The notes under the pieces were generated by a model. That model made no database searches. It was not told where the DNA came from and saw nothing but the letters and a program-made list of their open reading frames with translations. From Planosporangium flavigriseum (GTDB lineage Bacteria > Actinomycetota > Actinomycetes > Mycobacteriales > Micromonosporaceae), in NCBI RefSeq assembly GCF_011947225.1, contig NZ_JAATVW010000025.1:1-57898 (forward strand): a stretch of 57,898 bases of DNA, read 5' to 3'. The position numbers and the translations under genes were made by a program. Each line of letters begins with the position of its first letter. Within the stretch, counting starts at the first letter, position 1. Positions 1 through 57,898 of this stretch are shown piece after piece.

Positions 1-106
1 TCTCGGGTAGAAGCGGTACCTGAACGCCCGCTTCACGGCCCTGGACATGGCCCACAAACTAGCGCACTAACGAGTGAACCTTGCGGCGACACGCGGGTAG
101 ACACCT

Positions 107-134
107 ATCCGCCTTGGCGGCGGATCGGCTTTTC
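107..134 (+). terminator. Possible small hairpin terminator
   Basis: ATCCGCC (107-113) pairs with GGCGGAT (119-125) over a 5-nt loop, followed by CGGCTTTT. It lies just after the left edge and could end a plus-strand transcript entering the window. The stem is short and no convincing upstream gene is visible, so this is tentative. Confidence 0.35.
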
Positions 135-154
135 CCTGCCCTGCTCCGCAGGCG

Positions 155-200
155 TTCCGTTTCCTCCCCGGCCTGAAGGCCGGGGTATCCACGGAAGGGA
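155..200 (-). mobile_element. Orphan IS200/IS605-type right-end hairpin
   Basis: Read on the minus strand, CCCCGGCC, loop TTCA, GGCCGGGG (166-185 on the plus strand) is followed by GAGGAAACGG. This is the arrangement at the 3' end of the tnpB element in this same window (35612-35649: CCCCGCCC, TTCAAA, GCGGTGG, then AGGAAGTCAA), which is also where the guide RNA of such elements ends. A tnpB gene should lie at higher coordinates on the minus strand, but tex begins there instead. It is therefore best read as a solitary scar of a decayed or deleted element. Similarity was judged by eye. Confidence 0.5.
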
Positions 201-227
201 TCCGATAACGCCCAGCCCGGTCCCGCT

Positions 228-332
228 GCCAAGATCCGCGCAATGTTGCACATATATGCGCAATGTCGCACATATAGCCGCTAACCGCTGCTTAGATTGC
301 AGCAATATGTGACTTCTTGCGCGGATCTTGGC
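228..332. repeat. 105-bp element bounded by 16-bp inverted repeats
   Basis: GCCAAGATCCGCGCAA (228-243) and its perfect reverse complement TTGCGCGGATCTTGGC (317-332) bound the element. Inside, two 20-bp units starting GCGCAATGTYGCACATATA lie in tandem (238-257 and 258-277), and a related AATATGTG sits at 304-311. The interior is AT-richer than the neighbourhood. It could be a MITE-like element or IS remnant, or a terminator-like structure for the minus-strand tex gene that ends at 348. No target duplication longer than 2 bp is visible. Confidence 0.5.
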
Positions 333-347
333 CTGGGTGATCGATCG

Positions 348-2780
348 TCAGCGGTCGAGCAGGCCCGCCCGGCGAAGCGCGTCGGCGAGCGCGGTGTCGG
401 CCGGCGCGCCGCGCCCCTGACCCTGCCGCTGCTGGCCCTGGCCCTGGCCCTGGCCCTGGCGGTGGCCGCCGGCCGCGGGTCCGCCCCGGCGCCCGTCGCC
501 GCCACCGGGTCCGCCCCGGCGCCCGTCGCCGCCACCGGGTCCGCCCCGCCGGCCGTCGCCCCGGCCGGGCTCGGACGGGCCGCGCCGCTCGGGACGGTTC
601 TCCACCTCGTCGTCGAGGCGGAGCGTGAGCGAGATCCGCTTGCGCGGGATGTCCACGTCGAGCACCCGCGCGCGCACGATGTCGCCGGGCTTCACCACGT
701 CACGGGGGTCCTTGACGAAGGTCTTCGACAGCGCCGAGACGTGGACGAGCCCGTCCTGGTGCACGCCGATGTCGACGAAGGCGCCGAAAGCGGCGACGTT
801 GGTGACCACGCCCTCGAGCACCATGCCGGGCTTGAGGTCGGCCAGGGTCTCCACGCCCTCGGTGAAGGCGGCCGTCTTGAACTCCGGCCGCGGGTCGCGC
901 CCGGGCTTCTCCAGTTCGGCGAGGATGTCGGTCACGGTCGGCACGCCGAACGTCTCGTCGACGAACTGCTCGGGCTTGAGCGCCCGCAGCGTCCGGGCGT
1001 TGCCGAACAGCGCCTTGAGGTCGCTGCCCGTCGTGTCGAGGATCCGGCGCACCACCGGGTACGCCTCCGGGTGCACGCTGGACGCGTCGAGCGGGTCGTC
1101 GCCATCGGGGATGCGCAGGAAGCCGGCGCACTGCTCGAACGCCTTCGGCCCCAGCCGCGGGACGCTCTTGAGCGCGCCGCGGGACCGGAACGGGCCGTTG
1201 GCGTCGCGGTGGGCCACGATGCTGCGCGCCAGTGAGTCGCTGATGCCCGACACCCGCGTCAGCAGCGGCGCCGAGGCGGTGTTGACGTCGACGCCGACGG
1301 CGTTGACGCAGTCCTCCACCACGGCATCGAGCGAACGCGACAGCTTGCTCTCGGCGAGGTCGTGCTGGTACTGGCCGACACCGATCGACTTCGGATCGAT
1401 CTTGACCAACTCGGCGAGCGGGTCCTGCAGCCGGCGGGCGATCGACACCGCGCCGCGCAGCGACACGTCGAGCTCGGGCAGCTCCTGGGAGGCGTACGCC
1501 GACGCGGAGTACACCGAGGCGCCCGCCTCGGACACCATGACCTTGGTGAGGTTCAGTTCCGGGTGGCGCTTGAGCAGGTCGGCGGCGAGCTTGTCGGTCT
1601 CCCGGGAGGCGGTGCCGTTGCCGATCGCGATCAGCTCGACCTTGCACACCGCGGCGAGCCGGGCCAGGATGGCGATGGACTCGTCCCAGCGGCGGCGCGG
1701 CTCGTGCGGGTAGATCGTCTCGGTCGCCACCACCTTGCCGGTCGTGTCGACCACGGCTACCTTCACGCCCGTACGCAGACCGGGGTCGAGGCCCATGGTC
1801 GGGCGGGTGCCGGCCGGCGCGGCGAGCAGCAGGTCGCGCAGGTTGGCGGCGAACACGCGGACGGCCTCGTCCTCGGCCGCCTGCCACAGCCGCCCGCGCA
1901 GGTCGATCCCCAGGTGCACCAGGATCCGGGTACGCCAGGCCCAGCGCACCGTGTCCAGCAGCCACCGGTCGGCCGGACGGCCCTGGTCGCTGACGCCGAA
2001 GCGGTCGGCGATGCGCGCCTCGTAGGAACTCCGCACCGGCGCGCCCTCGGACACCTCCTCCGGCTCCAGGACGAGGTCGAGGACGTCCTCCTTCTCGCCC
2101 CGGAACATCGCGAGGATGCGGTGTGAGGGGAGCTTGGTGAACGGCTCGGCGAAGTCGAAGTAGTCGGCGAACTTCGCGCCCGCCTCCTCCCGGCCCTCGC
2201 GTACCTTGGCGACCAGCCGCCCGCGGGTCCACATCTCCTCGCGCAGGGTGCCGATCAGGTCGGCGTCCTCGCCGAAGCGCTCGACCAGGATGGCGCGCGC
2301 CCCGTCCAGCGCGGCCGAGGTGTCGGCCACGCCCTTGTCGGCGTCGACGTACCCGGCGGCGATCGCCTGCGGGTCGAGCGTCGGGTCGCCGATCAACTGG
2401 TCGGCGAGCGGCTCCAGGCCGGCCTCGCGGGCGATCTGGGCCTTGGTGCGGCGCTTCGGCTTGTACGGCAGGTAGATGTCCTCGAGCCGGGCCTTGGAGT
2501 CGGCCCCCATGATCTGGGCTTCGAGAGCCTCGTCGAGCTTGCCCTGGCTCCGGATGGACTCGAGGATCGCGGTCCGCCGCTCCTCCATCTCGCGCAGGTA
2601 GCGCAGCCGCTCCTCGAGCGTGCGCAGTTGCGCGTCGTCGAGCATCTCGGTGGCTTCCTTGCGGTAGCGGGCGATGAAGGGCACGGTGGCCCCGCCGTCG
2701 AGCAGGTCGACGGCGGCCTTCACCTGCCGCTCACGTACGCCGAGCTCGTCGGCGATCCGTTGGTTCACAGACGTCGTCAC
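348..2780 (-). CDS. tex: Tex-family transcription accessory / RNA-binding protein
   Basis: About 810 residues, full length for Tex. In order it shows the N-terminal helical Tex domain ([12 protein letters not shown], then a FIARYRKE motif), a YqgF/RNase H-like fold ([12 protein letters not shown]), a helix-hairpin-helix region ([33 protein letters not shown]) and a C-terminal S1 RNA-binding domain ([19 protein letters not shown]). Tex is a cytoplasmic nucleic-acid-binding protein linked to transcription and stress survival in other bacteria. I chose the GTG at 2780 because AAGGCGG lies 9 nt before it and Tex proteins normally begin about here; an ATG 36 nt upstream is in frame. After the S1 domain there is a Gly/Arg/Gln-rich tail of about 80 residues with GGDGRRGGP repeats. 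The gene stands alone, with nothing cotranscribed on its strand. Confidence 0.95.
434..560. repeat. Tandem repeats coding for the Tex C-terminal tail
   Basis: Two identical 30-bp units (481-510 and 511-540) plus a diverged partial third copy (541-560) encode GGDGRRGGP-type repeats on the minus strand. Beside them, repeated GGCCCT hexamers (about 434-459) encode a GQGQGQ tract. Such arrays change length by slippage and often vary between strains. Confidence 0.8.
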
Positions 2781-2952
2781 GATCTTGATCCGCCTTCGTC
2801 GTGGGTTCGGGTGCATTGTGCCGGCACCTCGGCCCGTTGTCGCGCTACCCGGCCGGTTCAGGCGAAGATGCCGAGATCATCACACCGGCGCGTAAACCGG
2901 ACACCACCGGCGTTCGATGGCCACCGGTAGGGGCTGTCGATAGGCTGACGCC

Positions 2953-3804
2953 GTGCCCGTACCCGATGCTCGTGCCGCCGGTACCGTCCGCCTCGCCGAC
3001 TGCGATGTTCCCCGGCTGGGCTACGGCGCGATGCGGCTGCCCGGGCCGCGGGTGTGGGGGCCGCCGCGGGACCGGGACGAGGCGCTCGCCGTGCTGCGCC
3101 GCGCCGTCGAGCTGGGCGTGCGGGTGATCGACACGGCCTGGTACTACGGCCCCGACGTGGCCAACGAGCTGATCGCGGCGGCGCTCCGCCCGTACCCGGA
3201 GGAGCTGGTCCTGGTCACCAAGCTGGGCGGTGCCCGGCGCGACGACGGCTCCTGGTACGCGGCGGTGACCGCCGCCGAACTGCGCGCCGGCTGCGAACGC
3301 GACCTGCGGGTGCTCGGCCTTGAGGCGATCCCCGTGGTGCACCTGCGCTGGATGGATCAACCCGACGTGCGTTTCGAGGACGCGCTCGGCACCACGCTCG
3401 ACCTGAGGGCGGAGGGGAAGATCCAGCGGATCGGCCTGTCCAACGTGACGCTCGACCAGCTTGAGCAGGCCCTCGCGGTGACCGACGTCGCCACCGTCTC
3501 CAACCAGTACGGCCTCGGGCTGCGCGACGACCAGCCGGTGCTCGACCGGTGCGCCGCCGCCGGCATCCCGTACCTGCCGTTCTTCCCCCTCCTGGCCGGT
3601 GGGGGCGGAGCCGACGATCGCCTCGCCGCGGTCGCCGTCCGGCACGGGGCCACGCCGACGCAGGTCGCCCTGGCCTGGCTGCTGGCCCGGTCACCGGTGA
3701 TGCTGCCGATTCCGGGCACCAGCCGGGTGGCGCACCTGGAAGAGAACCTGGCCGCCGGCGGGCTGAAGCTCACCGAGGAGGACCTGGCGCAGCTCGAAGG
3801 CTAA
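2953..3804 (+). CDS. Aldo/keto reductase
   Basis: 283 residues, somewhat shorter than a classic AKR (about 310). It is a cytosolic NADPH-dependent oxidoreductase of the (beta/alpha)8 AKR fold reducing aldehydes or ketones; the substrate cannot be read from sequence. The catalytic tetrad is visible: Asp60 and Tyr65 in VIDTAWYYG, Lys90 in LVTKLGG and His130 in VVHLRWMD. A C-terminal GTSRVAHLEENLAA segment matches the NADP-binding signature. The GTG start at 2953 is the first plausible one. The stop overlaps the convergent kinase gene by 4 nt. The 136 nt separating it from tex hold its promoter region; I saw no operator there. Confidence 0.9.
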   Translation: MPVPDARAAGTVRLADCDVPRLGYGAMRLPGPRVWGPPRDRDEALAVLRRAVELGVRVIDTAWYYGPDVANELIAAALRPYPEELVLVTKLGGARRDDGSWYAAVTAAELRAGCERDLRVLGLEAIPVVHLRWMDQPDVRFEDALGTTLDLRAEGKIQRIGLSNVTLDQLEQALAVTDVATVSNQYGLGLRDDQPVLDRCAAAGIPYLPFFPLLAGGGGADDRLAAVAVRHGATPTQVALAWLLARSPVMLPIPGTSRVAHLEENLAAGGLKLTEEDLAQLEG

Positions 3805-5381
3805 GCGCCCACGGGTACCTCGGCGCGGACCACCGTGCCCCGGTCGGGCCCGCTGACGACATCGAGCCGGCCGCCGACGGCTTCGGCCCGGGCCCGCATC
3901 GACCGGATGCCGAGCCGCCCGCGCAGGTCGGCGTCGGGTGGGAAGCCCTGCCCGTTGTCGACGATCTCCAGCACCACGTACGGGTCCTGCACGAAGAGCC
4001 GTACCGTGACCTGCCCGGCGTGGGCGTGCTTGGCGGCGTTCGCAATCGCCTCCTGGGCGATGCGGTACAGCGCCTGGCGTACCTCCGGGCTGACCGGCGG
4101 CTCCGGGCCCAGGTCGGCGCTGGTGCGGCAGCCGTGCAGCGTGTGCAGGGTCTCCAGTAGCCGTCCGAGCGCGGCGGTCAACCCGTTGTCGGACAGCGCA
4201 TCCGGGCGCAGCCGCTGGATGAGGCCGTGCATCTCGGTCAGCCCGGCCACGGCCGTCTCGTGGATCCAGGCCACCGACTCCCGTGCCTGCGCGGTGTCGG
4301 TGCGCAGCAATTCACCGGCCGCACCGGCGCCGAGGCTGATGCCGTACAGCGTCTGCACCACCGAGTCGTGCAGTTCGCGGGCCAGCCATTCCCGCTCACG
4401 GGCGGCGACCTGCTCCTCGCCCGCGGCCCGGCGCCGGCCGCTGTCGACCAGCTGTGCGGCCTCGCCCGCGGTGAGGTTGATCAGCATCCGTTCGGTCCGG
4501 TCGGGCTGGGCGCCCGCCGGCCAGCGGGCGCACAGCGCGCCCAGCACGGTGCCGGCGACGGCCAGGGGTACGCACAGCAGCGCGCCGTCCGGCAGCCGCC
4601 ACAGCGTGGCCGGGCGCCGCTGGGCGAGCAGCCGGGGGACCAGTACCGGATCTATCGGCCCGTCGCTGTTCGGCCCGGTGCTGGCGACCGCGAGCGGGGC
4701 GAAGGTGCGGCCGGTGCTGGGCAGGTACACCGCGCAGGTGGTCGCCGCGGTCAGCGCGATGACCCGCGCGACGAGGGCCTGTAGCTGGTCGTGCGACCCG
4801 TCGACGGCTGCGGCCGGCCCGGCGCGGCCGTCCGGCCCGGCCCGCCCGTCGGGCGTCGGGTCCGCTGGTACCAGGCCGGCTACCGCGGCCAGGGGCTCGA
4901 GTAGGCGAAGCTCATCCAGGGTCACCGCGCCGCCGCGCCGGTACGCGACGCCGAGCACCCCGGCGGCCGACCCGTACCCGGGGATCGGCAGGTAGAGCAC
5001 GCGCCGCAGGCCGGCCGCTGCGAGGGCCTGCTCGTGGCGGTGTGGTGGCCGGTACAGCGTGGCGGACAGCGGTTCGGTCGCCCGCGGCCCGCGCTCGCGC
5101 AGCACCGTGCCGGCGATCGTGTCGTCGACGGGTATCCGTACCCCCGGCTGCCAGGTGGCTACCCGCCCGGCCACGGCGCGTACCACCAGGACCCGGTCGG
5201 AGTCGGCGAGCATCGCGGTCGCGCTGGCGGCCGCGGCGAGCGTACGCGCGTCGGCGCAGAGCCGCTCGAGGACCTCTGTACGGTCACGCCCCTGCATCAC
5301 CTGGGCGTTGAGCGCTGCGATCGCGCGCCCGAGCCGTGCGTACCGATCGGCCGGACGGGCGCGCCGTTGTGCAGTCACCAC
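3801..5381 (-). CDS. GAF-domain sensor histidine kinase, NarL/DesK class
   Basis: 526 residues with no membrane segment, so a soluble sensor. Two GAF-like regions (about 30-165 and 195-310) are separated by a linker carrying a duplicated PDGRAG motif. A HisKA_3 dimerisation domain follows (RELHDSVVQTLYGISLG, phospho-acceptor near His337), then a HATPase_c domain (N-box QEAIANAAKHAHA, G-box VDNGQGF) at about 430-525. It lies 15 nt downstream of the LuxR-type response regulator on the same strand, so the two form a two-component operon. The GAF ligand (redox, gas or nucleotide) cannot be told from sequence. Confidence 0.92.
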   Translation of the reverse strand: MVTAQRRARPADRYARLGRAIAALNAQVMQGRDRTEVLERLCADARTLAAAASATAMLADSDRVLVVRAVAGRVATWQPGVRIPVDDTIAGTVLRERGPRATEPLSATLYRPPHRHEQALAAAGLRRVLYLPIPGYGSAAGVLGVAYRRGGAVTLDELRLLEPLAAVAGLVPADPTPDGRAGPDGRAGPAAAVDGSHDQLQALVARVIALTAATTCAVYLPSTGRTFAPLAVASTGPNSDGPIDPVLVPRLLAQRRPATLWRLPDGALLCVPLAVAGTVLGALCARWPAGAQPDRTERMLINLTAGEAAQLVDSGRRRAAGEEQVAAREREWLARELHDSVVQTLYGISLGAGAAGELLRTDTAQARESVAWIHETAVAGLTEMHGLIQRLRPDALSDNGLTAALGRLLETLHTLHGCRTSADLGPEPPVSPEVRQALYRIAQEAIANAAKHAHAGQVTVRLFVQDPYVVLEIVDNGQGFPPDADLRGRLGIRSMRARAEAVGGRLDVVSGPDRGTVVRAEVPVGA

Positions 5382-5396
5382 CGGTTCGGCCTCCCG

Positions 5397-6044
5397 TCAA
5401 CTGGGCGCCGTCTCATTCACGGGGACAAGCCCGACCCGCATCGCGTAGAGCGCCGCCTCCGTGCGGCTCTGCACGTTGAGCTTGGCGAGGATGTTGCTGA
5501 CGTGGGTCTTCACCGTCTGCGGTGCGATGTGCAGCTCCCGGGCGATCTGGCCGTTCGCCCGGCCCCTGGCCAGCAGCATCAGCACCTGCTCCTCGCGCCG
5601 GGTCAGCTGCGGCTGGCTGCTGGGCAGGTGGCCGTCGCGGACCAGCCGGGCCGCCACCGCGTGCGACAGTTGCACCTGGCCGGCGGCGGCGGCCCGGACG
5701 GCGCGTTGAAGCTCCTCGGCGTCGGTGTCCTTGAGCAGGTACCCCACCGCGCCGGCGTGCAGCGCGTCGGCGATGAGGTGGTCCTCGAGGTACCCGGTCA
5801 GCGCCAGCACCTCGACCTTCGGCAGCTCCCGGCGGATCGCGGAGGTGGCGCTCACCCCGTCCAGGCCCGGCATCAGCAGGTCCATCAGTACGAGATCGGG
5901 GTGCAACCGGTGGGCGAGGTCGACTGCCTGCCGCCCGTCGGTGGCCTCACCGACAACCTGTAAGTCCTTGCTGAGAGCGAGGAAGGCGCGCAGCCCCTGC
6001 CGCACCATGGTGTGGTCGTCGGCGAGCAGGATGCGGATGTTCAT
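5397..6044 (-). CDS. LuxR/NarL-family response regulator
   Basis: 215 residues. The N-terminal receiver has the acidic pair in LLADDH, phospho-acceptor Asp55 in VLMDLLMPG and the conserved Lys in YLLKDTDAEE. The C-terminal LuxR-type helix-turn-helix (LTRREEQVLMLLARG, QTVKTHVSNILAKL) spans about 145-205. It is the first gene of a minus-strand operon with the GAF kinase, its likely partner. The promoter must lie in the 423-nt divergent gap before the GtrA gene. Confidence 0.95.
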   Translation of the reverse strand: MNIRILLADDHTMVRQGLRAFLALSKDLQVVGEATDGRQAVDLAHRLHPDLVLMDLLMPGLDGVSATSAIRRELPKVEVLALTGYLEDHLIADALHAGAVGYLLKDTDAEELQRAVRAAAAGQVQLSHAVAARLVRDGHLPSSQPQLTRREEQVLMLLARGRANGQIARELHIAPQTVKTHVSNILAKLNVQSRTEAALYAMRVGLVPVNETAPS

Positions 6045-6132
6045 CGGACCTACTCCTCATCCATGCAGTGGACGGTTTCGGTAAGGCCGGACGCGGGAGC
6101 TGGACGCCGGTGCTGCGCTGGGCGGAGACGAT

Positions 6133-6164
6133 GTCACCCCGACTCGTCGTCACCCCGACTCGTC
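6133..6164. repeat. Perfect 16-bp tandem direct repeat in a 423-nt divergent gap
   Basis: GTCACCCCGACTCGTC occurs twice head to tail (6133-6148, 6149-6164), about 90 bp upstream of the response regulator start. Tandem sites upstream of a response regulator can be autoregulatory binding sites, but function is not shown. The rest of the gap (6045-6467) is GC-rich with no supported gene. A GCGGCGCTGCGCCGC-like palindrome lies near 6384-6400. Confidence 0.5.
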
Positions 6165-6467
6165 CTCTCGCAGGTACCCGGCATCACCGGCAGGAAACCG
6201 ACATGGTCAGCGGCGATGCCGATCCGCCGGTGCCGGTGGCCGGCCCCGGGAGCCAGCCGGCGTCGGTCGGGTGGGGGAGGCCGAAGGAGGGGCCGGGACC
6301 GCCTCCGCGGCGGGAAGCGGCACGTCTTGCCGGATCGGCAGGGTGGAACGGAAGGAACCGATCCGTACCCGACAGGCACGCGGCGGCGCTGCGCCGCGCT
6401 GGTCAACGAGGACCTTCGCGCCGCATTACGCCCCCGCGTTTACGACTACGTACGTGAGGGGCCTGCC

Positions 6468-7187
6468 ATGTCGCCGGTCAGTGATCACCCCTGGCATCCG
6501 CCGGGCTGGTGTGCCGTGCCGCCAGCCCGTACCCCGACCCCGCACCGTCGAAGGGAGGGGCGCTGGCGGTCGACGCTCGCACGGACGCTGCCGCCGTTGA
6601 GCCGGTTCTCGCTCGTCGGTGTGATCGGCATCGTCGTCAACAACATCGTTCTGTTCGCACTGCACGGACTGTTGGGGCTGGCGTTGGTGCCCGCCACCGT
6701 GGCCGCCGTCGAAGTGGCGATGGTGCACAACTACCTGCTCCACGAGGTGTGGACCTTCCGGCATCGGCGTCCCTCGGCGCGCCGGTTCATCAGCTACAGC
6801 CTGGTCGCGGCGGCCGCGCTGCTGGTCAACGTGAGCATCGTCGGAGTACTGGCCGGGGTCGGCCTGTACTACCTGCTCGCGAACCTGGTCGGCATCGGCG
6901 CCGCCTTCGCCATCAACTTCGCGGTCAGCTCGACGTGGATATGGAGTGAACGCACCGATGGAGCACATTCTGCTGGCCGCCATAGCTCTCGTCTCGCTGA
7001 TGCTGACGATTCAGGCAGCGCACGTTCTCTACTTGATGATCTACACCTGGGACCAGCCGGCGGCGGACACGCTGGCCCGGGTGCCCGACGTGCGCGCCGG
7101 CCCGCAGCTGTCCTTTACCGCCATCGTGCCGGCGCGGCACGAGGAGGAAGTCATCCAGCAGACTATCGACCGCGTCGCTCGCACTGA
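6468..7187 (+). CDS. GtrA-family membrane protein with unusual out-of-frame 3' tail
   Basis: GtrA proteins are small four-helix membrane proteins thought to flip or carry polyprenyl-linked sugars for cell-surface glycosylation. Here a basic 45-residue N-terminus is followed by the GtrA core (SRFSLVGVIGIVVNNIVLF, NYLLHEVWTFRHRR, INFAVSSTWIW) with four hydrophobic helices. ATG 6468 was chosen because a GTGAGGGG box precedes it. The family normally ends near the WIWSE motif (about 6948). This frame instead stays open 240 nt further, inside the next gene, adding about 80 residues of low-complexity Gly/Ala/Arg sequence. A stop in another frame (TGA 6947-6949) overlaps a GTG start. So this is either a frameshifted 3' end or a genuine long overlap. 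Confidence 0.75.
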   Translation: MSPVSDHPWHPPGWCAVPPARTPTPHRRREGRWRSTLARTLPPLSRFSLVGVIGIVVNNIVLFALHGLLGLALVPATVAAVEVAMVHNYLLHEVWTFRHRRPSARRFISYSLVAAAALLVNVSIVGVLAGVGLYYLLANLVGIGAAFAINFAVSSTWIWSERTDGAHSAGRHSSRLADADDSGSARSLLDDLHLGPAGGGHAGPGARRARRPAAVLYRHRAGAARGGSHPADYRPRRSH

Positions 7188-8253
7188 CTACCCGGCCCGA
7201 CTGGTGCAGATCATCGTGGTGTGCTCGGCCGACGACACCGGCACGATCGAACGCGCCGCCGCCACGATCAGTCGGTTGAACGCGGCGGGCCGCGACAACG
7301 TTCAGCTCGTGGTCTTCAGCGACGAGCCGATCAACAAGCCGCACGGGCTCAACGCGGCGCTGGTGCACTCGCAGGCCGACGTGGTCACGATCTTCGACGC
7401 CGAGGACGAGATCCACCCCGAGATCTTCAGCATCGTCAACACGATCATGGTTACCGAGCGGGTGCACGTCGTGCAGGCCGGCGTTCAGCTGATGAACTAC
7501 GAGTCCAACTGGTACTCGACGTTCAACGTGCTGGAGTACTTCTTCTGGTTTCGCAGCCGGCTGCACTACCAGGCCAAGGCCGGCGCGATCCCGCTCGGCG
7601 GCAACACCATCTTCTTCGCCCGCGACCTGCTGGAGCGTATCGGCGGCTGGGACGAGAAGTGCCTGACCGAGGACGCCGACATCGGCCTGCGGGTGTGCGC
7701 GATGGGCGAGCGGGTGCGGGTGGTCTACGACCACCGGTACGTCACCAAGGAAGAGACCCCGCCCACCCTGACCCACTTCATCAAGCAGCGGACCCGGTGG
7801 AGCCAGGGGTTCATGCAGACGCTGAAGAAGGGCACCTGGAAGGAGCTGCCCACCCGGAAGCAGCGCTGGCTGGCCTGGTACACGCTGGCCTTCCCGTACG
7901 CCCAGGCGCTGCTCGGCCTGTACCTGCCGGTCGCCGTGTTGACCGCGTTCGTGCTGCGCGCGCCGGTACCGGTGGCGCTGCTGTCCTGGCTGCCGGTGCT
8001 GCTGCTGGCGGCGCACTTCGTGACGCAGGTGATCGGACTGTACGAGTTCACCGAGGCGCACGGGCTGCGGGCGACACCCCGGACCGTCATCGTCATGGCC
8101 GTGGGGTGGATGCCGTACCAGATGGTGCTGGCCTACGCGGCGATGCGGGCCCTGAAGCGCCAACTGGGCGGCGTCGGTGACTGGGAGAAGACGGCACACG
8201 TGGGTGCGCACCGCACCGCGGAGGCCGAGGAGGTGACGAGCCGTGCCGCGTGA
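6958..8253 (+). CDS. Processive family-2 glycosyltransferase, membrane-bound
   Basis: About 431 residues from ATG 6958; a GTG at 6946 is an alternative that overlaps the upstream gene more. There is one N-terminal transmembrane helix, then a GT-A catalytic domain (SFTAIVPARHEEEVI; DXD-like DAEDE; acceptor-site TEDADIGLR; QRTRW matching the QxxRW motif) and three or four C-terminal helices. QxxRW is typical of processive synthases such as cellulose, hyaluronan and poly-GlcNAc synthases, so it probably polymerises and extrudes a beta-linked glycan from UDP-sugar. No PilZ domain is present. It is translationally coupled to the flanking GtrA and GT39 genes, which supports a shared surface-glycan role. 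The polymer is unknown. Confidence 0.88.
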   Translation: MEHILLAAIALVSLMLTIQAAHVLYLMIYTWDQPAADTLARVPDVRAGPQLSFTAIVPARHEEEVIQQTIDRVARTDYPARLVQIIVVCSADDTGTIERAAATISRLNAAGRDNVQLVVFSDEPINKPHGLNAALVHSQADVVTIFDAEDEIHPEIFSIVNTIMVTERVHVVQAGVQLMNYESNWYSTFNVLEYFFWFRSRLHYQAKAGAIPLGGNTIFFARDLLERIGGWDEKCLTEDADIGLRVCAMGERVRVVYDHRYVTKEETPPTLTHFIKQRTRWSQGFMQTLKKGTWKELPTRKQRWLAWYTLAFPYAQALLGLYLPVAVLTAFVLRAPVPVALLSWLPVLLLAAHFVTQVIGLYEFTEAHGLRATPRTVIVMAVGWMPYQMVLAYAAMRALKRQLGGVGDWEKTAHVGAHRTAEAEEVTSRAA

Positions 8254-9880
8254 GCGGGAAACCATACTGCTCGAGCAGGACCCCGTGCCCCGCCCACCAC
8301 CGGCGGCGGCGTCGGAGTCCGAGGAGGGCCGGCTGGGCCGCCTCGGGGTGTCGTTACTGGTCTTCTCCATCGTCACCGGCCTGGTGACGCACGGCTGGAA
8401 CCTGTTCAAGTACCCGCTGTACCTGTCCGACGAAGGCATCTACATGCAGCAGGCGTGGTCGGTGCTCCGCCACGGCAAGCTGTCGCCGTACACGTACTTC
8501 TACGACCACGCCCCGCTGGGCTGGTTGACGATCGCGGGGTGGGTCGCGGTCATCCCCGGCCAATTCAACAGTTTCGGCTTCCCGGTCAACGTCGGCCGGG
8601 CGCTGATGGTGCTGGTGCACGCCGGCTGCGTCTTCCTGCTCTTCGAGGTGGTCCGGCGGTACTCGGGCAGCAGGGCCGCCGCGACCCTGGCGGCGTTCCT
8701 GTTCAACGTCTCGCCGCTGGCCGTGTACTTCCAGCGCATGGTGCTGCTGGACAACCTGATGGTCTTCTGGGTGCTGGTCGGGCTGTACATCCTCGCCCGC
8801 AAGGACGGCCGGATCGTCACCGCGATGGGCGCGGGGCTCGCGTTCGGGTTCGCGTTGATCACGAAGGAGAACGCGGCTTTCCTGCTGCCCGGCTTCGGGT
8901 ATCTGCTGCACCGGAGCATCGTCGACAACAGCAACCGGCGGTTCTCCGCCAGTTTCTGGTGGTTCGCCGCGGGGGCGCCGGTCTCGCTGTACATGCTGTA
9001 CGCCCAGATCAAGAACGAGTTGCTGCCGGCGAACCTGGACTTCAACCTGGCCTCGCCACCGGCGGACCACGTGTCGCTGCTGTACACGATCTGGTGGCAG
9101 CTCAACCGCACCGCGTCGGGCGGTCAGGGCACGATGTTCTCCACGCTGCTGCACGACAGTTGGATGTGGAAGGACAAGTACATCCTGATCACCGGCACGG
9201 CGGCCACCATCGCGAACCTGGTGCTGTCGCTGAACGCGCGGCGGCGCGAGGTGCCGATGCTGGGCGTCGGGCTGCTGGCCATTGGGTACGGCTTCTACCT
9301 GACGCGCAGCGTGCTGCTGGACTTCTACGTGGCGCCGCTGGTGCCGCTGCTGGCGCTGAACATCGGCCTGTGTTACGGCCGCATCACCCGCTACGGCAAG
9401 CCGATCGCGGTGGCGCTGCTGACGGCCATCGTCTGTGCGCTGCCGCTGTCGCAGCCGCACGGCTACCTGGTGGCGTGGGACTCCACAGGTACCCGGCTGC
9501 TGCTGGCCGACCAGTACCGGCTGCCGCAGACCAACATGCAGAACCTGCAGGTGAAGTGGATCAGGGAGAACATTCCACCGGACGCTCGGCTGATCATCGA
9601 CGACGACATCTGGGTGGCGCTGCGGGAAGGCACGCCGAAGTACCCCAACGCGCAGTCGCACTTCAAGGCGGCGTCCGACCCGGACGTCCGGGACAAGATC
9701 TTCCATCAGGACTGGCACAACGTCGACTACGTCGTGATGTCCAACAAGATGCGCGATGCGCTCCAGCGCAACAACGAGGGTTGGATCATGGAGGCCATCG
9801 ACCAGCACGGTGAACAGGTGTGGCGGATCGATCGAGGTGACGTGCACCTGGAGATCATCAAGATCAACAATACCGGCTGA
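8243..9880 (+). CDS. GT39/ArnT-like membrane glycosyltransferase
   Basis: 545 residues from a GTG overlapping the upstream gene by 11 nt. After a 35-residue cytoplasmic N-terminus there are about ten hydrophobic segments. The first periplasmic loop carries the acidic pair Asp63-Glu64 (YPLYLSDEGIYM) that is catalytic in the polyprenyl-phosphate-sugar-dependent GT-C family (PMT/ArnT). The C-terminal 150 residues (after LPLSQPHGYLVAW) look like an extracellular globular domain. It probably moves a sugar from a lipid-linked donor to a protein or glycan outside the membrane. The GtrA protein could supply that donor and the downstream Ig-repeat protein could be an acceptor; both are inferences from gene order. 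Confidence 0.85.
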   Translation: MPRERETILLEQDPVPRPPPAAASESEEGRLGRLGVSLLVFSIVTGLVTHGWNLFKYPLYLSDEGIYMQQAWSVLRHGKLSPYTYFYDHAPLGWLTIAGWVAVIPGQFNSFGFPVNVGRALMVLVHAGCVFLLFEVVRRYSGSRAAATLAAFLFNVSPLAVYFQRMVLLDNLMVFWVLVGLYILARKDGRIVTAMGAGLAFGFALITKENAAFLLPGFGYLLHRSIVDNSNRRFSASFWWFAAGAPVSLYMLYAQIKNELLPANLDFNLASPPADHVSLLYTIWWQLNRTASGGQGTMFSTLLHDSWMWKDKYILITGTAATIANLVLSLNARRREVPMLGVGLLAIGYGFYLTRSVLLDFYVAPLVPLLALNIGLCYGRITRYGKPIAVALLTAIVCALPLSQPHGYLVAWDSTGTRLLLADQYRLPQTNMQNLQVKWIRENIPPDARLIIDDDIWVALREGTPKYPNAQSHFKAASDPDVRDKIFHQDWHNVDYVVMSNKMRDALQRNNEGWIMEAIDQHGEQVWRIDRGDVHLEIIKINNTG

Positions 9881-9914
9881 CCGCCGGCCTCTCGCACGGC
9901 AGAGGAGGGTAGAG

Positions 9915-11357
9915 ATGGCAAACGCGGTGCGCACCCGGTCGGCGCAGTCCGTACAGGAGGCACGCGTCCGGGCCCGGCAGAACTGGAAGAGGCTGGTGAT
10001 CCTGGTCGTGGCCGTGTTCGTGGTGGTCAACCTGGCCCGCTCGGTACTGCCGACGCTCGGGGTCAAGACTCCGCTGACCGGCCGGCCCACCTCCGGCGCC
10101 ACGACCGGGGCCAAGACCATGCCGCCGGCGACCGCCGAGGTCAACGGCGTGAAGGTGCTCGGCAGCGGGGCGCCGATCGTCACCCTGGATCCCGGTATGG
10201 TCCGGCCCGACATGCCGGTGACGATCGTCGGTTCCGGGTTCGACCCCGGGGCCAAGATCGACATACTGATGACGAAGGGCTCCGGCAAGAAGGCCAAGAC
10301 CACGCCGCTGACGACGGCGACGGGGGACCGGTACGGGGCGTTCTACACGACCCTCAAGTTCCCGGCCCAGGGGCCCAACGCGGGCGGGCAGAACAGCGAG
10401 ATCACGGCCCAGCAGCGCGGCGGCAAGACCAAGAAAGTGGCCAAGGCGCAGGCCCAGATGGCCGCGGGTGCCGCCGGCGTGGCCAAGCTCTCGGCGGTCG
10501 TCGGCAAGCCCGGGGACACCGTGACGCTGTCGGTGTCGGGCTTCTCGCCGTACGAGGAGCTGTCCGTCTACTGGGGCCGGATCAGCGGAACTCCCAACGA
10601 GACGCTGAAGACCGACAGCACCGGCTCGGTCCAGAAGGTTCCGCTCAAGGTCGGCGTCTCCGCGGTCGGCACCACCAGCCTGGTGATCGTCGGACAGAAG
10701 AGTGGCGCCGCGGCGAGCCTGCCGTTCCAGGTGCTCAAGCTCTACCCGTCGATCGCGCTGAAGCCGTACGCGGTCAAGGCGATGAACCCGATCGGCTTCA
10801 CCGGCAAGGGGTTCATGCCCAATGAACGAGTGCTCATCCGGCTCAACTCGGCCAGCGGCGCACCCATCCTGGTGGCCCAGACCGACGGGGCGGGAACCTT
10901 CAGAAGCGGCGGCTTCATCGTGCCGTACCAGTTGAAGGGCGCGCAGCGGATCGTGTTCACCGGCGAACTGAGCCGTGCGACGGTCAACTCCAGCTTCACC
11001 GTCCTGCCATACATGCCCATGGTGCGTACGAGCACGTACGGCGGGTCGCCGGGGACGATCATCAGCTTCTACGCCACCGGGTTCGGCGCGAACGAGGCCG
11101 TGCACGTGTACGCGGCCAAGGGCAAGGGTGCCAAGCGTGAACTGGTCGCCGCGTTCCGTGTCGACGCGACCGGCAGCGCGCGGGCCGGCGGCCGATACAC
11201 GGTCCCGGGCGACGCGGGGGACGCCGTGCTGTTTACGCTGGTGGGACAGCGTAGCGGTGGTTCAGCAACCGTCACCTTCAAGGTCGACAACTCGGCCGGC
11301 CCCGTTGACGTCGCGCCGCAGCCGCCGTACGCGCTGCCCCCGGATCTGCAGAATTAG
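9915..11357 (+). CDS. Membrane-anchored extracellular Ig-like repeat protein
   Basis: 480 residues. ATG 9915 is preceded by GAGGAGGG. An Arg-rich cytoplasmic N-terminus (1-25) and one transmembrane helix (about 26-46, VILVVAVFVVVNLA) leave the rest outside. Four repeats of roughly 90-100 residues each contain a GxGF-x-P/A-x-E motif: GSGFDPGAKIDI (about 105), SGFSPYEELSVYW (206), GKGFMPNERVLIRL (296) and ATGFGANEAVHVYA (387). These resemble IPT/TIG-type beta-sandwiches. It has no catalytic motif. It ends the GT2/GT39 gene run and may bind, scaffold or be glycosylated by that system. I recognise no named family. Confidence 0.8.
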   Translation: MANAVRTRSAQSVQEARVRARQNWKRLVILVVAVFVVVNLARSVLPTLGVKTPLTGRPTSGATTGAKTMPPATAEVNGVKVLGSGAPIVTLDPGMVRPDMPVTIVGSGFDPGAKIDILMTKGSGKKAKTTPLTTATGDRYGAFYTTLKFPAQGPNAGGQNSEITAQQRGGKTKKVAKAQAQMAAGAAGVAKLSAVVGKPGDTVTLSVSGFSPYEELSVYWGRISGTPNETLKTDSTGSVQKVPLKVGVSAVGTTSLVIVGQKSGAAASLPFQVLKLYPSIALKPYAVKAMNPIGFTGKGFMPNERVLIRLNSASGAPILVAQTDGAGTFRSGGFIVPYQLKGAQRIVFTGELSRATVNSSFTVLPYMPMVRTSTYGGSPGTIISFYATGFGANEAVHVYAAKGKGAKRELVAAFRVDATGSARAGGRYTVPGDAGDAVLFTLVGQRSGGSATVTFKVDNSAGPVDVAPQPPYALPPDLQN

Positions 11358-11378
11358 CCGCCCCCGGGAGGCGCCGAC

Positions 11379-12485
11379 ATGACCCAGCCGGTCAGGTACG
11401 AGGCGGCCTTCCGGGCGGCACCGCAGGCGCTGCTCGTGGTCGACGGCGCCGGGGTGGTCCGGCTGGTCAGTGCGGAGGCCGAGCGCCTGCTGCGCCGGGG
11501 CACCGCCGACCTGGTCGGGCAGCGGCTGGACGGACTGCTTGTCGGTGACCCGACCCGGTCGCTGCGAACCGGCCCGCCTGCGGAGGCGGCAGGGCCGGTG
11601 CTCGCCACCTCCGCGCTGCGGCTGCCCGACGGCGGCCAGGTACCGGTCGATCTGCGGATGAGCACCGCTGACGGCGGCATCGTGATCGCTGTCGACGAAC
11701 TCGGCGAGCCGGGCCGTTCCCGCCCTGCGCTGGAGGCCCGCCTGCGCCGGCTCGCCGACGCCGAGCAGGAGCAGGAGCGGTTGCTGGGCGACCTGATCCG
11801 GACCCAGGAGCGCGAGCGGGCGAGGATCGCCGCCGGGGTGCACGACGACAGCCTGCAAGTGATCACCGCGGCGATGCTGCGCCTGCAACAGTTGCGCCGC
11901 CGGCTACGGGACCCCGACGCGCTCGAGGTGCTGGAGCGGCTGGAGGAGACGATCGCCCTCGCCGCGGACCGGCTGCGACGGTTGATCTTCGATTTCCGGC
12001 CGCCCGCGCTGGAGCGCGTCGGGCTGCCCGCTGCGGTGCGTGACGCCCTGTCGCGGATGCACGACGACATCGGCATCGAGGTCATCCTCGACAACCGCCT
12101 GACCGCTGAACCGCCGCTGCCCGCCCGCGTGCTGCTGTACCGCATCCTCCAGGAGGCGCTGGCGAACGTCGCCAGGCACGCGGCTGCCGACCGCGTGGAG
12201 GTAACTCTCGAGCATCAGGACGACGGTTTCTTCGCGCGCGTACGCGACAACGGAGTCGGGCTGCCGGCCGGCGACCGCCGCGCCCGCCAGCCCGCGCCCG
12301 GGCATCTGGGGCTGGTGCTGATGCGCGAGCGGGCGACGTTCGCCGGTGGCTGGTTCCGATTGGACAGTGAACCGGGCGCCGGGACGGCGGTCTCGGTCTG
12401 GATACCGCGCGGCGCCGACCTCGAGACGACCCCCCGCCCGCCGGCGCTGCGCGCAAGCCCGCCCCGCGACGATGCGGTCGCGTGA
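11379..12485 (+). CDS. PAS-type sensor histidine kinase, NarL/DesK class
   Basis: 368 residues, soluble. An N-terminal PAS-like domain (about 1-110; EAAFRAAPQALLVVDGAGVV) leads through a coiled-coil to HisKA_3 (RARIAAGVHDDSLQVIT, phospho-acceptor near His155) and a HATPase_c domain (RILQEALANVARHAA, VRDNGVGLP, GAGTAVSVWIP). It starts 21 nt after the Ig-repeat gene and its stop overlaps the next regulator, so it could belong to the same transcription unit as the glycan genes. That makes it a candidate regulator of the locus or sensor of envelope state. The last 25 residues are a disordered Pro/Arg-rich tail. Confidence 0.9.
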   Translation: MTQPVRYEAAFRAAPQALLVVDGAGVVRLVSAEAERLLRRGTADLVGQRLDGLLVGDPTRSLRTGPPAEAAGPVLATSALRLPDGGQVPVDLRMSTADGGIVIAVDELGEPGRSRPALEARLRRLADAEQEQERLLGDLIRTQERERARIAAGVHDDSLQVITAAMLRLQQLRRRLRDPDALEVLERLEETIALAADRLRRLIFDFRPPALERVGLPAAVRDALSRMHDDIGIEVILDNRLTAEPPLPARVLLYRILQEALANVARHAAADRVEVTLEHQDDGFFARVRDNGVGLPAGDRRARQPAPGHLGLVLMRERATFAGGWFRLDSEPGAGTAVSVWIPRGADLETTPRPPALRASPPRDDAVA

Positions 12486-13156
12486 TGACCAGCGAGCGCC
12501 GGCACCGGATTCTGATCGTCGAGGACCATCAGGTAGTCGCCGAGGGCCTCGCCGCGTTGCTGGGGGAGCACCCCGACCTGGAGGTGGTCGGCATCGCCGG
12601 GAGTGTCGCCGACGTCGAGCGGTGGGCGGGCAGCGCGGCGGTCGACGTGGCGGTGGTGGACTACTGGCTGCCCGACGGCACGGGCGTGGACGCGACGGCG
12701 GTGCTGCGCAGGTACTGGCCGGAGATCATGGTGCTGTTCCTGAGCGCGGACGACAGCGATGAGTCGATGCTGGCCGCGCTGGAGACCGCCGCGTCCGGAT
12801 ACCTGATCAAGAGCGCGGGCGGGGCCGACGTGACCGCTGCGGTACGCCGGGCGGCCGAGGGGGAGATCGTGGTGCCCGCGCGCCAGTTGGCTGCCCTGTT
12901 GGCGCGCCGGCGGGAGCAGGCGCAGCGGCAGGCCGAGCGTGCGCGGATGATCGAGAGCCTCACTCCGCGCGAGCGGCAGATCCTGGGATTGATGGCCGAA
13001 GGCATGGACAACCGCGACATCGCGCGTCAGCTCGGGGTGAGCTACACGACAGTACGTAGCCATGTCCGCCACCTGTTGAACAAACTGAGCGCGCACTCCA
13101 AATTGGAGGCCGTCGTCAAGGCGGCCGAGTGGGGCCTGTCGGAGTGGCAGCACTGA
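12485..13156 (+). CDS. LuxR/NarL-family response regulator
   Basis: 223 residues from ATG 12485, which overlaps the kinase stop by 1 nt (TGATG); a GTG three bases earlier is also possible. The receiver shows ILIVEDHQ, phospho-acceptor Asp59 in VVDYWLPDG and the conserved Lys in YLIKSAGGAD. The C-terminal HTH (LTPRERQILGLMAEG, SYTTVRSHVRHLLNKL) is a LuxR type. It is the cognate partner of the kinase just upstream. Its targets are unknown; the adjacent glycan genes and the periodic repeats right after its stop are the obvious candidates. Confidence 0.94.
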   Translation: MTSERRHRILIVEDHQVVAEGLAALLGEHPDLEVVGIAGSVADVERWAGSAAVDVAVVDYWLPDGTGVDATAVLRRYWPEIMVLFLSADDSDESMLAALETAASGYLIKSAGGADVTAAVRRAAEGEIVVPARQLAALLARRREQAQRQAERARMIESLTPRERQILGLMAEGMDNRDIARQLGVSYTTVRSHVRHLLNKLSAHSKLEAVVKAAEWGLSEWQH

Positions 13157-13245
13157 ATGCCTGCCGACCCGGCCCAGTTGCCCCGCTGAATTCCTGCCGG
13201 CGTCGTCCATCCGTGCCACCGAATCCCCGCCGTCCTCGTTCATTT
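13147..13245. repeat. Three degenerate direct repeats with exact 33-bp period
   Basis: Units start at 13147, 13180 and 13213. Each contains a core of the form CYGAATNCCYGCCG (CTGAATGCCTGCCG, CTGAATTCCTGCCG, CCGAATCCCCGCCG). The first overlaps the response-regulator stop and the others are intergenic. A regular spacing of about three helical turns suggests repeated protein binding sites, but a relic of a minus-strand 11-residue protein repeat is also possible. Confidence 0.5.
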
Positions 13246-13583
13246 GTAGTAGGCCAGGTGGAGGGGGAGCGGTCGAGCGAATCACGCGGGCAAAGTCCGC
13301 TCATCGGTACGGGTACCTATCCCACACTCGTCCGTAGCGTTTGCTCTTGCCCGAGAGGTTGAGCGGCACTTCCCTGACCGGAGCGTGTCGCGGTTCGCCT
13401 CGGCAGGTGGAGGTTCACCGGCCGTGGCGGCCGGAGGCCAGATGGGCTCGTCGGTGTAGCGCCGGCGGGCTTTTCGCATCCTCAGCCGCAGATTGATCCG
13501 ACGACCGCGCTGCTCGCGGTATCGCCGACCACCGGCGTGCCCTCGATGCGTGGCGTCGACCGACCGTTAGGACAGAGCCACGT
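13246..13583. other. Intergenic region upstream of the GH5 gene
   Basis: About 340 nt with no supported gene. It holds short palindromic stretches (CCGGCCGTGGCGGCCGG at 13418-13434; a GC-rich stretch ending in CTTTT near 13466-13477). I could not match it to a known riboswitch and found no CebR/CelR box here, unlike the GH9 gene at 41136. Confidence 0.4.
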
Positions 13584-14855
13584 ATGGGACCTTCCTGGCT
13601 TCCCAAGACGATCGAGCGTTTGAGGTCGCGTTCGCGCGTGCGCAAGCCGGTGCTCTACACCAGCGTGCTGGCGACGCTGCTTGCCGTCGCGGCCGCGGTC
13701 TCGATCCCTTCGCTCAGCATGGACAAGCCCGCCGGTGAGGCGCAGTCGCAGTCGCAGTCGAAGGCTTCGATGAAGTTCCCGCTGCGCGCTGAGGGTGGGA
13801 AGATCGTTGACGCGAACGGCAAAGAGGTCGTGCTCACCGGTGTGAACTGGTTCGGTCTGGAGACCGGCAACTACGCTCCGCACGGCATCTGGCAGCGCAA
13901 CTGGCAGCAGATGCTCGACGAGATGGTCGGCCAGGGCTTCAACACCCTGCGCCTGCCCTACAGCAACGAGGCCCTCCAGGCGAAGAGCATTCCCACCCAG
14001 GGCATCGACACCAAGATGAACCCCGACCTGGTCGGCCTCAACGGCGAGCAGATCATGGACAAGATCGTCAACGGGGCCACCAGCCGCGGCATGATGGTCA
14101 TGCTCGACCGCCACCGTCCGGACCAGTACGGCCAGAGCAGCCTCTGGTACACCGACAAGGTCAGCGAAGAGACCTGGATCAACGACTGGGTCAAGCTGGC
14201 GACGAAGTACAAGAACAACCCGCTGGTCATCGCCGCCGACCTGCACAACGAGCCGCACGCCGAGGCGACCTGGGGCGACGGCAACGAGAAGACCGACTGG
14301 AAGATGGCCGCCGAGCGGGCTGGCAACGCCATCCTCAAGGCCAACCCGAACATGCTGATCGTCGTCGAGGGCATCGAGACCTACAAGGGCGAGGGCGGCA
14401 AGGGCTACTGGTGGGGCGGCAACCTGCAGGGCGCCAAGGAGCACCCGGTGAAGCTGTCCGACCAGTCCAAGCTGGTCTACTCCGCGCACGACTACAGCCC
14501 GAAGGTGTGGGGCCAGCAGTGGTTCAGCGACCCCAACTTCCCCAAGAACATGCCGGCCCTGTGGGACCAGCAGTGGGGCTACCTGGTCAAGGACAACACC
14601 GCTCCGGTGATCCTCGGTGAGTTCGGTGGCCGCTCGGTCGACACGAAGGACGCTGAGGGTGTCTGGCAGCACGCGCTGATCGACTACCTCAAGCAGAACA
14701 ACATCAGCTACACCTACTGGTCGTGGAACCCCAACTCCGGTGACACCGGCGGCATCGTCGGCGAGGACTGGACCACGGTCAACAAGGACAAGATGGACCT
14801 GTTGAAGAGCTACCAGGGGCCCATGGCTCCGAAGCCCACCAACAACCCGGCTTGA
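13584..14855 (+). CDS. GH5-family endoglucanase, membrane-anchored or secreted
   Basis: 423 residues. After a basic N-terminus (about 1-29) comes a hydrophobic helix (30-45) with no clear AxA cleavage site, so the enzyme may stay membrane-anchored. A 20-residue linker and one GH5 (beta/alpha)8 domain follow. Family motifs are present: LTGVNWFGLETGN at the entrance, FNTLRLPYSNE, acid/base Glu223 in ADLHNEPH, and nucleophile Glu346 in VILGEFGGRS. It would cleave beta-1,4-glucan or a related beta-glycan. There is no carbohydrate-binding module. It follows a putative polysaccharide-synthase locus and precedes a c-di-GMP gene, a pattern like cellulose-type systems that carry a glucanase. It could equally be a simple saprophytic cellulase. 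Confidence 0.9.
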   Translation: MGPSWLPKTIERLRSRSRVRKPVLYTSVLATLLAVAAAVSIPSLSMDKPAGEAQSQSQSKASMKFPLRAEGGKIVDANGKEVVLTGVNWFGLETGNYAPHGIWQRNWQQMLDEMVGQGFNTLRLPYSNEALQAKSIPTQGIDTKMNPDLVGLNGEQIMDKIVNGATSRGMMVMLDRHRPDQYGQSSLWYTDKVSEETWINDWVKLATKYKNNPLVIAADLHNEPHAEATWGDGNEKTDWKMAAERAGNAILKANPNMLIVVEGIETYKGEGGKGYWWGGNLQGAKEHPVKLSDQSKLVYSAHDYSPKVWGQQWFSDPNFPKNMPALWDQQWGYLVKDNTAPVILGEFGGRSVDTKDAEGVWQHALIDYLKQNNISYTYWSWNPNSGDTGGIVGEDWTTVNKDKMDLLKSYQGPMAPKPTNNPA

Positions 14856-14870
14856 TTCCTCCCCCCCAAT

Positions 14871-14906
14871 GGTCCTGGGGACCACCGTCCGGTGGTCCCC
14901 AGGACC
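14871..14906 (+). terminator. Perfect 16-bp stem terminator after GH5
   Basis: GGTCCTGGGGACCACC (14871-14886), loop GTCC, GGTGGTCCCCAGGACC (14891-14906). It is a perfect 16-bp stem 15 nt after the GH5 stop and lacks a strong T-run, as is common for high-GC actinomycete terminators. Confidence 0.85.
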
Positions 14907-14922
14907 GCCCCCTGAACTGACG

Positions 14923-14959
14923 AAGCCTCCGGCTGCGAAGAGCGCGCCGGGGGCTTTGT
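14923..14959 (+). terminator. Second hairpin terminator
   Basis: AAGCCTCCGGC (14923-14933) pairs with GCCGGGGGCTT (14946-14956), including one G-T wobble, followed by TTG. It backs up the stronger hairpin just upstream. Confidence 0.65.
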
Positions 14960-15073
14960 CCTATCTGCCCTTGCGTCGTCCCGGCAGTCGCCAGGGGCAT
15001 GATTAGCGATCGGTGATCATGGGTATTACCAGGCCACTGAGGCACTCCAACTAGGGACCTGGGAGCACGAGAG

Positions 15074-15229
15074 ATGTTGATCTTAGGCATCATCCTTCTT
15101 CTACTGGGTATATTCCTGAAGATTTCGATCTTGACGACGATCGGTGTGATCCTGCTCGTCATCGGCGCGGTTCTCTTCATCATGGGATCGGTCGGGCGGC
15201 CGATCGGCGGCAGGCGCCATTATTGGTAG
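15074..15229 (+). CDS. DUF6131-type small membrane peptide
   Basis: 51 residues: MLILGIILLLLGIFLKISI, then a second hydrophobic helix (TTIGVILLVIGAVLFIMG) and the conserved tail GSVGRPIGGRRHYW. Two closely spaced helices and the GRRHYW end match the DUF6131 family of actinobacterial mini-proteins. Function is unknown and its location is presumably the cytoplasmic membrane. GGGAGCACGAGAG precedes the ATG. It stands alone between two strong terminators, so it is its own transcription unit. Codon use is less GC-biased than in its neighbours (TTA and CTA leucines; TTA is rare in actinomycetes and can make expression depend on the bldA tRNA). Confidence 0.88.
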   Translation: MLILGIILLLLGIFLKISILTTIGVILLVIGAVLFIMGSVGRPIGGRRHYW

Positions 15230-15251
15230 CGGCCACGTGGATGGCCGCGAC

Positions 15252-15303
15252 ACATGACAGTTTGCCCGCGCCCCGACTCCGGGGCGCGGGCCAACTGTCA
15301 TGT
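15252..15303 (+). terminator. Very long hairpin terminator after DUF6131
   Basis: A 24-bp stem with one mismatch (15252-15275 with 15280-15303) around an ACTC loop; the core is GCGCCCCG/CGGGGCGC. It begins 22 nt past the stop. It is symmetrical enough to act in both directions. Confidence 0.85.
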
Positions 15304-15526
15304 CGTGCGGTCGCAGTTCAGCGACGGTGCCGGCGGTAGGCGACGTGGGCCAGGCAGGCGTCGCGCCGGTACGGGGTAGGCCGGTGAGCCAACGACCCGT
15401 TGCGCAGTCGGTTCCGGGCGTCAGTCGATTTGCCCGACAGCTGAATGTCAATTTCCGGCGGTAGCCGGTACGGTATTGGGCTCGTAGGGGTCGGACTACC
15501 GCGCGGATGGCGAACACGAGTTGCTC

Positions 15527-17878
15527 ATGGCGGCCGGTGGAGAGATCAGGCGGACCAGCGCGGCCGCATTCCTGCCTGCCGTCATCGTGCTCACCGTCGC
15601 GGCCACCGGCTGGTTCGTGCTCAACCAGCACGGACCGCGCGGTCCGCTGGTGCTGGGCTGGATTGCCGCTCCGGCAACGCTGACCCTGGCGGCCCTGGCG
15701 CAGCGCCGTAGCGCGATGTCGCCAGGGCTTCCGGTCGTCGCACGACGACTCTGGCACCGGCTCGCCACCGCGACCGCGATCGCCGCCACCGGCACGGTGG
15801 TCGAGGCGGCCTACGCGATCGCCGGCACCCGGTCGGACGCGACGACGGTGCCGCTGCCGGCCGGGATGTGCTTTGTCGCGGCGATGCTGTACGCGCTGTG
15901 GGCGCTGCTTCGGGTGCCGGTCGTGACGCGGACCCGGGGCGAGTGGGTACGGGTGTCACTGGACTGTGCGACGGTGGTGCTCGGCGCGGCCGTCTTCATG
16001 TGGTACGTGGGCTTCGGGCCGCTGCTGGCCGGGGTCGGTCGCAGCGACGCCTGGGCGTTGCTGGCCGTCGGCGCCGGTTGCCTCGTCGCCGTGGCGGCGG
16101 TGTGCCGGATCGTCTTCGTCGAGGAGGCGCCGGTGGACGCGGGCGCGCTGCGCCTGTTCGGCTTCGGCGTCCTCATCGGCGGCGCCAGCGCCGGTGCCGT
16201 GACCCTGTTCGGCGGCCAGCCGTACCTGGTGTCCGGGCAGATCGCCGTGCCCTACATCGCGGTGCTCCTCGTCCTCGCCGCCGACCGGCAGCAGCGGGCG
16301 GAGACGGTCGACCGGCCGGCGTGCCAACCGTGGTGCCTGGCCAAGGTCAGCCCGTTGCCCTACGCCGCGGTCGTCGCCACCGACGTACTGCTGGTCGTGG
16401 CGGTGGCGGGCCACGTCGACGACCGGCTGTACGTGGTCGTCGGCGGCGCCATCACCATCACCGCGCTCGTCGTCGTACGCCAACTGGTCGCGTCTTCCGA
16501 GAACGCCCGGCTGGTCGACCGGCTCCGGCACCAGGAGGAGCGGCTGCGCCACCAGGCCTCACACGACGCGCTGACCCGGCTGGCCAACCGGGCGTACTTC
16601 GGTGAGTGCGTCGAGGCGGCGCTCGCCGGGGCAGGATCGGACGGCGGCCCGACCGTCCTGCTCATCGACCTCGACGACTTCAAGACGGTCAACGACACGC
16701 TGGGGCACAGCGTCGGTGACCGCCTGCTGGCCGTCGTCGCCGACCGGGTCCGCCGCTGCGCGCGCCCGGAGGACACCGTGGCCCGGCTCGGCGGCGACGA
16801 GTTCGCGGTGCTGCTGCGGAAGGCGTGGCCGGCGACGGTTGACGCCATCGCCGAGAGCATCCTCGCGAGCCTGCGCAGCCCGGTCGTCGTCGACGGGTAC
16901 GAACTGCTCGTGCAGGCCAGCATCGGGGTCACCGGTGCGGCCCCGGGAGACGACCCGCAGGCGTTGCTGCGCAAGGCCGACATCGCGATGTACGCCGCCA
17001 AGGAGGGCGGCAAGGACGGCTTCGCCAGGTACGTGCCCGGGATGGGGGCCGGCATACTCGAACACGCCAAACTCGGTGCCCAGCTTCGTCAGGCTCTCGA
17101 CGACGGTCAACTGCGCCTGCTCTACCAGCCGGTGGTCCGGCTCGCCGACGGCCGGATCATCGGCATGGAGGCCCTCGTGCGGTGGTGGCACCCCACCCGC
17201 GGCGCGGTCTCGCCCGGTGACTTCATCCCCACGGCGGAGCGGACCGGCCTCATCGTGCCCCTCGGCCGCTGGGTGCTGCGCGAGGCGTGCCGGCAGAAGG
17301 CTGTGTGGCGGCAGGCGTACGGCGACCTCTCTCCGGCCACCATCGGGGTCAACGTCTCCGGTCGGCAGTTGCAGGAACCGGGCTTCGCTGACGAGGTGGC
17401 CGACGCCGTCCACGAAGCCGGCCTGGAGCCGCACAACCTCGTGCTGGAGGTGACCGAGACGGCGGTCCTCACCGGAGCGCAGGCGCTGGAGACCCTGCAC
17501 GCCCTGCGGGACTTCGGCGTGAGCCTTGCGCTGGACGACTTCGGTACCGGCCAGTCGTCGCTCGGCCTCATCCGTACCTGTCCGGTGCACATTCTCAAGC
17601 TCGACAAGTCGTTCGTGATGGACTCCGGGCCGGATCGGTCGCAAGGGCGGTCGCGGTGGGCCGAGCGGCAGACGGCGGTCGCGTCCGCGGTCCTCCATAT
17701 GGCCAACGACCTGGGCCTGGACGCCGTCGCTGAGGGGATCGAAACCCAGGAACAGGCCGACCGGATGTGCGCGCTGGGCTACCGGCTCGGCCAGGGGTAC
17801 CACCTGGTCCGCCCGCTACCCGCTGACGACATCGGCCTTCTGCTGGCCCGGGACGCTGCCGCCCTGGAGCAGCTGTGA
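15527..17878 (+). CDS. Membrane GGDEF-EAL protein (c-di-GMP synthase/phosphodiesterase)
   Basis: 783 residues from ATG 15527; a TTG two codons earlier is also in frame. About eight to ten hydrophobic segments (to about residue 325) form an N-terminal membrane sensor, followed by a short coiled-coil, GGDEF and EAL. The active motif GGDEF is intact at 422-426, so cyclase activity is possible. The EAL domain keeps GMEALVRW (EAL 548-550), NVSGRQLQ, EVTET, LDDFGTGQSS and the final GQGYHLVRPLP, so phosphodiesterase activity is also possible. Net activity cannot be predicted. It could control the nearby putative polysaccharide synthase through c-di-GMP, but the GT2 lacks PilZ, so any link would be indirect. 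Confidence 0.93.
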   Translation: MAAGGEIRRTSAAAFLPAVIVLTVAATGWFVLNQHGPRGPLVLGWIAAPATLTLAALAQRRSAMSPGLPVVARRLWHRLATATAIAATGTVVEAAYAIAGTRSDATTVPLPAGMCFVAAMLYALWALLRVPVVTRTRGEWVRVSLDCATVVLGAAVFMWYVGFGPLLAGVGRSDAWALLAVGAGCLVAVAAVCRIVFVEEAPVDAGALRLFGFGVLIGGASAGAVTLFGGQPYLVSGQIAVPYIAVLLVLAADRQQRAETVDRPACQPWCLAKVSPLPYAAVVATDVLLVVAVAGHVDDRLYVVVGGAITITALVVVRQLVASSENARLVDRLRHQEERLRHQASHDALTRLANRAYFGECVEAALAGAGSDGGPTVLLIDLDDFKTVNDTLGHSVGDRLLAVVADRVRRCARPEDTVARLGGDEFAVLLRKAWPATVDAIAESILASLRSPVVVDGYELLVQASIGVTGAAPGDDPQALLRKADIAMYAAKEGGKDGFARYVPGMGAGILEHAKLGAQLRQALDDGQLRLLYQPVVRLADGRIIGMEALVRWWHPTRGAVSPGDFIPTAERTGLIVPLGRWVLREACRQKAVWRQAYGDLSPATIGVNVSGRQLQEPGFADEVADAVHEAGLEPHNLVLEVTETAVLTGAQALETLHALRDFGVSLALDDFGTGQSSLGLIRTCPVHILKLDKSFVMDSGPDRSQGRSRWAERQTAVASAVLHMANDLGLDAVAEGIETQEQADRMCALGYRLGQGYHLVRPLPADDIGLLLARDAAALEQL

Positions 17879-17881
17879 GGC

Positions 17882-18030
17882 GTGTCCGACGAGGACGCCA
17901 AGCGCCGTCTCGTCCCCTCGCTCACCACCCTCGCCGGCCTGCTCCGGCACTTGGGCCGTAGTCGAACGCAACTGGTTCCAGCGCGTGCTGGCGGGGCAGC
18001 CGGCCGCCGTCGCCGACGAAGGGGACGGGA
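17882..18030 (+). pseudogene. Truncated, frameshifted DinB/DUF664-family fragment
   Basis: The first frame reads SDEDAKRRLVPSLTTLAGLL then RHL. After GGG at 17953-17955 a second frame continues VVERNWFQRVLAGQ. Removing one G joins them into RHLAVVERNWFQRVLAG, the typical middle of DinB/DUF664 (mycothiol-dependent) proteins. The first roughly 30 residues and most of the C-terminal half are missing. It starts 3 nt after the GGDEF-EAL stop. It is therefore a decayed fragment. The other open stretch to 18263 looks like noise. Confidence 0.6.
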
Positions 18031-18186
18031 CGGCGGCTGGTCGGTCGACGGCGCGACCGGCGCCGGGTAAGGCGTCGGTCTTCGTCCACGGCCTCGTCGG
18101 CGGCCTCGCCTCGGCCGGTTTAGAGGCTCGAGATGCCGGGAAGCTCCAACCCTCGCCGGACATCCCCACCCAGAAGCAGGTGAATC

Positions 18187-18675
18187 ATGAGGATGACCAC
18201 GATGGGCGTCATCGGGGCCGCGGTCGCCGGAGTCGTCGTCAACCGGATCATGTCGGCGCGTAATCGCAACCTCTGGCCGATGGCCACGATTGCGCAGGAC
18301 CGCCGGCACGCGCGCTGGCACGTCGTCACGATCAACAAATCTCCGGAAGAGGTGGCACCCGGCGGGCGGCTGCCCGAGCCGCTCGCGAAGCTCGGCGACG
18401 AGGTCGAGGTACAGGTGAATCGTGCGGTCGGCGACCGGGGCACGGCGCTCGCCGCGCGGCTGCGGCACGAGCCGACCGGGGTCGCCGCCACCGCCGCGCG
18501 GGTCGCCGGCACCGATCCCCGGCAGCGGGTCCGGGTGGCGCTGCGCGAGTCGAAGCAACTGATCGAGACCGGCGAGATCCTCCAGCCGGAGAAGGTGAGC
18601 ACGGTGAAGCGGACGCTCACCGGCCTGCCGGTGGACTTCGCGGTCAGTCGGGCGCGTGGGGAGGGGCGGTTGTGA
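18187..18675 (+). CDS. SRPBCC/cyclase-like protein with N-terminal helix
   Basis: 162 residues. An N-terminal hydrophobic segment (about 6-22) precedes RWHVVTINKSPEEVAPGG and the pattern GDRGTALAARLR ... RVRVALRESKQLIETGEIL. The latter is the C-terminal half of proteins annotated as SRPBCC/polyketide-cyclase-like in actinobacteria. The N-terminal half of a full START-like fold is not visible, so this is a short variant. Its stop overlaps the GTG of the zinc alcohol dehydrogenase (GTGA), so the two are translationally coupled; this pairing is common in actinomycete genomes. The biochemical role is unknown. Confidence 0.7.
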   Translation: MRMTTMGVIGAAVAGVVVNRIMSARNRNLWPMATIAQDRRHARWHVVTINKSPEEVAPGGRLPEPLAKLGDEVEVQVNRAVGDRGTALAARLRHEPTGVAATAARVAGTDPRQRVRVALRESKQLIETGEILQPEKVSTVKRTLTGLPVDFAVSRARGEGRL

Positions 18676-19874
18676 AGGCCATCTGTTGGGAAGGCGTCAG
18701 CGAGGTCGCGGTCGAGGAGGTTCCCGACCCGCAGATGTACAACAAGCAGGACATGATCGTTAAGGTCAAGCTCAGCTCGGTCTGCGGCTCCGACCTGCAC
18801 CAGCTCAACGGATTCATCCCCACGATGCGCGCGGGCGACGTGATCGGCCACGAGTTCCTCGGTGAGGTCGTGGAGACCGGGTCCGAGGTGCGCCGGCACA
18901 ACGTCGGCGACCGGGTCGTGGTCTGCTCGGTCATCGCCTGCGGCCGTTGCTGGTTCTGCGAGCAGGGGCTCTTCTCCGACTGCGACAACAGCAACACCAA
19001 TCCCGGCATCCCGGAGATGATGTGGGGGCAGAGCCCCGCCGGGATCTTCGGGTACTCGCACGCCATGGGCGGGTTCCGGGGCAGCCACGCCGAGTACACC
19101 CGGATTCCGTTCGCGGACTACACGGCCTTCACCGTGCCGGACGGCGTCGACGACGCGACGGCGGTGTTCGCCTCCGACTCCGCGCCGACCGGCTGGATGG
19201 GCGCGGACCTGGGCGAGGTCAAGCAGGGCGACGTGGTGGCGGTCTGGGGCGCGGGTGCGGTCGGCCAGATGGCCGCCCAGTCCGCGATGCTCAAGGGCGC
19301 CGCGCGGGTCATCGTGATGGACCGGTTCGACTACCGGCTCGACATGGCAGCCCACCACCTGGGCGTGGAGACGCTCAACTACGAGGAGACCGACATCGAC
19401 GCGGAACTGCGCGAGCGCAGCGACGGGCGGGGGCCCGACGTCTGCATCGAGGCGGTCGGGCTGGAGTCGCACACACCCAACCCGGTGGCGTACCGCTGGG
19501 AGCAGGTCAAGCAGCAGACGCGCGTCCTGGAGCAGGACCGGCCGCACTCGCTGCGGCAGGCGATCATATCGTGCCGCAAGGGCGGCATGGTGTACGTCCT
19601 CGGCGTCTTCGTCGGGATGATCGACAAGTTTCCGATGGGCGCCCTGATGAACAAGGGCCTGACCATGCGCAGCGCTCAGCAGCACGGCGAGCGCTACATC
19701 CCGATGCTGTTGGAGCGGATGGCCCGCGGCGAGTTCAAGACCGCTCACCTGATGACGCACCCGATGCCGCTGTCCGAGGGGCCGCGCGGCTACGACCTGT
19801 TCAAGAACAAGAAGGACGGCTGCGTACGCGCGGTGTTCCACCCCGACGGCGACGGACGGGTCACCAGAGAGTGA
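18672..19874 (+). CDS. Zinc-dependent alcohol dehydrogenase, formaldehyde-dehydrogenase-like
   Basis: 400 residues, an MDR-superfamily NAD(P)-dependent dehydrogenase. The catalytic zinc ligands lie in SVCGSDLHQ and VIGHEFLGEVVE. A structural zinc lobe is seen in CGRCWFCEQGLFSDCDN, and the Rossmann motif is VWGAGAVGQMAA. The insertions around ESHTPNPVAYRWEQVKQQTR resemble glutathione-independent formaldehyde dehydrogenases rather than simple ethanol dehydrogenases. The substrate is not determinable. It starts with GTG coupled to the SRPBCC gene, and its 3' end overlaps the convergent transhydrogenase gene by 14 nt. Confidence 0.92.
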   Translation: MKAICWEGVSEVAVEEVPDPQMYNKQDMIVKVKLSSVCGSDLHQLNGFIPTMRAGDVIGHEFLGEVVETGSEVRRHNVGDRVVVCSVIACGRCWFCEQGLFSDCDNSNTNPGIPEMMWGQSPAGIFGYSHAMGGFRGSHAEYTRIPFADYTAFTVPDGVDDATAVFASDSAPTGWMGADLGEVKQGDVVAVWGAGAVGQMAAQSAMLKGAARVIVMDRFDYRLDMAAHHLGVETLNYEETDIDAELRERSDGRGPDVCIEAVGLESHTPNPVAYRWEQVKQQTRVLEQDRPHSLRQAIISCRKGGMVYVLGVFVGMIDKFPMGALMNKGLTMRSAQQHGERYIPMLLERMARGEFKTAHLMTHPMPLSEGPRGYDLFKNKKDGCVRAVFHPDGDGRVTRE

Positions 19875-21129
19875 GCGACCGTACGAAGATTCCGGCGAGG
19901 TCCTCGGCGGTGGCCGGCCGGGGCGCGGTCGCCAGCAGCCGCTGCTGCTTCATGGCGCCCTCGACCAGCCTGTCCACATCGGACTCGGCGTAGCCGACCG
20001 CCCCGATGCCGTTGGGGATCCCGATGTCGCGCATGAGCGCGGTCAGCGCCGCCGGCAGCAGGTCGGCCGGATCGTCGGCCCGCGTGCCCGGCGAGAGCAG
20101 TCCGGCGGCGCGCACGTGCCGGTCCGGGCACGCGGCGAAGGTGAAGCGGAACGCCTCCGGTGCGGTCAGCGCCACGGCCATGCCGTGCGGCACCAGCGGC
20201 TCGGCGTCCGGGTAGCCCTCGGGCCGGTAGTCGCGTACGCCGCCGGCGATCGGGTACGCGTTGGCGTGCGGGATGTGCACGCCCGCGTTCCCGAAGCCCA
20301 TACCGGCGAACGTCGCGGCGAGCGCCATGTCGGTACGCGCCTCGACGTCGTCGCCGTCCGCGACGGCGTTGCGAAACGATCGCGCCAGGAGTGCCAGCGC
20401 CTTCTCCGACCACATGTCGGCGACCGGGTTCGCGCCGCAGTACGGTACCCGCTCTTCCGGCTGCTTGCGCTCGAAGGCGTCGTACGGCTTCGCCGTGTAG
20501 CTCTCCAGGGCGTGGCAGAGGATGTCCATGCCGCACGCGGCCGTGACGGTCGCCGGCTGGGACATGGTGAGCAGCGGGTCGACCACCGCGAGGGTGGGTC
20601 GCAGCCGGGCGTGGCTGATGCCGGTCTTCACCTTGAGGTCGAGCACGTCGAGGACGCAGATCGTCGTGCTCTCCGACCCGGTGCCGGTCGTGGTCGGGAC
20701 GGCGACGAGCGGCTTGAGCGGCTGCGACGGCGCCCGTCCGCCCCCGACCGGCGCGTTGACGTAGTCCATCAGGTCGCCGGGGTTGGTGGTGAGCAGGTTG
20801 ACGGCCTTCGCCGTGTCGATGCTGGACCCGCCGCCGACGGCCACGAACGCGTCCCACGGCCCGTCTGCCCGCGCTGCGGAGACGGCGTGCCGCAGCGAGG
20901 CGTCGGTCGGCTCGACGTGCGCCTCCGCGAACACCTCCACCTCGATGCCGTACCGGCGGATGGCGTCGGCCACCCGCTGTGGTGAGCCGGTGGCCGCGAC
21001 GCCGGCGTCGGTGACGACGAGGACCCGGCGTACGCCGTACCGGCTCAGGTCGAAGCCGATCTCGTCGGCGGCCCCGGCGCCGAACTTCAGGTCCGGGGTG
21101 CCGTACGTGAACACGGTCTCCGCGGTCAT
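19861..21129 (-). CDS. Hydroxyacid-oxoacid transhydrogenase-like Fe-ADH
   Basis: 422 residues from ATG 21129, chosen for the perfect GGAGGTGAT box 5 nt upstream. It belongs to the iron-containing alcohol dehydrogenase family: GGGSSIDTAKAVN, PTTTGTGSESTT, and metal-site residues in MDILCHALE and VHIPHANAYPIAGG. The overall pattern (YCGANPVADMWSEKAL; LVPHGMAVALTAPEAF) matches the ADHFE1/HOT subgroup. That enzyme oxidises 4-hydroxybutyrate-type hydroxyacids while reducing 2-oxoglutarate, and uses tightly bound NAD. It overlaps the thioesterase gene upstream by 4 nt (ATGA), so both are one operon. Confidence 0.88.
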   Translation of the reverse strand: MTAETVFTYGTPDLKFGAGAADEIGFDLSRYGVRRVLVVTDAGVAATGSPQRVADAIRRYGIEVEVFAEAHVEPTDASLRHAVSAARADGPWDAFVAVGGGSSIDTAKAVNLLTTNPGDLMDYVNAPVGGGRAPSQPLKPLVAVPTTTGTGSESTTICVLDVLDLKVKTGISHARLRPTLAVVDPLLTMSQPATVTAACGMDILCHALESYTAKPYDAFERKQPEERVPYCGANPVADMWSEKALALLARSFRNAVADGDDVEARTDMALAATFAGMGFGNAGVHIPHANAYPIAGGVRDYRPEGYPDAEPLVPHGMAVALTAPEAFRFTFAACPDRHVRAAGLLSPGTRADDPADLLPAALTALMRDIGIPNGIGAVGYAESDVDRLVEGAMKQQRLLATAPRPATAEDLAGIFVRSLTLW

Positions 21130-21569
21130 GAGATCACCTCCAGAGCTTTGCGGATCTCGTCCGGCACCGGCACCGGCCGCCGGGTCTCCGCGTCGACGTA
21201 CACGTGCACGAACCGCCCGACGGCGGCCGGCTGTTCCGAGCGCTGCCCGAACAGCGCGAGCCGGTAGACGACGCTCGACGTACCGAGGTGTGCGAGCGCG
21301 ATCCCGGCGGTGACGACCTCGGGGAAGCGCAACTCCGCGAAGTACCGGCAGGAGGTCTCGACGACCACCCCGATCGCCGGCAGTCGCCGGATGTCGGTGC
21401 CGGTCGCTTCGATGAGCCACCCGTTCACCGCGGTGTCGAACATGAGGTAGTGGACCACGTTGTTGACGTGGCCGTAGACGTCGTCGTCCGACCAGCGGGT
21501 GGGCAGGTCGCGCAGGACGGGAAAGTCCGCTCGGCGCAGCCGGCGCGGGTCGTCGTCACGCTGATCCAT
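21126..21569 (-). CDS. Hotdog-fold acyl-CoA thioesterase
   Basis: 147 residues, a single 4HBT hotdog domain. TRWSDDDVYGHVNNVVHY contains the catalytic Asp and the H-N pair of the 4-hydroxybenzoyl-CoA thioesterase/YbgC family. A YFAELRFPEVV strand and GRFVHVYVDAETRRPVP complete the fold. It hydrolyses acyl-CoA thioesters; chain preference is unknown. It is the first gene of an operon with the transhydrogenase, which suggests they act on the same hydroxyacyl/acyl-CoA route. A dgt terminator lies just upstream. Confidence 0.9.
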   Translation of the reverse strand: MDQRDDDPRRLRRADFPVLRDLPTRWSDDDVYGHVNNVVHYLMFDTAVNGWLIEATGTDIRRLPAIGVVVETSCRYFAELRFPEVVTAGIALAHLGTSSVVYRLALFGQRSEQPAAVGRFVHVYVDAETRRPVPVPDEIRKALEVIS

Positions 21570-21590
21570 ATCCGCAGCTTAAATGGTCCG

Positions 21591-21640
21591 TGATCACCGA
21601 GACTTTGCGGTGCCATAGCGCCGCAAAGTCTCGGTGGTCA
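21591..21640 (-). terminator. Terminator after dgt, overlapping its stop codon
   Basis: TGATCACCGAGACTTTGCGG (21591-21610) pairs with the arm at 21621-21640 at 19 of 20 positions, with a 10-nt loop. The right arm includes the dgt stop codon (21638-21640), so the stem begins inside the gene. It separates dgt from the thioesterase operon on the same strand. Confidence 0.85.
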
Positions 21641-23188
21641 TAGAACGAATGAATCTGTCCACAGTTGACGTGACCGGCCCGACAGCGCGTCGAGCAGGGC
21701 CACTGCCTGGCCGTCGGTCAGGGAGGCGACGAAGTCGACGATGGCCCGGCCCCGCGCCATCGCGGACAGCTCCGCCCGGGTCGGTGCGGCGACCAGGCCG
21801 AGCGCGCTCGGTTCGTCCACCAGGCCCGCCAGCTCCGACAAGGCCAGCTCGACGAAGTCGTGCACGCGGCGGGGCAGCCGCGCGGTCTCGTCGAGGTCGA
21901 CCAGCCAGTCGTGCAGCGCCTCGACCAGCGTCTCGATCAGGGCGGCCTGGCCGCGCTGATGGAGGGCCAGGTCCGGCCGGGCCAGCACGAACCGGTGATG
22001 GACGAACTTGAGGACCTGCACCTCGTGCCACTGGAGCGGGCGCAGCAGCACGTGACCCGAGCGCACCGGTGGATCGGGGCGTACCTCGATCGCGTCGATG
22101 AGCCGTTCGGTCCAGCGCGCCGAGAAGCGGGCCACGCTCCGCTCCGCCTCGATCGAGCCGTCGAACGGCGCGGCGAGCAGCCCGTCGACGAGCTCGGCGC
22201 GTACGTGCTCGACGGCGGCGCGGAACGCGTCGTCGTCCGAGATCCAGCTGTCCTTGCGGTGCAGGTCCCGGCGGAGCCGCTCGACCGAGCGCCCCGGCCG
22301 GCGCGCGGTCGCGGCGAGGATGTCGGCCGGCAGCGACCGCAACTGGTCGGCGTCGCGCTGCCAGGCCATCAGCTCGCTGGCGACCGATCCCTGCTGGAGC
22401 ACGCCGACCCGGTGGAAGTCCTCCACGTCGTGGATGGCGTACGCGATGTCGTCGGCGGTGTCCATGACCGACGCCTCAACGGTCTGCTGCCAGTCGGCCA
22501 GCCGGCCGGCGAACGGCTCGCGGGCCTGCCGAAGGTCGGCCAGCTCCGTCACGTACGCCCCGAACTTGACCGACCCCCTGGTCGGGTCGTTCGGGGGCGC
22601 CGCCGCCCCGCGCGGCGGGGGATCGAGGTGGCGTACGTGCGGCTGCGGGTACGTGTGCCGCGTCCACGGGTACTTGAGCATCGCCGCCCGGACGGCGGCG
22701 GTGAGGTCCAGCCCGGTCGTCTCGCCGCGGATCTCGGTGCTGGTCACGATCCGGTACGACTGGGCGTTGCCCTCGAACCCGTCCGGCAGGGCGAACCGCT
22801 GCCGGGCGATGCCGTCGAGGACCCGCTCGCCGAGATGGCCGAACGGCGGGTGCCCCAGGTCGTGCGCCAGCGCCGCGGCTTCGACGACGTCGGCGTCGCA
22901 GCCGCCGAGCTTGTCCAGGAGGTCGCGGTACCGGGGATCGCCGGTCAGCCGCTCCGCGATCGCCCGGGCCACCTGCGCCACCTTGAGGCTGTGGGTGAGG
23001 CGGTTGTGCACCAGCAGGCCGGACCCGCCCGGGCTGATCACCTGGGTGACGCCGCCGAGCCGCGCGAAGTACGGCGAGCTGACGATCCGGTCCCGGTCGA
23101 CCCGGTAGGGGCTCGCGGCGAGGTTTCCCAGCACCACCGCGCTCCCGCCGAAGAGGCGCCGGGCGCGCTGATCTTCCGGCAGGTCCAT
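21638..23188 (-). CDS. dgt: Deoxyguanosinetriphosphate triphosphohydrolase-like protein
   Basis: 516 residues. An HD-domain phosphohydrolase of the Dgt family, which splits dNTPs (typically dGTP) to deoxynucleoside and triphosphate. HD motifs: HNRLTHSLKVAQVARAIA (first His), ALAHDLGHPPFGHLGE (metal-binding His-Asp), and AYAIHDVEDF further on. TRVDRDRI-type N-terminal features (SPYRVDRDRIVSSPYFARL) match the family. It is probably cytoplasmic, affecting dNTP pools and mutation rate or phage defence. It has its own terminator, and follows the EEP gene on the same strand by 9 nt, so it is likely cotranscribed with it. Confidence 0.93.
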   Translation of the reverse strand: MDLPEDQRARRLFGGSAVVLGNLAASPYRVDRDRIVSSPYFARLGGVTQVISPGGSGLLVHNRLTHSLKVAQVARAIAERLTGDPRYRDLLDKLGGCDADVVEAAALAHDLGHPPFGHLGERVLDGIARQRFALPDGFEGNAQSYRIVTSTEIRGETTGLDLTAAVRAAMLKYPWTRHTYPQPHVRHLDPPPRGAAAPPNDPTRGSVKFGAYVTELADLRQAREPFAGRLADWQQTVEASVMDTADDIAYAIHDVEDFHRVGVLQQGSVASELMAWQRDADQLRSLPADILAATARRPGRSVERLRRDLHRKDSWISDDDAFRAAVEHVRAELVDGLLAAPFDGSIEAERSVARFSARWTERLIDAIEVRPDPPVRSGHVLLRPLQWHEVQVLKFVHHRFVLARPDLALHQRGQAALIETLVEALHDWLVDLDETARLPRRVHDFVELALSELAGLVDEPSALGLVAAPTRAELSAMARGRAIVDFVASLTDGQAVALLDALSGRSRQLWTDSFVL

Positions 23189-23197
23189 GATCCGACC

Positions 23198-23992
23198 CTA
23201 GCCGACGGTGAGGTCGAGCGATGCGACGACCGGGTAGTGGTCGGACGCGGTCTCGGCCGCGCCGCCCGACCCGACCCGGCAGGACCGCACCAGGCGCGCG
23301 ACCGGCTCGGTACCGAGGATGTAATCCAGCCGCATCCGGGAGAACTCGTGCCCGGCGTACCCGGTGGGCACAGTATGGTCCGCGGCGCCGACCTGGCGGC
23401 ACAGGTCCACGAAACCGGCGTCGGCCAGCACCTGGACCGCCCGGGTGTCCACGTCGCCGCCCCGCCGCAGGTGGCGGGACCGGTGCTGCGGCGCCAGGGC
23501 GCGCAGCCGCTCGGTGTGGTCGGTCCACGGGTCGAGTGAGTTGAGGTCGCCCATGAGGAGCACCATCCGCTCGCGGTCGGCCCGGGGCGCGAGCCACCGG
23601 GCCTCCCACCGGCGGCGGCCGCCCGAGAACGGGTACAGGTGGGTGCTGATCACCGTGAGCGGTCCCCGGTCGGTGGCGACGGTGACCTCGGCGGCGGCGT
23701 GGTGGAACGGGCGGCGGATCCGTCCGGTGGAGATGACCGCCGCGGCGTTCCGGACGAGGACGGCGACGGGCTGGCCGCCGAGCCAGGACCGGACGAGGTG
23801 CGGCCGCATCCCGACCGCGTCGGCCAGCTGGCGCAGGCGGCGCCCGCCGTCGCGCGGGAAGTGCGCAAGCTCCTGCAGCGCCAGCACGTCCGGCCGGTGC
23901 GCGGTGACGACCTCAGTGATCGCGTCCAGGCGGCTGCCGCGGCTGTCGCGGCCGCCGTTGCGGATGTTGTAGGTCATCACGGTCAGCGCCAT
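23198..23992 (-). CDS. Endonuclease/exonuclease/phosphatase-family hydrolase
   Basis: 264 residues from ATG 23992. The frame is open further upstream, but that part is low-complexity and reads into the MBL gene. EEP fold motifs: LTVMTYNIRNGG (Asn), VLALQELAHF (metal-binding Glu), LMGDLNSLDPW (Asp-x-Asn), and ETASDHYPVVASL (catalytic Asp-His). There is no signal peptide, so it is a cytosolic Mg-dependent phosphodiesterase on nucleic acid, phosphoinositide or sphingomyelin-type substrates; the exact substrate is unknown. It lies 16 nt after the MBL hydrolase and 9 nt before dgt. Confidence 0.88.
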   Translation of the reverse strand: MALTVMTYNIRNGGRDSRGSRLDAITEVVTAHRPDVLALQELAHFPRDGGRRLRQLADAVGMRPHLVRSWLGGQPVAVLVRNAAAVISTGRIRRPFHHAAAEVTVATDRGPLTVISTHLYPFSGGRRRWEARWLAPRADRERMVLLMGDLNSLDPWTDHTERLRALAPQHRSRHLRRGGDVDTRAVQVLADAGFVDLCRQVGAADHTVPTGYAGHEFSRMRLDYILGTEPVARLVRSCRVGSGGAAETASDHYPVVASLDLTVG

Positions 23993-24008
23993 AGGGCAAG
24001 TCTCGCGG

Positions 24009-25127
24009 TTAGGCGATCGCCTGCCACCAGCCGTCCACCGGCGGCGGGTCGTCGACGTCGACGCGCTCACCCGGCCGGGGTACGGCGAGCCGGACGCCGC
24101 GGGCCTTTGCTTCCTGCCACACCCGGTCGGCGGGTTCGCTCCAGTCATGGAACGCGAGGTTGAACGTGCCCCAGTGCAGCGGGATCAGCAGATCTGCGCG
24201 CACGTCGAGGTGGGCGGTGACGCCCTCCTCGGGGGTCATGTGGATGTCCGGCCAGGCGTCGCCGTACGCCCCGATCTGGATGAGCGCCACGTCGAACGGG
24301 CCGTGCGCGGCGCCGACGGCCGCGTACCCGTCGAAGTAACCCGAGTCTCCACTGTAGAAGACCCGTCGGGTCGGGCCGGCGACGACCCAGGACGTCCAGA
24401 GCGTGTTGTTGCGGGTCAGGCCCCGGCCGGAGAAGTGGCGGGCGGCGGTGGAGGTGAGGCGGAGACCGGCGACGTCGGCCGTCTCGTCCCAGTCCAGTTC
24501 GATGATCCGGGCCTGCGGTACGCCCCAGCGCTCCAGGTGCGCGCCGACGCCGAGGGGTACCAGGAACGGTGCCGACTGCGTGCGCCACAGCGCGCGCACG
24601 GTTGCCATGTCGAGGTGGTCGTAGTGGTCGTGGGAGATGACGATCGCGTCGATGCGGGGGAGCCGGTCCAGTGGGATCGGCGCCGGATGCAGCCGGCGCG
24701 GCCCCAGCCGGGGCGAGGGTGAGCACCGCTCACTCCAGATCGGGTCGAACAGCACCCGCCGGCCCTCGATCTCGACCAGGGCGGACGAGTGCCCGTACCA
24801 GGTCACGTGCAGCCCGCCGGTGGGCAGCGGCGCCGCGTCGTCCGCACTGACCAGCGGCACCGCGGCCGACGGTCGGCGCCGGTGACGGTCGCGCAGGAGC
24901 TTTCCCAGCAACTGCACGGTCGTCTCGGTCGGCGTCACCTGGGCGGCTACCGGGTTGTGGAAGGCCCCGTCGCGAAACTGGGGCGACCGCCGGATCCGGT
25001 CGGCGCGGGTGCCGGACGGGGGCGCGCCGAGCGCGTCCCGCACGTCGCGCAGCGCCCAGGCGCCGGCGGCCGCCACGACCGCGGTGGTCGCCAGCCGGCG
25101 CGCCCACCGCCTGCCTGCCTCGCCCAT
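24009..25127 (-). CDS. MBL-fold metal-dependent hydrolase
   Basis: 372 residues from ATG 25127, which has GGAAGGTGG about 7 nt upstream; an ATG 18 nt earlier is weaker. An N-terminal hydrophobic segment (about 9-26, LATTAVVAAAGAWAL) suggests a membrane tether. Metallo-beta-lactamase motifs: VTWYGHSSALVEIEG, VISHDHYDHLDM (HxHxDH), FSGRGLTRNN, YSGDSGYFDGY and LIPLHWGTFNLAFHDW. The pattern is closest to the UlaG/NAPE-phospholipase-D-like group (DPIWSERCSPSPRLGPRR), so a phospholipid or lactone substrate is plausible. It is the first gene of a minus-strand run with the EEP hydrolase and dgt. Confidence 0.9.
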   Translation of the reverse strand: MGEAGRRWARRLATTAVVAAAGAWALRDVRDALGAPPSGTRADRIRRSPQFRDGAFHNPVAAQVTPTETTVQLLGKLLRDRHRRRPSAAVPLVSADDAAPLPTGGLHVTWYGHSSALVEIEGRRVLFDPIWSERCSPSPRLGPRRLHPAPIPLDRLPRIDAIVISHDHYDHLDMATVRALWRTQSAPFLVPLGVGAHLERWGVPQARIIELDWDETADVAGLRLTSTAARHFSGRGLTRNNTLWTSWVVAGPTRRVFYSGDSGYFDGYAAVGAAHGPFDVALIQIGAYGDAWPDIHMTPEEGVTAHLDVRADLLIPLHWGTFNLAFHDWSEPADRVWQEAKARGVRLAVPRPGERVDVDDPPPVDGWWQAIA

Positions 25128-25260
25128 GTCGGGTCCACCTTCCATCAGTTGGCGCAGGAAGGAGGCCAGTCTGCCGGGGTAGCGGCGCCGAGCGCCAGCG
25201 GAGTTAACGCGTCTGTGACCATGACCATCGAAGTTTCCCTGACGGCCGGACTATCCGTGG

Positions 25261-26505
25261 TCAGGAGGTAGCGCTCGGGGTCGGCGTCGGGCTGGCGCTG
25301 GGGGACCCCCCGGCGGTGGGGGCGGTGGGGAGGGCGCTGCCCTTGACGAACTCGTCCCACGGCAGGTCCCACGCCGTCCAGCCGTTGCCCTGGCCGAGGT
25401 GCCGCTCGGTGCCCTTGACGATGACAGGGTCGCCGATCTTCGTCCAGTTGTAGATCCACTGGCCGTTCTCGAGCGAGACGTTGACGCAGCCGTGCGACAC
25501 GTTGGTGTTGCCCTGCTGCGCGACCGACCAGGGGGCGGCGTGGATGAACTGCCCGTCCCAGCTGAGCCGCTCGGCGAACTGGACCTCGGTGCGGTAGCCC
25601 TCGGGGGAGTTGACGGGCGTGCCGTAGGTCGACGAGTCGAAGGTGGTCTTTGCCATCTTCTCCATGATCGTCATCGTGCCGGAGAAGGAGGGGTGGGACG
25701 GCTTGCCGAGGCTGACCGGCATCGTCTTGACCACCCGGCCGTCCTCCTTGGCGGTCAGTTGCTTGGTCGCGTTGTCGACCTCGATGACCCTGGCCACCGA
25801 GTCGATGGTCGCTTCGATCGTGATGTCCTGCTTGCCGTACCGCCCGCCGCCGACGGGCAGCCCGCCCAGCGCGAGGCGCCCGCGGATCTTGGTACCGGGC
25901 TGCCAGAATTCCTTCGGCCGGTACTCGACCTGGGTGTTGCTGTCCCAGTGCCAGACACCGGGCTGTGCCGGCTCGGTGCTGACGAACAGGCGACGCTCGA
26001 CGGCTGCGCGGTCGGCGGGCGCCACCCCGCCCTGCTTGAACTCGAGCACGATCGGCATGGCCTGCCCGTACACCGCGTTGTCGGTCATGTAGAGGTGGGC
26101 GTCCATGCGGTTGGCCGGCCGTTGCATCGTGGTGAACTTCGTGGTCCGGGTGACGCTCTTGCCGGCGGCCGTGCTGCCGGCGACCTTGGCCGTGTACGTG
26201 GTCGCGTAGGCCAGCGGTTCGTCGGGCACCCAGGAGCTGGTGTCGTCGCGAAGCTTGCCGGTGATCCGCTTGCCGGCGGGGTCGGCGAGGTCGACGCCGG
26301 TCAGCTTGTCGCCGCCGTGTGGCGCTATCTCGACCGAGACGGGTACGTCGGTGGCGTTGTCGGCGGGGTTGACGTTCAACGTCGGGCCCGGCGCGGCGCT
26401 CGGGCTGCCCGGGTTGACGAACCTGGTGCCGCCGTTGCCGCATCCGGTCAGCCCCAGGGCGGCGACGAGCGCGGCGACCACTACAGCGCGTCGTTTTTGT
26501 TTCAT
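25261..26505 (-). CDS. L,D-transpeptidase lipoprotein with Ig-like domains
   Basis: 414 residues. A lipoprotein signal (MKQKRRAVVVAALVAALGL then TGC, lipidated Cys22) is followed by two Ig-like domains (about 45-260) and a YkuD catalytic domain. The latter carries SHGCVNVS with catalytic Cys340 and a conserved HAAPWS upstream. It forms 3-3 cross-links in peptidoglycan outside the membrane and matches mycobacterial LdtA/B architecture. The C-terminal Pro/Ser/Thr-rich tail is short. It has its own promoter region. Only 133 nt separate its end from the MBL gene, so limited read-through is possible. Confidence 0.94.
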   Translation of the reverse strand: MKQKRRAVVVAALVAALGLTGCGNGGTRFVNPGSPSAAPGPTLNVNPADNATDVPVSVEIAPHGGDKLTGVDLADPAGKRITGKLRDDTSSWVPDEPLAYATTYTAKVAGSTAAGKSVTRTTKFTTMQRPANRMDAHLYMTDNAVYGQAMPIVLEFKQGGVAPADRAAVERRLFVSTEPAQPGVWHWDSNTQVEYRPKEFWQPGTKIRGRLALGGLPVGGGRYGKQDITIEATIDSVARVIEVDNATKQLTAKEDGRVVKTMPVSLGKPSHPSFSGTMTIMEKMAKTTFDSSTYGTPVNSPEGYRTEVQFAERLSWDGQFIHAAPWSVAQQGNTNVSHGCVNVSLENGQWIYNWTKIGDPVIVKGTERHLGQGNGWTAWDLPWDEFVKGSALPTAPTAGGSPSASPTPTPSATS

Positions 26506-26661
26506 GATCTCCTCGTCCGCGTCGTAGCCCCGTCTTGTCTAGCAGGCGCCTAGTCAAGATCCGGGCAACGACAGCACCTCGGAGCGCATACGGTGGCGGG
26601 AAATGGCTGAAGGTACCGCCACAAGATCGTGTGTCTGTGGTGGTGACCAACAAAAGGGACT

Positions 26662-26694
26662 CGGTGCTCACGCCGATCGTCGGCGTGAGCACCG
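26662..26694. terminator. Perfect 15-bp hairpin
   Basis: CGGTGCTCACGCCGA (26662-26676), loop TCG, TCGGCGTGAGCACCG (26680-26694). It lies about 105 nt past the end of the small minus-strand gene at 26799 and upstream of the L,D-transpeptidase. It is best read as the terminator of the former. The rest of 26506-26798 holds no supported gene. Confidence 0.65.
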
Positions 26695-26798
26695 TCGAGC
26701 AGGTGAGTGAGGCGCTGGACCTGGATGGCCTGCCGCCGGCGACGCGCGGCTGCCGAGTGCCTGCACGAGACACTATGGGCCCCGTGCCAAGATCGCAC

Positions 26799-27005
26799 TC
26801 ACTGGGAAGGCTGTGGCACCTGACAGTTGATCTTCGGGTTGACGCCCATGTAGTTCAGCGGCCCGGCGATCACCGTGACCGCCGTCGTGCCCGCTTTCGC
26901 GCAGTTGTCGTTTGAACTGCTGAAGTATCCGCGCTGGCCGGCCGCCAGGGCGCCGATGATCAGCCAGATGAGGATGATGACTCCGCCTATACCTCCGGTG
27001 CGCAT
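26799..27005 (-). CDS. Small single-pass membrane protein
   Basis: 68 residues from ATG 27005 (CTGGAGG upstream). One transmembrane helix (IGGVIILIWLIIGALAAGQ) is followed by a short extracytoplasmic domain with two cysteines (NCAKAG ... INCQVPQPSQ) that could form a disulphide. I do not recognise a named family. It is isolated between a hairpin on one side and a divergent FUSC gene on the other. Confidence 0.72.
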   Translation of the reverse strand: MRTGGIGGVIILIWLIIGALAAGQRGYFSSSNDNCAKAGTTAVTVIAGPLNYMGVNPKINCQVPQPSQ

Positions 27006-27210
27006 CCCTGCCTCCAGGTCACAAGATCCGGATGTGGTGCCGCCGGCGGTTGTGGGCTCCGCCGGCAGGCGCGAGGTTGATACCCATCGGTCATCAATGT
27101 CTAAACGACGGCCGGGCGGCGTGACCTGAGCACAACGCGGCATGCGGGTGCCGCCGATGGTGACTACCGTCGGTTATGGGAGCCGGTACCAATGATCAGC
27201 CAGGAGCGGG

Positions 27211-28614
27211 ATGGGTTGGATGCGCCGGCTGCGGCTTTTGCTGGGTCGCACCGCCTGGTCGAGGCTGTACCGCAGCAGCAGCGAGTTCGGACTACGCACG
27301 GCGAAGACGACGCTGGCCGCCGTCCTCTCGTACGTGGTGGCCGAGCGCCTCAAGACCAGCCCGCAGCCGGTACTCGCGCCCCTCACCGCGCTGCTCGTGG
27401 TCCAGTTGACCCTGTACGAGACCGTTGAGCACGGCCTGGAGCGCATCCTGAGCGTGGTCTCCGGGGTACTGGTCGCGCTCGGGGTGGCGACGTTCGTCGG
27501 GCTGACCTGGTGGAGCCTCGGCGCCCTCATCGCCGTGTCGCTGGTGGTCGGTGAGCTGGTACGGCTGGGGCCACACCTCCTCGAGGTGCCGATCACCGCG
27601 ATGCTGATCCTCGCGGTCAGCGGCGCCCAGGAGGCAGCCATCGGGCGGGTGTACGAGACGCTTATCGGCGCGGCCGGGGGAGTCCTGGTCAACGTCGTGA
27701 TCGCCCCGCCGCTGTACATCAGGCCGGCCAGCGAGGCGATCGGCGAGCTCGCGAACCGGATGGCCGTGTTCTTGCGGGGGCTCGCGGAGCAACTGCGCTC
27801 CGGCTGGTCCCGGGAGGCGGCCGAGCGCTGGCTGGACGAGTCGCGCGCGCTGGCCAGGGACGTGCAGCGCGCCGACCAGTCGGTGGCGCGGGCCGAGCAG
27901 AGCGCCCGGCTCAACCCGCGCGGCGCGGTCGCCCGGGAGGCGCAGCCCCGGCTGCGCACGGCGCTGACCGGCCTGGAGCACTGCTACGTCTCGCTGCGCC
28001 ACCTGACCCGGGCGCTGTACGACCACACCTGCACCGTTGCCGGCGAGGACGGGGTGGAGGCGTACGAGCCGGAGGTGCGCGAAGTCCTCGCGGACATCCT
28101 CGAGCGCGCTGCCGAGGCGTTGGGCAGCGTCATCGTCATCGCGTGTGGTGCCGGACCCGCCGAGGCGGCGCGGGAGCGGGTCGAGGCCCGTCTCTCCGAG
28201 ATGCACCGGCTACGCCACCGGCTCAGCGGGCTGCTGCTGGTTGATCCGCATACCGATCAGGGGGCGTGGCAGCAGCACGGCGCGCTGCTCGCGGCGATCG
28301 ACCGGGTACGCGTGGAGGTGGAGGCCGCCGTCCGGCCACCCCGCGCGCCCTGGCGGTCCCGGCTCGGCGTGGAGCGTCAGCGGCAGGCGGCGCGGCTCGT
28401 CATCGACGCCGCGTCGCAGGCGGCGGGCGAGCTTCGGCCGATCCTGCCGAAGGTGCGGCTGGTCCACCGGTCCGGCTGGCGCCTGGCGCCCGGCGGATGG
28501 ACGCTCCGGCGGCCGGAGAAGGTCGGCAGCGCCGGTGCGGGCGGGCACGGGCAGCACCGGCGACGCCCCGTCCGGGAGGCGGTCGCGCGCTGGGCCGGGC
28601 CGCGGCGTATGTGA
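27211..28614 (+). CDS. FUSC-family / aromatic acid exporter-like membrane protein
   Basis: 467 residues from ATG 27211 with AGGAG close upstream. The N-terminal half (to about residue 180) has five or six transmembrane helices with FUSC-family features: FGLRTAKTTLAAVLSYVVAE, LAPLTALLVVQLTLYETV, and GRVYETLIGAAGGVLVNVV. The C-terminal half is a long cytoplasmic, helical, coiled-coil-like domain with an Arg-rich end. The family is linked to efflux of aromatic acids and similar compounds by a proton-driven mechanism. It is a single gene with no obvious partner. Confidence 0.88.
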   Translation: MGWMRRLRLLLGRTAWSRLYRSSSEFGLRTAKTTLAAVLSYVVAERLKTSPQPVLAPLTALLVVQLTLYETVEHGLERILSVVSGVLVALGVATFVGLTWWSLGALIAVSLVVGELVRLGPHLLEVPITAMLILAVSGAQEAAIGRVYETLIGAAGGVLVNVVIAPPLYIRPASEAIGELANRMAVFLRGLAEQLRSGWSREAAERWLDESRALARDVQRADQSVARAEQSARLNPRGAVAREAQPRLRTALTGLEHCYVSLRHLTRALYDHTCTVAGEDGVEAYEPEVREVLADILERAAEALGSVIVIACGAGPAEAARERVEARLSEMHRLRHRLSGLLLVDPHTDQGAWQQHGALLAAIDRVRVEVEAAVRPPRAPWRSRLGVERQRQAARLVIDAASQAAGELRPILPKVRLVHRSGWRLAPGGWTLRRPEKVGSAGAGGHGQHRRRPVREAVARWAGPRRM

Positions 28615-28644
28615 TCGGCTCGCTACCGCATCCACAATTCCGGC

Positions 28645-28847
28645 GTGATCGGGCGAAGCCTGCTTTCACTGGACGACCTGTACATCCACGTGATCGAGCG
28701 CAACGTGGACCCGAAGCTTTGGAGCGGCCCCGCGGACTGCCCGCGTTTCAGCAGATAGCCGAGGCCATCGCCCCGTACGTGACCCTGTACCCGAAGAACT
28801 GGAAGGTTCCGTCGGACGGCCTGCTGGAGCTTCCGGTCACGTTCTGA
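28645..28847 (+). pseudogene. Small unrecognised gene broken by a one-base frameshift
   Basis: Frame 1 from GTG 28645 reads IGRSLLSLDDLYIHVIERN, then DPKLWSGPADCPRF, and stops at TAG 28756. A second frame carries QQIAEAIAPYVTLYPKNW and ends LLELPVTF at 28847. Both halves show strong third-position GC, as in real genes. Adding one C after TTC at 28747-28749 joins them as CPRFQQIAEAI, giving a 67-residue protein. A perfect terminator follows 9 nt later. The family is not recognised. A sequencing error or programmed slippage would give the same picture. Confidence 0.6.
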
Positions 28848-28855
28848 CTCCCGAT

Positions 28856-28897
28856 CTCGGACACCTGGACCGGTAACAGCCGGTCCAGGTGTCCGAG
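28856..28897 (+). terminator. Perfect 18-bp stem terminator
   Basis: CTCGGACACCTGGACCGG (28856-28873), loop TAACAG, CCGGTCCAGGTGTCCGAG (28880-28897), followed by CTCTGTTATG. It ends the FUSC/small-gene transcript before the osmoprotectant operon. Confidence 0.88.
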
Positions 28898-29032
28898 CTC
28901 TGTTATGTGATCTGCGCGACGATTACCGCTTCTACCCGTCGGGTACGCAACGACCACTGATCTTGCTTGAGTGGAATGCGCTTGCCCCTGGCGCCGGCGC
29001 CCGCTTCAGCCCGACGCCGACAGGGGTGGTCG

Positions 29033-29760
29033 ATGACGTTCCTGCAATTTCTGGAGAGCCGGCGCGACCTGGTCCTGGCCCAGACGCTGGAGCACGCCAT
29101 CATCGTGCTGATGTCCGTCGCGCTCGCGACCGTCGTGGGAGTCGGAATCGGCGTCGCCACGTACCGCCGTCGACGGGCCCGGGCGATCGCGACCGCGATC
29201 GCCGCCGCGATCCTGACGATCCCGTCGTTCGCGCTGCTCGGCCTGATGATCGCTCCGCTGGGCCTCGGCTACCTGCCCGCGCTGGTCGCGCTGAGCCTGT
29301 ACGCCCTGCTGCCGATCATCCGCAACACCGTCGTCGGCCTGACCGGGATCGATCCGGCGCTGCCTGAAGCTGCCCGCGGCATCGGCATGAGCCGGCTCCG
29401 GTCCCTGGTGACGGTGGAGTTGCCGCTCGCCTGGCCGGTGATCCTGACCGGGATCCGGGTCTCCACCCAGATGACGGTGGGTATCGCGGCGATCGCCGCG
29501 TACGTCGGCGGTCCGGGGCTGGGCAACCAGATCTTCTCCGGCCTGGCCAATCTCGGCGGGGTCAACTCGCTCAACAAGGCACTGGTCGGCACCGTCGGCG
29601 TGGTCGTGCTGGCGCTCGCCATCGACGGCTGCCTCGCCCTGCTCGGTGCCCTGACCAGGCCCGGCCGCCGCGCCAGGTCAGCCGCGTCTGGTCGGCGTGG
29701 TCCGCTCCGGCCGGCCCGCACACCAGCCGCCGTTTCGCTCACCGCTACAGGAGCTCACCG

Positions 29761-29764
<4 letters not shown>
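29033..29764 (+). CDS. Osmoprotectant ABC transporter permease
   Basis: 243 residues from ATG 29033 (AGGGGTGG upstream). A ProW/OpuCB-type inner-membrane permease: about five helices and the EAA-loop region GIDPALPEAARGIGMS, with VELPLAWPVILTGIRVS after it. It pairs with the second permease at 30984 to form the channel for glycine betaine, choline or a related compatible solute. First of four genes, with its stop overlapping the ATPase start (ATGA). Confidence 0.9.
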
Positions 29765-30983
<1,219 letters not shown>

Positions 30984-30987
<4 letters not shown>

Positions 30988-31757
30988 CGGCAAGTACGCT
31001 CGCCGCCGGCACCGCCACGCCGTCGCGCTGGCCCGGCCTCCTGCGCCGCCACTCGGCCATGCCGCTGGTCATCGCGGCAGCGCTGCTCGGCACCTATCTG
31101 TGGGTGCGGAGCAGCCGGCTGGACGACATCGAGCAGCGCTCACTGAACGCCACCACGCTGCTCCGACTGCTCCGCCAGCACCTTGAGCTCACAGCCGTGA
31201 CCACGGTTGTCGTGGTGGTCCTCGCGGTCGGCGCGGGCATCCTGCTGACCCGCCCGGCGCTGCGCTGGCTCGCACCGGGAGCCACGGCCCTGGCGAACAT
31301 CGGGCAGGCCACCCCGGCGATCGGGCTCCTGGTACTGCTCAGCATCTGGCTGGGCATCGGCTTCACCACGGCGCTGATCGGGCTCATCGCGTACGCGGTG
31401 CTGCCGGTGCTGCAGAACACCATCGTCGGGATCAACCAGGTGGACCGGAGCCTGGTCCAGGCGGGCAAGGGCATCGGCATGTCACCGCTCGCCGTCCTGG
31501 TCCGCGTCGAGCTACCGCTGGCCCTGCCGGTCATCATGGCCGGCATCCGCACCGCGCTGGTCCTCGCCGTGGGGGTCGCCACCCTAGCCGCTTTCATCAA
31601 CGTCGGCGGGCTCGGCGAACTGATCGTCACCGGGATCAAGCTGCAGCGCGCCTCCGTACTGGTCACCGGAGCCGTCCTCACCGCCGCGCTGGCGCTGGCA
31701 CTGGACTGGCTCGGCGGCCTGATCTCGGACCTGCTGCGCCCGCGCGGCGTTGCCTGA
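30984..31757 (+). CDS. Osmoprotectant ABC transporter permease
   Basis: 257 residues from a GTG overlapping the ATPase stop (GTGA). It is a second BPD_transp_1 permease with an N-terminal helix, a periplasmic stretch (RSSRLDDIEQRSLN) and five further helices. The EAA-type loop INQVDRSLVQAGKGIGMSP contacts the ATPase. It is the partner of the permease at 29033, giving an OpuC-like heterodimer. Confidence 0.9.
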
Positions 31758-31776
31758 CCGTCGAAGGAGTTCGTTC

Positions 31777-32766
31777 ATGCGTGCCAGAAAATCCGGACTC
31801 ATCGCCGCCGGGGCGGCTGTCGCCCTGACACTGCTGTCAGGCTGCAAGTTGACGCAGGTGACCACCGAGAACGACGCCGCCGCGGTGGCCGTCGGCCGCG
31901 GCTCGATCAAGAAGGACCCGGCGCTGGCGGGGAAGACGATCGCGGTCGGCTCGAAGGACTTCACCGAGAACATCCTCCTCGGACACCTGACGATGATCGC
32001 GCTGAAGGCGGCCGGCGCGAAGGTGGACAACCGCACCAACATCAAGGGCTCGGTGAACTCGCGCAAGGCGCTGGTGGCCGGCGAGATCGACGCGGGGTGG
32101 GAGTACACCGGAACGGCCTGGATCACCTACCTCAACCACACCGACCCAGTCCCCGACTCCCGGGGACAGTACGAAGCGGTGGTCAAGGAGGACTGGGCGA
32201 AGAACAGGGTGGTCTGGGCGAGCCCGGCGCCGGCCAACAACACCTACGCCCTTGCCGTACGTGCGGACAAGGCCAAGGAGTGGAACCTCAAGACCCTCTC
32301 CGACCTGGCCACGTTCGCCAGGACCCACCAGGCCGACGCCACCTTCTGCCTGGAGAGCGAGTTCGCCAGCCGCAACGACGGTTGGCCCGGCATGGCCAAG
32401 GCGTACGGCCTGACCGTGCCGCCGGACAACATCAAGACCGTCGACACCGGCGTCGTCTACACCGAGACGAAGAAGGGCACGGCCTGCAACTTCGGCGAGG
32501 TGTTCACCACCGACGGCCGGATCAACAACCTCAAACTGGTGCCGCTCGTCGACGACAAGAGGTTCTTCCCCATCTACAACCCCGCGCTCACGCTGAACGG
32601 CGCGACCGCCGCCAAGTACCCCAGCCTGGTCAAGCTGATGGAACCGGTCACCGCCAGGCTCGACGACGCCACCCTGCGCCGGCTCAACGAGGAGGTCGAC
32701 GTCAAGGGCGAACTGGCCTCCACGGTCGCCGCCAACTGGATGAAGCAGCAGGGCTTCATCGGCTGA
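31777..32766 (+). CDS. Osmoprotectant-binding lipoprotein
   Basis: 329 residues from ATG 31777 (AAGGAG upstream). Lipoprotein signal with lipobox LLSGC (Cys23), then an OpuAC/ProX-type substrate-binding domain: IAVGSKDFTENILLGHLTMI, AGEIDAGWEYTGTAWITY and FCLESEFASRNDGWPGMAKA. Tyr and Trp residues suited to caging a quaternary ammonium group are plentiful. It delivers glycine betaine, choline or similar to the permease pair. It is the last gene of the operon, 19 nt after the second permease. Its closest profile is the choline/carnitine/betaine group, but substrate cannot be fixed by eye. Confidence 0.92.
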   Translation: MRARKSGLIAAGAAVALTLLSGCKLTQVTTENDAAAVAVGRGSIKKDPALAGKTIAVGSKDFTENILLGHLTMIALKAAGAKVDNRTNIKGSVNSRKALVAGEIDAGWEYTGTAWITYLNHTDPVPDSRGQYEAVVKEDWAKNRVVWASPAPANNTYALAVRADKAKEWNLKTLSDLATFARTHQADATFCLESEFASRNDGWPGMAKAYGLTVPPDNIKTVDTGVVYTETKKGTACNFGEVFTTDGRINNLKLVPLVDDKRFFPIYNPALTLNGATAAKYPSLVKLMEPVTARLDDATLRRLNEEVDVKGELASTVAANWMKQQGFIG

Positions 32767-32792
32767 GGCCGGACCGTCATAACGTGGGAACC

Positions 32793-33803
32793 ATGACGAA
32801 CCAGACCAGTCGCGAAGTACACCTCGCAGCCCGCCCGACGGGCTGGCCCACCGCCGACAACTTCCGCCTCGTCGAGGTCGCGGTCCCCGAACCCCGCCCG
32901 GGTCAAGTGGTCGTCCGCAACCTCGTGATGTCTGTCGACCCGTACATGCGGGGGCGCATGAACGACGTGGAGTCCTACGTCCCGCCGTTCCGGCTGGGGG
33001 AGGCCCTGGACGGCGGGGCCGTCGGTGAGGTGGTCGCGTCCGCCAGTCCGGACCTCGCGGTCGGCGACACCGTCCTGCACGGTCTCGGCTGGCGGGAGTA
33101 CGCGGTGGCCGACGCGGACAAGGTCCGCAAGGTCGACCCGGAAGCCGCGCCGCCCTCGGCGTACCTCGGGGCGCTGGGCATGGTGGGGATGACCGCGTAC
33201 GTGGGGCTGCTCGACATCGCGGCGATGCGGCCGCGCGACACCGTCTTCGTCTCCGGCGCGGCCGGCGCGGTGGGCAGCATCGCGGGGCAGATTGCCAAGC
33301 TGCGCGGGTCGCCTCGGGTCATCGGGAGCGCCGGGTCCGACGAGAAGGTCGAGTACCTCACCCGCGAACTCGGCTTCGACGCGGCATTCAACTACAAGAA
33401 GGGCCCGGTGGCCGAGCAGCTCAGGGAAGCCGCCCCGGACGGCATCGACGTCTACTTCGACAACGTTGGCGGCGATCACCTGGAGGCGGCGATCTCGTCA
33501 CTGAACAGGTTCGGCAGGGCCGCGCTGTGCGGGGCGATCTCCGGGTACAACCTCGAGGAGGCGCCGCCCGGGCCACGCAACCTCTGGCTGGCCATCACCA
33601 ACCGGCTGACCCTGCGCGGGTTCATCGTCGGCGACCACGCCGACCGCACGCCGGACTTCCTGGCCGAAGCCGGTCGCTGGCTACGGGAGGGTCGACTGCG
33701 GGTCGACGAGACGGTCGTGGAGGGCATCGAGAACGCGCCGGACGCGTTCCTGGGCATGCTCCGGGGGCGGAACGTCGGCAAGATGCTCGTCCGCCTCGGC
33801 TGA
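32793..33803 (+). CDS. NADP-dependent oxidoreductase, prostaglandin-reductase/CurA-like MDR
   Basis: 336 residues from ATG 32793. A zinc-free medium-chain reductase: VMSVDPYMRGRM at the substrate site, GMTAYVGLLDIA, Rossmann motif FVSGAAGAVGSIAGQIA, and YFDNVGGDHLEAAI. The order matches leukotriene B4 12-hydroxydehydrogenase/CurA-type double-bond reductases, which reduce the C=C of enones with NADPH. It is 26 nt downstream of the transporter, so read-through is possible, but the functions do not obviously relate. Confidence 0.92.
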   Translation: MTNQTSREVHLAARPTGWPTADNFRLVEVAVPEPRPGQVVVRNLVMSVDPYMRGRMNDVESYVPPFRLGEALDGGAVGEVVASASPDLAVGDTVLHGLGWREYAVADADKVRKVDPEAAPPSAYLGALGMVGMTAYVGLLDIAAMRPRDTVFVSGAAGAVGSIAGQIAKLRGSPRVIGSAGSDEKVEYLTRELGFDAAFNYKKGPVAEQLREAAPDGIDVYFDNVGGDHLEAAISSLNRFGRAALCGAISGYNLEEAPPGPRNLWLAITNRLTLRGFIVGDHADRTPDFLAEAGRWLREGRLRVDETVVEGIENAPDAFLGMLRGRNVGKMLVRLG

Positions 33804-33844
33804 GAGGGCCGTCGGTGTTCTGACGGTGAGATTTGGCGGGCTCT

Positions 33845-33872
33845 TAGCGAACAGCGTCTAGCGAATAGCGTC
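33845..33872. repeat. 14-bp tandem direct repeat with flanking inverted arms
   Basis: TAGCGAACAGCGTC (33845-33858) is followed directly by TAGCGAATAGCGTC (33859-33872) and then GCTAA. TTAGCGA at the left and TCGCTAA at the right (about 33871-33877) also form an inverted pair. It lies about 45 nt upstream of the truncated rhodanese gene and may be its regulatory site. Confidence 0.5.
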
Positions 33873-33918
33873 GCTAACGCCGCTGTCCCGACTGCCGTAC
33901 CCCGCGATGAGGGTTGCC

Positions 33919-34200
33919 ATGTCCGCTGTACTTTTCGTTCCGCCGGCCGACCCGGCCCACTTTGCCGCCCACTTTGCCGCCCGCCTGTCGTTCGAAGCCG
34001 ATGTCTTCGACGTTCACGCCGACCTCGAAGCCGGCGTGGCTGGTCTGGTCGTCGTCGACTCCCGCAGCCACGAGGCGTGGCGGCCGGGCCACCTACCTGG
34101 CGCGGTGCACCTGCCCACCGCCGAGGTCGTCGCGCGGGCCTCGGGACTTCTCCCGGCCGGCACCGTTGTGGTCACGTACTGCTGGGGCCCTGCTCGCTGA
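33919..34200 (+). pseudogene. C-terminally truncated rhodanese-domain gene
   Basis: About 93 residues. The rhodanese pattern is clear (LVVVDSRSHEAWRPGHLPGAV; TVVVTYCWGP) and the catalytic Cys of YCWGP is present. The protein then ends with A-R-stop, where family members continue with a C-N-G-A-T loop and about 45 more residues carrying the last helix and strand. A functional sulphurtransferase is unlikely. The tnpB element starts 195 nt downstream, so local rearrangement may explain the loss. ATG 33907 is an alternative start. Confidence 0.7.
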
Positions 34201-34230
34201 ACTCCGGCACCTCCCGCCGCCGCATTCGAG

Positions 34231-34404
34231 TCATCGCGCCCGTCCCAGCAACATCCGGCTGGCCTCGCCGGGCGTACGCCTCGGCAACTGCCCGAAGCGG
34301 GCGAACGTCTGGCTGGCGGAAAGTCTGACTGGGCAGGGTTCCTCCTCGCCACAGGCGCGGCAGTAACCGCCGGGCGTGCTGATGCGGAATTGACGTACCC
34401 CCAT
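34231..34404 (-). CDS. Small Cys-rich protein, 5' end in the IS left end
   Basis: 57 residues: GVRQFRISTPGGYCRACG, then EEEPCPVRLSASQTFARFG and a basic end. YCRACG plus PCPVRL could bind a metal. The compact sequence and its charge pattern look more like a real gene than noise, and it appears on the strand opposite the element. Its ATG at 34404 and next three codons lie inside the left end of the tnpB element. The native start was therefore cut off, or the insertion supplied a new one. No ribosome binding site is visible. I recognise no family. Confidence 0.4.
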   Translation of the reverse strand: MGVRQFRISTPGGYCRACGEEEPCPVRLSASQTFARFGQLPRRTPGEASRMLLGRAR

Positions 34405-34419
34405 GGCAGCATGCGGGGC

Positions 34420-35526
34420 ATGACACGTGTGGTGCGGCGGGCCTTCCGGTACCGTTTCTATCCGACGCACGCCCAGGTCGAGCAGCTCAACCGCACGTTT
34501 GGCTGTGTGCGGCTGGTCTACAACAAGGCCCTGGACGCCCGTGCGAGCGCCTGGAGCACGCATCGCCGCACCATCACCTACGGGCAAACCTCCGCGATGC
34601 TGACGGAGTGGAAACGCGACCCGGACCTGGCGTTCCTGGGCGACGTGTCGTCGGTGCCGCTGCAACAGGCCCTGCGACACCTCAACGCCGCGTTTGCGGC
34701 GTTCTTCGCCAAACGCGCCAAGTATCCGCGGTTCAAGTCGCGCAAGCGGTCGCGGGTATCGGCCGAGTACACCCGCTCGGCGTTTGGCTGGCGCGAGGGC
34801 AAACTCACGCTCGCCAAGATGGACCAGCCCCTGGACATTGTGTGGTCGCGCCCGCTGCCCGAAGGCGCCGAACCCTCCACCGTCACGGTGTCGCGGGATG
34901 CGGCAGGCCGCTGGCACGTGGCCATCCTGGTCGAGACTACGATCGAAACCCTACCCCCGGCCGAGGCCGCCGTCGGCGTGGACGTCGGCATCACCAGCCT
35001 GGTGACCCTGTCGACCGGCGAGAAGGTCACCAACCCCCGGCACGAACGCACCGACCGGCGCAAGCTGGCCAAGGCGCAGCGGTGCCTTGCCCGCAAGCAG
35101 AAGGGCTCGGCCAACCGGGCCAAGGCGAAACTCACGGTGGCGCGCATCCATGCCCGCGTCGCCGACCGGCGCCGCGACCTGCTGCACAAGCTGAGCACGC
35201 GACTCGTCCGTGACAACCAAACGGTCGTGATCGAAGACCTCGCCGTGCGCAACCTGCTCGCCAACCACCGCCTGGCCCGTGCCATCTCCGATGCAGCCTG
35301 GGCGCAGCTGCGGTCGATGCTGACCTACAAGGCCGCCTGGTACGGCCGGCGGCTGGTTGTGGTCGACCGTTGGTACCCGTCGTCGAAGCGATGCTCGACG
35401 TGCGGGCGGCTGGCCGAGACGATGCCGCTGGCCATTCGGGAGTGGACGTGCCCCTGCGGCGCGAGGCATGACAGGGACGTGAATGCGGCGAAGAACATCC
35501 TCGCGGCCGGGCTGGTCGAGAGGTAA
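34420..35526 (+). CDS. tnpB: TnpB RNA-guided nuclease of IS200/IS605 element
   Basis: 368 residues from ATG 34420. The N-terminal wedge/REC region (RRAFRYRFYPTHAQVEQLN, FGCVRLVYNKALD) precedes a RuvC-like nuclease with all three acidic residues: Asp188 in GVDVGI, Glu272 in VVIEDLAV and Asp353 in HDRDVNAAKNI. The zinc finger Cys pairs (CSTCG, CPCG) are present. It appears intact and active. TnpB cuts DNA next to the target motif under guidance of an RNA made from the element's right end, which helps keep the element in place. With no TnpA here it acts as a solitary homing-type nuclease, an ancestor-like relative of Cas12. Confidence 0.92.
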   Translation: MTRVVRRAFRYRFYPTHAQVEQLNRTFGCVRLVYNKALDARASAWSTHRRTITYGQTSAMLTEWKRDPDLAFLGDVSSVPLQQALRHLNAAFAAFFAKRAKYPRFKSRKRSRVSAEYTRSAFGWREGKLTLAKMDQPLDIVWSRPLPEGAEPSTVTVSRDAAGRWHVAILVETTIETLPPAEAAVGVDVGITSLVTLSTGEKVTNPRHERTDRRKLAKAQRCLARKQKGSANRAKAKLTVARIHARVADRRRDLLHKLSTRLVRDNQTVVIEDLAVRNLLANHRLARAISDAAWAQLRSMLTYKAAWYGRRLVVVDRWYPSSKRCSTCGRLAETMPLAIREWTCPCGARHDRDVNAAKNILAAGLVER

Positions 35527-35649
35527 AACGCCTGTGGAGGGCCGGTGAGACCACAACCGCCACGGCGGGGACGGCACGGCCCGGCGAAGCAGGAACCCCC
35601 ACGGGCGACCGCGGGAATCCCCGCCCTTCAAAGCGGTGGAGGAAGTCAA
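35500..35649 (+). ncRNA. Probable omega/right-end RNA of the tnpB element
   Basis: The 3' end of tnpB plus about 120 nt of GC-rich, structured sequence ends in a hairpin (35618-35638) and AGGAAGTCAA. In characterised TnpB systems this segment is the scaffold of the guide RNA, and the 15-20 nt just past the element end (from 35650, AACAGGG-like or CAGGGAGCG) serve as guide. Only the architecture is visible here, so the 5' limit is a guess. Confidence 0.5.
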
Positions 35650-35663
35650 CAGGGAGCGAGCAA

Positions 35664-35855
35664 GTGGAACGTAACGTCTGGCTCAAGTCCAGCCGCTCAG
35701 GATCCAACGGCCAATGCACCGAGGTGCGCGACCGCGGCGACGCGATCGACGTACGCGACAGCAAGAACCCCACCGGCCCGATGCTCACCTTCACCCCGGC
35801 GGACTGGGCAGCGTTCGTCGAGGGCGTCAAGGCCGGTGAGTTCGACCTCCGGTAG
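35664..35855 (+). CDS. DUF397 protein
   Basis: 63 residues from GTG 35664. WLKSSRSGSNGQCTEVRD and IDVRDSKNPTGPMLTFTPA with WAAFVEGVKAGEFD are diagnostic of DUF397. These small actinobacterial proteins usually pair with an upstream XRE-type regulator in AbaA/BldB-like or toxin-antitoxin-like units. Here the partner is absent: the tnpB element ends 14 nt upstream. The insertion may have separated the pair or landed in the intergenic space. A GGGAGCG box precedes the start. Confidence 0.88.
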   Translation: MERNVWLKSSRSGSNGQCTEVRDRGDAIDVRDSKNPTGPMLTFTPADWAAFVEGVKAGEFDLR

Positions 35856-35858
35856 AGC

Positions 35859-35895
35859 GCGTACGGGCACACCGGGTCCCGGTGCGCCCGTACGC
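35859..35895. terminator. Bidirectional terminator between DUF397 and MCP genes
   Basis: GCGTACGGGCACACCGG(G) from 35859 pairs with CCGGTGCGCCCGTACGC (35879-35895) around a 2-3-nt loop with one mismatch. It lies between two convergent genes and probably ends both transcripts. Confidence 0.8.
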
Positions 35896-35909
35896 TGGCA
35901 AACGCCGGT

Positions 35910-37550
35910 TCAGGTTCGGAACCGGCCGGCTGCTTCCTCCAGGGCGGCGGCAAGCCCGCCCAACTGGTCCGTGGCCTCGTCGGCCTGGGCCGCCGCCGTG
36001 GTCGTGGCGCTGGCCGCGTCAGCGACGATGGCGACCGCCCCGGCGATGTCGGACGAGCCGTTGGCGGCCTGAGCGGCGCTGCGGCTGATCTCATTCATCG
36101 TCGCGTTCTGTTCCTCGACAGCGGTGGCGATGGTCGCCTGGGACTCGTTGATCCGGCTGATGATGTCCGCGACGCGGCTGATGGCGTCGACCGTCTGCGC
36201 GGTGTCGTGCTGAATGGCGTTGATGCGCCGGGTGATGTCCTCAGTGGCCTTCGCAGTCTCCTGAGCGAGGTCCTTGACCTCCGACGCGACCACGGCGAAG
36301 CCCTTGCCCGCGTCGCCAGCCCGGGCCGCTTCGATGGTGGCGTTGAGCGCCAGCAGGTTGGTCTGCTCCGCGATCCCGGTGATCACCTTGAGCACGTCGC
36401 CGATCTCGGCGCTGGAGTTGCCGAGGCTGGTGATGGTGGAGTTGGCCGCCTGCGCCGTGGAGACGGCGTCATTGGCGATGCTCGCCGCTTCCTGAGCGTT
36501 GCGGGCGATCTCCTCGATGGACGCGGTCATCTGTTCCGCGCCGGCGGCGAGGGTCTGCACGTTGCCGGCGACCGCCTCGGTCGACTCGCGTAACAGCCGG
36601 CTCTGGTCGCGGGTGGTGACCGCATTGTCGGCGATCTCCGCCGAGGTCCGCTTGAGCCCGGTGCCGGCCGAGGCGACGGCCGAGGCGTTGCGGGTCAGGG
36701 TGCGCAGCATGTCGGCCATGCGCGCGGTGCCCTGGTCGAGCTGCGCGATAGCGCGCCCGAGGTCGTCCCTACAGTGCGCTTCCACCCGTACGCTCAGGTC
36801 GCCGTCGGCGAGCCCATCGGCCACCTGCGCGACCCGGTCCACCCCGCGCCGGACGGTACGGGCGGTCCACAGCCCGAGCGCCAGCGCCGCCAGCGCACCC
36901 ACGGCGAGGACGGCGACGACGACCTGCACACCCGTGTCACGGCTGCGCCGGGCGTCGTCGAGCCGCTGCTGCGCCAGCTTTTCGGTCGAGTCGGTGAGCT
37001 TGGCCAGGTAGTCCTGCGCCTTGTCGCTGAGCGGGCTCAGCTCCGCCTTGCGCCGCTTCTCGTACGTGGCCGTGTCACCGGCCGCGTACAGGGCGGTGAT
37101 TTCGTCGCGGACATTCCGGTAGTCCTTCCAGCTGGCCGCGAAGGCGGTCAGGAGAGCGCGCTGCTCGGATGAGAGCGGGCGTTGACCGTAGGTTGCGACG
37201 GCGGCGTCCAGCGCGGCGTCGGTCTTCTGCAGGGCCTCGGTATTGGTCTTCACCGCGTCGGCGCCCTTCGAGGTGCGCAGCGACAGCGAGTCCAGCCGCG
37301 CCTGCGTCGCCAGCCGGCGGATCTCGCCGACCTGCTCGGTGCTGGTCACGCCGTCCGCGTGGAGAAGGTGGGCGTCCCCGTCGACCGCGTTCAGCTGGTG
37401 CACCGCGGTGTACCCGACGAGCAGGCCCGTACCTACGGCGACAGCGACGGAGAGCAGGATCTTCGCGCGTACCGACCGGTCGGCCAGCCAGCCCAGCGGC
37501 CTGAGTCGGGCCCGGCCCGGCACCGCGACAGTGCGTAAATCAGACTCCAT
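35910..37550 (-). CDS. Methyl-accepting chemotaxis protein
   Basis: 546 residues with GAAGGAG before ATG 37550. Topology: short cytoplasmic N-terminus, helix 1 ([20 protein letters not shown]), a four-helix-bundle-like sensor of about 150 residues, helix 2 ([20 protein letters not shown]), HAMP, then a signalling domain. The hairpin tip is conserved ([34 protein letters not shown]). No che genes are nearby, so the receptor works with remote partners or in a non-flagellar output. A ligand cannot be predicted. The 174-nt gap to polX holds its promoter and is AT-richer than average. Confidence 0.94.
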
Positions 37551-37724
37551 TTCGTGCGGTCTCCTTCACGTGGGGTGGTGCCACCTGATGGCCCACTTGG
37601 CTCGTGACCAGTTCGTCGGCCGGAGCCGGGGATTGTTGACGAAATTGCAAGAAACAATTCGCGTTGTGCATGTTTGCGTACTGTGCGTGTTGGGATGTGG
37701 GGCGATCCAGCGAGGGCACCGCAT

Positions 37725-39494
37725 TCAGGTACGGCGGGGCGCCCGCCGGTGGGGCACCCCGGCCGGAGTGAGCCGCTCCTGCTTCGCCGCGACGAACTCC
37801 CGCAGCTTTTCCAGCGGCCACGTGTTGATCACGTCGTCGGGGGTCAGCCAGCCCCGCTGCGCGGTGCCCACCCCGTACCGGAGGAAGTCCAGCTGGGCGA
37901 CCGCGTGCGCGTCGGTGTTGACGGCGAACTTCACGCCGTGGTGGCGGGCGCGCAGGATCAGGTCGTCAGGCAGGTCCAGCCGGTCGGGGGAGCTGTTGAC
38001 CTCCAGCGCGGTACCCGTAGCCGCCGCGGCTTCGAACACGGCGTCGAAGTCCGCGTTGACCGGCGGGCGCTGGTTGATCCGCCGGGTGGTCGGGTGGCCG
38101 ATGATGTTCACGTGCGGGTTTTCGCAGGCGCGTACCAGCCGGCGGGTCATCGCCTTCCGGGGCTGGCCGAAGCGCGAGTGGATCGAGGCGACCCGGAGGT
38201 CGAACCCGGCGAGGAAGTCGGCGTCCCAGTCGACCTCGCCGTCCGGTTCGATGTTGAGTTCTGTGCCGTGCAGCAGTTCCATGTCGGTGGTGTCGGCGAG
38301 CATCCGCAGCCGGCTGCGCTGGTCGAGCATCTTCTCGTCGGTCATGCGCTGCATGGTCAAGTTTTTGGCGTGGTCGGTGACGGCGTAGTAGTGGTAGCCG
38401 CGCCCCTGCGCCGCGGCGAGCATCTCCGACAGCGTCGCGGCCCCGTCGGTCAGGTCGGTGTGGGTGTGCAGATCACCCTGGATGTCGGCGACCGTGACCA
38501 GGCGCGGTAGCCGACCGGTACGCGCCGCCTCGATCTCGCCGCGGTCCTCGCGCAGGGTGGGCGGGATCCACGCCAACTCCAGCTTCGCGTAGACCTCCTC
38601 CTCGGTCTCCGACACCACGAGACTGTCGTCGTCGACCCGGAACAGCCCGTACTCCGAGAGCTTCAGCCCCTTGCGCACCGCGATCTCGCGTACCCGGATG
38701 TTGTGCTCCTTCGAGCCGGTGAAGTACTGCAGCGCGGCGCCCCACGACGCCGGCGGCACGACGCGCAGGTCGACCTGCAGGCTGGTGGCGGTCCGTACGG
38801 AGGTCTTGGTCGGACCGCGCGCGATGACCTCGGCGACGATCGGGAGGCGGGTGAACGCGTCCATCACCGGCTCGGGCTCGGTCGACGCGGCCAGCACGTC
38901 CACGTCGCCGACCGTCTCGCACATCCGGCGCAGCGATCCGGCGTACGTGCAGGTCATGCAGGCGGGTACGGCGGAGAGATGGACGATGATCTCCTCGGCG
39001 GTGGCAAGAGCGTCGCGGAGCGGTATCCGCCCCTTGCTCTGCGTGAGCAGTTCGATGCCGTGCAGCAGGTTCGCCGCGGTCTTGGGGCCGAAGCCGTGCT
39101 GCTCCTCCAGCAGGCCGGACTGGATCGCGTCCTCCAGCTGCGCCACGGAGGCGATGCCCAGGTCGGTGTAGAGAACCATGGCCCGCCTCGGCCCGAGCGT
39201 GGGGATCTTGACGAGCTCCCGTACGCCGGCCGGGATCTCCTCCCGCAGCCGCTCAAGGGCCTCGATCCGGCCGGTGGTGAAGTACTCGGTGATTTTTTCG
39301 GCGATCGACCGGCCGATGTTGGGGATCTCCCGGAGGCTCTCGACGTCGAGGTGGGACACGTCGGCGGGGTAGCCGGCGATCGTGCGCGCGGCGTTCTCGT
39401 ACGCCCGGATCTTGTACGGGTCGCCGTCGGTGATCGCGAGCAGGTCGGCGAACTCTTGCAGCAGCGCCTCGACGGCCTCGTCGGGCCGGACCAT
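37725..39494 (-). CDS. polX: DNA polymerase/3'-5' exonuclease PolX
   Basis: 589 residues from ATG 39494. The frame stays open upstream, but that sequence is the antisense of the kinase gene. The N-terminal pol-beta-like region has helix-hairpin-helix motifs (IPNIGRSIAEKITEYF; IPTLGPRRAMVLYTDLG) and a nucleotidyltransferase core (AGSLRRMCETVGDVDVL). The C-terminal PHP domain has GDLHTHTDLTDGAATLSEM, YYAVTDHAKNL, HGTELNIEPDG and VNTDAHAVAQL. It fills small gaps and trims 3' ends in base-excision repair. Its start is 54 nt from a divergent kinase gene, so the two share a promoter region. Confidence 0.93.
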   Translation of the reverse strand: MVRPDEAVEALLQEFADLLAITDGDPYKIRAYENAARTIAGYPADVSHLDVESLREIPNIGRSIAEKITEYFTTGRIEALERLREEIPAGVRELVKIPTLGPRRAMVLYTDLGIASVAQLEDAIQSGLLEEQHGFGPKTAANLLHGIELLTQSKGRIPLRDALATAEEIIVHLSAVPACMTCTYAGSLRRMCETVGDVDVLAASTEPEPVMDAFTRLPIVAEVIARGPTKTSVRTATSLQVDLRVVPPASWGAALQYFTGSKEHNIRVREIAVRKGLKLSEYGLFRVDDDSLVVSETEEEVYAKLELAWIPPTLREDRGEIEAARTGRLPRLVTVADIQGDLHTHTDLTDGAATLSEMLAAAQGRGYHYYAVTDHAKNLTMQRMTDEKMLDQRSRLRMLADTTDMELLHGTELNIEPDGEVDWDADFLAGFDLRVASIHSRFGQPRKAMTRRLVRACENPHVNIIGHPTTRRINQRPPVNADFDAVFEAAAATGTALEVNSSPDRLDLPDDLILRARHHGVKFAVNTDAHAVAQLDFLRYGVGTAQRGWLTPDDVINTWPLEKLREFVAAKQERLTPAGVPHRRAPRRT

Positions 39495-39548
39495 ACTCGC
39501 AAGTCTAGGCGCGTGACCACGTTCGGGCGCGCGACCCGCGGAGGTCCG

Positions 39549-40541
39549 ATGACGGCTGACGACGCGCTCGTGCTCGGCCTGGACGTCGGTGGTACGGCCT
39601 CGCGAGCCGTCGTCGTGACGCTGGACGGCCGGCTTGCCGGCCACGGCCGGGCCGGTGGGGGAAACCCGGCGTCCCGGCCGCCTGAGGTGGCCGCGGCCAG
39701 TGTCGCCACGGCGATCCGAATAGCACTGTCCACCGCGGATCCGGGCGCGGTACGGGCCGGCGTGCTGGGCGTCGCCGGCTTCACCCGGATGGCCGAACCC
39801 CGGGTCGCTGACTCGTTTGAGCACGCCTGGCGGGGCGCGGGACTGCGGTGCCCGATGAGCGTCGTCGCCGACCTTTCGGTCGTGTACGTCGCCGCTACCC
39901 CGGCGCCGTCCGGCACGGTGCTCGTTGCCGGTACGGGCGCGGTCGCCGGCCGCGTCGACGACCGGATGCTCACGCGCATCGCCGGCGGGCTGGGCTGGCT
40001 GCTCGGCGACGAGGGCTCGGGGTTCTGGCTGGGGCGAGCGGCGGCGCGGGAGGTGGCCCGGGCGCTGTCCGCCGGACAATCGCTGGGCCTGCTCGGCCGG
40101 CTGGTGACGCGACGGTTGCTCGGGGACGAGCCGCCGACCGAACCTGCCCGGGCGCTCGTGGCTGAGGTGTACCGGCGGCGACCCGCCGAACTCGCCGCTC
40201 TCGCGCCGCTGGTCAGCGAGGCTGCGGCGGCTGGCGATCCGACCGCCCGCGCGATCGTGCGCGACGCCGTGCGGTGGCTGACCGGCACCCTCGCGGAGGT
40301 ACGCGACGACGCGGCCCGGACACCGATCGTGCTGGGCGGCAGCGTGCTCACCTCGACCGGGCCGATCCAGAACGCGGTACGCCGGACGTTGGCGCGCCGC
40401 TGGAATGCGCCGGTGCTGGTCACCACCACCGCTGCCGTCGGTGCGGCGTGGCTGGCCGCCCGTACCGTGACCGACCTGGATGAGCAGGAGGCGGCGGCTC
40501 TGCACGACCGCCTGCGGGTGGCGACCGCTGCCATCGAATAG
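39549..40541 (+). CDS. BadF/BadG/N-acetylglucosamine-kinase-like ATPase
   Basis: 330 residues from ATG 39549 (GGAGGTCC upstream). An ASKHA-fold sugar kinase: ATP-phosphate motif LGLDVGGTASRAVVV, second phosphate motif LVAGTGAVAGRVDD, GGLGWLLGDEGSGFWLGR (sugar/adenosine region) and PIVLGGSVLTS. The pattern matches eukaryotic-type GlcNAc kinases and the BadF/BadG/BcrA family. It probably phosphorylates GlcNAc or a similar amino sugar in the cytosol, feeding cell-wall recycling or chitin use. It is divergent from polX, with no functional link obvious. Confidence 0.88.
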   Translation: MTADDALVLGLDVGGTASRAVVVTLDGRLAGHGRAGGGNPASRPPEVAAASVATAIRIALSTADPGAVRAGVLGVAGFTRMAEPRVADSFEHAWRGAGLRCPMSVVADLSVVYVAATPAPSGTVLVAGTGAVAGRVDDRMLTRIAGGLGWLLGDEGSGFWLGRAAAREVARALSAGQSLGLLGRLVTRRLLGDEPPTEPARALVAEVYRRRPAELAALAPLVSEAAAAGDPTARAIVRDAVRWLTGTLAEVRDDAARTPIVLGGSVLTSTGPIQNAVRRTLARRWNAPVLVTTTAAVGAAWLAARTVTDLDEQEAAALHDRLRVATAAIE

Positions 40542-40647
40542 CGTCGTCCCAGCACGCGTCCGCGTCGAATCTCGTTGACGTTTGTTTGTCGAAAATCGTG
40601 GCCGCCGATCGACGAGTATGCAGGACGTAGATCACCTGGAGGTATGG

Positions 40648-40992
40648 ATGAAATTCCTGCTGCTCTTGACCGGTGCCGAGGAGGCCTGGGAGCGGGCCGG
40701 CGACGCCGAGCGAGCCGCGTTGATGCGTGAGATCGACGAGTTCCAGCGCCGGCACGGCGAACGGATGGTCGGTGGGGGAGCGCTGGAGCCGTCGGCGCAG
40801 GCCCGTACGGTGCGCCGCCGCGCGGGAGGTCAGAAGATCATCGACGGACCGTACAGCGAGGCGAAGGAGGTCGTCGGCGGCTTCGTCGTGATCGAGGTTG
40901 ACGACCTCGACGCCGCGCTCGCCGTCGCCCAGGAGTGGCCGTCGCTGCCCGGGGCCAGTGGTGGAGTCGAGGTGCGCCGGATCCTGGACTGA
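40648..40992 (+). CDS. YCII-related (DGPF-domain) protein
   Basis: 114 residues from ATG 40648 with GGAGG six nt upstream, which decides the start over upstream in-frame codons. MKFLLLLTGAEEAWERAG, IIDGPYSEAKEVVGGFVVIE and AQEWPSLPGASGGVEVRRI are typical of the YCII/DGPF family. These cytosolic proteins are often partnered with extracytoplasmic-function sigma factors, but none is visible here. Role unknown. It stands alone ahead of a hairpin terminator. Confidence 0.88.
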   Translation: MKFLLLLTGAEEAWERAGDAERAALMREIDEFQRRHGERMVGGGALEPSAQARTVRRRAGGQKIIDGPYSEAKEVVGGFVVIEVDDLDAALAVAQEWPSLPGASGGVEVRRILD

Positions 40993-41006
40993 TTGTTGAT
41001 CACGTT

Positions 41007-41048
41007 CGGTAAGAGTTTGGGTGGGTAAAGCCGCCCAAAACCCTACCG
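41007..41048 (+). terminator. Hairpin terminator after YCII gene
   Basis: CGGTA with AGTTTGGGTGG pairs imperfectly with CCGCCCAAAA and TACCG (41031-41048) around GTAAAG. The stem carries an internal loop and a G-T pair. It lies 14 nt past the stop and before the GH9 promoter. Confidence 0.6.
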
Positions 41049-41087
41049 ATCGTCAGGAAATATCGCTCTCCGTGGTCGATTCGTAAC

Positions 41088-41101
41088 TGGGAGCGCTACC
41101 A
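41088..41101. promoter_or_regulatory. CebR/CelR-like cellulase operator
   Basis: TGGGAGCGCTACCA matches 13 of 14 positions of the palindromic TGGGAGCGCTCCCA box bound by the cellobiose-responsive LacI-family repressors CebR (Streptomyces) and CelR (Thermobifida). It is 35 nt upstream of the GH9 cellulase start, a fitting place for repression that cello-oligosaccharides relieve. The repressor itself is not in this window as far as I can tell. Confidence 0.75.
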
Positions 41102-41135
41102 TGGGCCGCCCCCTCACCGACCCCTGGGAGAGCAC

Positions 41136-43046
41136 GTGATCTTCGATCGGCGCCGATGGTCGGCGCGTATGCGCACGGCGGTGACTGCCGCCACCGCGCT
41201 CACCGCAACTGGACTCCTCGCCATTGCACCCGGTGCGACCGCGTTCGCGGCGGAGCCGGCCAACTCGTCCGGCCTCAGCGCCAACGTGCAGCCCGGCGCC
41301 GTGCCGGAGATGTACAAGTCGGGCACCGGCCCCCGGGTGCGCGTCAACCAGGTCGGGTACCTGACGAACGGCCCGAAGAACGCGACCTTCACCACCGGCG
41401 CCGAAAAGGGCCTGCCGTGGCAGCTCAAGGACGCCAAGGGCAAGGTCGTCGCCAGCGGCACGACGACGCCCCAGGGCCCGGACGCCGCCTCGGCGCACTC
41501 GGTGCACACCATCGACTTCAGCAAGTACGCGACCCCCGGCAAGGGGTACAAGCTGGTCGTCGACGGTGAGACGAGCCACCCGTTCGCCATCGGTGACAAG
41601 CTGTACGACAACCTGCGTCAGGACGCGCTGAGGTTCTACTACACCCAGCGCAGCGGCATCGCGATCGACGACAAGCTGCGGCCCGGGTACGGCCGGCCGG
41701 CCGGCCACGTGTCGCAGGGCGAGACCGGCGACCTCGCCGTGGGCTGCGTCAACAACGGCTGCGACTACAAGCTCAACGTCAAGGGCGGCTGGTACGACGC
41801 CGGCGACCAGGGCAAGTACGTGGTCAACGGCGGGATCTCGGCCTTCCAGCTGATGAACCAGTTCGAGCGCTCGAAGACCGCCAAGACAGCCCAGGCCGCC
41901 AAGATGGGCGACGGCACGCTGGCCATCCCCGAGAGCAAGAACAAGGTCCCGGACATCCTCGACGAGGCGCGCTGGGAGCAGGAGTTCCTGCTCAGCATGC
42001 AGGTGCCGGACGGCAAGCAGAACGCCGGCATGGCCCACCACAAGATGCACGACGAGAGCTGGACCGCGCTGCCGACGCTGCCGCACCAGGACACCAAGAA
42101 GCGGGTGCTGTACCCGCCGTCGACGGCCGCGACGCTCAACCTCGCCGCCACCGGCGCCCAGGCGGCCCGCGTGTTCACCCCGTACGACAAGAAGTTCGCC
42201 GAGAAGAACCTCGCCGCCGCGAAGAAGGCCTGGGCCGCGGCCAAGGCCAACCCGAACATGGCCGCGTCGGGCGACAGCGGCTCGGGCGGTGGCGGCTACG
42301 GCGACTGGAGCACCCAGGACGAGTTCTACTGGGCGGCCGCCGAGCTGTACCTGACGACCGGCGACAAGGAGTACGCGGACTACCTGCAGAACTCGCCGCT
42401 GCACAAGGACGCGATCTGGAGTGACACCGGCTTCGACTGGGGCAACGTCGCCCAGCTCGGCCGCCTCGACCTGGCCACCGTGCCGAGCAAGCTCGCGGAC
42501 CGGGACCGGGTCCGCAAGTCGGTCGTCGAGGGCGCCGACAAGTACCTCGCCATGGTGCAGAAGAACCCGTGGGGCATGCCGTACGCGGTGTCGGACCGCT
42601 ACAACTGGGGCTCCAACGCCCAGATCCTCAACAACATGGTGGTGCTGGCGACCGGGTTCGACATCACCGGTGATGTCAAGTACCGCGACGCCGTGCTGCA
42701 GGGCATGGACTACATCCTCGGCCGCAACGTGCTGAACCGGTCCTACGTGACCGGGTTCGGCACGTCGTACTCGGTCAACCAGCACTCCCGCTGGTACGCC
42801 AAGCAGCTGGACAAGAAGCTGCCGCCGCCGCCGGTGGGCACCCTCGCCGGTGGTCCGAACTCCGGCAACGAGGACGACCTGGCCAAGAAGCAGCTCGCCG
42901 GCTGCGTCGGTCAGTACTGCTACCTGGACGACATCATGGCGTTCGCAAGCAACGAGCTGACCATCAACTGGAACGCTCCGCTGGCCTGGGTCACGGCGTT
43001 CGTCGCCGACCAGAAGGGCGCGTCGGCCCCGGCCGACCAGAGGTAA
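41136..43046 (+). CDS. Secreted GH9 endoglucanase (cellulase)
   Basis: 636 residues. A Tat/Sec-like signal (Arg-rich start, hydrophobic core about 15-35, cleavage likely after ATAFA) is followed by a CelD-type Ig-like N-domain ([18 protein letters not shown]) and a GH9 (alpha/alpha)6 barrel. Catalytic residues: Asp221 and Asp224 in [12 protein letters not shown], and the acid Glu607 in [31 protein letters not shown] is the conserved GH9 region. No carbohydrate-binding module is present. It hydrolyses beta-1,4-glucan outside the cell. Control by cellobiose is suggested by the CebR-like box upstream. It is monocistronic, with a strong terminator. Confidence 0.95.
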
Positions 43047-43069
43047 CGGCTCCTACCAGGAGTGACAAT

Positions 43070-43105
43070 CGACGGGCCCGTCCCCAGGTGGGGGCGGGCC
43101 CGTCG
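43070..43105. terminator. Bidirectional terminator between GH9 and tetR
   Basis: A 16-bp stem starting CGACGGGCCCGTCCCC (43070-43085) with a GGGGGCGGGCCCGTCG arm (43090-43105), loop AGGT, one wobble pair. It is shared by the convergent GH9 and TetR genes. Confidence 0.88.
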
Positions 43106-43111
43106 GCGCGT

Positions 43112-43753
43112 TCAGGGGCGGGGGAGCAGCGCCTCGAGACCGGTCAGAACCACGTTCAGCCCGTACTCGAACTCCTGCTCGGGATCGGAGTTGGCGAGTT
43201 CCGGGCCGACCTCCTCGACGGTCGGCAGCAGCCGGCCCGCTGAGGGCTGGTCGAGCGTGTCCGCGGGCGGGCGCGCCGCCGGGTGGATGGCGAAGTAGTC
43301 GCGCAGCTCGATCTCCTGTGTTCCGAGCGAGTATGCGACGAGCGTCCGGTAGGCCCGGGCGGTGTTCCGCGGGTCGAACCCCGCCGCGCGAAACGACCGG
43401 AAACCGGCCTCCACGAAGGCCAGGGCGTCCGGGGTGCGGGGCGGGAACCGGGCGATCAGCGTCGCGGCGTACGGGTGCCGCAGCGCGACTGTCCGTGCCG
43501 AGCGCATGATCCGGCGCGCGGTCTCCTGCCAGCTCACCCCCGGTGGCGGCGCTTCGATCTCGGCGAGCATGAGCTGGGTGACCGCCTCCAGGACCGCTTC
43601 CTTGTCCGGGAAGTAGTTGTAGAGCGCCATCGCCGAGGTCGACAGCTCGGTGGCCAGCCGGCGCATCGTCAGCGCGTCGAGGCCTTCGGCATCCAGCACG
43701 GCCAGCGCCGCTTCGGCTATCCCGCGCTCGGTGAGGCGTGCCTTTCTGGGCAT
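43112..43753 (-). CDS. TetR-family transcriptional regulator
   Basis: 213 residues. The N-terminal TetR helix-turn-helix (RGIAEAALAVLDAEG, LTMRRLATELSTSAMALYNY, FPDKEAVLEAV) is followed by a TetR_C-type ligand domain. It is divergent from the MacB-type exporter operon, 108 nt apart, and is its likely repressor, released by an exported compound or drug. An inverted repeat in the gap is the candidate operator. Confidence 0.92.
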   Translation of the reverse strand: MPRKARLTERGIAEAALAVLDAEGLDALTMRRLATELSTSAMALYNYFPDKEAVLEAVTQLMLAEIEAPPPGVSWQETARRIMRSARTVALRHPYAATLIARFPPRTPDALAFVEAGFRSFRAAGFDPRNTARAYRTLVAYSLGTQEIELRDYFAIHPAARPPADTLDQPSAGRLLPTVEEVGPELANSDPEQEFEYGLNVVLTGLEALLPRP

Positions 43754-43813
43754 TTCCGCCTCCTTCGTTCGGCCGACTGCTACATGACTCGCGTACTCGT
43801 TATTACTTACGCC

Positions 43814-43838
43814 GTACGTTTAACTCAGAACAACGTAC
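43814..43838. promoter_or_regulatory. Candidate TetR operator
   Basis: GTACGTT (43814-43820) and AACGTAC (43832-43838) form a perfect inverted repeat spaced 11 nt, in the intergenic gap between the divergent tetR and exporter genes. Position and symmetry fit a TetR-family binding site. Confidence 0.55.
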
Positions 43839-43861
43839 ACGTAGTGAAGGGTAAACCTCAG

Positions 43862-44614
43862 ATGTCCATGGTCAAGTCCCCGACCGGGGTGGGCACCGCG
43901 GCGAGAGCGGTCGGAGCCACCAAGCGATACGGCCGGGCGGATTCGGCGGTACGCGCGCTCGACGATGTCAGTGTGGAGTTCCCGAGCGGAGTCTTCACCG
44001 CCATCATGGGCCCGTCCGGGTCCGGCAAGTCCACGCTGCTGCACTGCCTGGCGGGGCTGGACACGCTGACGTCCGGCCAGGTGTTCATCGGTGACACCGA
44101 CGTCTCCAGTCTGTCCGACGGCGACCTCACGCTGCTGCGCCGCAACCGGCTCGGGTTCATCTTCCAGACGTACAACCTGGTGCCGACGCTGACGGCGGAA
44201 GAGAACATCGTCCTGCCGCTGCGACTGGGTGGGCGCAAGGCCGACCACGAGTGGCTCGCCCAGGTCGTCTCCGCGGTCGGGCTCGCCGACCGCCTCCACC
44301 ACACGCCCGCCGAACTGTCCGGTGGACAGCAGCAGCGCGTGGCCGCGGCCCGGGCGCTGATCACGCGGCCCGAGATCGTCTTCGCGGACGAGCCCACCGG
44401 CGCGCTCGACTCGCGCTCCAGCGCTGAGCTGCTGCGGTTCCTGCGCCACGCGGTCGACGCGTACGGCCAGACCATCGTCATGGTGACCCACGACGCGGTC
44501 GCCGCCAGCTACGCCGACCGCGTGCTCTTCCTGCGGGACGGCCAGGTTGTCTCCGAGATGACCGAGCCGACCGCCGACCGGATCCTCGACGCCATGAAGG
44601 GCCTCGGTGAGTGA
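43862..44614 (+). CDS. MacB-type ABC transporter ATP-binding protein
   Basis: 250 residues from ATG 43862; an ATG two codons later is also possible. Walker A IMGPSGSGKSTLLHCLAG, Q-loop IFQTYNLVPTLTAEENI, signature LSGGQQQRVAAARAL, Walker B IVFADEPTGALDSRS and switch VTHDAVA are intact. It belongs to the LolD/MacB/FtsE class that powers FtsX-like permeases by mechanotransmission. Its stop overlaps the permease start (TGATG). Confidence 0.93.
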   Translation: MSMVKSPTGVGTAARAVGATKRYGRADSAVRALDDVSVEFPSGVFTAIMGPSGSGKSTLLHCLAGLDTLTSGQVFIGDTDVSSLSDGDLTLLRRNRLGFIFQTYNLVPTLTAEENIVLPLRLGGRKADHEWLAQVVSAVGLADRLHHTPAELSGGQQQRVAAARALITRPEIVFADEPTGALDSRSSAELLRFLRHAVDAYGQTIVMVTHDAVAASYADRVLFLRDGQVVSEMTEPTADRILDAMKGLGE

Positions 44615-47151
44615 TGTTCACGCTCACCCTCAAGGGCCTGCTCGCCCGTAAGGTGCGGCTGTTCCTGACGGCGATCTCGGTCATGCTCGGCGTGGCGTTC
44701 GTGAGCGGCACGCTCGTCCTCACCGACACGGTGAACGCGGCGTTCGACCAGCTCTACGCCGGGCTGACCAAGGGCACCGACGTGACCGTCCGGGCCAAGT
44801 CGGCGTTCACCGACACCTCTACGCTGGGCTCGCCCAAGCCGTTCGACACGAAGGTCGTCGACCAGGTCCGCAAGGTGGACGGCGTCGCGGCTGCCGAAGG
44901 CTCGCTGACCGGGTACGCGCTGATGCTCGACAAGTCCGGCAAGCCGATCCAGCCCGGCGGCGCGCCGACCCTGGGCGCCGGCTACCAGATCGACCGGAAG
45001 CTGGCCGGCGGGTTCACGCTGCGCCAGGGGCGGGGGCCGCAGACACCGACCGAGGTGGTCATCGACGCGGCGACGGCCAAGAAGCAGGGCTTCGTGCCGG
45101 GCGACACCATCAAGGTCATGTTCGCGACGGGTGGCCAGCGGCCATTCACCGTCGTGGGCATCGCCGGGTTCGGCGAGGCCGACAACCTGGCGGGGGCGAC
45201 GCTCGCCACGTTCCAGATGTCGACGGCCCAGCAGTTGCTCGGCCGGGTCGGCCAGTTCGACACGATCGACGTGCGCGGTGAGTCCGGGGTCAAGCCCGAC
45301 GAGCTGCGGGCGCGGATCGCGCGCGTCCTCCCCGCCGATATGGAGGCGGTGACCAGCACGACCGTCGCCAGCGAGGCCAGCAAGTCCGTCGGTGAGGCGC
45401 TCAAGATCTTTACCGCGATCTTCCTGGGATTCGCGGCGGTCTCGCTGCTGGTGGGCTCATTCATCATCTGGAACACGTTCTCGATCCTGGTCACCCAGCG
45501 CTCCCGTGAGCACGCGCTGCTGCGGGCGATCGGTGCCGGTCGCCGGCAAATCCTCGGCAGCGTTCTCGTCGAGGCGGTCGTGGTCGGCCTGGTCGCCTCC
45601 GGCCTCGGCCTCGGCGTCGGTCTGCTGGTGGCGAGCGGTCTGCGCGGGCTGCTGTCGGTGATCGGTATGGAGCTTCCGAACACGACGCTGCAGCTTCACG
45701 CCCGTACGGTGGTCGCCGCCGTCGCCGTCGGCGTCGGCATCACGTTGGTGGCGGCGCTGGCACCGGCGTGGAAGGCGACCCGCATTCCGCCGATCGCCGC
45801 GCTCCGCGACGCGGCAACCCCGGCGAAGGGGGTCTCGCGCTGGCGCCTGGTCCTCGGTGGCTTGCTGTTCGTCGGCGGGGTGGCGGGGCTGGTCCGGGCG
45901 ATGAGCGTGGACGCGCAGGTGGCCGCCGCCGGTGTCGGGGCGCTGGCCACGTTCTTCGGGCTCACGATGCTGGCGCCGGTCGTGGTCCGGCCGCTGGTAC
46001 GGGTACTCGGCGCGCCGATCGCGGGCAGCGTCACGGGCGGCATGGGCCGGCTGAACGCGGCACGCTCCCCGCGCCGTACCGCCTCCACCGCGACGGCGCT
46101 CGTCATCGGGCTCGCGCTCGTCGTGGGCATCACCGTGGTGGCGTCGTCGATCAAGGCGTCGGTCGGTGACGTGGTCGACCGGGCGAACAAGGCGGACCTG
46201 ATCCTCAAGTCCGCCAGCCAGTTCGCGCCGGGCTTCCCGTCCGGGGTGGCCGACAAGCTGCGTAAGCTGCCGGAAGTTGGTGCGGTGTCGCAGCTGCGCT
46301 TCGGGGCGGCGCAGATCGGCGGCATGACGGACTACATCGCCGGGGTGGACCCCGCCACGGTCGACCGGATGGCCAACCTCGGCGTCGCGTCCGGCTCGGT
46401 CGCCGCGCTCGGTCACGACGGCGTGCTGGTCAACACCGACGTCGCGAAGGCCAAGGGTCTGCGGGTGGGCTCGCCGTTCACGGTGAAGTTCGCGCAGACC
46501 GGCGACCAGAAGCTGCGGGTGGCCGGCACGTTCACCGACAAGACCCTGGTCGGCTCCAGCTACCTGATCAGCCTGGACACCTACAACGCCAACTTCAGCG
46601 AGCGCCTCGATATCGCGGTGCTGGTGGGCGCCCGCAAGGGAGTGACCACCGAGCAGGTCAAGCAGGCGGCGAAGGTGGCCCTGACGGAGTACCCGAACGT
46701 CTCGGTTCAGGACAGCGCCGAGCTGAAGAAGACCCAGAACGACAGTGTCAACCAGCTGCTCGGGATGGTCTATGTCATGCTCCTGCTGGCCGTCGTGATC
46801 GCCCTGCTCGGCGTGGTCAACACACTGGCGCTGTCGGTGCTGGAGCGGACCCGGGAACTCGGCCTGCTCCGGGCGGTCGGCATGACCCGCCGGCAGGTCC
46901 GTTCAGCGGTTCGGTGGGAAGCGGTGTTGATCGCGGCCGTCGGCGCGGTCCTCGGGCTGTGCCTGGGGCTCGCGTTCGGCGCGGCGTTCTCCCGGGCGCT
47001 CGCGGACATCGGGATTGTCACCGTCGCGGTTCCGATCGTGCAGCCGGTCGTGTGCGCGATCATCGCCGCGCTGGCCGGTGTCGTCGCCGCGATCCTGCCG
47101 GCGCGCCGGGCAGCCAAGGTCGACATCCTGCGGGCCGTCGTAGCGGAGTGA
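44614..47151 (+). CDS. FtsX/MacB-type ABC exporter permease
   Basis: 845 residues with an ATG overlapping the ATPase stop by 1 nt. One N-terminal transmembrane helix, a large extracytoplasmic domain (about 45-255), three helices forming the first FtsX unit (LLVGSFIIWNTFSILVTQRS), then a further helix pair, a second extracytoplasmic domain (about 520-700) and a second FtsX unit (LLAVVIALLGVVNTLALSV). This 4+4 topology is the usual actinobacterial form. With the ATPase and TetR it forms a likely drug, peptide or lipid efflux system. Confidence 0.93.
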   Translation: MFTLTLKGLLARKVRLFLTAISVMLGVAFVSGTLVLTDTVNAAFDQLYAGLTKGTDVTVRAKSAFTDTSTLGSPKPFDTKVVDQVRKVDGVAAAEGSLTGYALMLDKSGKPIQPGGAPTLGAGYQIDRKLAGGFTLRQGRGPQTPTEVVIDAATAKKQGFVPGDTIKVMFATGGQRPFTVVGIAGFGEADNLAGATLATFQMSTAQQLLGRVGQFDTIDVRGESGVKPDELRARIARVLPADMEAVTSTTVASEASKSVGEALKIFTAIFLGFAAVSLLVGSFIIWNTFSILVTQRSREHALLRAIGAGRRQILGSVLVEAVVVGLVASGLGLGVGLLVASGLRGLLSVIGMELPNTTLQLHARTVVAAVAVGVGITLVAALAPAWKATRIPPIAALRDAATPAKGVSRWRLVLGGLLFVGGVAGLVRAMSVDAQVAAAGVGALATFFGLTMLAPVVVRPLVRVLGAPIAGSVTGGMGRLNAARSPRRTASTATALVIGLALVVGITVVASSIKASVGDVVDRANKADLILKSASQFAPGFPSGVADKLRKLPEVGAVSQLRFGAAQIGGMTDYIAGVDPATVDRMANLGVASGSVAALGHDGVLVNTDVAKAKGLRVGSPFTVKFAQTGDQKLRVAGTFTDKTLVGSSYLISLDTYNANFSERLDIAVLVGARKGVTTEQVKQAAKVALTEYPNVSVQDSAELKKTQNDSVNQLLGMVYVMLLLAVVIALLGVVNTLALSVLERTRELGLLRAVGMTRRQVRSAVRWEAVLIAAVGAVLGLCLGLAFGAAFSRALADIGIVTVAVPIVQPVVCAIIAALAGVVAAILPARRAAKVDILRAVVAE

Positions 47152-47157
47152 TCCGAA

Positions 47158-47195
47158 CTCGCTGCCCCGTGAGCGGCCGCTCACGGGGCAGCGAG
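47158..47195 (+). terminator. Perfect 19-bp palindrome terminator
   Basis: CTCGCTGCCCCGTGAGCGG (47158-47176) is followed directly by its reverse complement (47177-47195), with NotI site GCGGCCGC at the centre. It terminates the exporter operon and, being symmetrical, also serves the convergent zinc-ribbon gene. Confidence 0.88.
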
Positions 47196-47197
47196 CC

Positions 47198-47473
47198 TCA
47201 CAGCTGGGTGGTCCCGCCACCCGGGGGAGCCCCGACGGCGTCCCGTACCTGGCGACCCTTGTCCATGCCGCTTGCGCGGGCGCAGTGCGCGCAACAGAAG
47301 AACCGGCCGTCGACCTCGACGCCGTGCCCCACGATCTTGACCTCGCAGTGCTCGCAGATGGGCGCGAGCCGGTGGATGGCGCACTCGAACGAGTCGAACA
47401 CGTGGACGTCGCCTGCCGCGTGGACCTCGAACGACATGCGGTAGTCGTTCTTACAGACTTCGCAAACGGCCAT
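47198..47473 (-). CDS. Small zinc-ribbon protein
   Basis: 91 residues from ATG 47473. Cys pairs in AVCEVCKNDY, DSFECAIHRLAPICEHC and RFFCCAHCARASG, plus a conserved His, form one or two zinc ribbons. The C-terminus is short and Gly-rich. Actinobacteria carry this family widely as prokaryotic metallothionein-like or hypothetical proteins. No catalytic motif is seen. Likely roles are metal binding or protein interaction. It is divergent from the FKBP gene. Confidence 0.8.
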   Translation of the reverse strand: MAVCEVCKNDYRMSFEVHAAGDVHVFDSFECAIHRLAPICEHCEVKIVGHGVEVDGRFFCCAHCARASGMDKGRQVRDAVGAPPGGGTTQL

Positions 47474-47557
47474 GCTTCGAGCCTGCGCCCTGCCGCCGAG
47501 GGCGGCAACCGGAGGCGCGGCAGGCCGCCGAGCGGCTTGTGATCTAGGCTGGCCGGT

Positions 47558-47932
47558 ATGACCGCGAGCAAACCGACCGTTGAATTTCCCGGGGGCGATG
47601 CCCCGACCGACCTCCAGATCGAGGACCTCGTCGTCGGCGAGGGCCAGGAGGCCAAGGCCGGCGACCAGGTGGTCGTGCACTACGTCGGCGTGGCGCACTC
47701 GACCGGCGAGGAGTTCGACGCCTCGTGGAACCGGGGCTCGCCGTTCGCGTTCCCGCTCGGCGCCGGCCGGGTCATCGCCGGGTGGGACCAGGGAGTCCAG
47801 GGCATGCGGGTCGGCGGGCGCCGGCAGCTGACCATCCCGCCGCAGCTCGGGTACGGCGACCGCGGGGCGGGCAACGTCATCAAGCCCGGTGAGACCCTGA
47901 TCTTCGTGGTTGACCTTCTCGGGGTGCAGTAG
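47558..47932 (+). CDS. FKBP-type peptidyl-prolyl cis-trans isomerase
   Basis: 124 residues, a single cytosolic FKBP domain: VVVHYVGVAHSTGEEFDASW, FPLGAGRVIAGWDQGVQGM, RRQLTIPPQLGYGDRG and TLIFVVDLLGV. The active-site Tyr, Asp, Trp and Phe positions typical of FKBP are kept. There is no signal peptide. It assists protein folding by proline isomerisation. It is monocistronic, followed by a hairpin with a T-rich tail. Confidence 0.95.
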   Translation: MTASKPTVEFPGGDAPTDLQIEDLVVGEGQEAKAGDQVVVHYVGVAHSTGEEFDASWNRGSPFAFPLGAGRVIAGWDQGVQGMRVGGRRQLTIPPQLGYGDRGAGNVIKPGETLIFVVDLLGVQ

Positions 47933-47958
47933 CCACCCGGGCGCAGTACCAGCCAGAG

Positions 47959-47999
47959 CCCGACCGCTGCGGCCAGACCGGAGCGGTCGGGCGTCCTTT
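47959..47999 (+). terminator. Hairpin terminator after FKBP gene
   Basis: CCCGACCGCT (47959-47968) pairs with AGCGGTCGGG (47982-47991), followed by CGTCCTTTA. A classical stem plus T-rich tail 27 nt after the stop. Confidence 0.82.
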
Positions 48000-48267
48000 A
48001 TATTGCGGCGGAAATCGTCCCGCCCTGCCCGGACGTCGGCATGAACCCGGACGTCCGCTTTGTTCCGAGGATCCCCGACACGCCGGAGAAATCGCCGTTG
48101 GTCGACCCGGGCGAGGTACTCGCGCGGGCGGTTGCGCAAGCCGTCGAATGCGGTACCGCCCCTGCTCATGGGGCTGATTGGGCACTATGCCGCGCCGCGC
48201 CGCGCCGCACATGGCGCCGGCCGCAGGTGCCCGCGTAACAGACACGTAAACGGCGTGACACGAATCC

Positions 48268-48326
48268 TTGACATCGCGGATTGCTGCCCCTAGGTTCTAA
48301 GCACCCTGTTGTGACATCGATTACCT
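48268..48326 (+). promoter_or_regulatory. Promoter-operator module 1 (P1) of the sugar operon
   Basis: TTGACA (48268-48273), 17 bp, TAGGTT (48291-48296), 14 bp, then operator motif GTGACATCGATTACCT (48311-48326). It lies about 600 nt upstream of the binding-protein gene, the first of four identical modules in the window. The operator would sit at about +8, a repressor position. No supported gene exists in 48000-48934. The 48000-48267 part holds only a CGCCGCGCCGC run (around 48190), and the stretch to module 2 looks like leader or decayed sequence. Confidence 0.75.
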
Positions 48327-48681
48327 CGCCTCACGACGATCACATCGAACGGTGGCGAGCGGTAGGAACAGTGCTGGTCCAGCCCACACGGTGGGCCGCG
48401 CTGCTTCGTGACGCGATCGCTCGGAACGAGCGTGACCGTCGGGAGGTGGTGGTGTCGTGGTGCCGGCGGCGAGCGTGAGTAGTCCGTCAGCGTCGCGTCG
48501 CGCGTCGCGCCGTCGGTCGGCTCGGTCAACGTGCCGAACCAGCACGTCGTGGCGCTTAACCGCCGGGTGTGGCAAAGCGGAAATTCCGTCCGATAAGGAA
48601 AGTTTCGTCGCCGTGCGGCGGGCCGGTCCGTTGTGGATTTTCCATGGCGGTGAGCACTGGCCGTCCTGGCGCCGAAGAGGA

Positions 48682-48740
48682 TTGACAATCCGGTTGGCGG
48701 TACCTAGCTTGAGTGCACTCGGTCGTGACATCGATTACCT
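48682..48740 (+). promoter_or_regulatory. Promoter-operator module 2 (P2) of the sugar operon
   Basis: TTGACA (48682-48687), 17 bp, TAGCTT (48705-48710), 14 bp, then GTGACATCGATTACCT (48725-48740). It lies about 195 nt before the binding-protein start, so it is probably the main operon promoter, with P1 414 bp upstream as a second start. The 16-bp operator motif is identical in both. Confidence 0.8.
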
Positions 48741-48934
48741 CCCATGGCACAACACTCCGGAGTCGGAGCGGGTAAGGCGCGGGAAACTGCCGGTCGGAGC
48801 CCGATCGGCTCCGATGGCCGCGGTGGTGTCGCGGTGCGACGCCACCGGACGGAGGCGCTGGAGCGGCAGCGACTCGGCGAGTTAAGAGGCAAGCCCCCTA
48901 TAAACGCGTAACACCTTCGAAAGGGACGTACCGG

Positions 48935-49984
48935 ATGGACGTTTTCAGCGCCAAGCTGACGCGCCGCGGCTCGTTAGGCCTCGCCGGCGCCGCCGTGCTG
49001 GCCACGGCCACGGCCTGTGGCTCGTCGTCGGGCTCGAAGAGCGACTCGGGTAAGAAGGAGCTCACCATCGGCTGGTCGGTGGCGTACTTCGACCACCCCG
49101 TCTACCAGCTGATGATGGAAGGCATCAAGGAGGAGGCCGCCAAGCAGGGCGTCAAGGTCATCCTCTCGGACGGCAAGAACGACCCGGCCATCCAGACCCA
49201 GCAGCTCAACAACTTCCTCGCCCAGAAGGTCGACGGAATCATCCTGACCCCGGCGGTCTCCGACCCGATGATCCCGGCGGTGAAGAAGGTCAACGCGGCT
49301 AAGGTGCCGTTCGCGATCGTCGACCGGCGGATGGAGACCAAGGGCTCCGGCATCAAGTGGGACTTCCTCGTCAGCTGGGACATGGTCAAGTCCGGCACGG
49401 TCGGCGGTGAGCAGGTCGTCAAGGCGCTGAACGGCAAGGGCAAGATCGCCGTCGTCGAGGGCACGGCCGGCGCGGGCTCCACGGTCGACCGCGGTGGCGC
49501 GTTCTACAAGGTGATCACCCAGAACCCGGGCATCGAGGTCGTCTACAAGGCGGACGGCGACTTCAAGCGCAGCGGTGGCCAGCAGGTGACCGAAGCCATC
49601 CTCCAGCGCTTCCCGAAGGGCTCGATCGACGCCATCTACTACATGGCCGACGAGATGCTGTTCGGTGGAATCCAGGCGGTCAAGGCCGCCGGCCGCCGCG
49701 CCGACCTGAAGATCATCAGCTGCGACGGCGACAAGAACGCGCTCGACCTGCTGCGCAAGGGTGAGATCGACTACGACGGCATCTTCTTCCCCAAGGACGA
49801 GGGCGTCATCGGCACCCGCCTCATGGCCCAGAAGCTCAAGGGTGAGAAGCCCGACCTCGCCAACCAGGAGTACGAGGGCCGCAAGGCCGCTCTCGTCGAG
49901 CACGAGGGCATGCCCTGGGTGAAGCCGGACTTCTTCGGTGTCGACTCCACCAACATGAACGACCCGATGTACAAGGGCTGGTAA
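48935..49984 (+). CDS. Sugar ABC transporter substrate-binding lipoprotein
   Basis: 349 residues. Lipoprotein signal with lipobox ATAC (Cys28) and an RR pair at 10-11. Periplasmic-binding-protein type 4 fold as in ribose/galactofuranose receptors: LTIGWSVAYFDHPVYQLMM, QLNNFLAQKVDGIILTPAVS, AIVDRRMETKGSG, VVEGTAGAGSTVDRGGAF and IISCDGDKNALDLLRKGE. GAAAGGGA precedes the ATG. It binds a pentose, hexose or polyol outside the cell. First gene of the operon after the P1/P2 modules. The exact sugar is unknown. Confidence 0.93.
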   Translation: MDVFSAKLTRRGSLGLAGAAVLATATACGSSSGSKSDSGKKELTIGWSVAYFDHPVYQLMMEGIKEEAAKQGVKVILSDGKNDPAIQTQQLNNFLAQKVDGIILTPAVSDPMIPAVKKVNAAKVPFAIVDRRMETKGSGIKWDFLVSWDMVKSGTVGGEQVVKALNGKGKIAVVEGTAGAGSTVDRGGAFYKVITQNPGIEVVYKADGDFKRSGGQQVTEAILQRFPKGSIDAIYYMADEMLFGGIQAVKAAGRRADLKIISCDGDKNALDLLRKGEIDYDGIFFPKDEGVIGTRLMAQKLKGEKPDLANQEYEGRKAALVEHEGMPWVKPDFFGVDSTNMNDPMYKGW

Positions 49985-50021
49985 CAGACCCGGTTAGACG
50001 TCGCGGAGCGCAATCCGCACC

Positions 50022-50066
50022 CGTTCTTCCCGCTCGCCGTCCAGCCGACGGCGAGCGGGAAGAACG
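50022..50066 (+). promoter_or_regulatory. Perfect 19-bp intercistronic stem-loop
   Basis: CGTTCTTCCCGCTCGCCGT (50022-50040), loop CCAGCCG, ACGGCGAGCGGGAAGAACG (50048-50066). It lies between the binding-protein and ATPase genes with no T-run. Such structures let a binding-protein message be kept at higher level than the rest of the operon, by partial termination or 3' end protection. Confidence 0.75.
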
Positions 50067-50110
50067 CACATCGACCGACCGCAACGGGAGTACGAGAAAG
50101 GGGGCGTTCC

Positions 50111-51643
50111 ATGGTCGCTTCATCGACTCCACAGCCCCTCCTGCGTATGGAGGGCATAACCAAGTCGTTCGGCAACGTCCAGGTGCTCCACGGTGTCGAC
50201 CTCGAGGTCGGGCGCGGCGAGGTCCTGGGCCTGCTGGGTGAGAACGGCGCCGGCAAGTCGACGCTGTTGAACATCCTGAATGGGGTGCTCCAGCGCGACA
50301 CCGGCGCTATCCACCTCGACGGCGAGCCGGTCGAGTTCGCCGGGCCGAAGCAGGCGCAGGACGCCGGCCTGGCCTTCATCCACCAGGAACTGAGCGTCCT
50401 GCCGTACCTCACCGTTGCGGAGAACATCTTCATCGGCCGCCTACCCCGCCGTAAGGGCGCCCCCTGGCTGGTCGACTGGGCGGCCTGCTACCGGCAGGCG
50501 GGGGAGATCCTCGAGCGTCTCGCGGTGAAGATCGACCCGCGCACGATCGTCGGCCGCCTCGGCACCGCCGAGCAGGAGCTCGTCGAGATCGCCAAGGCGC
50601 TCTCGATGAACGCCCGGATCATCACCATGGACGAGCCGACGGCGTCGCTGACCGAAGCGGAGATCGAGCGGCTGTTCACCCTCATGCGGGCGCTGAAGGC
50701 CGACGGCGTCTCCGTTCTCTACGTCTCGCACCGGCTGCACGAGGTCGCCGAGATCTGTGACCGGGCGACGATCCTCCGCGATGGCAAGATCGTGAACACC
50801 GTCGACGCGAAGACGACCAGCTCCCACACCCTGGCCACCATGATGGTCGGCCGCGAGCTGTCGGAGCTGTTCCCGAAGACCGAGCACGAGCGCGGCCGCG
50901 AGACTCTCCGGGTGTCGAACCTGTCGACCGTGAAGCTCAAGGACGTCAGCTTGAGCGCCCACCAGGGCGAGATCCTCGGTATCGCCGGCCTGGTCGGCTC
51001 GGGCCGTACCGAGCTGGCCCGGGCGATCTTCGGCGCGGACCCGATCACCGCCGGCGAGATCTTCGTCGAGGGCGAGAAGGTCACGGTGGACTCGCCGGGC
51101 ACCGCCATCCGGCACGGCATCGGCCTGGTGCCCGAGGACCGCAAACTCCAGGGGGCGGTCCTGTCGATGAGCAACGCGCACAACATCAGCCTCGCCTGCA
51201 TGTCGAAGGTGAGCCGGCTCGGTCAGCTCGACCGGGGTGCCGAGAAGCAGGCGGCTAAGAAGCTAGTCGCCGACCTGCAGGTCTTCCCGCCGCGCGCCGA
51301 GCAGGAGACCGGTCGCCTGAGCGGCGGTAACCAGCAGAAGGTCGTGCTGGCCAAGTGGCTGTTCGCCGGTTCGAAGATCCTCATCGTGGACGAGCCGACT
51401 CGAGGTGTCGACGTCGGCGCCCGGGCCGCCATCCACGGGCTGCTCAATGACCTGGCCGGGCAGGGCGCGACGATCATCATTATCTCGTCCGACCTTCCCG
51501 AGGTCATGGGCATGAGCGACCGGATTCTCGTCATGCACGAGGGTCGCATCTCCGGTGAGCTCGCCCGGAAGGACTTCAGCGAGGAGGCGATCGTCATGTA
51601 CGCCTCGGGACTTGAGCCAATCAAGGAAGGGTCGAACGCGTGA
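50111..51643 (+). CDS. Sugar ABC transporter double ATP-binding protein
   Basis: 510 residues, RbsA/XylG-type with two ATPase halves. First: GENGAGKSTLLNILNG, IHQELSVLPYLTVAENI, signature region LGTAEQELVEIAKAL and MDEPTASLT. Second: the degenerate Walker A GIAGLVGSGRTELARAIFG typical of the family, signature LSGGNQQKVVLAKWLF and VDEPTRGVDVG. It powers the paired permeases. AAAGGGGG precedes ATG 50111; the stop overlaps the first permease start by 4 nt. Confidence 0.94.
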   Translation: MVASSTPQPLLRMEGITKSFGNVQVLHGVDLEVGRGEVLGLLGENGAGKSTLLNILNGVLQRDTGAIHLDGEPVEFAGPKQAQDAGLAFIHQELSVLPYLTVAENIFIGRLPRRKGAPWLVDWAACYRQAGEILERLAVKIDPRTIVGRLGTAEQELVEIAKALSMNARIITMDEPTASLTEAEIERLFTLMRALKADGVSVLYVSHRLHEVAEICDRATILRDGKIVNTVDAKTTSSHTLATMMVGRELSELFPKTEHERGRETLRVSNLSTVKLKDVSLSAHQGEILGIAGLVGSGRTELARAIFGADPITAGEIFVEGEKVTVDSPGTAIRHGIGLVPEDRKLQGAVLSMSNAHNISLACMSKVSRLGQLDRGAEKQAAKKLVADLQVFPPRAEQETGRLSGGNQQKVVLAKWLFAGSKILIVDEPTRGVDVGARAAIHGLLNDLAGQGATIIIISSDLPEVMGMSDRILVMHEGRISGELARKDFSEEAIVMYASGLEPIKEGSNA

Positions 51644-52674
51644 GCACCACCGCGCAGGTGGACCGTCAGGTCGTCGAGGCGCCGAAACGCGGCCTGGCCC
51701 GGTTCAACATCCAGCTCGAGAACATCGCCAGCGCCATCGTGCTGGTGGGTCTTGTGATCGTCATGAGCATCGTCTCGCCGGCGTTCCTGTCGTTCTCCAA
51801 CTTCCTTGACATCGCCCGGGTCGTGGCCATCACCGGCATCATCGCCGCGGGCATGACCCTCGTGATCATCACCGGCGGCATCGACCTGTCGGTCGGCTCC
51901 ACCGTGGGCCTGTCGGGGGCGGTCACCGCGTCGCTGGTGGCGAACTCCGCCAGCAACTCCGCCTTCGTCACCGACTTCAAGCTGCCGGTGCCGCTCGCCG
52001 TGCTGGTCGGACTCGCCGTCGGCGCCCTGATCGGCTTCATCAACGGCCTGATCATCACCAAGACGAAGATCGAGCCGTTCATGGCCACCCTCGGCTCCAT
52101 GATCTTCATCAAGGGCCTGCTGTTCCTGTTCACCGGCGGATATCCGATCACCTTCAAGCCCATGCCGCGCGACTTCGCCTTCATCGGCCAGGGCGCGCTG
52201 CTCGGGATCCCGACGCCGGTCTGGGCGTTCGCGATCGTGGTCGCCGCGCTGTGGTGGGTCTCCCGGCGTATGACGGTCGGGCGCGCCATCTACGCCATCG
52301 GCGGCAACCCGGAGGCGGCCCGGCTGTCCGGCCTGAAGGTCGACCGGACGAAGATCTTCGTGTACACGCTGCTGGGCTTCCTCGCCGCGCTGGCCGGGAT
52401 CGTGCTGACGTCGCGGCTCGCCAGCGCCACCACCGTCAACGGCGCGGGCTTCGAGTTGATCGCGATCTCCGGGGTCGTGATCGGCGGGACGAGCCTGGTC
52501 GGTGGCCGCGGCTCGGTCGTCAGCAGCCTCATCGGCGTCTTCACCGTGGGCGTGATCAAGAACGCGCTCGACCTGTTCGGGGCCTCAACGCAGGTCCAGT
52601 ACGTCGTCACCGGGCTGGTGCTGCTTGCGGCGATCAGCCTCGACGGGCTCGCCCGGCGCCGGAGGCGGTCATGA
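51640..52674 (+). CDS. Sugar ABC transporter permease (RbsC-type) 1
   Basis: 344 residues from a GTG overlapping the ATPase stop. About nine or ten helices with family motifs TLVIITGGIDLSVGSTVGL, GALIGFINGLIITKTKIEPF, TVGRAIYAIGGNPEAARLSG and GVVIGGTSLVGGRGSV. It is one of two different permeases, as in the YtfT/YjfF (galactofuranose) and LsrC/LsrD pairs, which suggests a heterodimeric channel. Confidence 0.92.
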   Translation: MSTTAQVDRQVVEAPKRGLARFNIQLENIASAIVLVGLVIVMSIVSPAFLSFSNFLDIARVVAITGIIAAGMTLVIITGGIDLSVGSTVGLSGAVTASLVANSASNSAFVTDFKLPVPLAVLVGLAVGALIGFINGLIITKTKIEPFMATLGSMIFIKGLLFLFTGGYPITFKPMPRDFAFIGQGALLGIPTPVWAFAIVVAALWWVSRRMTVGRAIYAIGGNPEAARLSGLKVDRTKIFVYTLLGFLAALAGIVLTSRLASATTVNGAGFELIAISGVVIGGTSLVGGRGSVVSSLIGVFTVGVIKNALDLFGASTQVQYVVTGLVLLAAISLDGLARRRRRS

Positions 52675-52724
52675 GGGCGTTCGGATCGCATCGGCCGGCG
52701 CGCGCAGAGAGCAGGAGCAAGTAG

Positions 52725-53801
52725 ATGTCGACGTTGACAGAGACGCCAGCGAGCCCGCGTGAAGCGAGCAAGCCCAAGGCCGGTCGCCGGCTGCCCATCC
52801 AAGGGCAGCAGCTCGCGCTCGTCGTGCTGATCGCCTTGCTCGCGGGCGGGTTCGCCAGCCAGTCGCCGGAGTTCTTGTCCACCGGCAGTATCGAGAACCT
52901 GCTACGAAGTGCGTCGATGTACGGCATCGTGGGCCTGGGCCTGACGATCGTCATCATCAGCACCGGGTCGCTGGGCGGCATCGACCTGTCGGTCGGGTCC
53001 ATGATGGCGCTCGGTGGCGCGATCGGCGCCGGCCTGCTCGGCACCGCGTTCAGTGCCGCCAACCCGGTCAAGCTACCGGCCGTCGTCGCCGTGCTGATCG
53101 CGCTGGTGGTCACCGGGGTGCTCGGCTCGATCAGCGGTCTGCTGATCGCGCGGCTGAAGCTCGCGCCCTTCGCAGTCACGCTGGGCATGATGAGTGTGGC
53201 GCGCGGCCTGACCTATCTAATGATCGCCTGGGCGATCGGAAGCGCGAACACCGCCGGCATCACGTTCTCCGACCCGCTGTTCGACTGGTTCGGCCTCACC
53301 AACTACGGGCCGATCCCCGCGATCACGGTTCTGTTCGTCGTCCTCGCCGCCCTGATCGCGTTCATGCTGAAGGCGACCCCGTTCGGGCGCAGCCTGTTCG
53401 TCCTGGGCGGTAACGCCGACAATGCCCGGCTGGCCGGTATCAACGTCCGCCGGACGATCGTGATCGTGTTCGCGATCAGCGGGCTGCTGGCCGGCCTCGG
53501 CGGCCTGATCCTGACCGGCCGCCTGTCGTCGGCCACGCCGCTGGCGGCGACCGGGTACGAGCTCGACGTGATCATGGTCGCCGTCATCGGCGGCACCAGC
53601 CTGGCCGGCGGCCGGGGCTCGATTCTCGGCACCGTCCTGGCGGCGATCATGGTCAGCGAGATCAACACAGGCCTGGACATGATGAACGTGGAGTCGTTCT
53701 ACCAGTACCTGATCAAGGGCACGATCCTCGTCCTGGCCGTGGTGCTGGACAAGGTTTACCAGGCGCGGAGCTCCCGGAAGTTGGCGGCAGCAAGCGCGTG
53801 A
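52725..53801 (+). CDS. Sugar ABC transporter permease (RbsC-type) 2
   Basis: 358 residues. RbsC-type helices with GGIDLSVGSMMALGGAIGAG, SISGLLIARLKLAPFAVTLG, PFGRSLFVLGGNADNARLAG and AVIGGTSLAGGRGSILG. It differs enough from permease 1 to be an ancient duplicate partner. The 50-nt gap before it has a GGAGCAAG-like ribosome site. A 13-bp hairpin follows the stop. Confidence 0.92.
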   Translation: MSTLTETPASPREASKPKAGRRLPIQGQQLALVVLIALLAGGFASQSPEFLSTGSIENLLRSASMYGIVGLGLTIVIISTGSLGGIDLSVGSMMALGGAIGAGLLGTAFSAANPVKLPAVVAVLIALVVTGVLGSISGLLIARLKLAPFAVTLGMMSVARGLTYLMIAWAIGSANTAGITFSDPLFDWFGLTNYGPIPAITVLFVVLAALIAFMLKATPFGRSLFVLGGNADNARLAGINVRRTIVIVFAISGLLAGLGGLILTGRLSSATPLAATGYELDVIMVAVIGGTSLAGGRGSILGTVLAAIMVSEINTGLDMMNVESFYQYLIKGTILVLAVVLDKVYQARSSRKLAAASA

Positions 53802-53808
53802 GGTGGCC

Positions 53809-53837
53809 AGCGGGCCGGGGCGTTGCCCCGGCCCGCT
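53809..53837 (+). promoter_or_regulatory. Intercistronic 13-bp hairpin
   Basis: AGCGGGCCGGGGC (53809-53821), loop GTT, GCCCCGGCCCGCT (53825-53837). A perfect stem between the second permease and the dehydrogenase gene. It may partly terminate transcription and lower expression of the dehydrogenase relative to the transporter. No new promoter was recognised here. Confidence 0.65.
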
Positions 53838-53857
53838 CCGGTTGAAAGGTCAGCTGC

Positions 53858-55555
53858 ATGGAGTACGCAAGGAAGCCGGAGCCGGTCGACGTCGTCATCG
53901 TCGGGATGGGCGCGTCCGGGGGCACCGCCGCGAAGGTGCTGTGCGAGGCCGGCCTGAAGGTGGTCGGCCTGGAGCGGGGGCCGTGGCTGCGGCCGCGCGA
54001 GCACTTCTCCGGCGACGAGATCAAGTTCCTCAACCGCACGTATCTGTGGTCGGACCCGCGGGTGAACCCGCGGACCGTACGCACGGACGAGACCGAGAAG
54101 GCCGTCCCGACGCCGTTCTCGATGGTCCCGCAGATGGTCGGCGGTGGAACCGTGCACTGGGCGGGCTGGCTGCCGCGCCCGCGCCCGTCGGACTTCATGA
54201 TGCGTAGGCTGCACGGCGACATCGAGGGCGCCAGCCTCGCCGACTGGCCGATCACCTATGACGACCTCGAGCCGTACCTGTCCAAGGTGGAGTGGGCCTT
54301 CGGCTGCGCGGGCCTGGACGGCGCGGACAAGTACGAGCCGTACCGCAGCACGCCGTACCCGACCCCGCCGGCGCCGCCGACCCGGGCCGGCAAGCGCTTC
54401 TACGACGCGTGCAAGAAGCTGGGCATCAACGCGATGCCGATCCCGCAGGCACTGATCACCAAGCCCTACAAGGGGCGTACCCCGTCCAACTGGACCAGCT
54501 TCTGGAACGGGTACGGCGATCCGAGCGGGATGCGCTCGTCGACGCTGGACACGTTCGTGCCGGAGGCGCTGGCGACGGGCAACCTCGAACTCCGGTCGGA
54601 GTGCTACGTGCGCGAGGTGACGGTCGGTGCGGACGGCCGCGCCCGCGGTGTGGTGTACGTCGACGCCGACGGCCGGGAGATCGAGCAGGAGGCCAACCTC
54701 GTCCTGCTGTGCCTCGGCGCGGTCGAGTCGGCGCGGCTCATGCTGCTGTCGACGTCGCGGCAGCACCCGGACGGCCTCGCCAACAGCAGCGGGCAGGTCG
54801 GCCGCAACGCCACGTTCCACGAGTACCTGTTCGCCGTCGGCCTGTTCAACGACGAGCAACCGCTGTACGGATTCCCCGGCAACTACATCAGCGGCGGGTC
54901 GTTCCAGTTCTACGAGACCGACTACGACCGCGGGCACATCGGCGGGGCGCTGATCGGCGCGTCGCACGTCGGCCAGCCGATCAACTGGAACTTCCCCGGC
55001 CGTCCGGCGTGGGGGAGCGCGGCCAAGGACGCCGACCGCGACTTCTACAACCACGCCATGAAGATCGGCCACACCCTGCACGACATGCCGGTCGAATCCA
55101 ACCGCGTCGACCTCGACCCCGACGTCAAGGACGGCTGGGGGCTGCCGGCGGCCCGGATCACTCACAAGGCGCACCCCAACGATTTCCGCCTGGCCAAATG
55201 GCAGGTCGACAAGAACGTGGAGATCCTCGAGGCGGCGGGCGCCTGGAAGACGATCCCGGTCTACCTCGAGCGCGGCCGCGCCAGCGGGAACACCTGCCAC
55301 CAGCACGGCACCGTACGCATGGGCACCGACCCGGGCACCACCGTCCTCAACGAGTGGTGTCAGGCGCACGACGTCGACAACCTCTACGTGCTCGACGGCG
55401 CCAGCTTCCCGACGGCGACCGGTGTGAACCCGACGCTGACCATCATGGCCAACGCCTGGCGGTGCGCCGACTACATCGCCGAGGTGCACGCCAAGGGGCG
55501 CGTCGAGCGGTTGGCACCGGGGCGTGCCGGCCGGGTCGAGGCACGGACGAGCTGA
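53858..55555 (+). CDS. GMC-family FAD sugar/polyol dehydrogenase
   Basis: 565 residues. FAD-binding Rossmann motif VDVVIVGMGASGGTAAK with Glu in LERGPW, an HWAGWLPRPRPSDF substrate-side region and the GMC C-domain NTCHQHGTVRMGTDPGTT with catalytic His, then NLYVLDGASFPTATGVNPTL. There is no Tat or Sec signal, so the enzyme is cytosolic, or exported only with a partner. It belongs to the gluconate-2-dehydrogenase/glucoside-3-dehydrogenase-like branch that needs a small subunit. Same operon as the sugar importer and coupled to the subunit-3 gene 10 nt downstream. Confidence 0.92.
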   Translation: MEYARKPEPVDVVIVGMGASGGTAAKVLCEAGLKVVGLERGPWLRPREHFSGDEIKFLNRTYLWSDPRVNPRTVRTDETEKAVPTPFSMVPQMVGGGTVHWAGWLPRPRPSDFMMRRLHGDIEGASLADWPITYDDLEPYLSKVEWAFGCAGLDGADKYEPYRSTPYPTPPAPPTRAGKRFYDACKKLGINAMPIPQALITKPYKGRTPSNWTSFWNGYGDPSGMRSSTLDTFVPEALATGNLELRSECYVREVTVGADGRARGVVYVDADGREIEQEANLVLLCLGAVESARLMLLSTSRQHPDGLANSSGQVGRNATFHEYLFAVGLFNDEQPLYGFPGNYISGGSFQFYETDYDRGHIGGALIGASHVGQPINWNFPGRPAWGSAAKDADRDFYNHAMKIGHTLHDMPVESNRVDLDPDVKDGWGLPAARITHKAHPNDFRLAKWQVDKNVEILEAAGAWKTIPVYLERGRASGNTCHQHGTVRMGTDPGTTVLNEWCQAHDVDNLYVLDGASFPTATGVNPTLTIMANAWRCADYIAEVHAKGRVERLAPGRAGRVEARTS

Positions 55556-55565
55556 GGAGAAGACG

Positions 55566-56270
55566 ATGACATCCATGGCTGACTGGCCCGTCGTCCCGGC
55601 CCCCGCGGATTCGGGCTCCGGTGAGCGGCTCTTCTTCGACGACCACGAGTGGGACACGATCGAGGCGGCGTGCGCGCGCATCATCCCCACCGATCACGAC
55701 CCCGGGGCGCGCGAGGCGGGCGCCGTGCGGTTCATCGACCGGTACCTGTCCGGCATCGACTTCGTGTACGCCGCGGCCGACGGTAGCGGCTTCCTGCAGA
55801 TGAGCGGCAAGCTGGCCGACGCCTGGCGGGCCCGCGTCTCGGATCTGGGCCGGGTCTACCGCCAGGGCGTCCGCGATCTCGACGCGATCGCCCGGGAGCG
55901 GTTCGGGGCGGACTTCGTGGCACTGGGCGAGTCCGACCAGGACGCGGTGCTCGTGCAGTTGTCCGGCCGGCCGAAGCCGGCGCCGGTGGCGCTCGTGGAC
56001 GACGGTGGCAAGCCGACCATTCAGGTGTACGCGTTCGACGACGACCTGACGTTCTTCGACGCCCTGGTCGCGCACACCCGGCAGGGCTTTTACGGGGACC
56101 CGGTCTACGGCGGCAACCGGGATCGGATCGGGTGGACCGTCATCGGCTTCCCCGGCCCGGAGTCCCTCAAAGACACCATGGACGGTACGTACAGCGTGCG
56201 CGAGTACTACGTACAGGACTACGACTGGCATGACCTCATCCCGCACCTGGGGCAGTCGGGTACGCCGTAA
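55566..56270 (+). CDS. Gluconate 2-dehydrogenase subunit-3-family protein
   Basis: 234 residues from ATG 55566, with GAGGAGAAG just upstream deciding the start. LFFDDHEWDTIEAACARIIPTD, then GAREAGAVRFIDRYL, match the gluconate_2-dh3 family, the small partner of GMC dehydrogenases. In typical members the N-terminus carries a Tat signal; here none is seen. It helps assemble or stabilise the FAD subunit. It is the last gene of the operon. Codon use is like that of its neighbours. Confidence 0.9.
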   Translation: MTSMADWPVVPAPADSGSGERLFFDDHEWDTIEAACARIIPTDHDPGAREAGAVRFIDRYLSGIDFVYAAADGSGFLQMSGKLADAWRARVSDLGRVYRQGVRDLDAIARERFGADFVALGESDQDAVLVQLSGRPKPAPVALVDDGGKPTIQVYAFDDDLTFFDALVAHTRQGFYGDPVYGGNRDRIGWTVIGFPGPESLKDTMDGTYSVREYYVQDYDWHDLIPHLGQSGTP

Positions 56271-56316
56271 CCCGCTGAGGGCAACGGCGCCGAGCGCTGT
56301 GCCATAGCATCGAGCA

Positions 56317-56375
56317 TTAACGCAGGTCGGCGCCGATGGCAGTCTCGGCGCAATATCCCGTGACAACGATTACCT
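56317..56375 (+). promoter_or_regulatory. Promoter-operator module 3 (P3) upstream of lacI
   Basis: TTAACG (56317-56322), 17 bp, CAGTCT (56340-56345), 14 bp, then GTGACAACGATTACCT (56360-56375), one base different from the other operators. The same spacing as P1, P2 and P4 but weaker promoter boxes, fitting low-level autoregulated expression of a repressor. The leader of about 130 nt to the lacI start holds no other feature. Confidence 0.72.
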
Positions 56376-56507
56376 CGTCTCACGTTGGCTAGAGAGGACG
56401 GCGAGCCGGTTGATGAACGACCATCTATACGGAGGGACTGCCGCGCCCGCACGCGTCGCGTTACGCGTCGGTGTCCTCGCCCTCACCGCGATGGGTGCGC
56501 GGGCGTC

Positions 56508-57539
56508 ATGACGAAGAAGGTTGTGCGGCTCAGCGACGTAGCTTTGGCTGCTGCGACGAGCGCCAAGACAGCGTCGCGGGTCATCAACGGGGATCCGCGG
56601 GTGGCTCCGGAGACGCGTCGGCGGGTGGAGGAGGCCGTCACCCGGCTCGGGTACCGCGTCGATCTGCTGGCCCGGTCGCTGCGCCGGGGTGTGGATGACA
56701 CGATCGGTGTCATCGTCGAGTCGATCGCCGACCCGTTCTTCGCGGCGGTGATCAGCGAAATCGAGCTCGCGGCGCTCCGGCGCGGACTGAACGTGATCGT
56801 GACGAGCAACCGGCGGCTGCCCAACCGGGAGGTCGCGATCGTCGACAGTCTCCAGCAGCGGCGGGTCGCCGGTCTGATCATCACGCCGCATACATCGGAC
56901 CTGTCGTATCTCGCGGCCACCGACACCCCGGTGGTGTTTGTGGACCGTCATCCCCGCAACTTCCCGGCGGATGTCGTGACGTTCGACGACCGGGGCGGCG
57001 CGCGGATGGCGGTCCGTCATCTGCTCCGCTACGGCCATCAGCGGGTTGCTTTCGTCAGTGATGACCTGGAGGTCGAGACGTCCCGCAACCGGCACGCGGG
57101 GTATGTCGACGCGCTGATGGAGGCCGATCTGCCCGTGGCGCCCGAGCTTGTCGCGACCGACTGCGCCGATGCGGCCGTGGCGCGGGCCCGTACCTGCGAG
57201 TTCCTGGACCTCGACGAGCCACCGACGGCGATCTTCAGTGCCCGTTCGGAGACCTCGCTGGGTGTGGTCAAGGTTCTCCATGACCGGAAACGCACTGACA
57301 TAGCCACGGTGTCGTTCGGTGACTTCGCCCTTGCTGATGTCCTGTCACCGGCGATCACCGTGCTTGAGCAGTCTCCCGAACTGCTCGGGAGACTGGCGGC
57401 CGAGCGTCTCTTCGCCCGGCTCGACGGCGACCACAATGACCCGGTCAATACGGTCATTCCGTTACGCCTGGTTCCCCGAGGATCGGGGGAGATCGTCCCG
57501 TCCGGTGGTGCGGAAACGGTCGGTGGTGCCGGGGTGTGA
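56508..57539 (+). CDS. LacI-family transcriptional regulator
   Basis: 343 residues from ATG 56508. The N-terminal helix-turn-helix and hinge (VVRLSDVALAAATSAKTAS, RVINGDPRVAPETRRRVEEA, LGYRVDLLARSLRRG) are typical; the C-terminal domain is a periplasmic-binding-protein fold (DTIGVIVESIADPFFAAVI, VVFVDRHPRNFP, AIFSARSETSLGVVKVL). It binds a sugar or sugar phosphate as inducer. It is preceded by the P3 module, so it probably represses itself and, through the same motif, the importer operon and the gene to the right. Confidence 0.93.
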   Translation: MTKKVVRLSDVALAAATSAKTASRVINGDPRVAPETRRRVEEAVTRLGYRVDLLARSLRRGVDDTIGVIVESIADPFFAAVISEIELAALRRGLNVIVTSNRRLPNREVAIVDSLQQRRVAGLIITPHTSDLSYLAATDTPVVFVDRHPRNFPADVVTFDDRGGARMAVRHLLRYGHQRVAFVSDDLEVETSRNRHAGYVDALMEADLPVAPELVATDCADAAVARARTCEFLDLDEPPTAIFSARSETSLGVVKVLHDRKRTDIATVSFGDFALADVLSPAITVLEQSPELLGRLAAERLFARLDGDHNDPVNTVIPLRLVPRGSGEIVPSGGAETVGGAGV

Positions 57540-57706
57540 CGATTCGGTCTTCGGCCGGCAGTTCCGGGTGCTGCCGCCTGGGTCCGCTGGCGGTCAATCG
57601 GCGGCTACCGGTAGCGCCGAAGTCACTGCGGCACACCGCGTTCGCGCTGGTGGTGGCCGCTGCATCGGTGTCAGCCGGTCATGGTCCGATCCCTCCTTTG
57701 AGGTGC

Positions 57707-57765
57707 TTGACACGTCAGAGAGAGGTGTTTACGGTGATGTTTCAAGGCCGTGACATCGATTACCT
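57707..57765 (+). promoter_or_regulatory. Promoter-operator module 4 (P4) at the right edge
   Basis: TTGACA (57707-57712), 17 bp, TACGGT (57730-57735), 14 bp, then GTGACATCGATTACCT (57750-57765). It points rightwards out of the window. The remaining 57766-57898 is a leader, with a GGAGCAAGGA-like ribosome site at 57874-57883, so the next gene likely begins just beyond the edge and belongs to this regulon. In 57540-57706 I see no gene. Confidence 0.75.
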
Positions 57766-57898
57766 AACCCCGGAGCGTCGGGGTCCGGCAACGGCTGTCT
57801 CTGCGGACCGTAGGCGGTCGAGCATCACCAATCCCCGTCGTGCTTCGTCGCCGGTGCACACACTGCACCGAAAACGGAGCAAGGACGCGCTTTGTAAG

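Follow-up and report, generated by a model that had tools for sequence, protein, structure and literature searches.

Predicted operators of a local LacI-family regulon around an actinobacterial import and dehydrogenase gene cluster

Genes and motif copies at the locus

The window analysed is a whole contig of 57,898 bases, and the genome searched along with it comprises 5,719,918 bases in 85 contigs. A run of genes on the + strand encodes a sugar-type substrate-binding protein (48935..49984; domain match to Peripla_BP_4), an ABC ATPase (50111..51643) whose best NCBIfam scores, below cut-off, are to xylose and ribose types, permease A (51640..52674) and permease B (52725..53801), both matching BPD_transp_2, a GMC oxidoreductase (53858..55555; domain match) whose nearest solved chains are fructose dehydrogenase and glucose dehydrogenase, and a gluconate 2-dehydrogenase subunit 3 family protein (55566..56270; domain match). 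These are followed by a LacI-family regulator (56508..57539, + strand), recognized by its domains. For the substrate, an NCBIfam scan of ten proteins, permease B excluded, found no model above cut-off among those listed (25 of 189 families for the ATPase). A small reading frame at 56414-56512, noticed by eye and overlapping the start of lacI, was rejected as a feature, as it is not kept in the related genome G002, where the leader is shorter.

The motif GTGACAWCGATTACCT, reported by a sequence-only reading at 48311, 48725, 56360 and 57750, is matched exactly at all four positions, always on the + strand. Predicted operator sites 1 (48311..48326), 2 (48725..48740) and 4 (57750..57765) read GTGACATCGATTACCT; site 3 (56360..56375), before lacI, reads GTGACAACGATTACCT. 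The same reading judged the arrangement too regular for chance. With up to three mismatches allowed, at least four matches were seen in 0 of 100 dinucleotide shuffles (mean 0.17, maximum 1). The whole-genome scan it proposed finds exact sites nowhere except at the four positions around lacI. Allowing up to two mismatches adds one 2-mismatch match on another contig, and a reversed control pattern also gives one. The right half, AWCGWTTACCT, is likewise confined in this genome to the four sites (reversed control, 0).

Operators near promoters are the general picture for LacI-family local regulons. Three sites here follow predicted + strand promoters: P1 (48268..48296; -35 TTGACA at 48268-48273, N17, -10 TAGGTT at 48291-48296), P2 (48682..48710; TTGACA at 48682-48687, N17, TAGCTT at 48705-48710) and P4 (57707..57735; TTGACA at 57707-57712, N17, TACGGT at 57730-57735). 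On both strands of the window TTGACA occurs eight times, and TTGACA-N17-NANNNT only at 48268, 48682 and 57707, that is, at sites 1, 2 and 4. The description of these features as four identical modules is too strong for site 3, because the latter has only TTAACG-N17-CAGTCT, a putative weak promoter P3 (56317..56345, + strand). At all four sites in the window the motif begins 43 bp from the start of the -35 box, as described, but in relatives this spacing is mostly 39-44 bp, and 30 bp in one.

The gene to the right of site 4, previously described as unseen, lies off this contig, because the window is the whole contig. In relatives it is amidase-like, and site 4 precedes an operon encoding this CN-hydrolase, a Zn-ADH, a Gfo/Idh protein and an SDR. 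The imported substrate of the proposed sugar regulon is likely a sugar; in relatives, the first gene of the fourth operon is amidase-like.

Co-occurrence of the site with one LacI group

The regulator has an N-terminal LacI helix-turn-helix domain (PF00356, 45 bits, cut-off 27) and a C-terminal sugar-binding-like domain (PF13377, 92.8 bits, cut-off 26.5). Its helix-turn-helix signature is TSAKTASRVINGD. Its hinge helix, read from sequence as ARSLR at residues 55-59, contains the Ala and Leu predicted to contact a central CG. It misses two RbsR equivalog cut-offs (162.3 against 382 bits; 143.1 against 531 bits).

Of 61 genomes, its own included, six carry an exact site, and these same six give the best LacI match (E-value of 6.6e-99 or better, with the next at 2.0e-88). 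Because a 53% identity line separating site-paired LacIs from the others was set after the data were seen, E-value rank is used instead. Across 397 genomes of the order, eight have an exact site, and in seven of the eight this LacI is encoded in the same cluster; the eighth, G387, lacks this LacI, and its exact site is probably due to chance. The pattern TS[AT]KTASRVINGD, a recognition-helix signature chosen after the data were seen, is common to 13 of 13 site-paired LacIs and absent from 25 other LacI-family sequences compared. In a phylogenetic tree the 13 fall on one side of a single branch (one change), with moderate support (89/88; 92% of 200 bootstrap trees). The idea that this LacI forms a heterodimer with another LacI was considered and rejected, the signature being found in none of the nine other LacI-family helix-turn-helix matches of the genome, one of which is below cut-off.

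Comparison of seven orthologous clusters shows the site kept in drifting surroundings. Invariant columns number 15 of 16 in the motif after P1, 12 of 16 after P2 and 16 of 16 after P4, against 1, 0 and 4 of 100 flanking columns, respectively. Site 3 is present in three of the seven (the window, G002 and a Sphaerisporangium MAG) and missing before lacI in the other four, where the best match has 8-9 of 12 core letters. The proposal that the motif controls the lacI gene itself finds the site in place in the window; it is nonetheless the least secure of the assignments, because the promoter boxes are weak and the site is absent from four clusters.

Several observations count against an operator reading. 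Sphaerisporangium album (L040) has an extra site at 15734 for which no target was identified. The P2 copy in a Blastococcus MAG has a degraded site and no such promoter. Nine other site-bearing genomes have 47 right-half matches, 20 of which fall outside the clusters; the reversed control has one there. One site scan covered 12 of 14 loci, leaving out L051 and L052 (25-26% identity). The co-occurrence, the conservation against drifting flanks, the grouping of the LacIs in the tree and the helix signature strongly support the proposal that the motif is the LacI regulator's operator. From such comparison, the four sites are very likely operators of the LacI encoded at 56508-57539, marking a local regulon.

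Structure and direction of the operator

The palindromic ATCGAT centre described in three motif copies is there. The central CG, G3 and C14 occur in all four sites of the window, G3 and C14 being symmetric. The motif had also been called unlike classic LacI boxes; the central CG, the symmetric outer G/C and the palindromic use of the right half in four relatives contradict this. The motif joins an ATTACC half to a TGACA half. The ATTACC half by itself makes a perfect palindrome, GGTAATCGATTACC, which occurs once in each of four relatives' kinase-cluster loci, between the FGGY kinase and aldolase genes; the main sites of the cluster are mixed, with two unlike halves. The TGACA half resembles sites near outgroup LacIs: among top matches, near-palindromes of TGNCA or GACA type occur at 12 of 16 outgroup loci (L045-L050, L075, L078-L082), those of L078, L080 and L081 about 1.1 kb before lacI. 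L083 has one near-palindrome, far from the gene, and L076, L077 and L084 have none among top matches.

Relatives included, 33 of 34 core sites point in the direction of the following gene. Loci L039, L042 and L043 are, judged by length, the contigs of G002, G011 and G184 and are not counted twice. The count is no independent test of the central CG and outer G/C, because these letters were required.

Exact motif strings had no match in the literature text searched, figures being outside its scope. The nearest solved relatives of this LacI are CcpA structures, 1rzr and 1zvv. The site fits 13 of 14 positions of the CcpA cre consensus, TGWNANCGNTNWCA, but the protein scores 121.6 bits against a ccpA equivalog cut-off of 442.35, and four local sites contrast with the global regulon of CcpA. 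LacI-family local regulons (surveyed in PMC4052901) likewise have one LacI gene, few nearby carbohydrate-type operons and a CG-centred operator; the present case differs from these in its mixed half-sites in a single direction. Asymmetric or mixed operators are known for LacI-family proteins, among them O1 of the lac operon and the "mixture" operators of the LacI recognition code (PMC2978694). O1 contains one additional base at its centre, and a mixed site lacking that base is reported there as not bound by E. coli LacI, a result that counts against the operator reading; in the present sites the two halves have different specificity bases but no additional base, and they occur in one orientation. 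The same paper links AA-20 to the outer G, and AA-51 and AA-54 to the central CG, in LacI-family proteins. Residues R24, A55 and L58 of this LacI would fit these links, under a numbering offset of our own. This LacI has TASR, outside the TVSR group analysed there.

Proposed mechanism and alternative explanations

A LacI dimer would occupy the DNA immediately after the predicted transcription start, at roughly +5 to +22, and would block the promoter when bound, leaving the operator on binding a small molecule that comes from the imported substrate. The importer and dehydrogenase genes would be driven by P1 and P2 in tandem, and P4 would drive the operon that in relatives encodes an amidase-like hydrolase together with three oxidoreductases. 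Through P3, LacI may regulate its own gene, although site 3 is not general. The mixed operator combines the palindrome-forming ATTACC half with the outgroup-like TGACA half. On a further reading, which is doubtful but has a small, real chance, the fixed direction is functional: a homodimeric LacI-type repressor of this group would have evolved to read two unlike half-sites in set order relative to the promoter, the putatively ancestral TGACA half facing RNA polymerase and the putatively derived ATTACC half facing away, which would make the operator directional.

Three other origins of the conserved stretch deserve weighing. The CRP consensus is GTGA-N6-TCAC, and the motif contains the similar GTGA-N6-TTAC, as if another regulator, such as a CRP/GlxR-like protein, bound there. 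For a global regulator one expects sites genome-wide, however, and the exact site occurs in this genome only around this lacI, tracks the LacI group, and in its palindromic version is centred on CG like LacI operators, making such a regulator very unlikely. An RNA leader element at the 5' end of messages would explain the fixed direction, as the directed core sites lie inside the predicted transcribed region, and the consensus folds, which cover the P1 and P4 leaders, pair some motif columns in P1. At -1.7 kcal/mol the P1 fold is weak, however, and in the P4 fold (-9.3) the motif stays unpaired; conservation ends at the 16-17 bp motif edge, and no Rfam family reaches threshold in 47900-57898, the one match scoring 25.9 against 69 bits. 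An RNA element is thus extremely improbable.

A third possibility is that the promoter modules arose by duplication, so that common descent, not selection, makes the sites alike. The four modules of the window share polarity and spacing, and by eye some downstream letters are common to sites 1 and 3. As the sole explanation this has only the slightest likelihood: orthologue flanks have drifted almost wholly while the site was kept, and therefore selection holds the site. The shared polarity may nevertheless have arisen by duplication.

Significance

The locus is very probably a new local regulon example of a well-known type of switch, its small oddity being a lopsided site apparently used in one direction. 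Read as LacI operators, the sites give a precise predicted operator to a LacI group that seems not to have been characterised, and they delineate an import-and-oxidation pathway common to several actinobacteria, with an importer, a GMC dehydrogenase, an amidase-like hydrolase and oxidoreductases. Operator and helix signature together offer a case beyond the TVSR group studied for the LacI recognition code (PMC2978694). If the fixed direction matters, the system would also bear on the use of asymmetric sites by symmetric repressors.

Motif, promoters and genomic extent

The motif GTGACAWCGATTACCT was found by search at 48311, 48725, 56360 and 57750 of the window (sites 1 to 4), on the forward strand in all four cases and each time beginning 43 bp downstream of the start of a -35-like box, as the sequence-only reading had described. 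With up to three mismatches permitted, four copies were reached in none of 100 shuffles of the window (shuffle mean 0.17). The proposal of four like promoter modules holds in part: TTGACA-N17-TANNNT promoters precede sites 1, 2 and 4 (P1, P2 and P4), and these account for the only three occurrences of TTGACA-N17-NANNNT on either strand of the 57.9-kb window, but the boxes ahead of site 3 and lacI (56508-57539, forward strand), TTAACG-N17-CAGTCT, are weak. Counterparts judged by eye are likewise weak in Planosporangium mesophilum, G002 (TCAACG/ACGTCT, 43 bp), and at L044, a locus from a relative (TTAGCG/ACATCT, 39 bp). A 32-codon reading frame noted by eye at 56414-56512, its stop overlapping the lacI start, is not conserved in P. 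mesophilum, where the lacI leader is shorter. Also by eye, a short GC-rich inverted repeat directly follows site 4 in the window (57766-57810), in P. mesophilum and in a Blastococcus MAG; a consensus fold did not use it.

The window is contig C18 in full, from a genome of 5.72 Mb in which the exact motif occurs only at sites 1 to 4; a search allowing two mismatches added one two-mismatch match elsewhere, against one for the reversed control. The 11-bp right half, AWCGWTTACCT, occurs four times in this genome, always at these sites (reversed control, zero). Nine other genomes yielded 47 matches to it (reversed control, one), 27 inside clusters and 20 outside; the latter, in G002, G003, G011, G021, G048, G071, G080 and G184, may reflect composition or further targets, and the regulon may be wider there. 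The motif was not found in the literature searched.

Co-occurrence with a LacI subfamily

The comparison covered 61 genomes, the window's own plus 60 relatives: 13 of them contain the motif with no more than one mismatch, six contain an exact site, and 21 encode a LacI match at E 1e-60 or better. The six best LacI matches (E 6.6e-99 or better; next, 2.0e-88) come from precisely the six exact-site genomes, a coincidence with odds of 1 in 55.5 million on the assumption of independent genomes, which these are not. An exact site is present in eight of 397 genomes of the order, seven of which carry this LacI in the same cluster; G387, from the same sample, has an exact site yet no LacI match at E 1e-50. 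In the class sample, the only one of 394 genomes with an exact site is the window's own.

In a LacI tree of 38 rows, its root set for drawing only, a branch of moderate support (89/88; 92% of 200 bootstrap trees) has all 13 site-paired LacIs on the same side, implying one change. TS[AT]KTASRVINGD stands in the recognition-helix region of all 13 and of none of the 25 others, 19 of which have VSxKTVSRVxN or VSLRTASRVLN.

Conserved clusters in relatives

Orthologous clusters occur in P. mesophilum, Micromonospora pattaloongensis, Micromonospora sp. PLK6-60, Sphaerisporangium album, a Sphaerisporangium MAG and the Blastococcus MAG, making seven with the window. When the seven were anchored on the site without gaps, invariant columns numbered 15 of 16 in the motif at P1, 12 of 16 at P2 and 16 of 16 at P4, against 1, 0 and 4 of 100 flanking columns, respectively. 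Site 2 of the Blastococcus MAG is degraded and lacks its promoter. Of the 12 core letters of the site ahead of lacI, 11 or 12 are present in three clusters, those of the window, P. mesophilum and the Sphaerisporangium MAG, where the site counts as kept; only eight or nine are present in the remaining four.

A second cluster type, found in G003, G021, G048, G061, G071 and G080, has the gene order PfkB kinase, LacI (53-57% identity), FGGY kinase, LacD-type aldolase, and in each case one or two sites ahead of the PfkB gene. The G003 cluster has an additional site ahead of a divergent cupin gene (mannose-6-phosphate isomerase-like domain; locus L031, site at 5889 and gene at 6081), which widens the kinase-type regulon. 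The 43-bp spacing, read as fixed from the window, is not kept in relatives: it is 40-43 at P1, 39-44 at P4, 39-44 at those P2 copies that still have a promoter (the -10 box of one being poor), and 39-44, with one of 30, in kinase clusters.

The importer genes of the window (substrate-binding protein, ABC ATPase, two permeases) are followed by genes for a GMC oxidoreductase, a gluconate 2-dehydrogenase subunit 3 family protein and LacI. The closest solved relatives of the substrate-binding protein are sugar-binding proteins, including ribose- and galactofuranose-type, and those of the oxidoreductase are fructose and glucose dehydrogenases. In six relatives, the site 4 counterpart is followed by a carbon-nitrogen hydrolase gene (closest solved relatives, formamidase and aliphatic amidase), then genes for a zinc alcohol dehydrogenase, a Gfo/Idh oxidoreductase and a short-chain dehydrogenase. 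Left of site 1, six relatives encode a class II aldolase and an FGGY kinase; the window instead carries a gene for an FKBP-type isomerase there (47558-47932).

Nature of the probable operator

The asymmetry once taken to separate the motif from LacI boxes does not set it apart: read as a LacI site, it has CG at its centre and G and C in symmetric outer positions. PMC2978694, on the LacI-family recognition code, links AA-20 Arg to the outer G, and AA-51 Ala and AA-54 Leu to a central CG; the window LacI has R24, A55 and L58 at the matching positions, under an offset of four that is our own assignment. Near-palindromes of related half-sites were found in 12 of 16 scanned loci with LacI genes outside the site-paired group, mostly just upstream of the LacI gene (for example TTGCCATCGATGGCAC and TTGTCATCGATGTCAA; TTGACAACGCTGTCAT lies about 1.1 kb away), and within the site-paired group G048, G061, G071 and G080 each have the perfect palindrome GGTAATCGATTACC in the interval separating the FGGY kinase gene from the aldolase gene. 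Together these indicate that the motif joins a TGACA half to an ATTACC half. The TGACA half resembles the outgroup half-sites, and from such comparison the ATTACC half looks derived. Thirteen loci (209,015 bases) contain 34 core sites, TGACAWCGWTTACC, and four ATTACC palindromes, with no TGACA palindrome. A mixed operator site as such is not unheard of, although E. coli LacI is reported in PMC2978694 not to bind such a mixture when it lacks the extra central base found in O1, the lac operator.

All but one of the 34 core sites share the direction of the following gene, with the TGACA half upstream. The other, at 15734 of L040, belongs to an extra Sphaerisporangium album site, TTGACATCGATTACCT (15734-15749), after a short-chain dehydrogenase gene, and its target was not identified. 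Counted by position, direction agrees in seven of seven (P1 to P4, two positions ahead of the kinase gene and one ahead of the cupin gene). Common descent by duplication could produce this shared direction, and so could functional need.

Control of lacI itself through site 3 is the least secure part of the regulon. On comparative grounds, the sites very probably serve LacI as the operators of a small local regulon; LacI bound just downstream of the transcription start would block the promoter.
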